Shown here piece by piece: positions 1 to 40,019 of a stretch of 40,019 bases of DNA. A program made the translations under genes and the position numbers. Location: positions 1-40,019 of the IMG/VR virus record IMGVR_UViG_3300010153_000021; one strand, given 5' to 3'. Source of the stretch: a virus. The number at the start of each line of letters is the position of its first letter. Positions within the stretch are counted from its first letter, which is position 1. The notes under the pieces are model-generated. The model was not told the origin of the DNA. It worked only from the letters and a program-made list of their open reading frames with translations, and ran no database searches.

Positions 1-73
1 TATCGTGTCTCCTATCTTTGTTGTTATTGATGCAGAGAATCCTGAAGACTTTCATAAGTACTACAAACCATGA
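1..73 (+). CDS. 3' end of small protein (continues from the right end of the window)
   Basis: An open frame from base 2 to the TGA at 71-73 encodes the last 23 residues of a protein with no start in the window's left end. Base 1 completes the split GAT codon that begins at 40018-40019. Joined with the frame starting at 39937 it gives a 51-residue protein with no recognised domain. The stop overlaps the ATG of the next gene (ATGA), as expected for a real gene end. Function unknown. Confidence 0.7.
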   Translation, partial: IVSPIFVVIDAENPEDFHKYYKP

Positions 74-393
74 GTGATGAGAAAACGTACAGATCATATG
101 GCATGGCAAAGATTGATGACAACTTTCGTATTAGTCTTAACATTAAGTGGCTTGGGCAAATTATTGTGGGAGTTGCTGTTATTGTGCTTGGCTACTTACG
201 TATTGAAAATCGCATTGGAGAGCTTGAACGTAGAATGGAATCTGCTAATACCAGAATTGAAGAACTTGTCAGTAAGCATATAGAGGAAGAAGAAGTAAAA
301 ATAACACAAATGCAAGAACAACTAGAATGGTATCAAACAGAACTAAACTTAAATCCCTTATCCTGGGGAAAGAAAAAAAGGAAGAGAAAGTAG
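70..393 (+). CDS. Small membrane protein with coiled coil
   Basis: 107 residues. A single hydrophobic segment lies at about residues 29-43 (IIVGVAVIVLGYL), followed by a charged heptad-like helix (about 46-90) and a very basic tail (KKKRKRK). This one-membrane-helix plus coiled-coil layout is seen in phage spanin-like or holin-associated proteins, and the gene sits at the head of the lysis region, but no family is recognised. The start overlaps the stop of the preceding gene (ATGA). The last 67 bases overlap the next frame. A lysis-accessory role is inference only. Confidence 0.8.
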   Translation: MSDEKTYRSYGMAKIDDNFRISLNIKWLGQIIVGVAVIVLGYLRIENRIGELERRMESANTRIEELVSKHIEEEEVKITQMQEQLEWYQTELNLNPLSWGKKKRKRK

Positions 394-458
394 TCTTAAC
401 AGAAGATGACTTTAATCATATGTATTTTATTAATAGAGAATTACGGAGAACTAAATAA
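327..458 (+). CDS. Hypothetical small protein, overlapping
   Basis: 43 residues, starting inside the preceding gene and ending with TAA at 456-458, which shares its last A with the next ATG (TAATG). The product is charged and Lys/Glu-rich, with no membrane helix. There is no clear Shine-Dalgarno site before ATG 327, so the start is uncertain. The case for a real gene rests on the TAATG junction, the same coupling used at most neighbouring genes. Function unknown. Confidence 0.5.
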   Translation: MVSNRTKLKSLILGKEKKEEKVVLTEDDFNHMYFINRELRRTK

Positions 459-574
459 TGCCAATGCCATTTCACTGCATGATTTGCGACAAGCCCTGTA
501 GCAAACCATTTAATGGGCTGTGTAAAAAGTGTCAAGCTGATGAAATAACGGGATGGGAAAGTGAGGAAGAATAA
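458..574 (+). CDS. Tiny zinc-binding (CxxC...CxxC) protein
   Basis: 38 residues with two CxxC knuckles (CMIC at 7-10 and CKKC at 22-25) and a further Cys at 14, followed by an acidic tail. This is the pattern of a minimal zinc ribbon. It is coupled on both sides by TAATG junctions (stop of the previous frame at 456-458, start of the next at 574). The partner or target is unknown. Confidence 0.65.
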   Translation: MPMPFHCMICDKPCSKPFNGLCKKCQADEITGWESEEE

Positions 575-891
575 TGGACTTCTTAGCAATTTACCAAGAG
601 GCTGGAATGATAGGCGTTGTGGGAGCGATGTTTGTATTTATGGTTTATTCAATGAACAAACGTGGAAATGAGCAAGCAAAAGCTTTACAAGACCTACAAA
701 TAGAAAATAAAGGACAAAGTGAAACACTTGAAAACATGGAAAGTATGGTTATTAAGCTTATTAACCGCTGGAATAAGAGTGACGACAAACTTGACAGAAA
801 GTTTGATTCACTTACGAAGGAAATTAATGATTTGGACAATCAAGTTTCGGAAATAAAAGGCAGTTTGTCTAGAGTAAATGGAAAACATTAG
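574..891 (+). CDS. Holin-like membrane protein with coiled coil
   Basis: 105 residues. A short N-terminal amphipathic stretch is followed by one membrane segment at about residues 13-27 (IGVVGAMFVFMVYSM), then a long charged coiled coil to the C terminus. This resembles single-span holins or holin-associated phage proteins, and the gene lies about 0.8 kb before the M15 peptidase. No family-specific motif is visible, so the holin role is inferred from topology and position. The T7-type holin candidate at 1312 is the stronger one. Confidence 0.75.
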   Translation: MDFLAIYQEAGMIGVVGAMFVFMVYSMNKRGNEQAKALQDLQIENKGQSETLENMESMVIKLINRWNKSDDKLDRKFDSLTKEINDLDNQVSEIKGSLSRVNGKH

Positions 892-899
892 GAGTCATT

Positions 900-1190
900 A
901 TGGCAATTAAAAAAGATTCAAGATTAAAAAGAGCAGGAGTAAGTGGTTTTAATAAGCCAAAAAGAACTCCTAGTCACCCTAAAAAATCTCATATAGTAGT
1001 AGCTAAAGTTGGTAGTAAAATAAAAACAATTCGTTTTGGTGAAAAAGGAGCTAAAACAGCAGGTAAGCCTAAAGCAGGTGAATCTGCAAGAATGAAGGCA
1101 AAGCGTAAATCTTTTAAAGCTCGTCACGGAAAAAACATAGCAAAAGGCAAAATGTCGGCTGCTTATTGGGCAGATAAGGTGAAGTGGTAA
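900..1190 (+). CDS. Conserved basic phage protein (DUF6321-like)
   Basis: 96 residues, very rich in Lys and Arg. Features include GVSGFNKPKRTPSHP near residues 14-28, a KTIRFGEKGAKTAGKPKAGE stretch, and an end in AYWADKVKW. I recognise this as a small basic protein widespread in marine phages and cyanophages, which I recall as DUF6321; that name is from memory. Its charge suggests nucleic-acid binding, but no function is established. AGGAG lies just before the ATG, and TAA at 1188-1190 overlaps the next ATG. Confidence 0.85.
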   Translation: MAIKKDSRLKRAGVSGFNKPKRTPSHPKKSHIVVAKVGSKIKTIRFGEKGAKTAGKPKAGESARMKAKRKSFKARHGKNIAKGKMSAAYWADKVKW

Positions 1191-1312
1191 TGGCTAAAAA
1201 AGTAAGTTGGATGTGGGGTGGCAAACGTTACTCAGGCACATTAATAAGAGAAACTAAAACGCATAAGTTTGCTAGAACACATAACGGTAAAACTAAAAAA
1301 ATTAAAAAGTAA
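1190..1312 (+). CDS. Small basic protein
   Basis: 40 residues, basic (many Lys, plus WMWGGKRYSG near the N terminus), with no membrane helix. It is held between two TAATG junctions (1188-1192 and 1310-1314). That supports co-translation with the basic protein before it and the putative holin after it. Function unknown. Confidence 0.65.
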   Translation: MAKKVSWMWGGKRYSGTLIRETKTHKFARTHNGKTKKIKK

Positions 1313-1455
1313 TGGATAGTGTAAAAGTATCAACAGCAAGCCTATTTAACTATGGGTTATCTTTAACAGAGACAAGTACGCTACTGCAATGTATTGTAGC
1401 TGTAATGACAATTATTTATTTAGGATATAAAATAACAAATATAAGGAAACAGTAA
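1312..1455 (+). CDS. Putative holin, T7 gp17.5-like
   Basis: 47 residues with a soluble N terminus, the stretch SLFNYGLSLTE at 10-20, and one membrane segment at about 24-39 ending before a basic tail. Phage T7 holin gp17.5 has the same layout and a similar LFFGLSLNE stretch just before its membrane helix (compared from memory). Holins form the inner-membrane lesion that releases or times the endolysin, and the M15 peptidase starts 235 bp downstream. Start: TAATG coupling at 1310-1314. Function is inferred from motif and context. Confidence 0.6.
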   Translation: MDSVKVSTASLFNYGLSLTETSTLLQCIVAVMTIIYLGYKITNIRKQ

Positions 1456-1456
1456 T

Positions 1457-1690
1457 ATGGATTGGATGAATTGGGAAAACTTTGCTTACTTAATGGTAAT
1501 TATACTTGGTGCTGTTGGCACTATGGTAGCCACTAAATATAGAATGGTTGTAAAAGAATTAAAAGAAGTTGCTAAAAAATATCACGAAGCATCTAAAGAT
1601 GGTAAGATTACAAAAGCAGAGCAACAAGCTATTGCTAAAGAATGTATGGACGTTATGATGGCTGTAGTTAAGATGGTTTGGAGATTTTAA
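1457..1690 (+). CDS. Small membrane-anchored protein next to endolysin
   Basis: 77 residues: an N-terminal membrane segment at about 10-27 (AYLMVIILGAVGTMVATK), then a helical cytoplasmic part with a short KDGKITKAEQQAIAKE stretch that looks EF-hand- or antiholin-like but is not diagnostic. It lies between the putative holin and the M15 peptidase and shares its stop (TAA 1688-1690) with the peptidase start. A second holin or antiholin is plausible. No family is recognised. Confidence 0.75.
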   Translation: MDWMNWENFAYLMVIILGAVGTMVATKYRMVVKELKEVAKKYHEASKDGKITKAEQQAIAKECMDVMMAVVKMVWRF

Positions 1691-2070
1691 TGCCAAAATT
1701 TGGTAAAAGGTCAAAAGAACGAATGAAAGGTATTAAGCCTGAATTAATTAATGTTCTTAATGAGCTTATAAAAATAATGGATGTCACTATAATTGAAGGC
1801 TTAAGGACAGAAGAAAGACAAAAAGATCTTGTGGCACAAGGAAAATCAAAAACTAAATATAGTAAACACTTAGAGGGAAAGGCTGTAGATTTAGCTCCTT
1901 ACCCTATTGATTGGGAAGATAGAGAAAGATTCCACTATATGGGTGGAATGGCTCGCGGAATTGGAAAGCAACTTGGTGTAAATATTCGCTGGGGAGGAGA
2001 CTGGGATAGTGATGGAGAAATTAAAGATAATAGTTTTGACGACTTAGTGCACATAGAAATAAGAGGATAA
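1690..2070 (+). CDS. M15-family peptidoglycan peptidase (endolysin)
   Basis: 126 residues, the usual length of phage L-alanyl-D-glutamate / D-Ala-D-Ala type M15 endolysins. Zinc ligands and catalytic motifs are visible: SKHLEGKAVDLAP at 58-70 (H60, D67), WGGDWD at 101-106, and a late His in DLVHIEI (H121). It would cut the peptide cross-links of the host cell wall at lysis. A longer frame begins at ATG 1678, but 1690 is preferred because it forms the TAATG junction used throughout this region and fits the family length. No signal peptide, so it depends on a holin. Confidence 0.9.
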   Translation: MPKFGKRSKERMKGIKPELINVLNELIKIMDVTIIEGLRTEERQKDLVAQGKSKTKYSKHLEGKAVDLAPYPIDWEDRERFHYMGGMARGIGKQLGVNIRWGGDWDSDGEIKDNSFDDLVHIEIRG

Positions 2071-2504
2071 TGGCTAAATTATATTACAATATAAAAAGTT
2101 TTTCAAGAGGCATCAATAATGATGCAGACCCTAGAGATATACAAAAAGATGAATTTGCTTATTTAAAAAATTTCTCTATAGATTCTCAAGGTCAGTTAAA
2201 AAGTTCAGGCTCATTATTTGGGCATAGCTTTTCTTCTTTAGGTGGCGCAATACTACCCTCTTCTTATTACATATCTAAGAAGGGAGGAGCTGGAGTTGTT
2301 AAGTCTACATTAAGCGGTGGTGGAGGTTATAACTTATTTTATTTTGAATCAGACCATGGTCAAACTTATAAATATTCAGTAACTCACCAAACAAGCGACG
2401 GTTCAAATGCCGACGGTGAAATTACATTTACTAACCCGAAAACTTCAGCCTCTTCCGGTTTCGAAGACCCATCTGCTCCACCTACAAACACTGAGAGTCA
2501 TTAA
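2070..2504 (+). CDS. Tail structural protein, N-terminal module
   Basis: 144 residues. The N terminus (YYNIKSFSRGINNDADPRDI, then QGQLKSSGSLF) resembles the start of large tail or virion proteins of marine podovirus-like phages that begin with a sheath of beta strands ('GINNDADP' type, from memory). The C-terminal third is low-complexity Ser/Thr/Asn. Its TAA overlaps the ATG of the 1093-residue protein that follows, so the two may be halves of what is one polypeptide in relatives. Probably a virion component. Confidence 0.75.
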   Translation: MAKLYYNIKSFSRGINNDADPRDIQKDEFAYLKNFSIDSQGQLKSSGSLFGHSFSSLGGAILPSSYYISKKGGAGVVKSTLSGGGGYNLFYFESDHGQTYKYSVTHQTSDGSNADGEITFTNPKTSASSGFEDPSAPPTNTESH

Positions 2505-5500
2505 TGCCCACTCCTAACAAACAATATATGACTCTTCACGGAGGAGAGGACAACGATACATACTCATCTGGTAGAATTAGTGTTGGTGATATTATAAAGA
2601 TATCAAATTCTACAAGCAACAATGGAATATTTACAGTTTCTAATATTATAGTAGGCGAAGAAACTATATCTAGCGCAGGTAAGGATATACATTATGTCTT
2701 AAGAGGAAGAGGGATTACTGATGAGACAACCACCGATAAAGCTGTAACTATATCTATACAGCAAGATATCGGGGATAAATTAATTGCTATTGGAAACTCT
2801 AGTGAGAAAGTAAGCAATCAGCTTGAGGATAGAGATGTTACATTTAACGGAGGGCTTAATAATTGGACTAATGCATCTGGTGGAAATGCTTGGGCAACAG
2901 CCGATTCTGTTACATCTGGAGCAACTGAAGGAACTTTTTTCACAGACCCTTATTTAAAGCTAGAATGCGAAGGAAGTGGAAGAAGATATATTACTCTTGA
3001 TGGAGAAAAATTTGAAGATGATGGAGGGCTAAGTGGTGAGAGCATGGTTGAAGGCAGGATTTATAGACTATCAGCGTCTGTTGAAATTCCTTCATCTGAC
3101 TATACTAATGGACATCTAGCCTTAGGGTTGTCAGATGATTCTTATAATATAGATAGCAATGCATCTATATTGCTTACTTCTTCTACAGTCGCAAAAATAA
3201 TAAGTTTTGATTTCGTATATGCAGGAGCCACTACCCATGCAAAAATAATAATAGATGCGGCTAACGGCTCAGAGTTTGTAGCGTACATAGATAATGTTTC
3301 ACTAGTTCCTGTAGACAGTCAATCAGGGTCTATAGATATATGGTCTTTAAATAAAACGACTTCTTCATCCTCTATAAACAATGGGTGGAATACAGATGCA
3401 ATATCCCCTTCTCTTTCTGGGAATAATAATAAGTATATTTTCCATTTTGCAGATGAAGCTATAAGAGTTTCTAATATAAATGACCTTAATCCCTCGTATA
3501 TCAAATGGTATGGATATATTCAAAGGAACCAATTTGCTTTAAAAGAAGGTTTATCATTCAATGAGTATCAACAGCACCCGAATACTTTAAACCCTCCTGT
3601 TAATAAGGCTGGGTTAGCATTTTCTTATTTAACAAGTAATCATACGCCAACTGTTTTAGCAAATTATCACAAGGTAAACACTAACATCGTAAGAGGTGTT
3701 AAGTATCAATTAGCAGATTCAGTTAGTAAGTTAAGATTGGACGCTCCTAGTAATATATCGAGTACTCAAAACTTTCTTTTTTTTGAAAATACAAACAACG
3801 TAGATGTTAACGACCAACTGGGAGCTGGGGACATAGTGTCTATAGGGGCAAATGACTTAACTGTCGCTCCAAACGAAGTAATGTTAGTAGATAGAGCTTC
3901 TCATAATTTTGGAGGCGTTAAAGTATCTAGAGGGTATGGAGGGACTACAGCTTCAACTATTAACAATGAGACTACTCCAGTAGTAGTTAGGGGAGTAGGT
4001 TTTAATATAGCAGTTACTGAGGATTCTAACTCTGGATTATGGCCTGAAAATAATTGGGAATTTTACGAGACTTTTATATATGACAATGTTCAAGAATCCT
4101 TACCAGTTCAGATAAGTGATGGAGCTTCTTCATTAGCTGGTGGGTATTTAACTGGGGCTGGTAATTTTAAATTTAAATTTAGTATATACGCAGACATAGC
4201 TTATAGCGGTAGAATATCTGGTGGTAGAATATATATAAGAGAAAAAAACTCAAGAGAGCCTCTGACTTTATTTGCCGATATAGATATTGTCAGCGGTGTT
4301 AGAATGTCAATGCTTGATAATTATACTCAATGGAGTTTTAATACTTCAAATTGCGATGGCTTTTATGTGACAGATTTATTTTCAGAAGGGCCTAATATTG
4401 ACACATACTCATCTCTAAATGGTTTTAGCCCGGAAGAGCAGTACATCTCTATAGGGGAGCAGGGAGAAAACTATAAAACATCTATAGTAACTAATAGAAG
4501 AACTTATATAGCTAATTTAAAAGTAAGAGATAAAAATAACGAATTAATTAAGCATGGCGATAGAATAATGTATTCAGAGATAAATAAATTTGATACATTT
4601 TTAGAGTCAAATTATATTGATGTTTCTGTGGGTGACTTTGGAGAATACATATGTCTAAAATCTTTTGCGGATAGATTAGTAGCTTTTAAACATAGTGTTA
4701 TTCATATTATAAATATAGGAAATCCAAATCCATCTTCTTGGTTTCTTGAGGAATCAATAGGTAATTTAGGAATATCACACTCATTTAATGTTTGCCAAAC
4801 AAAATTTGGTATTATCTGGGTAAATGAAAGTGGATGCTATATTTATGATGGCAGTAAGGTAAGTAATCTAATTGATAAAAAAATAAATGTTTTTAATCCT
4901 AATTTTACTATAGCATGGAATGATTTTACAACTGGAACAGCTGGTGTAAAAGACGCTATAATTGGATTTGATAATTTATCTAGTAGTGTAGTTATATTAA
5001 GGTCTCCAAATAATTCTACTGATAGTAGTAACTTATCATTTGTATATGATTTTAATTCTGGAGGATGGTCTTTTAATGACGAAATTTCTATAGACAGTTC
5101 TTTTTATTCAAATTTTATAACAGACTATAATAATAATTTAGTAGTTGCGAGAGAGGATGGGGATTATGTAAATTTTGATAAGTACTTACCAGTATCGTCT
5201 ACTAAATCATCTCACGAATTAATAACTGGAGATATAGATTTTGGAGAGGCTGGGATATCTAAAAAGATTTACGCTATAAGGCTAACGTATAAAAGCACAG
5301 TGACTGACTCTTCAAATGTTTTTAGTTATTCTACTGATGGCAAAAAAAACTGGGAAACTATAATAGGCACACTTCCAGATACATTTGAAATAAGAGCCCG
5401 AGCAAACGGAATTACTGTAAATACCATAAATGGAGACAGTTTAACCGCTTTTGCAACTGATAGAGTATTTAATGTTGATGACGGTAGCGTTTTCCAAGTT

Positions 5501-5785
5501 GGCGATATTATAAGAATAACTACTCAAATTATGTTAATTACACATATTTCAGGGGATACTTTAACAGTAGAAAGAGGATATGGTAATACAGCTATATCAA
5601 CTGCTATTAATACAAATCCTATTTATAGGCTAAATTGGAAAACTTTAAAATTTAAACTACCATCAGTTACGTCTTGTCAAAGTGTGCAATTTAAAATGAA
5701 ATCTTCAGCATCCACAATAATACACATAAATGATATGGATATAGAGTGGAGAGCTATAAGAGGAAAGACTGTTCCAAATGGATAG
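2504..5785 (+). CDS. Large tail/receptor-region protein
   Basis: 1093 residues. Three copies of a short module are visible at about 24-86, 435-497 and 993-1041. Each has a (V/A)GDI(I/V) strand and a later RG(R/Y)G element with trailing Thr/Asn; copies 2 and 3 read RGYGGTTA and RGYGNTAI. Residues about 110-270 look like a carbohydrate-binding-module-type jelly roll (FNGGLNNW at the start, AYIDNVSLVPV at the end). Residues 640-900 have repeating strand motifs such as GIIWVNESGCYIYDG, suggesting a beta-propeller or beta-helix. The end, IRLTYKS and DMDIEWRAIRGK, is typical of phage tail proteins. Likely tail tube/fibre-base or glycan-binding protein; exact position in the virion unknown. Confidence 0.8.
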   Translation: MPTPNKQYMTLHGGEDNDTYSSGRISVGDIIKISNSTSNNGIFTVSNIIVGEETISSAGKDIHYVLRGRGITDETTTDKAVTISIQQDIGDKLIAIGNSSEKVSNQLEDRDVTFNGGLNNWTNASGGNAWATADSVTSGATEGTFFTDPYLKLECEGSGRRYITLDGEKFEDDGGLSGESMVEGRIYRLSASVEIPSSDYTNGHLALGLSDDSYNIDSNASILLTSSTVAKIISFDFVYAGATTHAKIIIDAANGSEFVAYIDNVSLVPVDSQSGSIDIWSLNKTTSSSSINNGWNTDAISPSLSGNNNKYIFHFADEAIRVSNINDLNPSYIKWYGYIQRNQFALKEGLSFNEYQQHPNTLNPPVNKAGLAFSYLTSNHTPTVLANYHKVNTNIVRGVKYQLADSVSKLRLDAPSNISSTQNFLFFENTNNVDVNDQLGAGDIVSIGANDLTVAPNEVMLVDRASHNFGGVKVSRGYGGTTASTINNETTPVVVRGVGFNIAVTEDSNSGLWPENNWEFYETFIYDNVQESLPVQISDGASSLAGGYLTGAGNFKFKFSIYADIAYSGRISGGRIYIREKNSREPLTLFADIDIVSGVRMSMLDNYTQWSFNTSNCDGFYVTDLFSEGPNIDTYSSLNGFSPEEQYISIGEQGENYKTSIVTNRRTYIANLKVRDKNNELIKHGDRIMYSEINKFDTFLESNYIDVSVGDFGEYICLKSFADRLVAFKHSVIHIINIGNPNPSSWFLEESIGNLGISHSFNVCQTKFGIIWVNESGCYIYDGSKVSNLIDKKINVFNPNFTIAWNDFTTGTAGVKDAIIGFDNLSSSVVILRSPNNSTDSSNLSFVYDFNSGGWSFNDEISIDSSFYSNFITDYNNNLVVAREDGDYVNFDKYLPVSSTKSSHELITGDIDFGEAGISKKIYAIRLTYKSTVTDSSNVFSYSTDGKKNWETIIGTLPDTFEIRARANGITVNTINGDSLTAFATDRVFNVDDGSVFQVGDIIRITTQIMLITHISGDTLTVERGYGNTAISTAINTNPIYRLNWKTLKFKLPSVTSCQSVQFKMKSSASTIIHINDMDIEWRAIRGKTVPNG

Positions 5786-6428
5786 AGAGACTAGAAACTT
5801 AATAAATTCTAAGCAAGACTTACTTGTTAATTCTTCTAATCTTTCTTTTAGTAGAATGGCCGATGGTCAAATATCCATAGGGAATAAGGCTGGGGAATTG
5901 TTAGCTTTAATTTTAAAAAAAGGTGGAAAGCTATGGAAGATATACTTAAGCTCTGATGGAAATCAAAAAGTAGATAAAAATATATATATAGGAGGAGACA
6001 GCTATACTTCAGGGACAGTCTGGGGCAATCAGATATATATGATAGCACATAATTTTACAAGTACTACTAATAATAAAGTATACCTAGAGTTCAATAGAAG
6101 TCAATCATCTACTTCCTTACACAGTTATAATAAGTTTACAGCTCCTTACGACGGTAGGCTAATAAAAGTTGAGGCCAGATCTGAAACTGCTGGAGGCAGT
6201 ACAGTTATGGGACTTCATATAGCTACAGATGGAACTGAAAATCCAAGTAGCACACCATTAGAGTCGATAACTGAGAATATGGCAAGTGCTAATACAGCTT
6301 ATGAGTTTAAATTTACTGGAATATCAAAATTTAATAAAGGAGATGTCTTAGCTGTGTCTATAGACTCTACAGATAATTTACACGACACAAACATAACAAC
6401 TGTTTGGTCTTTTAATATAAGAAAATAG
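5778..6428 (+). CDS. Tail fibre / receptor-binding-type protein
   Basis: 216 residues. The N terminus (about 1-75) is a possible virion attachment part. Residues about 100-216 form a beta-rich module with FTAPYDGRLIKVEARSE, GTENPSSTPLES and FNKGDVLAVSID, a pattern I recognise from C-terminal jelly-roll domains of marine phage structural proteins. It overlaps the preceding tail gene by 8 bases, so the two are co-translated and probably act in the same tail structure. Host-surface binding is inference. Confidence 0.75.
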   Translation: MDRETRNLINSKQDLLVNSSNLSFSRMADGQISIGNKAGELLALILKKGGKLWKIYLSSDGNQKVDKNIYIGGDSYTSGTVWGNQIYMIAHNFTSTTNNKVYLEFNRSQSSTSLHSYNKFTAPYDGRLIKVEARSETAGGSTVMGLHIATDGTENPSSTPLESITENMASANTAYEFKFTGISKFNKGDVLAVSIDSTDNLHDTNITTVWSFNIRK

Positions 6429-6436
6429 GAGAGATT

Positions 6437-7498
6437 ATGGCACTATCATCGCTAGAATCGTTATTAAAAATACAACAAGAGAGACTGGACGTTAGTAAAG
6501 CTATGGCTCCAGCTCAATATGACTTAGCTAAACAAATGTCTAAAAAGGGAAAAGAGTCAGCTAAAGGTGCGTTCCTTGGTAAAATTGCTCCTAAGGCTAT
6601 AGACTATTTAATAGGAGGAGGATTAAGTTTAATTAACCCTGCTCTTGGAGCTAGTTATGTAGCTGCAAAGCCTTTTAGAGGTTTGGTTACTGGATTTGCT
6701 CAAAAATATGGGATGGAAAAAGGAGCTGAGTATTACGGAGGAAAAGTTGATGTAGATAATTTTGACGAACTTATGGAAAAGTACCTAGGTGAGACAGTCT
6801 CTGGCAAGAAAGCAATGAGATTTGATAGGGGTGCAACTGAATCAGTAGAAGCTCAAAAAGATTTACAATTAGGGATGTTAAAAGATTCTATCTCAAGTCA
6901 AGCTACTATGACTGGACTTACTACAGCGGGAAAAGGCTTAATGAGTGTTTTTGACAACATAGGTAAAACGCCTACTGGAGAAGCAGGGATAACATCTTCC
7001 GAAATACCTACCGCAGAAACAGAAGTTATGGATTCGTATATGCCCGGTGAGGTTTCTAATAGAATAGCTCCAGCTCCGGGAATAGGAGGTACTGGGAAAG
7101 CATTGATTTCCACGGAAGGCGATGGGAATATAGTACCTGCTCCGCCAACAAATCTTATGGCACAAGAGGACTATACAAGAATGACGCATCGTCAACAAGA
7201 GCTTGAAGCATCACTCCCATCATACGGAAACTCCCTTCTTAATGCATCTCCATCTGGCAGTATGGATTCTATAAATCCTTACGAAGATTTAATGAAACAA
7301 AATTTAATGGGTGAGACTGAATTTGGAATAGATAATTACAATCTCCCAATAGTCTCAGACCAATATATTGGAGGAGGTTTAGTAGGAACAGGAATGCCCT
7401 CATTCCCTCCTAATGACCCTAGGCGTTCAGGAGGCCGTAAAGCTCCGCTAGGGTACTCAAAGTTAATGCAAGACTTACAACAACTTTTTAGGAGATAG
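6437..7498 (+). CDS. Putative internal virion protein
   Basis: 353 residues. The N-terminal 40 residues form a charged helix. Residues 46-105 carry small-residue hydrophobic stretches (YLIGGGLSLINPALGASYVA) suited to membrane insertion, and the C-terminal half is Gly/Pro/Ser-rich. In T7-like phages the genes after the tail proteins encode ejected internal proteins, and this protein starts a run of four such genes. No sequence family is recognised. AGGAG lies just upstream of the ATG. Confidence 0.7.
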   Translation: MALSSLESLLKIQQERLDVSKAMAPAQYDLAKQMSKKGKESAKGAFLGKIAPKAIDYLIGGGLSLINPALGASYVAAKPFRGLVTGFAQKYGMEKGAEYYGGKVDVDNFDELMEKYLGETVSGKKAMRFDRGATESVEAQKDLQLGMLKDSISSQATMTGLTTAGKGLMSVFDNIGKTPTGEAGITSSEIPTAETEVMDSYMPGEVSNRIAPAPGIGGTGKALISTEGDGNIVPAPPTNLMAQEDYTRMTHRQQELEASLPSYGNSLLNASPSGSMDSINPYEDLMKQNLMGETEFGIDNYNLPIVSDQYIGGGLVGTGMPSFPPNDPRRSGGRKAPLGYSKLMQDLQQLFRR

Positions 7499-7500
7499 TA

Positions 7501-8256
7501 ATGCCAGATTATAGTATACCAACATCTGAAACAGCAGGGAGTATGAGCCTTCAACAGCTACTTCCGGGTATAGACTTAAATCAATACGATATGTCAGAAT
7601 TTCAAGATGTAATTCCAGAATTTAGTACTGCCTTGCTAGAGATGACTCAAGCTGCAGGTGCTCAAAATATATCTCAGAGTATAAGTGGTTCTCAGAATCA
7701 GTTAATGCAGTCCCCAACTATGAGTCAAGTCACTGGCGCTGGTGGGTTTGCAGGTGCTGGTGGTGGCGGTACAGGATTAATAGGGTCTGAGCAAGCTCAA
7801 AGAGGTATGTTTAGTAACGTCTACTCAGCAATGTTAGGAGCTGAAGAGTCTGAAATGAGACAACTAGATAAATTAAAAGGAGAAGCTGGTCAATTCTTCT
7901 CAAATATTATGGGAGACTTAGAAAAGAAAACAACTCCAGGGTTATCATATAGTGATATAACTCAAAACAATATTAATCTATATGGAGACAATCCCGGTGC
8001 TAAGGAATCTGGTCTCTATGGGCCACAAGGTTCTCCGGGCTTTGAAGGAGAGAGTTCAGGTGTTATGCAAAAAGGCCCAGATGGACAAACGTACAAATGG
8101 GATGGAAGTACTTGGTCTTTGCATAATATAGGAGCTTATAGCGGTCAAGGTACTGAAGGCTATTCTGGTTTTGATTCAGATAGTTTTGGAGGCGGTTCAA
8201 CTGGTCAGACTGGCTCTGGGTTTAAAGACCCAATGGCAACTAGAACTGGCCCTTAA
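7501..8256 (+). CDS. Putative virion protein, glycine-rich
   Basis: 251 residues, low complexity: a Gly/Ala run at about 79-93 (VTGAGGFAGAGGGGTGLIG in part), a helical middle, and a Gly/Ser/Thr-rich C terminus. One short motif, GQTYKWDGSTW near 198-208, is common in tail and fibre-associated proteins. It begins 2 bases after the previous stop and precedes the 706-residue internal protein. Ejection-apparatus or virion-core role inferred from position only. Confidence 0.65.
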   Translation: MPDYSIPTSETAGSMSLQQLLPGIDLNQYDMSEFQDVIPEFSTALLEMTQAAGAQNISQSISGSQNQLMQSPTMSQVTGAGGFAGAGGGGTGLIGSEQAQRGMFSNVYSAMLGAEESEMRQLDKLKGEAGQFFSNIMGDLEKKTTPGLSYSDITQNNINLYGDNPGAKESGLYGPQGSPGFEGESSGVMQKGPDGQTYKWDGSTWSLHNIGAYSGQGTEGYSGFDSDSFGGGSTGQTGSGFKDPMATRTGP

Positions 8257-8273
8257 TATAAAAAGGATTTAAT

Positions 8274-10394
8274 ATGGCTAAAATAAATACAAAAACATTT
8301 CGTGGTGGAAGCATACCTGCTTGGGCTTTAGAGGGCTATCAAAGCGAATCTGCAAATTATGCAGACGTCGTAAGGTCTATTACTTCTGCGTATGACAATC
8401 AGCAACAAAGAAATTTACAAGAACAAAGACTCAATCAGCAACAAGAACAATTTGATGAGACTTTTGAGTATAATAAACAGCAAGACTTAATACAGCAAAA
8501 TCTTAAAAAAGAAGATTTGATATTTCAAAAAAATGAAGCTAGAAGAAAAGCTGTTATAGAAGCTGATAATAGGACATATATTAAAGAGCTTAATGAGGCT
8601 AATGCATTTAAAGATAATTACGATGTAATGTCTGATGCCTTTGGCCCAGATATAGACGGTCTGGACGCTAGATTAAATATTCTCAATAGTGGTGATAAAT
8701 TTAACCCAATAATTAGTGACTACGTAAAATCTCAAACAGTAGGCCTAAATAGAAGTAAGGAACAATGGACGGCTACATCTAATAATGTTAGAGATATTAT
8801 ATTCAAGGGAAAAAGTGATTCTGAATTAAAAGACTCTGGTCAAGATGGAGTTTTAAAAATGTATACAAACGGCTTACTTAAAGGAGGAAAAGGTGGTGAT
8901 AGGTTATTTGAACTTATGCTATCTAGAGCAGTCCCTGAGTTAAATCCTGATTCTAGGATTAAAAATAAAGAAATAATTACTGAACTAGAAGGTATCGTAG
9001 AACTAGAAATGACTTATTCAGGAGAGGGTGACAATCCATACACCTCAATGAGAGAAGCCTTAACAACTAAATTGCAATCAAATATAATCGGAGTGCAGCC
9101 AGACATACAATTAGATAGTATTTATAACAATAACAGCATATTAGAAGACTATGGAGATAGTAAAGGAATTTCATTACCTGAAGTTAAAGCGAATATAGCT
9201 AATGGCACTATCTCTAACGAAGACCTTGATGAATATTTTGCTGGGAAAAATGAAGAGAAAACTGGATTAATAGATAGTTTAAGTGATTACTTAGGGGATG
9301 TTGTTTCTGGTGTCCCAACTATAAGTAGATACCTATCCAGAGAGGGTACGAGTGCTATGGAGCTTGCTAAGGATAACCCACTAATGACTGGTGGCATGGC
9401 TCTTGCAGTCGGAGCTTACTCTCCAATATTAGCTCCGATTGCTGGAACTTTAGCCTTAGCTTCAGCAACTAAAGAGGAAAGATCTAAATTGGCAGATGCT
9501 ACCTTAAACCAATTAAGTGAGGTTGGAGATATGGCAAAAGATTTTGCATATCTATCTGTAGAAAAAGTAGACCCGGCTATGCAGAAAATGGCAGATTTTG
9601 CTAACGATAAATTTTCAAAAGGAGTTACAGCTATAAGTGAGGCAAGAGGCCCTAAACTAGCACTACTCAGAGGAATGCAGGTAATGAGTACAGTACCTCA
9701 TAGAGCGTTAGAAGCTTTTAATTTTCAAAGAAATCCAGATATAAAAAAATATATAGACGAAGGAATGAATCCAGATGATGCTATAGACCAAGCATATAAA
9801 GATGCAATTTCTAGAGGAGGTAATTATTTTACTACTTCTTTTATGAGGGTAGGAGAAGATGCTCCACCAGAATTTTTATACAAAAAACAACTAGTAGACT
9901 ATTCTAAGGGTTTTTATAAGGATGGGAAAATGCCAGAAAATATGGCAAAAGCTCCGAGTAAGTTTAAAAATCCTAGATATATAGCTTGGAAAACTAATGA
10001 GCTTGAAAAAGAACTATATCAGCAATTTGCTAAAATTACAGACTCTAAAAAGGAGACTCCTTCTATCGCAGGAGGTTTGTTGAATGATGTAAGAACCCAA
10101 TCTAAAGATATTGTTAAAGAATTAATGCAATTAAAAAAAGACATTAAAAAGTCCCCGAAAATAGCAAAAGGTTCTTCATCTGTAAGCCCTAAAGTTATTA
10201 ATGCATTATTAGATAAGGCAAAAAAACTAACAGCTTCTAAATCTGCTCAAAAAGTTTGGGATGAATTTATGTTGGGAGCTGAATCTGAATTTGATTTTGA
10301 AAAAGAAATGGATATTAAAATAGACAAAATTTCTAAACAGATAGAGATAGACAGCCTAATTGATTCACTAAGGAAAGCACCAACTAATTTTTAA
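8274..10394 (+). CDS. Putative internal virion (ejection) protein
   Basis: 706 residues. Residues 1-32 are followed by a Gln/Glu-rich coiled coil (about 40-110). A hydrophobic small-residue stretch at about 370-395 (GGMALAVGAYSPILAPIAG) could insert in a membrane. The C-terminal third is Lys-rich and helical. Large helical proteins with membrane-active patches between tail genes and the end of the late operon are typical of podovirus ejection proteins (T7 gp15/gp16 analogues by position). No sequence homology is claimed. AAAAGGA precedes the ATG. Confidence 0.7.
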   Translation: MAKINTKTFRGGSIPAWALEGYQSESANYADVVRSITSAYDNQQQRNLQEQRLNQQQEQFDETFEYNKQQDLIQQNLKKEDLIFQKNEARRKAVIEADNRTYIKELNEANAFKDNYDVMSDAFGPDIDGLDARLNILNSGDKFNPIISDYVKSQTVGLNRSKEQWTATSNNVRDIIFKGKSDSELKDSGQDGVLKMYTNGLLKGGKGGDRLFELMLSRAVPELNPDSRIKNKEIITELEGIVELEMTYSGEGDNPYTSMREALTTKLQSNIIGVQPDIQLDSIYNNNSILEDYGDSKGISLPEVKANIANGTISNEDLDEYFAGKNEEKTGLIDSLSDYLGDVVSGVPTISRYLSREGTSAMELAKDNPLMTGGMALAVGAYSPILAPIAGTLALASATKEERSKLADATLNQLSEVGDMAKDFAYLSVEKVDPAMQKMADFANDKFSKGVTAISEARGPKLALLRGMQVMSTVPHRALEAFNFQRNPDIKKYIDEGMNPDDAIDQAYKDAISRGGNYFTTSFMRVGEDAPPEFLYKKQLVDYSKGFYKDGKMPENMAKAPSKFKNPRYIAWKTNELEKELYQQFAKITDSKKETPSIAGGLLNDVRTQSKDIVKELMQLKKDIKKSPKIAKGSSSVSPKVINALLDKAKKLTASKSAQKVWDEFMLGAESEFDFEKEMDIKIDKISKQIEIDSLIDSLRKAPTNF

Positions 10395-10396
10395 AT

Positions 10397-13300
10397 ATGC
10401 CAAGATATACAAGAGATAGCCTAGTAGCAAAATATAAACAATCTTATCCCAATACTAATTTAAGTGACGATAAGTTATTTTATGAGATTTTAAAATCTAA
10501 TCCTAACATAAAAAATTACGTTTCCGATTATAATTCGGCAGCCTCTAGCTCTATATTAGACGCATTGCCTGACTTTATTAAAGATGGGTATAACAAGTCT
10601 ATTACAGGTCATGCAGATGAGTTACTACATGGTGGAAAAAGATTTAATATGAAAAACTATAGACCGGGAGTTATAGAGGATATTGCCTCTTCTGCTGTAT
10701 CTCTATTAGTCCCTACGGATTACTTAGCTCTTGGCCCAGCTGGTAAAATTTTTGGCACTGCTGGAAAGGTGCTCTTTAAGGGATTTGCTAGCGCTGGAGT
10801 CTCTAAAAAGATAGCTAATGAAGCTATTAAGAAGGCTATAGCTCAAAAAACTGGAGCAAGTGCGGGTATATTCGCTTCTTATAGCGGGTTGACAGACGCA
10901 TTAAGACAGCAAATAGATACTGGCGATATAAAATTAGAACAAACATCTGAAGCTACCATAAAAGGAGGTCTTTTGGGAGCTATTACTGGTGGTGTTGGAG
11001 GAGCATTAGGAGCTAGAGGAGCTAGTTCTCTAACTAAAGTAGCTGCTGAGACCGGAGTTCTTGGGACGATTGCTCCTCTATCAGAAGGTCAACTCCCAAC
11101 TCCCGACGATTATCTTCATACTGCGGGTGTTATATTGGGTGTTAAAGGAGGGCAGAAGTTATTCTCTAGCCCTAATAAAATGAGAAAGCTGTTTGAGAAA
11201 CCTTCTAAGGAAGAAATATATAAACCAGAGGCTAATGAAGCTACTGCAATAGCCGAAGCAAAAGTAAAATCAGATATGGATACTGCTATGTCTACAAGCG
11301 AGTGGAGGTCTGGGCAATTAGCTAAAAACAATAAGCCGTTTAGCAGGGTTAGAATAGCAGGTAACCAAGGAAAAAATGCATATAGAGTAGAAGATTTAAA
11401 TACTAAAAAATATACTAATATGAAAATTGAAGACTTTCATAAATTATATAAAAGAGGAAAGAAAGATTTAAGCATAGAAAATATAAGAGGTCTCAAAGAA
11501 AAAGAAGTTGACACCCTAGAGTCTGATTTGGGTTATGATAAAAAAACCACCCAATCATTAAGAAAGAGATTTTGGACTAATAAAGATGATAAGTTTTCTA
11601 CATTAAAAGGAGCTGATGATGGTAGCCTTTTTAAATATAAAGAGAGATTGAAGGCAGAGAAGCTTATTATAGACGAATCTAATAGGCTAATGAAAGAAGG
11701 TTATAAGATACCTACGATGCCTAAAACAAATTTTATAGACAATTATTTACCTAAACCTCTTGCTGAAATGTTTGAAGTTTTTAAAGGCCCAGAGCTAAGG
11801 TTTAAAGACCCTAACGCTAGGAAATATCAGTCAGAGGCTTATAAATATTTTGATAGAAAGTCCGAACTTACTAGTACTTTATTTAATCAAGGATTAAAAG
11901 AAGGTATGGGTAAGACAATGAGCAGAAGAGAGCTCAAAAAATTAGGCTTTAAAAATGAAAATGAATATTGGGAAAATTTTTCAGACAGAAAAGAGAGGGG
12001 AGAGCTTCCAGTTTGGGATTCTATTACTAACCAACCTTTCTTAGCTGCAAGAGAAGCTGGAGTGCAAATACCGGGTTATAATAGACATTATGTTCCAATA
12101 ATGATGAAACCAGAGATAGCTGAGATTATATTTAACGACGTTCAAAATGTTGCTTCTAAATTAAATGCTACTAGTAATTTATTTGATGCTTTTAATGGAA
12201 CTAAGAATTGGATTAAAAAGAATCCTGAAAAAGCTATGCAATTAGAAGGCTTAATAAAAAAAGCAAATATGTCGCCAGAGTTAAGAGCTGTTATTAAAAT
12301 GAATATGAAGTCTGGAAACAATCCATTACTAAAAACATTTGTAGATGTAGGTAGGTACTCATTTAATGACCTATATAGTGTTATGGGTAATTTAGAGAAA
12401 AGTAGAGGTAAAGTATCATTGCCTAAAGAATTTAGAGAAAGAAACTTTAAGAATTTATGGTATAGATATGCTTATGGTACTGCTAAAAGAATAGCAGAAG
12501 TTGAAACCTTTGGTAGAAAAGGTGAGAAATTTAATGCTTTATTAAAGTCTGTAGATGCAAAAGACGCTAGAAAAGAAGCAGATATTATGAGAGAAGTTCA
12601 CTCTCATATTACTGGTAGTATTCATAAAAATCCAGCTCATAATCTATCTCCCATGGGGAAAAAGATAGCCCAAAATGTAATGGCTTGGGAAACTAGTACT
12701 AAGATAGCTCTTGGTACGGCTACAATACCTAACGTATCTCAGTTTATGATTTCATCTGCTTTGGATGCTGGATATTTAAGATTTTTTAGAGGTATAATCT
12801 CTCTAGCAGACCCAAAAACTAGAGAAATGATTAAAAGATCTGGCGCTACTGAGTACAGTATGCTTACAGAATTACTAGGAACCTCTGCTATGAGTAGCAA
12901 GACTTCAAAAGTAGCTGACTTTCTAGGTAAGTGGTCTGGTTTTCAAGGTATTAATAGAATAAATCAATGGACATCTGCGGCCGCAGGGAATGTATTTATA
13001 AAAGACTTGCATAAAATAGCTAGGAAGTCTCCAATTAAAGCTAGAAGAGAATGGGCTCAAGGCAAACTATCTAATATGAATATAGACTATAGGAATGCTT
13101 TAACTGAGAAAACAATTCTACATGGAGTTAATAGATTTGCTAAAGATATGAACCTGCAAAAAGACATATTAAAAGACCCTCTAATTATGAATAACCCGAG
13201 AAGTCAATGGTTTTTTCAGTTTAAAAGGTTTGGCGTTAGGCAGTTTAAATTATTAGATAATATTATAAGAGATGACATTAAGTCTGGTAATGTTACGTCT

Positions 13301-13954
13301 GTCTTAAGATTGGGTTTAGCTGGATATGCGGGCGGGAGAGGAGTATCTATAGCCAAACAATACTTTAAAGAATTTTTAAGTGGAGAGCCTTCCTTCGACC
13401 CTCAAGCTGAAAAGTTCCCAGAAGACTTTGAGGAGTTAGTGCAAAATATATCTTCAGTAGGAGCATTAGGGATGATGGGAGACTTACTGTCCTCTGCCTT
13501 TGAAGAGGGAGGAAGTCCTACAGATGCTTTAAAGTTCATGGCTAGTCCACCAGTCTTATCTACTGCTGATAAAATATTTACATTTTTCCAAAAAATGGAA
13601 AGCGACGCTCAAACATATGGAGCTCAGTCAATTAAAAGAATGCCCTCTAGAGTTGCAAATATATTTGGAACTGTTCCTTCTGAGATAGTAAAATGGATAG
13701 AACCAGAAGGTTTGTCTGAAGAAAGATTACAAGGAAGGAAATCTAGAGAAGTGAAAACTATTAATAGGCTTTTAGATAAGGGTAATTATGATAAAGCTTT
13801 TGGTAGGGTTAAGATGTGGAATAGAACAAACCCAAGGAATCTAATTACTGGTAGGAGTATTAGTATGAAAAATACTATAAAAAGACAGCTTCAAAAAATA
13901 AAGAAGCAAAGAACTAATACGATTAGACTCCCTGAGATTGACTTACCGTTTTAA
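10397..13954 (+). CDS. Very large internal virion protein
   Basis: 1185 residues, the largest gene here and the last of the rightward operon. Residues 90-220 include hydrophobic Gly/Ala-rich segments (KGGLLGAITGGVGGALGARG). The long C-terminal two thirds are helical and basic, with a PRSQWFFQFKRFGVRQFK segment near 933-950 and a VSQFMISSAL segment. Its size and place match the giant ejected protein of podoviruses, and the helical C-terminal region is reminiscent of 'large polyvalent protein' architectures. No catalytic motif is seen, so no transglycosylase or polymerase activity is assigned. The stop overlaps that of the convergent methyltransferase gene. Confidence 0.75.
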   Translation: MPRYTRDSLVAKYKQSYPNTNLSDDKLFYEILKSNPNIKNYVSDYNSAASSSILDALPDFIKDGYNKSITGHADELLHGGKRFNMKNYRPGVIEDIASSAVSLLVPTDYLALGPAGKIFGTAGKVLFKGFASAGVSKKIANEAIKKAIAQKTGASAGIFASYSGLTDALRQQIDTGDIKLEQTSEATIKGGLLGAITGGVGGALGARGASSLTKVAAETGVLGTIAPLSEGQLPTPDDYLHTAGVILGVKGGQKLFSSPNKMRKLFEKPSKEEIYKPEANEATAIAEAKVKSDMDTAMSTSEWRSGQLAKNNKPFSRVRIAGNQGKNAYRVEDLNTKKYTNMKIEDFHKLYKRGKKDLSIENIRGLKEKEVDTLESDLGYDKKTTQSLRKRFWTNKDDKFSTLKGADDGSLFKYKERLKAEKLIIDESNRLMKEGYKIPTMPKTNFIDNYLPKPLAEMFEVFKGPELRFKDPNARKYQSEAYKYFDRKSELTSTLFNQGLKEGMGKTMSRRELKKLGFKNENEYWENFSDRKERGELPVWDSITNQPFLAAREAGVQIPGYNRHYVPIMMKPEIAEIIFNDVQNVASKLNATSNLFDAFNGTKNWIKKNPEKAMQLEGLIKKANMSPELRAVIKMNMKSGNNPLLKTFVDVGRYSFNDLYSVMGNLEKSRGKVSLPKEFRERNFKNLWYRYAYGTAKRIAEVETFGRKGEKFNALLKSVDAKDARKEADIMREVHSHITGSIHKNPAHNLSPMGKKIAQNVMAWETSTKIALGTATIPNVSQFMISSALDAGYLRFFRGIISLADPKTREMIKRSGATEYSMLTELLGTSAMSSKTSKVADFLGKWSGFQGINRINQWTSAAAGNVFIKDLHKIARKSPIKARREWAQGKLSNMNIDYRNALTEKTILHGVNRFAKDMNLQKDILKDPLIMNNPRSQWFFQFKRFGVRQFKLLDNIIRDDIKSGNVTSVLRLGLAGYAGGRGVSIAKQYFKEFLSGEPSFDPQAEKFPEDFEELVQNISSVGALGMMGDLLSSAFEEGGSPTDALKFMASPPVLSTADKIFTFFQKMESDAQTYGAQSIKRMPSRVANIFGTVPSEIVKWIEPEGLSEERLQGRKSREVKTINRLLDKGNYDKAFGRVKMWNRTNPRNLITGRSISMKNTIKRQLQKIKKQRTNTIRLPEIDLPF

Positions 13955-14868
13955 ATTAAAGGCTTAATTCTCTCCATAATTACTCTAGCGACTTGAGGAA
14001 CTATTGCGTTTCCGAGTCCTTTAATTCTGTCCACCCAATCGGGAATCCCATCAACCACTCTACCCACAGAGGGTTCAAACGCCCAGTAGTCGGCTCCGTT
14101 TTCTGGTTTCGAGTGGGTATCGGATATAAATCCTTGTGCGTCGTTACTGCTTTCCCTAGACTTACTGAGTGCTTCGATGTCTTTTTTGTCTGATTGCTTT
14201 TTAATGTCGCTATGTAAACGTCTGACTTTGTCGGTGTTGGAAAGTTTACTTTCTTCTCTATAAAGTGCACTGCGTCCTTTAATTTCACTCCCCACCTTTG
14301 CCCTTTCTTGTTCACTCTCGAGAATGAGCCGTTCTTTAATCGCACGTTCTTCTGTGGCGCTCCTTGATTGTCTGATGCCGTCGGTGTAGGCCACAATCCA
14401 AAGTCTTTTTCTAATGTGTCTAGCTCCAACTTCGTTTGCTCCCACAACAGTCCACTCTGCATCATACCCGATTTCGGCAAGACCTTCAATAACTCTTGTT
14501 CCTCCTCGAATAGTGAGCATTGGGACATTTTCAATGATGACGAATTTTGGTCGTACTTCGCTAATAACTCTAAGCATTTCGAACCAAAGACTAGACCTTG
14601 TTCCTTTTTCAATACCATCTCCTCTTCCTGCTTGTGATATATCTTGACAAGGGAAACCTCCAGTTATCAAGTCTACATCGTTAAATAAATTACCATCAAG
14701 TTTTGTTATGTCTTTGTATATAGGGATTTCTGGAAAATTCTTCTCTAAAACCTTAGAGCAAAAATCTTCTATCTCGCAAAAGCCTTTTATCTCAAGATCT
14801 TCTCCCCAAGTCCACTTGGCTGCAAGACCGAACCCACCTATACCACTAAACAAATCTAACATTTTCAT
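13951..14868 (-). CDS. DNA (cytosine-5-)-methyltransferase
   Basis: 305 residues with the ordered m5C motifs. Motif I is DLFSGIGGFGLA at 5-16, which binds S-adenosylmethionine. Motif IV is GGFPCQDIS at 70-78, with catalytic C74. Motif VI is IIENV at 111-115, motif VIII is HIRKRLWIVA at 151-160, and motif X is GLGNAIVPQVA at 284-294. It methylates cytosine C5 in DNA, probably to shield phage DNA from host restriction. The region between VIII and X, normally the target-recognition domain, is short and low in hydrophobics (about 161-265), and this is exactly the part double-coded by the frame at 14001-14618. Start: TAATG with the helicase stop. Confidence 0.95.
   Translation of the reverse strand: MKMLDLFSGIGGFGLAAKWTWGEDLEIKGFCEIEDFCSKVLEKNFPEIPIYKDITKLDGNLFNDVDLITGGFPCQDISQAGRGDGIEKGTRSSLWFEMLRVISEVRPKFVIIENVPMLTIRGGTRVIEGLAEIGYDAEWTVVGANEVGARHIRKRLWIVAYTDGIRQSRSATEERAIKERLILESEQERAKVGSEIKGRSALYREESKLSNTDKVRRLHSDIKKQSDKKDIEALSKSRESSNDAQGFISDTHSKPENGADYWAFEPSVGRVVDGIPDWVDRIKGLGNAIVPQVARVIMERIKPLI
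14001..14618 (-). CDS. Overlapping gene inside the methyltransferase (second frame)
   Basis: A 205-codon frame lies completely within the methyltransferase gene, on the same strand and in another frame (covering methyltransferase residues about 84-289). Its product has organised features: LFEEEQELLKVLPKSGMMQS (about 36-55), two Pro-Thr motifs (LWPTPTASD at 75-83, NFPTPTKSD at 125-133), and NPLWVEWLMGFPIGWTEL at 182-199. I recall the last motif and the PTPTASD motif from phage proteins encoded with m5C methyltransferases, but cannot search. GGAAG with a 5-base gap precedes ATG 14618, though conserved methyltransferase residues could also impose it. Function unknown; possible partner of the methyltransferase. 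Confidence 0.7.
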   Translation of the reverse strand: MVLKKEQGLVFGSKCLELLAKYDQNSSSLKMSQCSLFEEEQELLKVLPKSGMMQSGLLWEQTKLELDTLEKDFGLWPTPTASDNQGAPQKNVRLKNGSFSRVNKKGQRWGVKLKDAVHFIEKKVNFPTPTKSDVYIATLKSNQTKKTSKHSVSLGKAVTTHKDLYPIPTRNQKTEPTTGRLNPLWVEWLMGFPIGWTELKDSETQ

Positions 14869-16199
14869 TAGTTAAATAATTCCATTTTTTTTATTTCTTC
14901 TCCTCTACTTTTCATAGAACCCATAGCTAATTCTTCTGACTCATGTATCGTACAAGTATTACCATCGTACCCAACCTTGCATAAGTTAGTGTTCCCATAT
15001 CTATTTTTAGCTACTATAAGTTCTAAATAACATTCACTATTTCCATCATCTCCATACCTAGACACCCAAGGATAATGAGTAAACATTACCATCTCGGCAT
15101 CTTGCTCTAAATTACCAGACTCTGCTAAGTCAGATAACCTAGGAACTCTGTCGTTTCTATGTTCCATATTTCTATTCATTTGAGATACAAGTATAACAGA
15201 CATCTTTTCTGATTTAGCTAACCATTTGTATTTCCTAGTCGTGTCTCCTATTTTAATCCTTAAATCTCTGTTGTCATTTACAGGATATTCTATAAGGCCT
15301 ATATGGTCGTCTATAACTACGTCAGGGTTAATGGCTTTAATCTCTCTGAAAGAACCATCTAAATCTCTTATTTCATCAAACATAAATAATTTATCAGTAT
15401 ATTTTTCTTTAATTATATCTGAAACGTCAGATATCTGTTCATCTGATATATCTATACTATGTCTTAGATTTCTATAAGATATATTTTGAGCTTCCATAGC
15501 CATAAACTTCTTCATCATCTCCACATTGGGCATTTCCCTATTAAACATAACTACTTTCTTCCCATCATTAATTAAATTTCTAGCTATGTTTGCAGCCACT
15601 GTAGTTTTTGCGTTACCGGGACGACCCGCTATTATACTTATCTCTCCTCTAGTCATACCAGATATTACATTGTCTAGCATAGGAATACCAGTGTTAATAA
15701 GGTTGTCTTTTTCAAATATAGATTTAGTAGTGTCTCTTAAAACATCTTCTATACTAAAGCTAGAATTTGGTTGCAATCTTATAATGTTACCTATCGTAGT
15801 ATGGGCATCTTCTAATAAGACTTGAGTTTCTATAGAATCATCTGAGATAAATTTCTCTATATGGTATACTTGATTTTTTAGTTTTCTTCTTAAGTAACTA
15901 CCATGTAATAGTTTACAGTAGTCTTCTACTTTTTCAGAAGTTACAACTAAATCCATATATCCAAGAATTGTATATGTTAAATTATCATCAAACTTATTTC
16001 TTTCTATAGAGTTACATACCGTATTAATATCTACTTCATGACCTCTATCACTAAGTTTTAACATTGTCTTCCATATTCTCTTGTTTAGCTTAGAATAAAA
16101 GAAGTCTTCTTCTGGTGCCCAAGACTTTACTAATTCCAACTTAGATGAATCATTCATAATGCATCCAAGTAATGTATCTTCTAGCCTAGGTTCAATCAT
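14868..16199 (-). CDS. Replicative DNA helicase, DnaB family
   Basis: 443 residues. The N-terminal domain (about 1-110) matches DnaB-N, starting EDTLLGCIM. The RecA-like core has Walker A AGRPGNAKTT at 191-200, Walker B PDVVIDDHIGLI at about 292-303, SQMNR at 339-343 and DLAESGNLEQDAEMVMF at 357-373, a DnaB signature. The P-loop is atypical: DnaB usually has GRPSMGKT, here GRPGNAKT. It unwinds the fork 5'-3'. No primase or polymerase gene is visible, so host enzymes presumably join it. It overlaps its neighbours by 8 bases and TAATG. Confidence 0.92.
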   Translation of the reverse strand: MIEPRLEDTLLGCIMNDSSKLELVKSWAPEEDFFYSKLNKRIWKTMLKLSDRGHEVDINTVCNSIERNKFDDNLTYTILGYMDLVVTSEKVEDYCKLLHGSYLRRKLKNQVYHIEKFISDDSIETQVLLEDAHTTIGNIIRLQPNSSFSIEDVLRDTTKSIFEKDNLINTGIPMLDNVISGMTRGEISIIAGRPGNAKTTVAANIARNLINDGKKVVMFNREMPNVEMMKKFMAMEAQNISYRNLRHSIDISDEQISDVSDIIKEKYTDKLFMFDEIRDLDGSFREIKAINPDVVIDDHIGLIEYPVNDNRDLRIKIGDTTRKYKWLAKSEKMSVILVSQMNRNMEHRNDRVPRLSDLAESGNLEQDAEMVMFTHYPWVSRYGDDGNSECYLELIVAKNRYGNTNLCKVGYDGNTCTIHESEELAMGSMKSRGEEIKKMELFN

Positions 16200-16587
16200 T
16201 TTTATACTCCTTAATTGGTGGTAATCTATCTAGAGCTTTTCTCTCATATTGTTCTTTCATCTCTTTTGTAGAATTTATACCTTGAATCATTTTTAATAAA
16301 TAATGGACACCATGTCCTCTATCTATATGTTTTTTAGTAATAAAAGTATCTACAGTCTCCTTAATAATAGATGCACTTATATCTTTAGTCTCATTTAAAA
16401 GCATATAGTACTGTGATTGTTCTACAGGATTTTTACCTTTTCTATGTATAATCTCAAGAACCTTTCTAATTAAAATAACTGTATTCTTAGACCTAGCTAA
16501 AGTTAAGTTTTTAATTCCAGCACTATAATCTATAGAGTTCATAAGCCTATTGCAATATGGACACTTCTCTTTTTTAGGAACATCCAT
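16192..16587 (-). CDS. Hypothetical protein with CPYC knuckle, next to helicase
   Basis: 131 residues. One CPYC motif at 9-12 lies near the N terminus, and the rest is helical and basic. It overlaps the helicase start by 8 bases and the preceding zinc protein by 14. The place directly before dnaB is where helicase loaders or replication accessory proteins often sit, but there is no AAA+ motif, so that role is only positional inference. Confidence 0.75.
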   Translation of the reverse strand: MDVPKKEKCPYCNRLMNSIDYSAGIKNLTLARSKNTVILIRKVLEIIHRKGKNPVEQSQYYMLLNETKDISASIIKETVDTFITKKHIDRGHGVHYLLKMIQGINSTKEMKEQYERKALDRLPPIKEYKND

Positions 16588-16990
16588 GGCATACGCCTTC
16601 TACTAAAGGGACTCTTTTAAATAAAGATACATCTAGATAAACTTTCTTACCGCTAGAATTTACTTGCGTTTGAAAAGGTCTCTCACACTCTGTACATCTA
16701 ATAGGCGGATAAGAGCCTCCTGAATTTCTACTATTTATCTGAAAAGATTTATGAGAATTATATACTTTTATATAGTCTTTCTCGTCAAACCATTCATCGT
16801 CAAAATAGTACCTAAGCGTTTCAGCCTGTGCCTTATCAGAATTGTTAGTTATTTCTGTTGTTGCTGAGAAGTTTCTTTCAGAGCTTTTATTATCTCCAAA
16901 AACATCTCCATTTTCATTATAGTATATATCTCGCCCCTGTCCTCTTTTACTAATTGAACGTGGTTTGGCAAGTCTATTGGTTTTAGCCAT
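16574..16990 (-). CDS. Zinc-ribbon hypothetical protein
   Basis: 138 residues. A basic N terminus (RLAKPRSISKRGQGR) is followed by an acidic middle (FDDEWFDEKDY) and a C-terminal zinc ribbon: CTEC near 99-102 and CHGC at 134-137, with PPIRCTECERPFQ before the gap. The first 47 codons overlap the nuclease gene at 16849-17178 in another frame. I see no good alternative start downstream, so a true dual-coding stretch is likely. Function unknown. Confidence 0.7.
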   Translation of the reverse strand: MAKTNRLAKPRSISKRGQGRDIYYNENGDVFGDNKSSERNFSATTEITNNSDKAQAETLRYYFDDEWFDEKDYIKVYNSHKSFQINSRNSGGSYPPIRCTECERPFQTQVNSSGKKVYLDVSLFKRVPLVEGVCHGCS

Positions 16991-17178
16991 TCTGCTACTC
17001 TCTTTCTTACTTTACATTGGACTGTATAGTCCTCTATTGTTAAATCAACCTCTGCGTCTAAGCCGAGAGAGCGACCATCTGAACCCCACGCTCTCACTGA
17101 CTTTAGACCTTTCTCTATTGCTTTGTTGACACATTCTCTTTCGAATCTGTTGCCCTTTGCTTTGCTTTTACTAGGCAT
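16849..17178 (-). CDS. PD-(D/E)XK nuclease, Holliday-junction-resolvase-like
   Basis: 109 residues. The arrangement GNRFERECVNKA (E15), VRAWGSDGRS, then DAEVDLTI (D45) and VQCKVRK (Q54, K56) matches the small Hjc-like / VRR-type PD-(D/E)XK fold with catalytic D, Q/E and K. Such enzymes cut branched DNA during recombination or packaging. It sits in a replication/recombination operon with a Rad52-like protein and a helicase. Its C-terminal 47 codons overlap the zinc-ribbon gene. The start at 17178 shares an ATGA-type junction with the upstream gene. The exact substrate is not determined. Confidence 0.8.
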   Translation of the reverse strand: MPSKSKAKGNRFERECVNKAIEKGLKSVRAWGSDGRSLGLDAEVDLTIEDYTVQCKVRKRVAEWLKPIDLPNHVQLVKEDRGEIYTIMKMEMFLEIIKALKETSQQQQK

Positions 17179-17510
17179 TAAACGGACTCTCTAGGAACTT
17201 CTTCGCTCCCATTATCACTTTTTCCATGAAGGTTTTTACCTTCTTCTTTCGCTTCCTTTGATAAGGCATCTAATTTCTCCTTGTCTCTTTTTTTTATATA
17301 CTCCATAACATCCTCCGTGTCTTCTTTCATCTCTAGCAATCCGTACAATGTGCTTGACACTAAGTCTATTTTATTATTTAGATATTTAATATAGTTATCT
17401 TGACTCACTATTACGGAATCTAGAGTCTCAAGTATCTGTATAATATCTCTTATTGTTGGTTTTTTCTTTGTTTTCTTCATAATTAAATGGGTGATATAGG
17501 CGCCAACCAT
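17178..17510 (-). CDS. Coiled-coil hypothetical protein
   Basis: Up to 110 residues, helical, with leucine heptads (about 24-66) and a charged, Lys/Glu-rich C terminus. The start is uncertain: ATG 17510 adds MVGAYITHLI, while ATG 17480 gives a clean MKKTKKKPTI start. Neither has a strong Shine-Dalgarno site. The outer inverted repeat of the structured element upstream (17488-17497) lies inside the first codons of the long form, so translation of this gene may be controlled by RNA structure. Function unknown. Confidence 0.65.
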   Translation of the reverse strand: MVGAYITHLIMKKTKKKPTIRDIIQILETLDSVIVSQDNYIKYLNNKIDLVSSTLYGLLEMKEDTEDVMEYIKKRDKEKLDALSKEAKEEGKNLHGKSDNGSEEVPRESV

Positions 17511-17587
17511 TCATAGTCAAACCTTATATACCACAAACTAAATAGTCCTTTCTATAGTTATTGTTATACGATTCATAATGTACCATG

Positions 17588-17679
17588 ATATCACCCACTT
17601 TAGGAGCCGTGGTGGGTAGCGAACCCACCTAAACTCTACAGTTTCACGGCTCTATCGAGAGGCTAACTATGCAGTTAGC
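17588..17679 (-). ncRNA. Candidate structured RNA element with tRNA-like fold
   Basis: Between 17511 and 17666 there is no gene but strong structure. An 8-bp stem (17604-17611 with 17645-17652) closes a junction holding two perfect hairpins: 17612-17628 (GTGGG/CCCAC, 7-base loop) and 17631-17644 (AAACT/AGTTT, 4-base loop). A further hairpin, GCTAACT/AGTTAGC, spans 17662-17679 and contains the stop codon of the HTH gene. A third copy of ACCCAC at 17593-17598 can compete for GTGGGT (17612-17617). A 10-bp inverted repeat (17488-17497 / 17588-17597) encloses the region. Shown on the minus strand because both flanking genes are leftward. There is no U-run, so not a simple terminator. Confidence 0.55.
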
Positions 17680-17867
17680 TTGTACGTAGCGAATCCCCTT
17701 CTTGTATCTGTAGTAATATTAAGACCATGCTCGTTCCTTAGTCTATGTATTACTGCAGCTAGTCTAAAAATGTTTAACCTTTTTACTGCTGTAAGAGGGT
17801 TAATTGATTTTCCACTAGTTAACCAAGTCTTAACTCTTTCTACTTGACTTTTTCTTTTTCTCGCCAT
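17667..17867 (-). CDS. Small helix-turn-helix DNA-binding protein
   Basis: 66 residues. SGKSINPLTAVKRLNIFRLA (18-37) followed by AVIHRLRNEHGLNITTD and a final YKL strand matches the phage/proteobacterial winged-HTH family I know as HTH_39. AAAGGAG sits 8 bases before the ATG. It probably regulates transcription or assists replication. Its stop codon lies in the loop of the 17662-17679 hairpin, so its mRNA end is structured; autoregulation is possible but unproven. Confidence 0.85.
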   Translation of the reverse strand: MARKRKSQVERVKTWLTSGKSINPLTAVKRLNIFRLAAVIHRLRNEHGLNITTDTRRGFATYKLTA

Positions 17868-18087
17868 TAATGGCTCCTTTCTCTTTGCTTATCTTATTAT
17901 AGAAACTTCTAAATCGATTTACAAGCTGATACTCTTGAGATAATGTAAGGTCGAATATTTGTTTTCCTACTAAATCTTTCTCAAACCAAAACGTTCTTTT
18001 GATTTTTAAAAAATTATCTAGGCCGTTTTCCCAACCATACTTATCTGTAAAAGCTTCTTCTATCTCGACATACTTCTTAGCTTCCAA
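17830..18087 (-). CDS. Hypothetical protein
   Basis: 85 residues, charged, with aromatic-rich segments (KRTFWFEKDLVGKQIFDLTL) and a Lys/Ser tail (KKKKSSRKS). It overlaps the HTH gene by 38 bases and the gene upstream by 11. No motif is recognised. It belongs to the SSB/recombination operon by position. Confidence 0.7.
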   Translation of the reverse strand: MEAKKYVEIEEAFTDKYGWENGLDNFLKIKRTFWFEKDLVGKQIFDLTLSQEYQLVNRFRSFYNKISKEKGAINGEKKKKSSRKS

Positions 18088-18298
18088 AATCAGTATTTAA
18101 TCTACTAGGATATATCTCTTCTTCTGCTGATGTCATACCTCCTTCTATATTGCTCTTAGCTAATCTATTGTATTCAGCTTTTAGCTTACTACTAAGAGTT
18201 TTTATAGATTTTTTAGTACTCATGCTCCATGATTTAGTTTCGCATAGAGACTCTAAACCTAGCAGTATATATCCATATTCTGAGTTAGTTATTTTCAT
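18077..18298 (-). CDS. Hypothetical helical protein
   Basis: 73 residues from ATG 18298, which overlaps the stop of the SSB-like gene (TAATG). A longer frame from 18337 would add an Arg-rich leader and is rejected because the TAATG start is the local rule. The sequence YGYILLGLESLCETKSWSM followed by a basic helix suggests a small alpha-helical protein. Function unknown. Confidence 0.7.
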   Translation of the reverse strand: MKITNSEYGYILLGLESLCETKSWSMSTKKSIKTLSSKLKAEYNRLAKSNIEGGMTSAEEEIYPSRLNTDFGS

Positions 18299-18828
18299 TA
18301 GAATGGCAATCCGTCTTCGTCTTCTCCACCCTCCCATTTAAAAACATTAACTACCTTAGGTGTTACTACTGGATTTCCTTCTCTATTAGTCCATTCATCG
18401 TGGTCTACCCTAATCATACATGCCTTACCATCTATATCACTAGCACTTGCGTACGGCAAAGAATATATAGTACTACCATCGACCTCTTTAGACTTAGGTT
18501 CTAATCCTAATGTAGAAACAAAATTCATATAAGATTTATTGTTCCCGCTATTCTCTGATAGGTTAGGATATTTATCCTTATCAGGAGATTTGAATCTAAA
18601 TATACCCTTAGACTTTACATTTCGATTCTTAAAATCTCCAGACGCTATCTTAAAATTAGGTATAAATATATCTGCCAAGAACTTTCCCTGAACCGTTATA
18701 TTCTCTTTTAGCTCTAACCCTATAACATGAGCCTCGTAATCTCCCTTCTTTAAAGTTTCGTACTTATTATCATCTTTAGATGGGTCGTAATAAGACTCAT
18801 CTTTATTATCATTAAATAAATCACTCAT
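18298..18828 (-). CDS. SSB-like / DUF669-type single-stranded DNA-binding protein
   Basis: 176 residues. The body is beta-rich (residues 22-150: KKGDYEAHVIGLELKE, KGIFRFKSP, GKACMIRVDHDEWTNREGN), as in phage DUF669/SSB-like OB folds. The C terminus, GGEDEDGLPF, is the acidic DDxLPF-type tip by which bacterial SSBs recruit partners. It would coat phage ssDNA and hand it to the annealing protein encoded just before it (8-base overlap). SSB assignment is from tip and context; the family name is from memory. Confidence 0.8.
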   Translation of the reverse strand: MSDLFNDNKDESYYDPSKDDNKYETLKKGDYEAHVIGLELKENITVQGKFLADIFIPNFKIASGDFKNRNVKSKGIFRFKSPDKDKYPNLSENSGNNKSYMNFVSTLGLEPKSKEVDGSTIYSLPYASASDIDGKACMIRVDHDEWTNREGNPVVTPKVVNVFKWEGGEDEDGLPF

Positions 18829-19441
18829 TTATTTCTCCTTTGTTTTCTTTTAGTGTTTCTATTTTATTCATTACTCTTTTTAAATCGGTCTTAAGTATTT
18901 CTCCTTTATCTAATAGACCTGTTATCTTGTTTTTTGTTTCATCATCTAATTCTTCCATAGAGGATTTTATACTATTTATTTCCTCTTCTGAAAGTGTAAG
19001 ATCTTCTATTCTGTTTCTGTAAACATCGTCAGCTATATTAAGGTACATGTTTAGAGCTTTTTTTATCGCATCTGTATTTGAAGCCTTGATATCATTTCCT
19101 ATATCAACAAACTCGTCGCTCCCTCTTTTCTTTTGAATGCGGTGGGCAGCTACAGCGTCTCCCTCTCTCCATACACCATTATCAAACCATCTAAGTCTAC
19201 CATGGACTACATAAGAAGCTCCACCTAATGCTTCACTCTTTATTATATGCCAACTCCATCCTGGGAAATGTGTATCTGCTACATCACGCATATAACTATA
19301 CTCTACGTAATCTACTCCCATCTTATTTTTTACAAAAAACTTAGGAGTATCTATATTAGATACGTCTTTATGTTTCTGAGTAATAAGATTCATGTCTACT
19401 TGTTCGACAGATATAGATTTAGCTATTTCTATGTCATTCAT
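18821..19441 (-). CDS. Rad52-like single-strand annealing protein
   Basis: 206 residues. The core motif set fits the Rad52/Sak-type family: YVEYSYMRDVADTHFPGW at 45-62, SYVVHGRLRW at 76-85, a long gap, then IGNDIKASNTDAIKKALNMY at 114-133 and ADDVYR. A C-terminal charged helix (about 145-206) follows. It anneals complementary single strands in phage recombination and repair. Partners are adjacent: SSB-like protein downstream, PD-(D/E)XK nuclease upstream. The start overlaps the previous stop (ATGA). Confidence 0.85.
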   Translation of the reverse strand: MNDIEIAKSISVEQVDMNLITQKHKDVSNIDTPKFFVKNKMGVDYVEYSYMRDVADTHFPGWSWHIIKSEALGGASYVVHGRLRWFDNGVWREGDAVAAHRIQKKRGSDEFVDIGNDIKASNTDAIKKALNMYLNIADDVYRNRIEDLTLSEEEINSIKSSMEELDDETKNKITGLLDKGEILKTDLKRVMNKIETLKENKGEINE

Positions 19442-19641
19442 GCTTCTGCTCCTTCATCTACTATTACATCGAGTATATTATTAATACCTTTTTCTTCTGC
19501 AATCTCTAATGCTTCGCTCATCCTATCCCTAAAACTTTCATGTTTCTCGGGAAAAGCAACTACCTGCATTAGACTACCTAAAGCTAATTCTAGCTGAAGT
19601 ATTCTAAACTCGAGTATTTTTATGTTTGTTTTTTTATCCAT
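19438..19641 (-). CDS. Small helical protein in recombination operon
   Basis: 67 residues from ATG 19641, which forms TAATG with the nuclease stop; a longer frame from 19665 is rejected. The sequence is helical (LEFRILQLELALGSLMQVV) with an acidic end. It is placed between nuclease and annealing protein, so a recombination accessory role is possible. No family recognised. Confidence 0.7.
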   Translation of the reverse strand: MDKKTNIKILEFRILQLELALGSLMQVVAFPEKHESFRDRMSEALEIAEEKGINNILDVIVDEGAEA

Positions 19642-20513
19642 TATTTTCTCTCTATATGTGGACACACCTCTCTTACTGGACAGTATCTTTCACATTTTCT
19701 ACCATTCCAAGTCTCTTCAGGTGTACACATCTCTGGTTGTTTTTTATTTTCTAGAGAAGACACTAGAGTGTCTCTTTTCTCTAAAAATCTTTCTTCTAAT
19801 ACGTCGTTATTGATAGTAGGTATTTCCACTAGATATATATTTTTATATATACCTCTACTCATAGCTGCATGAACTCCTCCATCTCGTATAGTCATTTGTA
19901 GATACATATTATCTACAGGATATCCATTTTTTTCTAACATAAGTCTGTAGAAATTTACCTGCCAACTCCAATCTCCGAAATCTGCTGTTGCAGGGTCTCT
20001 GTAGAATACCTTTACTTGCTTAGGTGTTCCAGCCTTTCCCCACCTACCACTCTTTTTATAGACTTCTATCGGGTCGCTTTCTGTTCTATGTCGAATACCT
20101 AGAATTTGAGACGCTTTATAAGAACCTGTATTCTTATAGTCTATTAAGGATTTAGATTTACTATCATACAAATCTACAATACCTGTAATGTCTTTATATT
20201 TTAAAGCTATCTCAGCTAACATACTCTCATCTTCAGCAGAATCTTCTAACTTATTATGATGTATAGTTCCCGCGAGAGAGAACGCATTGTCTTGTGGGTC
20301 TACATAATAGTCTTCAGTCCTTTGTAGATATGCTTGGCAAGTTCCTATAAGTAATTCTGTAGTAGATGGAGGCCTATTATTATCTCTCTGTTTAGACATA
20401 TAAAGAAGAGTTGGCATAGCCATACCCATTCTCTCTACATCAACATCTCTATTATTTACATCTTCTAGTGAGACTATCTCACCATCGGGGTACTTAAAAC
20501 CTTTTAATGGCAT
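19641..20513 (-). CDS. PD-(D/E)XK exonuclease with Fe-S cysteines (Cas4/RecB-like)
   Basis: 290 residues. Catalytic elements: H85-H86, GIVD (D114), LIDYKNTG (D125, K127) and QVNFYR (Q185), the RecB/Cas4 signature. Four cysteines at C59, C274, C278 and C284 copy the one-plus-three arrangement of Cas4/AddB 4Fe-4S clusters. It would resect double-strand ends to feed the Rad52-like protein. There is no CRISPR array, so a recombination rather than spacer-acquisition role is preferred. GGAGG lies 5 bases before the ATG. Confidence 0.88.
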   Translation of the reverse strand: MPLKGFKYPDGEIVSLEDVNNRDVDVERMGMAMPTLLYMSKQRDNNRPPSTTELLIGTCQAYLQRTEDYYVDPQDNAFSLAGTIHHNKLEDSAEDESMLAEIALKYKDITGIVDLYDSKSKSLIDYKNTGSYKASQILGIRHRTESDPIEVYKKSGRWGKAGTPKQVKVFYRDPATADFGDWSWQVNFYRLMLEKNGYPVDNMYLQMTIRDGGVHAAMSRGIYKNIYLVEIPTINNDVLEERFLEKRDTLVSSLENKKQPEMCTPEETWNGRKCERYCPVREVCPHIERK

Positions 20514-20575
20514 CTAATCCTCCGAATTTAGGGTTTTTAATTTACTAATTATATTCATATTCTGTCAACCTTTAT

Positions 20576-21832
20576 TTACTTTTTATTATTAAATTTTTGT
20601 ATTCTAGATTTTACGTAGTCTACCATAAGTTCATCTACTTTAATCATATTCTTGAATATAGTATCTAAATCGGCAATGGCAACTATGTCAAACAATCCAT
20701 TGAAGACTGCTTCTTTTTCTAGAAAAAATGCTCTATCTTTTTCACTACCCTCTCTGGATAACATTAGCCCAGTCTCTACTATAGAGTTACATAGCTTTAT
20801 CCAATTTGTTATTTTAATAGAGTTTGTAGTTCCTGAATGATATCTAAACTCTATAGTACCTAAATAGAATCTTGCATGTAAGTTTAATCCGTGGTATCTA
20901 CTATCATTATATTTCTCACTACTAACTCCATATCCATCATAATACATTTCTACAAAGCGTTCTGAGCTATTGCATTCTTTTAAATCGTCAAGAGGCATCT
21001 CCATCGGCTTACACCAATTACTATTACGTCTACTCTCTGGCATCATTGAGAATATATAGCTTTCTATCTTTTTATTAACTATAGATATCCATTTTAAATC
21101 TTCCCAAGTAGTATCTGTAGCGTCTATATGTATATGTAAACCACAAGACCTGTTAACATCTACACCATAAGAGCGAGACCAAGTACTTAGATTATCTATT
21201 CTCTCTTTAAGTAAGTCTCCATTAGCAGGTTTAGAGATTAACTCGATGCCATCTCCATGTATACTTCCATCGTATGTACTGCTCCACCCATGTGGGATGT
21301 CAGCTCTAGCAAAAGAGTCTCCGTTTTCATCTTTATCTGTATGGTCTAATACGACCTCAGACTCTATACCAACAAGTCTAGATATATTTAAAGTATTAAA
21401 AGTCTCTGAATTACTATGATTGACTCTTATCTTTGTACATCTATCAGCATAATGACTCGCGGGGTCTCCATCACTCTCGCAATAACAACTATCACAAACA
21501 TACTCGTCAGAACTTTCTATACATCTCATCTCATCGTGCCAAGTTGGCTCTTCGCAATGTTCACACCAATTAAAAGAATTATCTCTACAAGATTCGCAGT
21601 AATATTGGTTGTCAGGCCCATAGTACATAGCATCAGAATCCTCTACTGTTGCACAATCAGAACACTCTATATAATCATCGCTACTTTCATAGCAGTCTAC
21701 ACAGAGAGACTCTCCAGTAGATAATGATATACTAGTAGTTTCTTCTTCTCTAAATGACTCTTCGCACTCTAGACACTCGTAATCAAAGTTTTCTTCGGGT
21801 GTCTCATCAGACGCTTTATATCTTGGTGGCAT
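20576..21832 (-). CDS. Amidoligase with tandem zinc modules (copy 1)
   Basis: 418 residues from ATG 21832, chosen for a perfect AGGAGG 4 bases upstream; a frame from 21904 would add 24 Cys-rich residues and overlap the previous gene. Three four-Cys zinc modules (C20/23/44/47, C57/60/79/82, C90/93/113/116) precede an Amidoligase_2-type domain: GIESE at 155-159, DGS at 188-190, E197 with SKP, CGLHIHID at 230-237, HGLNLH at 314-319, GTIEFRYH at 325-332. This glutamine-synthetase-like family forms amide bonds between a carboxylate and an amine using ATP. Substrate unknown. Paralogue of the gene at 23256. Confidence 0.85.
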   Translation of the reverse strand: MPPRYKASDETPEENFDYECLECEESFREEETTSISLSTGESLCVDCYESSDDYIECSDCATVEDSDAMYYGPDNQYYCESCRDNSFNWCEHCEEPTWHDEMRCIESSDEYVCDSCYCESDGDPASHYADRCTKIRVNHSNSETFNTLNISRLVGIESEVVLDHTDKDENGDSFARADIPHGWSSTYDGSIHGDGIELISKPANGDLLKERIDNLSTWSRSYGVDVNRSCGLHIHIDATDTTWEDLKWISIVNKKIESYIFSMMPESRRNSNWCKPMEMPLDDLKECNSSERFVEMYYDGYGVSSEKYNDSRYHGLNLHARFYLGTIEFRYHSGTTNSIKITNWIKLCNSIVETGLMLSREGSEKDRAFFLEKEAVFNGLFDIVAIADLDTIFKNMIKVDELMVDYVKSRIQKFNNKK

Positions 21833-21840
21833 ACATCCTC

Positions 21841-22134
21841 CTATGAGATAGCAGTATGAGCGGAGATAACGGCAATTACTACAGCACTTATTACCTTTAT
21901 CCAACCCATAGATTTAAGAGAATCGTATATCTTATCTGTATCAGTAGAATCAACATCGATATCTCCAAAGTCTTTAATTTGTAAACAAAGAAACTCTCTA
22001 TACTCTTCGAAAGTCTTTCCATGTATAAATGGATTATTACTAGCTCTCTCGTATAGCTTTTTTAAGACGTATTCTTTGTTTCTCATTCTAATAGGATTGG
22101 GAAACCCTAGTAAAATAATTTTCTTATCTTTCAT
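21841..22134 (-). CDS. Small tail-anchored membrane protein
   Basis: 97 residues from ATG 22134, with AAGGAG 7 bases upstream; ATG 22167 would overlap the amidotransferase gene. The soluble part is charged, with an RMRNKEYVLKKLYERASNNP helix, and one C-terminal membrane segment follows (WIKVISAVVIAVISAHTAIS). It sits between the amidotransferase and amidoligase 1, so it could anchor or regulate the complex. This is inference from position. Confidence 0.75.
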   Translation of the reverse strand: MKDKKIILLGFPNPIRMRNKEYVLKKLYERASNNPFIHGKTFEEYREFLCLQIKDFGDIDVDSTDTDKIYDSLKSMGWIKVISAVVIAVISAHTAIS

Positions 22135-22145
22135 TTTATATCTCC

Positions 22146-23216
22146 TTATGCTCTGACTATACCACACGCTTCGGGTAGTAGTAGTTGTTTAGATAGACTA
22201 GGTTTACAAGGCTCACATACATTATAGTTGTCTACTTTGGTAAGATCTTGAGCAAACGAGTAGTCTCCACACCACTCGCACGACTCTACATCCTCGTAAC
22301 AATCATAACATATATCTATATCATCACCTAAGTTAATTAGATTAGACTCTTCGTAATAGACATTACAGGTGTCGCATTTTACTTCCTCTACAATTACCTC
22401 AGCCGCTGATTGATTGCTGTATATAGTGTTTTCGTAATACGTAGTATCAGCGTATTTCCAATTACTATATATATCACTAACCCTATCTATAGGTTTAAAG
22501 GTCTCATAGGTTACTGAGTCTCTAGAGCCAAAGTTACTAGTATCAAATGAATATATCTTATTAACTTCTAGACTTCTATTCTTTAATGCAAGTCCAGCTC
22601 TATTCATAGCACCCTCTAGTATAGCATTAGTAGAAGCCCATAGCAATATCTTAGCTTTTTTCCAATAAGCTACAGATATAGGTCTACTAGACTCTCTAGC
22701 TAGATGAATTATTTCATTACTATCTTTTACCCAAGACAATGCAAAGTCTCCATCTAACTGCTCTAAAGCATCTACATCTCTCATATTATTAAGATATGCA
22801 AATATCACTTCAGAGTCTACTTGAAGGTTTTTATTGTACTTTTTCGCTAGAGTATTATAGTTATATATTACTCCATTGTGAGCACCTAGAACATCTCCTA
22901 TCTCAAATGGATGTGCATTACGTTTTGTAATCTCTCCATGAGTTGCTAGTCTAACATGCCCTATACCTATAGTAGAATTACTATCTATTCTATCTAGTAT
23001 ATTAGACTTCCAAGTCTCGTGCTTAACTACTTTATCTGAAGCAACTATAGACTTGAATGTACTTCTACTAGCAGGGTTTATGATAGATATTCCTGTACTA
23101 TCAGTTCCTCTCACAACTGAATCACTAGCTAGATTAGTAAAAACCTCTCTTAATGTTTCTAGTTGTTGATTTGTCTGGCCGTCGCTTTTCTTAGCGAATC
23201 CGAATATTCCACACAT
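22146..23216 (-). CDS. Class II glutamine amidotransferase with C-terminal zinc modules
   Basis: 356 residues. It starts MCGIFGF, so Cys2 becomes the N-terminal nucleophile of an Ntn-hydrolase glutaminase. Matching signatures are RGTDSTG at 36-42, GHVRLATHG at 86-94, N100, HNG at 113-115 and DGDFAL at 155-160. The domain releases ammonia from glutamine. There is no synthetase domain; instead residues 281-337 hold two four-Cys modules (C281/284/303/306, C313/316/334/337) like those of the flanking amidoligases. Ammonia may pass to them. AAAGGAG precedes the ATG. Confidence 0.88.
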   Translation of the reverse strand: MCGIFGFAKKSDGQTNQQLETLREVFTNLASDSVVRGTDSTGISIINPASRSTFKSIVASDKVVKHETWKSNILDRIDSNSTIGIGHVRLATHGEITKRNAHPFEIGDVLGAHNGVIYNYNTLAKKYNKNLQVDSEVIFAYLNNMRDVDALEQLDGDFALSWVKDSNEIIHLARESSRPISVAYWKKAKILLWASTNAILEGAMNRAGLALKNRSLEVNKIYSFDTSNFGSRDSVTYETFKPIDRVSDIYSNWKYADTTYYENTIYSNQSAAEVIVEEVKCDTCNVYYEESNLINLGDDIDICYDCYEDVESCEWCGDYSFAQDLTKVDNYNVCEPCKPSLSKQLLLPEACGIVRA

Positions 23217-23255
23217 ATTATCTCCTTTGTTTTTTTGTTATTTGTTTTAAGTTCT

Positions 23256-24629
23256 CTAATGTTTGTTTCTCGACATTCTCCTTTCTATATAGTCAGCAGT
23301 TGTAGGGCCTCCTATTAATTCTATTCTTTCTATTGGAGACGTTTTTATACCTTTATAATATATAAAAACATCTCTTAATTTGTCTCTATGCCTCCTCTGA
23401 GAAGATGTTAAATTACTATCTATAGACATCAGTCTAGAAGCGTTCATAATCCAATTACATAGATTTATCCAATCTGATATATCTTTTACTTTTGTAGTAC
23501 CTTCATGATATCTAAATTCTATAGTTCCTAGATAAAACCTAGAATGTAGATTTAAACCATGGTATCTAGCATCGTTATAATGACTAGTATCAGGTATACT
23601 ATCACATATTTTTCTATACCATAACCTATGTAGACCTGATAAGGAATCTACACCCTTAAGATCTTGATAAGTTAGTTTATTTAGAGTTTTACAAAATCTA
23701 TTATTAGACCTCTCTGAAGGTAATGAATCATATATAATATGTTCTACAGCTTTCATTACATATAATAAGTTTTTCATCTCATTTACTTTAAAATCTATAG
23801 CGTTATAATGTATATGTATTCCACAGCTATCATCTACGAAAGCGTCTTTATCTTGTATATTTGAATTTAATCTATATAATGCTTTATCTATATCGTCTCC
23901 TACTATCGGACTAGACGTTCGTAGCTCTGCTCCTCCACTACTTAATGAACCATCGTATACAGCTTCCCACATATCAGGAGTATCTACATAATGCTCAAAA
24001 TCGTGTCTATCAAAGCTCTCTGTATCGCAGTCTATTAACTCTGGGTATATTAACTCTGCTTCGATACCTACGTGCCGTCGTACTTTGTTTATAGTATTTA
24101 TAGGCTTTTTAAAGCTACTAGATGGAAGTCTCATAGGAGGTCTACTCGTAATACTATCTACTATATTAGAATAACATCTCTCACAATAACATCTATCTGA
24201 ATAATAAGAAAATTTATCGCTACTTATCTCTCTATGCTTATCTCTGATAATTTCTCTTCGAAGACTCATTCTATTAGAAGAAAGAAATTCTCGCTGACGC
24301 TCATTGAAAGTTAAGTCTATAATCTCGTAATCATCACAATCTACACATGAGATTATCATATCATCGATGCATCTATTACAAATACAAAATATATTAAACT
24401 CTTCAAAAGGTGTAGTCATCTCTTTTAAAGTTTCTGAGGAAATTCTATTATCTACAAAAGATTCTAGATATCTACTTTGCTCGCAAAGCCCACACTCTTG
24501 AGTCCTATCATGTATACATTCACTACATATATATCCATCAAGTCTACTTGAATAGTAGCTCTCTTCTAGTTCTATATCTGCACCACAGCCCTCGCAACAA
24601 GTCATGTCTACTGTTATCAGAGTAGTCAT
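23256..24629 (-). CDS. Amidoligase with tandem zinc modules (copy 2)
   Basis: 457 residues. Zinc modules: C12/15/35/38, then C46/49 with C82/84/87, and C95/98 with C147/149/152. The C-terminal domain is a paralogue of copy 1: GIEAE at 188-192, DGS at 226-228, E235 with SSP, CGIHIHYN at 269-276, YHGLNLHSRFYLGTIEFRYH at 356-375. Shared residues are those expected for ATP/metal and substrate binding in Amidoligase_2. The two copies differ outside the core, so two substrates or two steps are likely. AAGGTGA lies before ATG 24629, which overlaps the upstream stop (TAATG). Confidence 0.85.
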   Translation of the reverse strand: MTTLITVDMTCCEGCGADIELEESYYSSRLDGYICSECIHDRTQECGLCEQSRYLESFVDNRISSETLKEMTTPFEEFNIFCICNRCIDDMIISCVDCDDYEIIDLTFNERQREFLSSNRMSLRREIIRDKHREISSDKFSYYSDRCYCERCYSNIVDSITSRPPMRLPSSSFKKPINTINKVRRHVGIEAELIYPELIDCDTESFDRHDFEHYVDTPDMWEAVYDGSLSSGGAELRTSSPIVGDDIDKALYRLNSNIQDKDAFVDDSCGIHIHYNAIDFKVNEMKNLLYVMKAVEHIIYDSLPSERSNNRFCKTLNKLTYQDLKGVDSLSGLHRLWYRKICDSIPDTSHYNDARYHGLNLHSRFYLGTIEFRYHEGTTKVKDISDWINLCNWIMNASRLMSIDSNLTSSQRRHRDKLRDVFIYYKGIKTSPIERIELIGGPTTADYIERRMSRNKH

Positions 24630-24769
24630 TAGTTCACCTTATCTATTATATAAGAAACTAGAGACTTAAAAGGTAGAGCAATTACAGCCGCTACTAATGT
24701 ATATATACTAGGGTGTGCCTCTCCACATAGTCCTGATATATGTAATAATATATGGTATATCTCATTCAT
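24629..24769 (-). CDS. Membrane micropeptide
   Basis: 46 residues with one membrane segment (about 21-39, IYTLVAAVIALPFKSLVSY). AAGGA lies before the ATG. It ends TAATG with amidoligase 2 and begins with an ATGA overlap with the gene before it, so it is translated with its neighbours. No family recognised. Confidence 0.6.
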   Translation of the reverse strand: MNEIYHILLHISGLCGEAHPSIYTLVAAVIALPFKSLVSYIIDKVN

Positions 24770-24909
24770 ATCTCTTTCCTTATTTTATCTATATTTATTT
24801 TTATATCGTCAATTATTTCTACATTATCCTCTAAGATAGTCTGCATCTTATCTACACTACGCTGATATCTCTTGGCATGTCTCTCTATATCATCAAATAT
24901 ACTACTCAT
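24766..24909 (-). CDS. Small coiled-coil peptide
   Basis: 47 residues, an uninterrupted charged helix with isoleucine/leucine heptads (KMQTILEDNVEIIDDIKINI). It overlaps its neighbours at both ends (24902-24909 and 24766-24769), as expected of a packed early operon. Function unknown. Confidence 0.6.
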   Translation of the reverse strand: MSSIFDDIERHAKRYQRSVDKMQTILEDNVEIIDDIKINIDKIRKEI

Positions 24910-25006
24910 TATCTTCTAGTATAGTTTCTTCTAAGATCTGTGCTTGCTCTATCTCATTCAATGGTTTCTCTGACCATTCTCTATTATCTTCACAATGTCT
25001 ACACAT
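24902..25006 (-). CDS. Tiny acidic peptide with CxxC
   Basis: 34 residues starting MCRHCEDNREW, then an acidic helix. AGGAG lies 8 bases before ATG 25006. One CxxC could bind metal only as a dimer or with a partner. Overlaps the genes on both sides. Function unknown. Confidence 0.55.
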   Translation of the reverse strand: MCRHCEDNREWSEKPLNEIEQAQILEETILEDNE

Positions 25007-25223
25007 TTGGTATCTCCTCTGTTTTGTTTACGAATACATACATATCTCTACTACTTAAATACCTACGAAACTCTAAGTCTAAGTCATCTTCGTCTAGAAA
25101 GAAAAATGCACATCTCTTAGCATTAGGTTTACTAATAAAATACTCGTATGCTTTCTCTCTCATATCTATCGAGTCTAATAGATAGCTAGTATCTTCTGAC
25201 ACTATATATTCATTGTCTCTCAT
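24999..25223 (-). CDS. Hypothetical protein
   Basis: 74 residues, acidic, with a compact alpha/beta look (AKRCAFFFLDEDDLDLEFRR, MYVFVNKTEE). ATGA overlap with the upstream gene. No motif recognised; small early phage protein of unknown role. Confidence 0.65.
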   Translation of the reverse strand: MRDNEYIVSEDTSYLLDSIDMREKAYEYFISKPNAKRCAFFFLDEDDLDLEFRRYLSSRDMYVFVNKTEEIPNV

Positions 25224-25363
25224 AAAACTATATCTCCTAATTTACGTTGTAATTTATACATAGTACTATATATCTTTGCTTTCTTCTCGCCTTCATATCT
25301 ATGAATGTTATCTCTACCATACATTATATTATATACTATATCTCTTATCTCTTGATTTGCCAT
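25220..25363 (-). CDS. Small hypothetical protein
   Basis: 47 residues, basic and helical (MANQEIRDIVYNIMYGRDNI start, MYKLQRKLGDIVL end). Stop overlaps the next ATG (ATGA), and the start abuts the stop of the glycosylase-like gene. Function unknown. Confidence 0.6.
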   Translation of the reverse strand: MANQEIRDIVYNIMYGRDNIHRYEGEKKAKIYSTMYKLQRKLGDIVL

Positions 25364-25774
25364 CTACTCTCCCTTTCCGTAGCCATTCCAATAATACGGC
25401 ATATCTTTGTCTACATTCCAATCATATATACTATAGAAATCGTAGTCTTTAGCTAATAGATTTGCTTTGTGCGAGTCGTGAAATTTCTTATCTCCTAGCC
25501 ATGAAGGGTAGACTACATTTTCTACTCTCTGTTTATGCATAGTATTATTATAACCTCTCTCTTTCCATACATCTATAGATATATTCATATACTCTATTAA
25601 AGCTTGTGGATAGTCTCTCCACATCTTAGAGCAGGGATGATTTCTCCATCCATAATCCTCTAGATATATAGACTTTATAAGTTGTAACGCTTCTACTCTT
25701 TGTTTACCTAGACGTTTATAGTCTAGAGACTCAAGCGATTCTCTAAAATCTGGATATGGTAGAAATGTCTGCAT
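25364..25774 (-). CDS. Pyrimidine-dimer DNA glycosylase-like protein
   Basis: 136 residues from ATG 25774 (GGAG upstream and TAATG with the preceding micropeptide); the 17-residue extension from 25825 is rejected. MQTFLPYPDF, LDYKRLGKQRVEAL (18-31) and GWRNHPCSKMWRDYPQAL (42-59) match a family of small proteins related to T4 endonuclease V (Pyr_excise superfamily; recalled as MSMEG_6728-like). These act on or near UV-damaged DNA. Activity is inferred from family only. Confidence 0.75.
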   Translation of the reverse strand: MQTFLPYPDFRESLESLDYKRLGKQRVEALQLIKSIYLEDYGWRNHPCSKMWRDYPQALIEYMNISIDVWKERGYNNTMHKQRVENVVYPSWLGDKKFHDSHKANLLAKDYDFYSIYDWNVDKDMPYYWNGYGKGE

Positions 25775-25902
25775 TAGAGACTCCACATTTGATATAGAAC
25801 AGATATAAATATAAGTGCAAACCATATAGGAAGCACTATATCTAGTATACTCATGAATCTATCTATCTTATTGTCTACATATTCCATTACTCTATTTAAC
25901 AT
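25774..25902 (-). CDS. Membrane micropeptide
   Basis: 42 residues with a C-terminal membrane segment (about 21-38, DIVLPIWFALIFISVLYQ). AGGAGAG precedes ATG 25902, and the TAA overlaps the next ATG. Third single-span peptide in the 21.8-25.9 kb cluster. Role unknown; membrane-acting early peptides can alter host physiology. Confidence 0.65.
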   Translation of the reverse strand: MLNRVMEYVDNKIDRFMSILDIVLPIWFALIFISVLYQMWSL

Positions 25903-25944
25903 TATTCTCTCCTATTTTATTGTTATAGATCTGTAAGTTGTCTA

Positions 25945-26373
25945 TTACCATGTTTTCTCGTATGGTCTCATAGACTTGGGATTAGGTCTCTTAAACCCTT
26001 TGACTAGTTGAACAGGTACTCTACCGAATTTTCTTTCGCTACGTTTCTGCATCTCTACTAATTTGTCTCTCTTTTCATGTAGTTTCTCTAGAGATACTAT
26101 CTTATATAGGGCATGACTTTCGATAGCTGTTTTACTATATTTATTGTTTACTATAATTCTTTCGTATCGATATTTTTTATATATATATTTGATTAAGTCG
26201 TAAGCGGCCGTTCTACTAGTATTTTGTAGAGAGAATGGATTGTCTATACCCTCTATTACTATACTATACTTTGTAGACTTTACTGCTGAACGAGAGATTG
26301 TTATGTCTATTCGCCTCTTGCTACTCTCGATTAATGTATCGATTGGAGTCTTTTCTCTACTATTGATTATCAT
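25945..26373 (-). CDS. Hypothetical basic protein
   Basis: 142 residues, basic. It has a beta-rich middle (STKYSIVIEGIDNPFSLQNT) and a Lys/Arg-rich C terminus (RKFGRVPVQLVKGFKRP). AAAGGA upstream. It follows a structured 70-base gap holding the 26424-26454 hairpin. No family recognised; nucleic-acid binding possible from charge. Confidence 0.7.
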   Translation of the reverse strand: MIINSREKTPIDTLIESSKRRIDITISRSAVKSTKYSIVIEGIDNPFSLQNTSRTAAYDLIKYIYKKYRYERIIVNNKYSKTAIESHALYKIVSLEKLHEKRDKLVEMQKRSERKFGRVPVQLVKGFKRPNPKSMRPYEKTW

Positions 26374-26423
26374 CTATAAATTCCTTTGCTCTACTATTGT
26401 GTAGGTCTATGAGTGTATCAGGA

Positions 26424-26454
26424 GAGAGAGCCTGTATATATTACAAGCCCTCTC
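26424..26454 (-). other. RNA hairpin between early genes
   Basis: On the leftward transcript a 13-bp stem (26454-26442 with 26436-26424) closes a 5-base AU loop. Two pairs are G-U wobbles that would be A-C mismatches on the other strand, so the fold fits the minus-strand RNA. No U-run follows, so it is not a classic terminator. Processing site or mRNA-end protection is possible. Confidence 0.55.
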
Positions 26455-26475
26455 GATTTGATTACCTCTCTCATA

Positions 26476-26730
26476 TTACTTATCTACTACCTTAGCTCCA
26501 TTTATCCTAACAACTTTCTCTACGCCTACAGCATCTACAAATCTAAAATGAGAGCCATGAGCCTCTACGAACTTTGTTAATTCGTGGTTCGGGTTCATTT
26601 CTGCGAACTCTTTTAAAATTCCGCCTCTCTCGCCCTTTATTCTAAATAGAGTATTAAAAGTCTCTTGAGACATCTCTCTAAGAATCTTACTTGCCTCTAT
26701 GGCGGTTACTGGGTTTCTTGTGTCTTTCAT
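26476..26730 (-). CDS. Early hypothetical protein
   Basis: 84 residues from ATG 26730, which has AAAGG 8 bases upstream. The frame stays open to ATG 26835 (35 more polar residues), but that start lacks a ribosome-binding site. The sequence has two helices (ASKILREMSQETFNTLFRIK, GGILKEFAEMNPNHELTKFV) and a basic C terminus. First gene of the main leftward operon after the 26.8-27.3 kb control region; function unknown. Confidence 0.65.
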   Translation of the reverse strand: MKDTRNPVTAIEASKILREMSQETFNTLFRIKGERGGILKEFAEMNPNHELTKFVEAHGSHFRFVDAVGVEKVVRINGAKVVDK

Positions 26731-26998
26731 AGTATTACCTTTGTCTATTGTGGCCTGTCTCGTAGAGTTCGTTCTATTAATTTGAGACTCTCTCTCAATA
26801 ACGTTGTCTACTTGATTTGTTCGGCCGTTGTTCATGTAGGTATATTACTAAACAATTAACCAAAAAAACAAGCACTATTTTAAAAAAAATAAAATGGGCA
26901 CTTTGCAACCGAGCAAAATTAATACTAGGATATTAGCGAAAACCTTAGTAACTTATAGGTTTGGCCCGATTTGATCTAGAATTGTGGTGAGTTGCTAT

Positions 26999-27013
26999 TG
27001 AGACTCAGTCTCA
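26999..27013. promoter_or_regulatory. Perfect palindrome, operator-like
   Basis: TGAGACT-C-AGTCTCA: 7-base arms around one central base. It sits within a larger dyad (TGCT ... AGCA outside). Typical size and symmetry for a dimeric repressor site or an origin-binding site. The binding protein is unknown; the HTH protein at 17667 is the only obvious DNA-binding candidate. Confidence 0.45.
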
Positions 27014-27112
27014 TTATCAATAAGCAGTAGAATTAATAGCTAAATAAAGTTCTAGGAATATATAAAAATCTATGTTAAATTCTAGGTAGCGGACTTTTTT
27101 GTGCTTGGTAAG

Positions 27113-27142
27113 TGGCACATAACTTATATTATGTATAATAGA
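27113..27142 (+). repeat. 30-base direct repeat, copy 1
   Basis: Starts TGGCACATAA and ends TATTATGTATAATAGA. Differs from copy 2 (27149-27178) at three adjacent bases. The core TATTATGTATAATA is an imperfect dyad and includes a consensus TATAAT. It could be a tandem promoter, iteron or operator. Confidence 0.75.
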
Positions 27143-27148
27143 ATTGAA

Positions 27149-27178
27149 TGGCACATAATAAATATTATGTATAATAGA
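27149..27178 (+). repeat. 30-base direct repeat, copy 2
   Basis: 27 of 30 bases match copy 1, and the start is 36 bases away. It contains the same TATAAT and dyad core. No -35 hexamer at proper spacing is obvious, so an iteron/operator reading is as good as a promoter reading. Confidence 0.75.
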
Positions 27179-27272
27179 CGAATCTCAACCTAATCAAGAA
27201 ATCTCAACTAGGAAGAGGGGGCGGGGGCTAATATAGACTATTGCTCACACACATTGTAAGCCAATTTTTTTA

Positions 27273-27515
27273 CTAAAGCTGAGTGTATTTAGGTTCTAAT
27301 TTGTATAATGCTACTACTAATGGGTTATTATCTTTACCTTGTGAGAGATTTATATCTATATCTACTATAGTATAGTTGCTTTCAGCACAAAACTCTAATA
27401 CATCTTGCATCCATATTTCATCTATATGTGCTCTTATATCTTCACTTGCCGGTAATATCTTTCCATTTGCCTGTAATATATCACAAAACTGTTTAGCAAA
27501 TGTCATAACTTCCAT
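27273..27515 (-). CDS. Small hypothetical protein
   Basis: 80 residues from ATG 27515, which overlaps the upstream TGA (TGATG). Acidic alpha/beta sequence with FAKQFCDILQANGKILPAS and TIVDIDINLSQGKDNNPLVV. It ends at the edge of the non-coding control region. No family recognised. Confidence 0.65.
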   Translation of the reverse strand: MEVMTFAKQFCDILQANGKILPASEDIRAHIDEIWMQDVLEFCAESNYTIVDIDINLSQGKDNNPLVVALYKLEPKYTQL

Positions 27516-27724
27516 CAATATATGCTCGCTTTCACTTCTTTTATTCTCATTACTTTTAGTCCACTCTTTCTTTCTCTATTTTCTACCATATTTTTAGCTA
27601 TCTCTGCGTCTACTTCATCAGAAAAGCTGCAAAGGTTATAACCGGGATAAAGTTTTGGTATCCATGCACCGTTATCAGTCCGATATTTTCTTTTTTCCTT
27701 TGAGTCATCAACTATTGTAAACAT
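27515..27724 (-). CDS. Small hypothetical protein
   Basis: 69 residues from ATG 27724 (MFTIVDDSKEKRKYR), chosen for AAAAAGG upstream; a frame from 27766 has no ribosome-binding site and would overlap the gene before it far more. Contains NGAWIPKLYPGYNLCSFSDE, then a basic helix. Function unknown. Confidence 0.65.
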   Translation of the reverse strand: MFTIVDDSKEKRKYRTDNGAWIPKLYPGYNLCSFSDEVDAEIAKNMVENRERKSGLKVMRIKEVKASIY

Positions 27725-27836
27725 ATTTTTCAACCTTTTTTGCCAATTCTTTAGCTTCTGACACATTTAAAGGTCTTAGGTGTCCTATATTATTTAAAAA
27801 ATTATAAATTTTAATTAAATCCTGTTCTGAAATCAT
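27708..27836 (-). CDS. Small helical protein, first leftward gene
   Basis: 42 residues, helical (SEQDLIKIYNFLNNIGHLRP, SEAKELAKKVEKYVY). AAAGGGA is upstream at a long spacing. It is the first gene leftward of the divergent promoter region and overlaps the next gene by 17 bases. Function unknown. Confidence 0.55.
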   Translation of the reverse strand: MISEQDLIKIYNFLNNIGHLRPLNVSEAKELAKKVEKYVYNS

Positions 27837-28084
27837 AATATTAGTTTCCCTTTCTTAAATAGAACTTACACATAAACATCTTTCTGTTGCAACTTTTTTC
27901 TTTTTCTTTGTTATAATACGTTAGTATTATATTTTCTTTTTAGAAAGTATAATAAGTATATAAATATAAGCTTCTTGGTTTGGTTCACCGCTCTAAATAT
28001 AACATACAAAACCATATAAAGTCAACTACTAATTTATATTATTTTTTATTTGTTACAGTTAATATTTATTTAGTAAGTTTAGGT
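27837..28084. promoter_or_regulatory. Divergent intergenic promoter region
   Basis: About 250 bases between the leftward and rightward operons, very AT-rich. It contains the promoter/palindrome at 27887-27931 and a second TATAAT at 27948-27953. An open frame from TTG 27980 runs into the next gene, but I see no ribosome-binding site for it and treat it as leader. Confidence 0.6.
27887..27931 (+). promoter_or_regulatory. Sigma70-type promoter overlapped by a palindromic operator
   Basis: TTGCAA (27887-27892), a 19-base gap, then TATAAT (27912-27917) form a rightward promoter upstream of the 28.1 kb genes. The -10 is the left arm of a perfect palindrome, TATAATACGTTAGTATTATA (27912-27931), so a bound dimer would block initiation. 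The leader to the first ATG would be about 160 bases. Confidence 0.5.
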
Positions 28085-28285
28085 ATGGTCAATAGTAATT
28101 TAAATAAAGCAAAGAACTATTGCGCTAACTATTGGTCAGGTAATTGCATGGGAGCAATGATGCAGAGGAAAGAAGGTAAATTAGTAATGTGGTTAGATAA
28201 CGATAAAAAAGGAAAACCCTGTAATGCAAACGAAGGATGTGACTATTTCGAAAACATTGTGGTTAAAAGCATAAATAATGGATAA
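28085..28285 (+). CDS. Small cysteine-containing protein
   Basis: 66 residues from ATG 28085. Four cysteines (near CANYWSGNC and CNANEGC) may bind zinc, and the middle is KEGKLVMWLDNDKKGKPC. Weak AGG before the start, so the start is uncertain. Overlaps the next gene by 8 bases. First rightward gene after the promoter; function unknown. Confidence 0.6.
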   Translation: MVNSNLNKAKNYCANYWSGNCMGAMMQRKEGKLVMWLDNDKKGKPCNANEGCDYFENIVVKSINNG

Positions 28286-28427
28286 TAAAACTAGAAAACA
28301 GTTTAAAAGGGCATTAGAAATAATAAACCACTTTAAAAAGAAAGAGCCATCAGTTAAAGCGCCAGTTAGAATGTCATCTTCTCCTGTTTGGGGAAGAATA
28401 AAAAAAGAGAGTGATGAGAATGAGTAA
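28278..28427 (+). CDS. Small basic protein
   Basis: 49 residues, basic (MDNKTRKQFKRALEIINHFK start), with SSPVWGRIKKES near the end. Overlaps the genes on both sides by 8 bases. No family recognised. Confidence 0.65.
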   Translation: MDNKTRKQFKRALEIINHFKKKEPSVKAPVRMSSSPVWGRIKKESDENE

Positions 28428-28722
28428 AACAGTTAAAAAACAAATTAAAGTAGGCGGTCATAACTATAACGTAGTTGAAATGAATCTTAGCCCTAATAAA
28501 GACGGTAAGCAGCTGTTAGGTATGCACGACGTTAAGGAAAATAAGATATTTATTGATGAGTCAATGACACATACACGTAAAGTAGAAACGTTTATGCATG
28601 AGATTATACATGTTATATATACTAATTCGGGTGCTAGTCATGATGAAGGTGCTATAGATGCATTATCTAATGGCTTGTTGCAGTTAGGTGTAGCTGACTA
28701 TTTATGGAAAAAGGTACAGTAA
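28420..28722 (+). CDS. HEXXH zinc metallopeptidase-like protein
   Basis: 100 residues from ATG 28420. The helix ETFMHEIIHVIY has HEIIH (H60, E61, H64), and a downstream Glu in HDEGAIDALSNGL (E76) is a likely third ligand. This is the minimal gluzincin layout of phage ImmA/IrrE-like proteins. Substrate unknown; cleavage of a host or phage regulator is possible. Its TAA overlaps the next ATG. Confidence 0.75.
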   Translation: MSKTVKKQIKVGGHNYNVVEMNLSPNKDGKQLLGMHDVKENKIFIDESMTHTRKVETFMHEIIHVIYTNSGASHDEGAIDALSNGLLQLGVADYLWKKVQ

Positions 28723-29105
28723 TGCCTAAATTCACAGCAAATACAGTAAAAGAAGTAAAAAGTAAACCTAAATCTATTGTGAGTAAGATAGAAAAAGAAT
28801 GGCCAGATATGACATCAGAGTTTAAAAAGATACAGAATGAGCAATATGTATTATTTTGTATTAAGCAAAACGATTATGGAACTGGTAATATAGCTATGGG
28901 AACAATGTTAGATACTCCTAGTAACATAAGGCTGTCTTTGACAGGACTTATTGTTAGGATGAATGACAAAATCAATAGACTCATGAACTTAGTAGTTAAA
29001 AATGCAGAGACTCCTAAAAATGAGCCGATTATTGATTCTTTTCAGGATTTATCCGTTTATGGAATAATGTCTCAAATAGTTCATAATGGAAAATGGGGAA
29101 GGTAA
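28722..29105 (+). CDS. Nmad1 (DUF1599)-family protein
   Basis: 127 residues from ATG 28722 (TAATG). The alpha-helical signature is clear: YVLFCIKQNDYGTGN at 42-56, LIVRMNDKINRLMNL at 76-90, DSFQDLSVYGIM at 105-116. This matches 'nucleotide modification associated domain 1', proposed from gene neighbourhoods to act with DNA-base modification. Biochemical activity is unproven. A methyltransferase is present elsewhere in the genome. Confidence 0.8.
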   Translation: MPKFTANTVKEVKSKPKSIVSKIEKEWPDMTSEFKKIQNEQYVLFCIKQNDYGTGNIAMGTMLDTPSNIRLSLTGLIVRMNDKINRLMNLVVKNAETPKNEPIIDSFQDLSVYGIMSQIVHNGKWGR

Positions 29106-29107
29106 TT

Positions 29108-29209
29108 GTGAATATAGCTTTGTCTTTTTACTATTTAATAGAAGCAATAGTAATAAATATAGTATTATTTTTTATAAACCTAGTTAATAAAACAAGGAGA
29201 AGAAAATAG
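29108..29209 (+). CDS. Membrane micropeptide (GTG start)
   Basis: 33 residues, almost all one membrane segment (ALSFYYLIEAIVINIVLFFI) with a basic end. GGAAGG lies 5 bases before GTG 29108. It fits between two genes with 2 and 1 bases free. Short, so some doubt remains. Confidence 0.5.
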   Translation: MNIALSFYYLIEAIVINIVLFFINLVNKTRRRK

Positions 29210-29210
29210 C

Positions 29211-29939
29211 ATGAAGGGAAAACCATGGAGTGAAGCTGAGTTAGCAGTTGTTCAAAACTATGAAAATACTTCAATAAGCAGGTATCAGATTTATCATAAA
29301 CTTCTTTTACAGGGGTATGATAGGACTTATAAAGCAGTTCAAAGAAAGATTGAAAACTTAGGTCTTCGTAAACCAAGTAGATATGCTACTGGGCATGAAA
29401 AGACTATAGGGTATCTTGATATTGAAACTACTGGCTTAAAAGCAAACGTCGACATTATGTTGTCTTGGGCAATAAAAACAAGAGATAAAGATGAAGTTGT
29501 TTTTGATGTCATTAAAAAATCAGAAGTGTTTAATGGTACTTATGATTATAGGCTAGTAACAAATCTATGTAAGGCTCTAAAAAAATATGACCTTATATTG
29601 ACATACTATGGAACTGGGTTTGATGTACCTTTTATGCGTACACGAGCTCTTGACCATGGCATTCAATTTCCTAAGTTTAGGAAAATGTCACATAAGGATA
29701 TATACTACTTGGTTAGGTCTAAACTGCAATTAACAAGGAGTAGTTTGAAAGTAGCTACTCAGTTTTTGGGGATTGATGGGAAAACAAACCTTGACCCTAG
29801 AGTTTGGAGAGATGCTAGGTACGGAAATAAAGATGCGTTAAAGTATGTATTAGACCATAATGTTGCTGATGTAGAGATTTTAGAAGATCTTCATAAAAAA
29901 ATAGAGCAGTATACTAATGCAAACGTGGTTCCAGCGTAG
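29211..29939 (+). CDS. DnaQ/RNase H-like 3'-5' exonuclease with SANT-like N terminus
   Basis: 242 residues. Residues 1-55 resemble a SANT/Myb or HTH domain (PWSEAELAVVQNYENTSISR). The exonuclease domain shows Exo I YLDIETTG (D70, E72), Exo II LTYYGTGFDVPFM (D138) and Exo III LDHNVADVEIL (D220), as in the RNase_H_2/YprB group. It would degrade DNA or RNA 3'-5' using two metal ions. There is no polymerase gene, so it is stand-alone. AAGGAGA precedes the ATG. Confidence 0.85.
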   Translation: MKGKPWSEAELAVVQNYENTSISRYQIYHKLLLQGYDRTYKAVQRKIENLGLRKPSRYATGHEKTIGYLDIETTGLKANVDIMLSWAIKTRDKDEVVFDVIKKSEVFNGTYDYRLVTNLCKALKKYDLILTYYGTGFDVPFMRTRALDHGIQFPKFRKMSHKDIYYLVRSKLQLTRSSLKVATQFLGIDGKTNLDPRVWRDARYGNKDALKYVLDHNVADVEILEDLHKKIEQYTNANVVPA

Positions 29940-30072
29940 TTTTTTTTACAAACAACAGTTGCATAAGAAGATGTTTATTGCTATATTATGTACTATAATA
30001 TTAGACTATTACGGATGGACGTTTGATAATATAGCAGTAATGTCTTGGTTTTGCGTTATTGATTATGATTAA
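29917..30072 (+). CDS. Small membrane-associated protein
   Basis: 51 residues: a basic N terminus, then hydrophobic segments (MFIAILCTIILDYYGW, IAVMSWFCVI). It starts inside the exonuclease gene (23 bases) and ends inside the next gene (8 bases). Weak ribosome-binding site, so moderate support. It fills the otherwise empty 120-base gap. Confidence 0.5.
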   Translation: MQTWFQRSFFYKQQLHKKMFIAILCTIILDYYGWTFDNIAVMSWFCVIDYD

Positions 30073-30829
30073 ACGTAAAGTTGCAGGTAAAGAGTACAAA
30101 ATATTTGAATCTATAGAAGAATTTGAAAATAATTACCCTAATGAAAAATTAGTTCACAACTGGAGGGATGGCAAAAAAGATTGCTGGGTAAAGACTGATG
30201 ATGGACAGGTTTGTCCTGTTCTTCACCGAGGCGAACTACGAAACGGAACAGTCGAGGGCGTGTACAATTATTACATTAGGACTCCTATAGGTTCATTTGT
30301 TTGTAGGGATAGTGTTAAGTTTGAAGGAGAGCCAAGAAAAAATATATATACTTTTGGAGCTCAAGATAAAATACCCTACCAAATAAAAAGAGATAGGAAA
30401 AAAGCTACTAAAAGAGAATTTCTTTTTGCTAAGTATGTTGCAAAAGGAGATGACATTAAGGATGCTTTTTTAAAAGCTTATCCAACTAATAATGAAGGAT
30501 ATGCGGACTCTCAAGCTAAAATATTAATGAATACAGAAAGGGTTAGGTCTTTGATAAGAGAAGAAATAGATAAAATATTAAACGAAGCAGAGATAACTCC
30601 TTTATACATATTGAATAAAATAAAAGACATTGTAGAGAGTGTCGACGCTAAAGATAGTGATAAAGTTAGTTTGCTAAAAGAACTTGTTTCTATATCTGGA
30701 ATGAAAGATACTGAAAAACGTTCTGAGTCAGTTACGGTATTCCAAGGATTCTCTAATGACCAGTTAGCTGCTATAGGTGGAGGAGAAACAAAAAAACTTG
30801 CGGAAGCTAAACGTGAACTTAAAGAGTAG
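30065..30829 (+). CDS. Terminase small subunit-like protein
   Basis: 254 residues from ATG 30065. The central segment KKATKREFLFAKYVAKGDDI (112-131) followed by KDAFLKAYPTN and NTERVRSLIREEIDK resembles the DNA-recognition helix region of terminase small subunits (Terminase_2/HTH type). A coiled, charged C terminus (about 170-254) would mediate oligomerisation. It lies 0.55 kb before the large subunit. The N-terminal 100 residues, with several Trp/Cys, are an unusual addition. Confidence 0.75.
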   Translation: MIKRKVAGKEYKIFESIEEFENNYPNEKLVHNWRDGKKDCWVKTDDGQVCPVLHRGELRNGTVEGVYNYYIRTPIGSFVCRDSVKFEGEPRKNIYTFGAQDKIPYQIKRDRKKATKREFLFAKYVAKGDDIKDAFLKAYPTNNEGYADSQAKILMNTERVRSLIREEIDKILNEAEITPLYILNKIKDIVESVDAKDSDKVSLLKELVSISGMKDTEKRSESVTVFQGFSNDQLAAIGGGETKKLAEAKRELKE

Positions 30830-31049
30830 GTTGTTGTTATTCTTTATACCTACAGTATTACTTGCTAATGAAGATTCTCTTGATTTTGACTTATGGAATG
30901 ATGTTAGTTGGGACACGATAACACATATAAACGAAATAGAAGGAGAAGTAGAGCAGGTAATAAGCGTTGCTGGTGTAAGAGGAAGTGAAGCTAAAAATGA
31001 AATATTAAATTATCTTTGGTATAGGAGGAGAGCAAAAAGAGATGGATAA
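30813..31049 (+). CDS. Signal-peptide (exported) small protein
   Basis: 78 residues from GTG 30813, which has GGAAG 6 bases upstream and gives a clean signal peptide: basic NLKSR, hydrophobic LLLFFIPTVLLA, likely cut before NEDS. The mature part is acidic, then basic. No lipobox Cys. It overlaps TerS by 17 bases and the GGCT gene by 8. Export to the periplasm is expected; role unknown. Confidence 0.65.
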   Translation: MNLKSRLLLFFIPTVLLANEDSLDFDLWNDVSWDTITHINEIEGEVEQVISVAGVRGSEAKNEILNYLWYRRRAKRDG

Positions 31050-31419
31050 ATTAGCAGTGTACGGAACTTTAAGAAAGGGAAGTAAAGAGACTTATCGCGT
31101 TAAGGATGTTTCCTTGGTTTTTCCGGGTCATAAAAATTTCCCCGCAATAATTAAAAACAAAAATGGAAATGGGGCTGTAGTAGAACTACTTGGAGTTGAT
31201 GATGCTGACTTAATTTCTTATGATAATTATGAAGGTGTCAGTAGCGGTTTATATACCAGAGAAAAAATTAACGTCGAAGATAAGGATGGAGATTTAACTA
31301 CTAAAGCGTGGATATATATAGCTGGGCCCTTATTAATGAGTTATAAATCTGTATTTGAAGAGGTTCCGGAGCAAGATTGGCTAAGTCAAAAAACACAAAA
31401 GCTTCTAAATTCAATATAA
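31042..31419 (+). CDS. Gamma-glutamylcyclotransferase-like (GGCT/AIG2) enzyme
   Basis: 125 residues. VYGTLRKG at 6-13 is the family's substrate-binding loop, and YDNYEGVSSGLYTRE holds the expected catalytic Glu (E64). Such enzymes release 5-oxoproline from gamma-glutamyl compounds. From memory, GGCT-like genes are linked to amidoligases in gene-neighbourhood studies, so this may belong with the 20.6-24.6 kb cluster although 6 kb away and on the other strand. It overlaps the terminase by 43 bases. Confidence 0.82.
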   Translation: MDKLAVYGTLRKGSKETYRVKDVSLVFPGHKNFPAIIKNKNGNGAVVELLGVDDADLISYDNYEGVSSGLYTREKINVEDKDGDLTTKAWIYIAGPLLMSYKSVFEEVPEQDWLSQKTQKLLNSI

Positions 31420-32972
31420 TATCCCCTAACCTTAACGAGAAAGAAAAAGTTCTCGAGATGGCTAGGAAAGATATTGTAACATTTGGACAATTATTTATGC
31501 CGGAAGACTTTATGAAGTCAACTCCGGCTCCTTATCAGTATGAACTTAGTAATGTGCTATTATCAGATAAAGATAAGAGAATATGCATTATACTACCTAG
31601 GGGTCATGGTAAAAGTACATTAGCTAAGGCTGCACTTATGCATAAGTTGTATTTTAATCCCACAGGTAAAAAAGAATTTATAGCTTGGGTAGCGGAGGAG
31701 CAGTCTCAAGCCACAGACCATATTAAATATATTCAAAATCATATAGAAATAAATCCAGCTCTTAATTATTATTTTGGAGACTTACAGGGAAGTAAATGGA
31801 CTGAAAAAGAGTTTACAACCAGTAAGGGAGATAGAATAATAGCAAAAGGGACTAGCCAAAGATTACGTGGTCGCTCTCAATTAGGATTAAGATATACAAA
31901 TATAATATTAGATGATTTTGAGTCAGAGTTAAATACAAAAACTCCAGACAGGAGAAGAGAAATAAAAGAATGGGTTATGTCTACAGTTGAACCCGCACTG
32001 GAAAATTCTGCTGAAAATGAAGGTTCTGTTTGGTTAATAGGTACAATAGTACATTTTGATTCTTTTTTACAGGGAATATATGATGGATATACTGATGCTA
32101 AAAAACAAAATAGAAAGTACGCTTGGCAGGTAGTCTATCATAAAGCTATTGATAATGGAGTCCCTCTTTGGCCATCTTACTTTTCTGCAGAAAAATTAGA
32201 TGACATTAGGAGAAGGTTTCAAGATGTAGGGTTAACACATAAATTTGCTCAAGAATATTTAAATGAAGCAAGAGATTTAACAAATGCAAAGTTTAAAGTA
32301 GATAGATTAACTAACTATAACGGAGAATTTGTATCTAACGGTAATTTTGCCTATATAGTAGATAGTAAAGATGCGATACCTGTTAATATCTATATTGGTG
32401 TTGACTTAGCGTACGAAGCAAATGAAAATAGTGACTTTCAAGTTATAATGGTTGTTGGTATTGATAGTGATAAAAATGTATACATTGTTGATTATTTTAG
32501 AGAAAGAGTTCCTTTATATGAAATGCCAAATGAAATACTTAACTATGCAAAAGAGTATAGCCCTGTTAAAAGAGCAAATGTTGAGCTAGTTGGAGCTCAG
32601 GGGATTATAAAAGACGCTGTTAATCAACTATCGGGTACTGAAAGAAAGTTAATGCCGGGATTAGCAAAGGGAGTTAGACCTCCATCTGGGATTAAAAAAG
32701 AAGATAGGCTTGAATCTTTAGTGGCTCCTATAGTAAATAGGGGTAAAATGTATATAAAAAGAAAACATCAAGATCTTGTAGATGAAATGTTTCAATTCCC
32801 TAAAGGGAAAAATGATGACCTTCTTGATGGTATCTGGTATGCTTTAGCGCACTCGAGAGCTCCTATTAGTCGAAAGTTTGAGGCAAAAGATATGGATGAT
32901 GTTATAAAAAAACAAGAAAAGAAAAAAGGTGTAAAAAGAGCAATATCGTGGATGACTGGACAAAAGTTTTAA
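31377..32972 (+). CDS. terL: Terminase large subunit
   Basis: 531 residues from TTG 31377 (GGAG 5 bases upstream). ATPase: Walker A LPRGHGKST at 73-81, Walker B IILDD at 176-180 with E182. Nuclease: D343 in IGVDLAYE, E403 in NVELVG, D480/D481/D484 in KNDDLLDGIWYAL. It packages and cuts concatemeric DNA into the prohead. N-terminal TFGQLFMPEDFMKSTPAPY is typical of marine phage terminases. The unusual TTG start is the best-supported one; the next in-frame ATG would drop 27 residues. Confidence 0.93.
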   Translation: MAKSKNTKASKFNIISPNLNEKEKVLEMARKDIVTFGQLFMPEDFMKSTPAPYQYELSNVLLSDKDKRICIILPRGHGKSTLAKAALMHKLYFNPTGKKEFIAWVAEEQSQATDHIKYIQNHIEINPALNYYFGDLQGSKWTEKEFTTSKGDRIIAKGTSQRLRGRSQLGLRYTNIILDDFESELNTKTPDRRREIKEWVMSTVEPALENSAENEGSVWLIGTIVHFDSFLQGIYDGYTDAKKQNRKYAWQVVYHKAIDNGVPLWPSYFSAEKLDDIRRRFQDVGLTHKFAQEYLNEARDLTNAKFKVDRLTNYNGEFVSNGNFAYIVDSKDAIPVNIYIGVDLAYEANENSDFQVIMVVGIDSDKNVYIVDYFRERVPLYEMPNEILNYAKEYSPVKRANVELVGAQGIIKDAVNQLSGTERKLMPGLAKGVRPPSGIKKEDRLESLVAPIVNRGKMYIKRKHQDLVDEMFQFPKGKNDDLLDGIWYALAHSRAPISRKFEAKDMDDVIKKQEKKKGVKRAISWMTGQKF

Positions 32973-32988
32973 TATTTTAAAATAAAGG

Positions 32989-33017
32989 TTGACTTTTGAA
33001 GAAAAATTTATTAAATT
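32989..33017 (+). promoter_or_regulatory. Candidate sigma70 promoter before portal
   Basis: TTGACT (32989-32994), exactly 17 bases, then TAAATT (33012-33017), in the only sizeable gap of the packaging/head operon. It would start transcripts about 30 bases before the portal coding region. The -10 is a weak match. Confidence 0.4.
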
Positions 33018-33052
33018 ATCATTTAGAATTACTTTAAACTTATAAAGGTGTA

Positions 33053-35038
33053 ATTATCTCTAGTATACAGGAAATAGAACAGCAGGAAGACAATCCGGCT
33101 GAAGTAAGTAAACAGTTATGGAGAACTTGGAAAGATAGTCGAGCCGATTGGGATACAGAAGCTAGAGACTCCGTAGATTTTTTCCTAGGTAATCATTATA
33201 CTAGTGATGAATCTGAAATTTTACAATCAGTGGGTCAGGCCGATTTTGTCATAGACAGAGTATATGCGGCTATAGAAAAATTAAAATCTCTATTAACTTC
33301 TCGTTCTCCTAAGTATAGCGCCATAGGTCGAGAAGATTCTGATAATAGACTCGCCCTAGTATGGCGTGTTATACTAGAGTACGTATGGGATATCTCTGAC
33401 GGAGATACTCAGTTCAAGCAGGCTGTTCACGATTATGCTACGACAGGGCTTGGATATTTTTATGCCTACATTGACCCAGAGGCTGATTACGGACGGGGCG
33501 AGATTAAATTCACATACCTAGACCCTTTTAGAGTTTATGTAGACCCAGCATCTAGGCATAGATATTTTGACGATGCTTCTGGTATGATTTTATCTACAAT
33601 TTTAACTAGAGACCAGATTTTAAATGTTTATCCAACATTAACTGAAATAATAGATGATATAGAAACTATTACGCATGAAGAGGATTATCCTAGCTCTCAA
33701 ATGAAAAACTCTAGCAGGTCTTTTACTCCAGATGAGATAGTAGGTCGAGATGCGAATACTGAAACTAGATATAGAGTTTTAGAAAGGTTTCAAAAAGTTA
33801 AAGTACCTTTTTACAGACTATTTAATAGACAAACTGGTCAAGAAAAAATTTTAGACCAAGAAAAATATTTTCAATTTATTGAACAAAACGCTGAAATAAT
33901 AGAGCAAGGTTTGGTTGACCTAGTTGAAGTTTCGCAAACAAGAATTAAAATAACATGCACAGTAGGAGATATCTTACTTTATGAAAATGTATTGAATACA
34001 GATGTGTATCCAATAGTTCCTGTACCTAATATATGGACGAATACTCCATATCCAAAGTCAGATGTATCTAAAGTAAAAGATTCTCAAAGATTATTAAATA
34101 AGCTTTTCTCTCTCACTCTCTCTCATGCACAGGCCTCTGCAGGCCTAAAGTTACTCGTTCCGGAGGGTAGCGTAGATGACTTGGGGCAGTTGGAAAAAGA
34201 TTGGGCGAATCCAAACGCAGTTATACCTTATAATCCGGAATTTGGACAACCTCATTTCCCTGCCCCTCAGTCCCTAGCGGGTGAGTTTTATGCGTTAATT
34301 GATAGAGTAGAGCATTATATAGATTTAAGTTTTGGTATTCCTGAATTGATGCAAGGTTTTAGAGAAAAAGCTCCCGACACAGTCAGGGGCACAGCCATGC
34401 TATCTCAACACGGTGAGACTCGAGGTAAGTCAAAGTTAAGAGATATTGAAGGAAGCTTAAACAGATTGGGTAAGTGTATATACAACCTAGCTAAGGGTCA
34501 TTATACTTACCAAAAAACTTTTAGAATTGTACAACCGAATAACGACTTAACAGAATATACAGTCAATACTAAGATGTACGATGATAAAACTCGTGAATTG
34601 CAACAGATAGAAAACGATGTTACTATCGGTCAGCATGACGTAAGAATAGTATCAGGCTCAACATTGCCGTCCAACAGAGTAGCTGAATATCAGATGTACT
34701 TGGATGCTTTTAAAATGGGTCTGGTAGATGATGTCGAAGTCTTAAAAAAATCAGAGATTTTTGACAAAGAAGGTGTTTTAAAAAGAAAAGGTCAGATGGC
34801 ACAAATGCAAGGCTATATTCAACAACTAGAAAAACAGATAAAAGACTTAAGTGGAGATTTGCAAACTTCTCAACGTGAAAATGTTCATTCGAGAAAACAA
34901 GTCGAAGCACAAAAATTTAAGTCCCAACTTAATGATGTTATTACAAATGTTAAATTTGATAGTAAAGTTAAGTTAGATAAGTTGAGGAGTGTAGTTGAGT
35001 CGCAGGAAAGACTAAGTAAAGAAGAAACGCAAAAGTAG
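33053..35038 (+). CDS. Portal protein (non-canonical start)
   Basis: About 661 residues if started at ATT 33053; the first ATG/GTG/TTG in frame is GTG 33230. The 59 residues before that GTG read as true portal sequence (LWRTWKDSRADWD, VDFFLGNHYTSDE) and continue into GQADFVIDRVYAAIEKLKSL, the usual N terminus of marine podovirus-like portals. AAAGGTG at 33044-33050 is placed to serve ATT 33053 or ATC 33056. The protein forms the DNA gate at one capsid vertex. A C-terminal coiled coil spans about 585-661. Family match is by pattern, from memory. Confidence 0.85.
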   Translation: MISSIQEIEQQEDNPAEVSKQLWRTWKDSRADWDTEARDSVDFFLGNHYTSDESEILQSVGQADFVIDRVYAAIEKLKSLLTSRSPKYSAIGREDSDNRLALVWRVILEYVWDISDGDTQFKQAVHDYATTGLGYFYAYIDPEADYGRGEIKFTYLDPFRVYVDPASRHRYFDDASGMILSTILTRDQILNVYPTLTEIIDDIETITHEEDYPSSQMKNSSRSFTPDEIVGRDANTETRYRVLERFQKVKVPFYRLFNRQTGQEKILDQEKYFQFIEQNAEIIEQGLVDLVEVSQTRIKITCTVGDILLYENVLNTDVYPIVPVPNIWTNTPYPKSDVSKVKDSQRLLNKLFSLTLSHAQASAGLKLLVPEGSVDDLGQLEKDWANPNAVIPYNPEFGQPHFPAPQSLAGEFYALIDRVEHYIDLSFGIPELMQGFREKAPDTVRGTAMLSQHGETRGKSKLRDIEGSLNRLGKCIYNLAKGHYTYQKTFRIVQPNNDLTEYTVNTKMYDDKTRELQQIENDVTIGQHDVRIVSGSTLPSNRVAEYQMYLDAFKMGLVDDVEVLKKSEIFDKEGVLKRKGQMAQMQGYIQQLEKQIKDLSGDLQTSQRENVHSRKQVEAQKFKSQLNDVITNVKFDSKVKLDKLRSVVESQERLSKEETQK

Positions 35039-35042
35039 GAAA

Positions 35043-35095
35043 GGGTGTCCGTTAGGACGTTTGAGGAACACGTGGTTCTGCTTTTAAAGACATCC
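35043..35095 (+). other. Structured leader between portal and scaffold genes
   Basis: GGGTGTC (35043-35049) pairs with GACATCC (35089-35095; one G-U), closing a junction with two short hairpins (35050-35059, 35066-35078). It lies in the 101-base gap before the scaffold-like gene. Candidate mRNA structure that could set the ratio of scaffold and capsid to portal. Not a known riboswitch class to my eye. Confidence 0.4.
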
Positions 35096-35139
35096 GAAAG
35101 GGTGAAGCTAGTAATTAAAAGAAATCAAGGAGTTTAAAT

Positions 35140-35883
35140 ATGGAAGATAACCTTAAACAGGAAGAAATCGTTCAGGAGGAAATGGCAGATAATCATTTCG
35201 AAGAAGTAAAGGCTCAACCGGAGATTGATTCTCAGGAAGAGGCTAAGAAATTTCAATCAATGTATGATAAAAAGACAGCAGACTATGATAGGATGAAGTC
35301 AGACTATGATGAATTGAAGGAATTAGAAAAATTAGGAAATGTATTAAAAGAAAGGCCAGATGTAGTGGAAGTTATGAAAAAAACATTGAACGGTGAAAAA
35401 ATTGAGAATGTTAAAAGTCCTCAGGAGCCTCAAGCTCTTGATGAAAATTCATTCGACCCATGGGAAGCCTATTATAAGCCCGGTTCTCCATCTTATGAGA
35501 TGAGAGTATCCGAGCAAAAAGCTCTTGTAAAAGGTGCAGTATCTGAACAGATGAAAGGCATACAAGAGTCAATAGCAGTCGATAACTTAAAGAAAGAACT
35601 ATCTAGTAAATATAATATTACTGACCAACAAGAGGTTAATAATTTTATAGAGTTTGCTACGAAACCAAGGCAGGATGTTCCGCTTGATATGTTAGTTGAT
35701 GTTTATAGGAAATATAATATTCCTCAAACAGCGACTAGTGAAAGCATGGAAGCTGTAAAGAGGACTAAGAATATTCCTCAAACAGCAGGAGTTTTGCAAG
35801 GTGGAGAAGCTACTAAACCTAATGAATTAGATGATATCTGGACTGGAGTTATTGGCTCAAATAGTAGAAATAATAATATATAA
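35140..35883 (+). CDS. Scaffold-like protein
   Basis: 247 residues, acidic N terminus (EDNLKQEEIVQEEM), a coiled coil at about 33-90, and a Pro/Gln-rich linker. The NIPQTA motif occurs twice near 200 and 220. Size, charge and position between portal and capsid genes fit a scaffolding protein that guides prohead assembly and then leaves. AAGGAG precedes the ATG. Confidence 0.75.
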   Translation: MEDNLKQEEIVQEEMADNHFEEVKAQPEIDSQEEAKKFQSMYDKKTADYDRMKSDYDELKELEKLGNVLKERPDVVEVMKKTLNGEKIENVKSPQEPQALDENSFDPWEAYYKPGSPSYEMRVSEQKALVKGAVSEQMKGIQESIAVDNLKKELSSKYNITDQQEVNNFIEFATKPRQDVPLDMLVDVYRKYNIPQTATSESMEAVKRTKNIPQTAGVLQGGEATKPNELDDIWTGVIGSNSRNNNI

Positions 35884-35894
35884 AGGAGTCTTAA

Positions 35895-37211
35895 ATGGCG
35901 AATTACAATCAAGGAATTGTGAACGTTGGTGACCCCGGTTCGGCAGCTTCTGGCTACCATACTAGGCGGTTATACAACTTTTCAGACCGTGTTGCAGACT
36001 TAGCTCCCGACGAATCCCCATTTTTCGTTTATCTTTCGAAGGTAGCTAAAGTTCCAACCGATGACCCACAGTTTCGATTTTTAGAAGACAGAACAAAAGT
36101 CTCAATGACTGACCGTTCTTTTTTATTACAAGGTGAGGAAACTATACCTGCTGCTGGTTCAACATTGTCTTACAATGTTGATAACTCTTCAGGCTCAATT
36201 GATTGGCTTATTAAAGGAATGGTTTTTGCAATAGGTCAAGAAAATAGTTCTGTATCAGACCCAGTTATTGTAAGAGTTGAGTCTAGTCCAGTTGATGAAG
36301 GAAATAATACTTCTTTTATTGGTAAGACAATTTCTGGTGCAGATGCTGGCGGAACAGTTGATAATGCAAAGTGTACTGTAATAGGTACTTCTTTTGCTGA
36401 GGGTTCTGGTTCTCCGGACGTATGGTCAGAAGAGCTTGACAGTGATTATGGATATACACAGATTTTTAAAACAGCCTGTGAAATGTCTAACACTTCAAGA
36501 GCTACAAGATATCGTGGTTACGCAGATGAGTTCCAAAGAATTTGGAATCTTAAACTACGTGAGCATAAAATAGATATTGAAAGAGCTATGCTTTTTGGTC
36601 AGCGCGCTAGTCAAGGTGGAATCCAGTATACTGAAGGTATTGCTGGACATATCTTAGCTAATGGTACTGCTAAAACAGGAACTGACGACCTAGCTTATTC
36701 AGCTGGTTCACCTTACTTTAGAAGTGCAACAAGAGCACAGCTTACTTATGATAGAATCTTAAGTGATTTTGAAGTTCTTTACGACCCTGCAAGAGGTAAC
36801 TCAGGCTCTAAATTAGCTTTAGCTAGTTTACCTGTAATTACTTTCTTTAATAAAATGGATAGTAGTGGATTTATTGACGGTACTGTAGGTAATGAACTTA
36901 GGTACAATATTGAAAAAGCTCAAGGTTCTTTTGGACATCAGGTCTTACAGATTGAAACAATCCACGGTACAATGAATTTAGTTAAGGAGCCTCTATTTAG
37001 AGGATTTGCTTCTGGTTTCTTGTGTTTAGTTGATATGGATAATATTGCTTACAGACCTTTAGTCGGTAACGGTGTTAACAGAGATACTCAAATAATGACT
37101 AATGTTCAAGCAGCTGATGAAGACTTACGTAAAGATATGATTTTAACTGAAGCTGGACTGGAAGTATCTCTTCCTGAAAGTCACATGTTAATTCATTTAC
37201 AAGGAGTTTAA
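35895..37211 (+). CDS. Major capsid protein
   Basis: 438 residues following the scaffold. ADLAPDESPFFVYLSKVAKV (34-53), RYRGYADEFQRIWNLKLREH and ERAMLFGQRASQGG are typical of the phage capsid family I know as DUF5309-like (HK97-related fold). A well-placed AAAGGAG precedes the ATG. It forms the shell; no protease gene is visible, so maturation may occur without cleavage. Confidence 0.85.
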   Translation: MANYNQGIVNVGDPGSAASGYHTRRLYNFSDRVADLAPDESPFFVYLSKVAKVPTDDPQFRFLEDRTKVSMTDRSFLLQGEETIPAAGSTLSYNVDNSSGSIDWLIKGMVFAIGQENSSVSDPVIVRVESSPVDEGNNTSFIGKTISGADAGGTVDNAKCTVIGTSFAEGSGSPDVWSEELDSDYGYTQIFKTACEMSNTSRATRYRGYADEFQRIWNLKLREHKIDIERAMLFGQRASQGGIQYTEGIAGHILANGTAKTGTDDLAYSAGSPYFRSATRAQLTYDRILSDFEVLYDPARGNSGSKLALASLPVITFFNKMDSSGFIDGTVGNELRYNIEKAQGSFGHQVLQIETIHGTMNLVKEPLFRGFASGFLCLVDMDNIAYRPLVGNGVNRDTQIMTNVQAADEDLRKDMILTEAGLEVSLPESHMLIHLQGV

Positions 37212-37213
37212 TT

Positions 37214-37495
37214 ATGAGAGCTAATGTACTAGAACAGAACATAGGTGGAGGAATCTACACGATTGACCATAATTGTGCAGCCTCTGCGTCTCAAACAGTT
37301 GACATACCATCAAGTGCGCCTCAAAATGGGTACGCAATAGCATGTATGGGAGCTACAAATGCGAGCAGTAGAACTGTTCAAGATTGTGATGTTTCCGGAA
37401 GTGTTATTACAGTTACTCTTTCTGGAGCAGCTGGAGCCAATGACGACCTAACGGTCTTATATTTTGGCGGTGTTGGTTCAAAGTCTACTGATTAA
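37214..37495 (+). CDS. Small capsid-associated structural protein
   Basis: 93 residues, Ala/Ser/Gly/Thr-rich and beta-strand-like (SQTVDIPSSAPQNGYAIACM, SVITVTLSGAAGANDDLTV). It begins 2 bases after the capsid stop, a usual site for decoration or head-stabilising proteins. No family recognised. Confidence 0.7.
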   Translation: MRANVLEQNIGGGIYTIDHNCAASASQTVDIPSSAPQNGYAIACMGATNASSRTVQDCDVSGSVITVTLSGAAGANDDLTVLYFGGVGSKSTD

Positions 37496-37515
37496 CGAGT
37501 AAAGGATATGTGGGG

Positions 37516-37785
37516 ATGTCTATTGATGTCCCCACTATTAAAAATATGAATTGTATCCACTGTAAAAAACCAAATAGTGAAAATTGGTTTTATTGTAAAA
37601 ATTGCGGGAAAAGAGCATCCTCCCCTCTGTTTACAACCAATATGTTTATGATGAGCGAAAAGGGTAAGAGGAGCGATATAGAATTTAATACTATAAGTTT
37701 AGACGAGCATGTAGCAAGTGAAGTAGCTCAAAGAGAAAGTCAACAAAAAGAATTTTGGAAGGAGAAAGTCAATGCCGTACGGTAA
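37516..37785 (+). CDS. Zinc-ribbon protein in head operon
   Basis: 89 residues from ATG 37516 (AAAGG upstream; a GTG 6 bases earlier is possible). NCIHCKKPNSENWFYCKNCG is a four-Cys zinc ribbon, followed by a charged helix ending EFWKEKVNAVR. Its place in the head operon suggests virion assembly, but the role is unknown. Confidence 0.7.
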   Translation: MSIDVPTIKNMNCIHCKKPNSENWFYCKNCGKRASSPLFTTNMFMMSEKGKRSDIEFNTISLDEHVASEVAQRESQQKEFWKEKVNAVR

Positions 37786-37867
37786 GGGGACATATGGAAG
37801 CAAGGTCGGAAGACCTAAGAAAAAAAAGAAAGTAATGTCTAAAAAATCTAAAAAGAAAAAGAAGTAG
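37772..37867 (+). CDS. Tiny Lys-rich protein
   Basis: 31 residues: MPYGKGTYGSKVGRPKKKKK then a Lys/Ser tail. AAGGAG lies 7 bases before ATG 37772. Similar MPYGKGTYGSK peptides recur in marine phage head operons (from memory). Likely binds DNA or capsid interior by charge. Confidence 0.7.
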   Translation: MPYGKGTYGSKVGRPKKKKKVMSKKSKKKKK

Positions 37868-37873
37868 TAATTA

Positions 37874-38476
37874 ATGGCTTGGAATTATGGACAAGAAATA
37901 CATGCTTTAACTGGATTTGAGGCTGATAGTACTTCAACTACAACTAGTGGTGAAACTTTTGTAGTTCATTCTAATCAGTGGTTAACAGACTCTGCTAAAG
38001 AAGTTATAAATATGCTTCCTAAGAGATTGTTACATCTTTGCGCGTCTAGCCAGACTTTTACATCAGGGACTCCTAATGCTTTAAACACTGGTCATATATT
38101 ACATGTAACTAGGAATGATGGCACTATAGAGCAACCATGCAGAAGAATTGAAGCAAATCAAAAAGGTAGATATTCAGATAGTAGCGATATTAATTTAGCT
38201 ACAAATACTGACCCAGTATTTTTTATAGAAAATAATTCTATTGAAGTTTTGCCTAGTTCTGGAGCAGTAAAATACTCAGAAGTACAATTTCCTACAGTCG
38301 AACATAATGATACCGCTATAGCTGTCTTTCCTGATGAGGCTGAAAGAGCAGTAGTTTTAGGTGCTTGTATAAAAGCATCTGAATATATGTTAGCCAATGA
38401 CCAAGATATTGAGTTAATAATGCCTATATTAGCTCAGTTAAAAGATGATTATAAAAAAGAAATAGAGAGCTTATAA
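37874..38476 (+). CDS. Head-tail connector / structural protein
   Basis: 200 residues, mixed alpha/beta, with helices at the N terminus (DSAKEVINMLPKRLLHLCAS) and C terminus (MPILAQLKDDYKKEIESL). A DEAERAVVLGACIKASEYML segment is typical of connector or tail-tubular-A-like proteins. Placed after the capsid genes. Assignment by position and pattern. Confidence 0.7.
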   Translation: MAWNYGQEIHALTGFEADSTSTTTSGETFVVHSNQWLTDSAKEVINMLPKRLLHLCASSQTFTSGTPNALNTGHILHVTRNDGTIEQPCRRIEANQKGRYSDSSDINLATNTDPVFFIENNSIEVLPSSGAVKYSEVQFPTVEHNDTAIAVFPDEAERAVVLGACIKASEYMLANDQDIELIMPILAQLKDDYKKEIESL

Positions 38477-38477
38477 A

Positions 38478-39146
38478 ATGGCAGTGCATAGTTTAACAGT
38501 AAAGCAAATTATAAGTAGGATTAGGGAAAATTTTCCCGGAGCTCCAGAGCAATATATAATGACTTTGATTAATGATGCTTTAGTTCAAGTAGGAATGTAT
38601 AGTACTAAATCATTGCAAGCTAGAATAAGTACAGTTTCTGGTCAGATGTGGTATGATATAGGAGATGGAGCTAGCGACTCTTCGGGAAATAAATTAGAGG
38701 CTAATAAAATTCATAGAGTAGACCTTTTAGACAATGAAAGTGATTACATTAGGATACCTAGAATAGTAGATGAAAATATTTTAGTAATGGACTCATTTCA
38801 AGACACTGGAAAGGTATTATCATTTACTCCAGATACTAATACAGAAATTACAACCTCTGGTTCTGGAGGGACTGCGAATACCTATACTGGGACTTGGACT
38901 GCTAACCAAACTCACGCAGGGGTATCCCCACACAATACATCTGGTAGTGGAGCAAATACTATTAGGGTAACAATTACAACTAACTCAAGTGGTCATCCAA
39001 AATTAACTGCCATTACAACAGCATCTTCAGGTTATAAAGTTGGGGACTTAGTAACTTTTGTTTCCCCCGGAAACGGTGAAAAGGCAACTTGGACTGTTAA
39101 TGAAGTTAGGTATGATTATGAATCATCAATAGAAAGGCCAGACTAA
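38478..39146 (+). CDS. Virion structural protein (connector/tail region)
   Basis: 222 residues. A helical N terminus (LTVKQIISRIRENFPGAPEQ) is followed by an inserted Ser/Thr/Gly-rich stretch (about 120-200) and a beta-strand end. Likely part of the neck with the genes on either side. Starts 1 base after the previous stop; no family recognised. Confidence 0.7.
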   Translation: MAVHSLTVKQIISRIRENFPGAPEQYIMTLINDALVQVGMYSTKSLQARISTVSGQMWYDIGDGASDSSGNKLEANKIHRVDLLDNESDYIRIPRIVDENILVMDSFQDTGKVLSFTPDTNTEITTSGSGGTANTYTGTWTANQTHAGVSPHNTSGSGANTIRVTITTNSSGHPKLTAITTASSGYKVGDLVTFVSPGNGEKATWTVNEVRYDYESSIERPD

Positions 39147-39147
39147 C

Positions 39148-39579
39148 ATGTCAAGTAGTATAAAATATCCAGAAAATGTTGCTAGATGGTTTATAGAGGG
39201 CGATAAACTATGTTTAATAACTAGTGTCAACAGTGATGGGGAAGGTAGAACTTCTAGTAGGAAAAAATTTCAAGCTATATCTGAATCAATTACAGATGGT
39301 TTATTAGTTCATTATTATGGAGAACCTAATAGTGTTAGCGCTATAACAGATTCGTTAGATATAGATAATACAATGCATAGCGCAGTTGTTGATTATGTTA
39401 AAAAATGTTTATATATGGATAGAGCAAGTCAGGCTCAAGACCCTAATGTGTCAGCTGCTTCAATACAGCTTTCCAATATGCATCAGAAAAATTTTGATGA
39501 AGCCATAAGAAGATTTGGCTCAAAGAAGAGAGATAAAATTGGGGGAACAAGATCTATATCCCCGATAGACTTTAGATAA
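39148..39579 (+). CDS. Virion structural protein
   Basis: 143 residues. Features: YPENVARWFIEGDKLCLIT near the start, then VDYVKKCLYMDRA and FDEAIRRFGSKKRDKIGG. Begins 1 base after the preceding gene, so it is probably a partner of it in the connector. Family not recognised, though the sequence style is common in marine phages. Confidence 0.7.
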   Translation: MSSSIKYPENVARWFIEGDKLCLITSVNSDGEGRTSSRKKFQAISESITDGLLVHYYGEPNSVSAITDSLDIDNTMHSAVVDYVKKCLYMDRASQAQDPNVSAASIQLSNMHQKNFDEAIRRFGSKKRDKIGGTRSISPIDFR

Positions 39580-39635
39580 CCAATATGCCCATGAGAATTG
39601 TCAAGCTCGGTAAGGCATAAGATAGGAGAAACAAG

Positions 39636-39935
39636 ATGGCAGATATACATAAGTATCAAGTAAATGAAGCAAATAATATAGCATTAGGTCAAGCAGGGTG
39701 TCTGTTTGAAGATGGAACAGATGCAATAACAGGTGAAAGTATAGTAGCTATACAGTTTTTAGAAGATACTACTTTTGATGCTTTATTACCTGATAATAGT
39801 TCTTACATAGGAACAGCAAGTGGTAATGGAGACGCAGTAGATTCGTCAAATACATTTCCACAAGGAGTAACTATCTTTGGTAGATGGACTGGGTTTACAC
39901 TAGCAAGTGGTTCAGTAGTAGCATATTTAGGCTAA
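39636..39935 (+). CDS. Small virion protein
   Basis: 99 residues, mostly beta-strand, ending TIFGRWTGFTLASGSVVAYL, a motif I recall from small structural proteins of marine phages. TAGGAG lies before the ATG. It lies between the connector genes and the gene at the window ends. Exact place in the virion unknown. Confidence 0.7.
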   Translation: MADIHKYQVNEANNIALGQAGCLFEDGTDAITGESIVAIQFLEDTTFDALLPDNSSYIGTASGNGDAVDSSNTFPQGVTIFGRWTGFTLASGSVVAYLG

Positions 39936-39936
39936 C

Positions 39937-40019
39937 ATGCTAGGATTATCTAGTAGTTTAGTTAAAGGTGGTGCATCCCTCTTAACATATGTCAAGGACA
40001 ACCTCAAGTTATACCTCGA
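39937..40019 (+). CDS. 5' part of small protein crossing the window ends
   Basis: ATG 39937 opens 27 codons plus two bases with no stop before the window ends. Together with bases 1-73 it completes a 51-residue frame. One hydrophobic stretch (SLVKGGASLLTYV) is visible. Starts 1 base after the previous stop, as usual in this operon. Function unknown. Confidence 0.65.
   Translation, partial: MLGLSSSLVKGGASLLTYVKDNLKLYL

Follow-up and report, generated by a model that had tools for sequence, protein, structure and literature searches.

A class II glutamine amidotransferase (GAT), a small protein called F3 and an Amidoligase_2 protein (ligase 2) are inherited together as one operon among the early (replication) genes of an uncultivated phage contig, a virus of bacteria whose 40-kb sequence (40,019 nucleotides) constitutes the window analysed here. 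A second Amidoligase_2 protein, ligase 1, is a zinc-finger-bearing paralogue, gained or lost later. Judging from its sequences, this cassette probably forms amide bonds at the expense of ATP, with glutamine as its source of ammonia. Its most likely role would be the glutamine-dependent amidation of an envelope peptide, a substrate that we infer.

The cassette lies on the minus strand, where it opens the replication operon, with the two Amidoligase_2 genes on either side of the GAT gene. A previous sequence-only reading of positions 20576-24629 had correctly recognised these three enzymes, whose ORFs are all found on the minus strand where it had placed them; it had overlooked F3, retained a wrong start for ligase 2 and left a fifth related gene, the cyclotransferase GGACT, unconnected. 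The features are as follows.

23256-24629, minus strand: ligase 1, an Amidoligase_2 protein of 457 aa, Cys-rich (CxxC pairs) in its N-terminal region
24174-24596, minus strand: CxxC zinc-finger-like region of ligase 1, with invariant Cys
22146-23216, minus strand: GAT, a class II (Ntn) glutamine amidotransferase that has no synthase domain and carries a CxxC...CxxC module at its C-terminus
22299-22376, minus strand: C-terminal CxxC...CxxC module of GAT, with invariant Cys
21841-22134, minus strand: F3, about 97 aa, family unknown, conserved between GAT and ligase 2
21844-21894, minus strand: hydrophobic C-terminal segment of F3, VISAVVIAVISAHTAIS, from Kyte-Doolittle analysis
20576-21832, minus strand: ligase 2, a 418-aa Amidoligase_2 protein, starting at ATG 21832
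21485-21664, minus strand: LIM-like tandem CxxC fingers of ligase 2, from LIM profile matches and invariant Cys
31042-31419, plus strand, outside the operon: GGACT, a gamma-glutamyl(amine) cyclotransferase (AIG2-like), PF06094

Shine-Dalgarno sites and tight spacing are observed throughout the operon, and its four genes (GAT, F3, ligase 1 and ligase 2) are all under purifying selection. Profile searches, the check advised beforehand, matched all three enzymes to their expected families. GAT (P0002) matches Pfam GATase_6 (PF13522, E=4.7e-19), far over the curated cut-off, and its profile retrieves GlmS, PurF and AsnB from the PDB. Ligase 1 (P0003, E=2.2e-29) and ligase 2 (P0001, E=1.9e-24) match Amidoligase_2 (PF12224), with scores of 103.5 and 87.3 bits for a curated cut-off of 22, which bears out the claim of two such enzymes flanking a class II amidotransferase in one operon. 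All the motifs quoted at that stage are present. Cys2, RGxxSTG, GHxRxAT, HNG and DS in GAT, as well as GIExE, DGS, CGxHxH, NxHxR and GTIEFR in the ligases, vary little or not at all among 31-33 non-redundant relatives per protein. Chance or misannotation as the source of the cassette is ruled out by these profile scores and this conservation.

At the residue level, the glutaminase site of GAT is invariant at Cys2 (after the initiator Met), R36, GHxRxAT, HNG and D134, and C281, C284, C303 and C306 are invariant in 32 relatives. The invariant catalytic residues of ligase 1 are E190, E192, D226, C269-H274, N360, H362, R364, E371 and R373 (31 relatives), its invariant cysteines being C12, C35, C46, C95, C98, C149 and C152. 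The catalytic residues of ligase 2 are invariant in 33 relatives, and so are the finger cysteines C57, C60, C79, C82, C90, C93 and C113. Ligase 2 almost certainly starts at ATG 21832, which is preceded by an AGGAGG site and encodes a methionine invariant in 33 of 33 relatives; TTG 21904, the start of the longer ORF (20576-21904), was rejected on these two grounds. The ligase 2 sequences form one group on the tree.

Both ligases are predicted to have the glutamine synthetase (GS)/GCS2 superfamily fold. A Foldseek search with the AF2 model of ligase 1 (pLDDT 88) retrieved YbdK, glutamine synthetase, PafA, Dop and GshA, and GCS2, GS, PafA/Dop and GshA make up the best 50 structural matches. The ExE, HxH and E-x-R active-site residues of this fold correspond to invariant columns in both ligases. 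Since the single-sequence comparison with YbdK is not significant, membership of the fold rests on the model. Single ligase sequences likewise gave no matches when used to query viral contigs, for which alignments were required. The proposal of an ammonia-freeing amidotransferase working with ATP-driven ligases is upheld: GAT holds as a putative class II amidotransferase by family and catalytic residues, and the ligases as putative ATP-dependent carboxylate-amine ligases by family, catalytic residues and predicted fold. GAT has no fused synthase, and the adjoining ligases are candidate users of its ammonia.

Conserved CxxC zinc-finger-like modules are found on all three enzymes. Those of ligase 2 have profile matches to LIM domains in solved structures (best E=2e-5). 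Compared against Cys-preserving shuffles, the GAT finger showed no demonstrable homology to the ligase fingers, so that a "shared module" means here a shared type only.

F3 is a component of the cassette that had not been described. It is present in all 55 examined loci holding GAT and ligase 2, and its own profile revealed 66 new loci, in which F3 is preceded by GAT and followed by ligase 2 wherever the contig covers these genes. Its dN/dS ranges from 0.11 to 0.18 and its AF2 model has a pLDDT of 80. The hydrophobic segment, mostly C-terminal in the family, has a Kyte-Doolittle mean of 2.10 in the window (family median 1.53); for most members its status as a membrane helix is borderline, and this part of the model is uncertain. 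No homologue was found in cultured phages, by tblastn or profile, nor in bacterial genomes, and the model matches no PDB fold; a moderate structural match was obtained with two viral proteins (79-86 aa; TM about 0.6-0.7). A Clenterotox (Clostridium enterotoxin) hit of 13.8 bits, for a cut-off of 25, was treated as chance. F3 is not indispensable, since L198, a deep member that shares the backbone and retains GAT-ligase 2, lacks it.

GAT-F3-ligase 2, and not the ligase/GAT/ligase triad initially proposed, makes up the conserved core, because 12 loci lack ligase 1 and keep these three genes. In some members of the lineage the set is reduced to GAT, F3, a single ligase and GGACT. The distribution is not the scattered one that would have spoken against a functional unit: the cassette genes co-occur throughout the lineage, nearly all of this co-occurrence reflecting shared ancestry rather than independent association, and GAT adjoins a ligase in several unrelated phages. 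The order GGCT-amidoligase-GAT is found in Arthrobacter phage Salgado, and these three activities also lie side by side in the unrelated phages HP1, Kuravirus Bas88 and Zobellviridae. At the sensitivity used, 348 phage records match GAT and 124 match ligase 1. F6, a conserved 46-48-aa protein encoded upstream, was rejected as a part of the cassette because it is kept where ligase 1 is absent and sits in the phage backbone. PADLOC gave no match to a defence system, and in the literature searched no experimental function emerged for the phage amidoligase/GAT/cyclotransferase genes, nor any assayed member of Amidoligase_2.

GGACT matches PF06094 (E=6.5e-12, 46.5 bits for a cut-off of 22.8), with YGTLRKG and NYEG motifs in line with the YGTL motif and catalytic Glu of this family. 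It is found in 29 of 30 related records. Its gene sits in the packaging region, between the terminase small and large subunit genes, in a transcription unit different from the GAT/ligase operon.

How these components might work together can be outlined from their families. GAT would hydrolyse glutamine and deliver ammonia; the GS-fold ligases would use ATP to activate a carboxylate, which they would couple to this ammonia or a different amine; GGACT would cut gamma-glutamyl amides, tidying or reversing the product. More tentatively, the CxxC/LIM-like modules of the three enzymes could keep the complex assembled, and F3, whose C-terminus is hydrophobic, could be a non-catalytic partner placing it at the inner membrane. 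The two ligases might then amidate peptidoglycan stem-peptide carboxylates, namely the D-Glu alpha-COOH and the meso-DAP epsilon-COOH, or possibly another envelope peptide during infection. Such amidation could alter the action of host or rival-phage wall enzymes, for example as a superinfection block. Taken as a whole, this reading of a glutamine-fed cassette held at the inner membrane and amidating the peptidoglycan stem or another envelope peptide is plausible, though it falls short of an even chance. The related podovirus cassette has been proposed, as a hypothesis only, to modify peptidoglycan (PMC5498523, PMC10580990). This published proposal, the adjacency in unrelated phages and the hydrophobic end of F3 speak for this reading; on the other side, the peptidoglycan target is inherited from that literature hypothesis, the COOH-NH2 ligase and ATP-grasp of the described cassette are absent, F3 is lost in L198 and its segment is borderline, and GGACT belongs to another transcription unit. 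If envelope amidation proves true, phages remodel host wall chemistry during infection. The lineage offers a simplified version of the cassette suited to laboratory rebuilding and assay, and the conserved fourth component and zinc-finger modules hint at complex assembly.

Protein modification is a less likely alternative. The GS-fold ligases would attach ammonia or a gamma-glutamyl/peptide group to a protein of the host or the phage in a RimK- or PafA-like manner, GGACT or GAT being the eraser and a host replication, transcription or translation factor the target. The resemblance of the predicted ligase fold to PafA and Dop, the place of the cassette at the start of the replication operon and the LIM-like fingers, typical protein-interaction modules, would all suit such a role. 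A RimK-like ATP-grasp is present in related phages but absent in the window lineage; no target or recognisable tag protein emerged, and F3 has no Pup-like GGE/GGQ end, its termini being NIGV, NYGIA, TAIS and similar.

Still less probable is a nitrogen-salvage auxiliary metabolic pathway based on gamma-glutamyl amine/small-metabolite chemistry, in which the ligases would make gamma-glutamyl amides out of amines or ammonia, GGACT would release 5-oxoproline and the amine, and GAT would recycle ammonia. The near-constant presence of GGACT agrees with it, and in one relative the cassette also includes a PuuD-like gamma-glutamyl hydrolase (Peptidase_C26); however, GGACT lies outside the operon, and two finger-bearing ligases with a dedicated partner exceed the apparent needs of bulk metabolism. 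Phage ZRK32 has such genes, and its growth effect was attributed to nitrogen metabolism, although the part of that report consulted does not link the effect to these genes by mutation (PMC10945688).

DNA or nucleotide hypermodification, with a modified base or nucleotide amidated for protection against restriction, is very improbable: the replication-operon location, a C5 cytosine methyltransferase in the same phage and a weak match to DUF1599 (nucleotide modification associated domain 1, 28704-29105) point towards it, but this match is below its cut-off and Pfam and PHROG searches of most larger window ORFs revealed neither a hydroxymethylase nor a nucleotide kinase nor any further base-precursor gene. 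Least credible of all is that F3 would be a ribosomally made carrier or substrate rather than a scaffold: using glutamine-derived ammonia, the GS-fold ligases would amidate its conserved C-terminal end or attach an amine or amino acid to it. Comparable to Pup or amino-group carrier proteins, this would, if true, be a phage-encoded carrier-protein/tagging system unlike any described in viruses.

Envelope amidation, the preferred reading, has cellular counterparts. AsnB/LtsA-type peptidoglycan modification relies on class II amidotransferases to feed its amidation step, whereas MurT/GatD uses a class I enzyme. MurT is a Mur ligase paired with class I GatD, and AsnB is a single fused protein whose synthase fold is different. 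The phage cassette likewise combines ligase and amidotransferase in a glutamine-fed system, but with GS-fold ligases (predicted) and a separate class II GAT. With Pup-PafA/Dop it shares the predicted ligase fold superfamily and a small protein encoded nearby; it differs in that F3 is predicted to be folded, without the Pup C-terminal motif, and in having an amidotransferase, and no proteasome or Dop was seen in the phage. The Arthrobacter phages Salgado and Ottawa carry the same adjoining enzyme families (GGCT being annotated in Salgado), but with a single ligase, without fingers and without F3.

The closest parallel is the podovirus amidoligase cassette (see also Iyer et al. 2009). Amidoligase, GAT and gamma-glutamyl cyclotransferase form a recognised cassette in podoviruses (PMC5498523, PMC3890496, PMC10580990), carried by phiEco32 (Kuravirus), RIO-1, HP1, LUZ24-like phages and Zobellviridae (PMC5498523, PMC3890496). 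Both sets bring class II GAT, Amidoligase_2 and GGACT/AIG2 into one phage, and many podovirus GATs also bear C-terminal CxxC fingers; the podovirus genes, however, lie together in the early region, whereas the GGACT of the window is in the packaging region. The window also lacks the PF14395 COOH-NH2 ligase (none in 30 related records; both control phages detected, one below cut-off) and the RimK-like ATP-grasp (none in 30; four of four controls detected, three below cut-off). It has F3 and two Amidoligase_2 proteins with N-terminal fingers, which are absent in the known phages compared, except two Manatee Spring phages. The earlier suggestion of an undescribed system holds only in part: the core cassette is already published in podoviruses, and the zinc fingers, the second Amidoligase_2 and F3 are additions to it. 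The enzyme types are known from other phages, the novelty lying in their arrangement and in F3: the cassette is a reduced, rebuilt variant of the podovirus amidoligase/GAT/GGCT cassette.

Two Amidoligase_2-type ligases flanking a class II glutamine amidotransferase (GAT) within one operon, as proposed by the sequence-only reading, are confirmed by profile matches and invariant residues. This minus-strand cassette, which opens the replication block, also includes a small overlooked gene, encoding the ~97-residue protein F3.

Genes of the cassette
23256-24629, minus strand: ligase 1, Amidoligase_2 match
22146-23216, minus strand: GAT, GATase_6 match
21841-22134, minus strand: F3, small gene with GAT upstream and ligase 2 downstream
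20576-21832, minus strand: ligase 2, Amidoligase_2 match

Gaps of about 40 bases (ligase 1/GAT) and about 10 bases (GAT/F3 and F3/ligase 2) separate the genes, strong ribosome-binding sites precede GAT, F3 and ligase 2, and a search of the operon coding strand showed no terminator-like site. A PD-(D/E)XK nuclease gene and then a weak SSB-like gene lie downstream of ligase 2. On its upstream side, ligase 1 adjoins the gene of F6 (24629-24769, minus strand), a hydrophobic protein of 46-48 residues with the motif LLGSCGExHxSLLTI, conserved in 42 loci and retained in the phage backbone of those without ligase 1. A PF03013 pyrimidine-dimer DNA glycosylase is encoded at 25364-25825 (minus strand).

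Both ligases match the PHROG amidoligase family and GAT the aminotransferase family, and the predicted catalytic residues are complete and invariant in alignments of 31-33 non-redundant relatives. The GAT profile matches the glutaminase domains of GlmS, PurF and AsnB in the PDB. The best 50 structure matches of the ligase 1 model (pLDDT 88) are all YbdK, glutamine synthetases, PafA, Dop and GshA, with low TM-scores, as expected from remote relatives and extra domains. Pairwise dN/dS values (F3, 0.11-0.18; GAT, 0.12-0.24; ligase 2, 0.22-0.30; ligase 1, 0.34-0.51) indicate that all four genes are under retaining selection, which is least strict for ligase 1. Most relatives of ligase 1, such as L024:5947-7974 in a related viral locus, have about 100-220 additional N-terminal residues, which are missing from the window and from two related loci, L001 and L002.

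Towards the N-terminus, both ligases have a series of CxxC pairs whose cysteines are invariant, and GAT has a CxxC...CxxC module at its C-terminus; LIM domains are hit by the ligase 2 profile, with E=2e-5 at best. Since the two ligases can be aligned end to end, fingers included, they are paralogues; in the tree, ligase 2 forms a single group (94/74) and ligase 1 a separate, weaker one (43/82). Such ligase fingers are missing from most cultured-phage amidoligases compared, and a C-terminal finger is present in several cultured-phage GATs. Among 60 bacterial amidoligase loci, none has fingers and one has an adjoining GAT. Homology between the GAT and ligase fingers was looked for and could not be demonstrated.

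F3 is found in all 55 examined loci holding both GAT and ligase 2. Its profile retrieved 67 loci from viral contigs (66 newly fetched, many from contigs seen before), always with ligase 2 downstream, and with GAT upstream wherever the contig reaches (two start within F3). No F3 homologue was found in 50,697 phage records or in bacterial genomes, and no solved structure matched by sequence or by fold. The F3 model consists of short strands and helices, with a hydrophobic terminal segment at lower confidence. It resembles the viral proteins A0A516M232 and A0A516M4C6 (79-86 residues; TM about 0.57-0.68), which are possible distant relatives.

Twelve loci retaining GAT-F3-ligase 2 have no ligase 1, most with a pyrimidine-dimer glycosylase gene in its place directly upstream of GAT, and L198, a deeper member with the same backbone, has GAT and ligase 2 only. 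The core is thus GAT-ligase 2, ligase 1 and F3 having been gained later or lost. A gamma-glutamyl(amine) cyclotransferase (GGACT) gene, sited between the terminase genes, is present in 29 of 30 records searched. These co-occurrences are not independent, because the loci all come from one viral lineage. Unrelated phages in which a ligase lies beside GAT, frequently with a cyclotransferase (GGCT) as well, give independent support. Among ten reference phages picked on the ligase alone, six have a GAT neighbour, one of these by a weak match, and another two, Bacillus 035JT001 and Geobacillus GR1, have a GGCT neighbour. The 63.9-kb record IMGVR_UViG_3300030101_002855 carries two differing full ligase-GAT-F3-ligase cassettes (L021 and L032), either an assembly join of two phages or a genuine duplication.

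The 40,019-base window (34.6% G+C) encodes a P22-like portal, an SU10-like capsid and terminase. Its terminase shares about 26% identity with the best-covered matches, and all matches among the 50,697 phage records are below 60%, which places this phage in an uncultivated lineage. A candidate endolysin (Peptidase_M15_4, D-Ala-D-Ala carboxypeptidase-like) lies at 1678-2070 (plus strand). The gene at 28704-29105 (plus strand), kept in related phages, weakly matches DUF1599 ('nucleotide modification associated domain 1') and also phrog_1485.

Beyond gene content, residues, predicted fold, selection and synteny, which were directly observed, family membership suggests that GAT would release ammonia from glutamine, that the ligases would activate a carboxylate with ATP to form an amide, and that GGACT would cleave gamma-glutamyl amides. 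A single ammonia source may feed one or two ligases, the finger modules possibly holding the GAT-ligase assembly together, with F3 as a partner. By analogy with related cassettes in the literature, and given the hydrophobic F3 tail, we infer that the target is an envelope peptide. Protein modification and small-molecule gamma-glutamyl chemistry are rival readings, as is nucleotide modification. In the cassette of the Zobellviridae phage KZY1, a class I gamma-glutamyl hydrolase (Peptidase_C26, PuuD-like; L066:4160-4729) adjoins GGCT, which supports gamma-glutamyl chemistry.

A seven-gene peptidoglycan modification cassette has been described in RIO-1-like podoviruses (Duhaime et al. 2017, PMC5498523). 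It includes GGCT, GAT, a gamma-glutamyl amidoligase, a second amidoligase and an ATP-grasp enzyme, is common to phiEco32, PA11, tf, LUZ24 and others, and is supposed to prevent superinfection (PMC5498523). The same gene set is annotated in the LUZ24-like UFV-P2 (PMC3890496), and the wall-modification proposal has been restated, its functions being called still to be explored (PMC10580990). No experimental test of cassette function was found in a literature search of incomplete coverage. The claim of an undescribed system holds only in part: the cassette is of a kind already known in phages, and F3 is a new conserved component. Unlike the RIO-1/phiEco32 type, the window lineage has neither COOH-NH2 ligase nor RimK-like ATP-grasp (each 0 of 30 related records; control phages matched, one and three below cut-off, respectively), whereas it does have ligase fingers and F3. 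The cassette is not categorically new; it is a new version of a known phage cassette of proposed function, one that includes F3.
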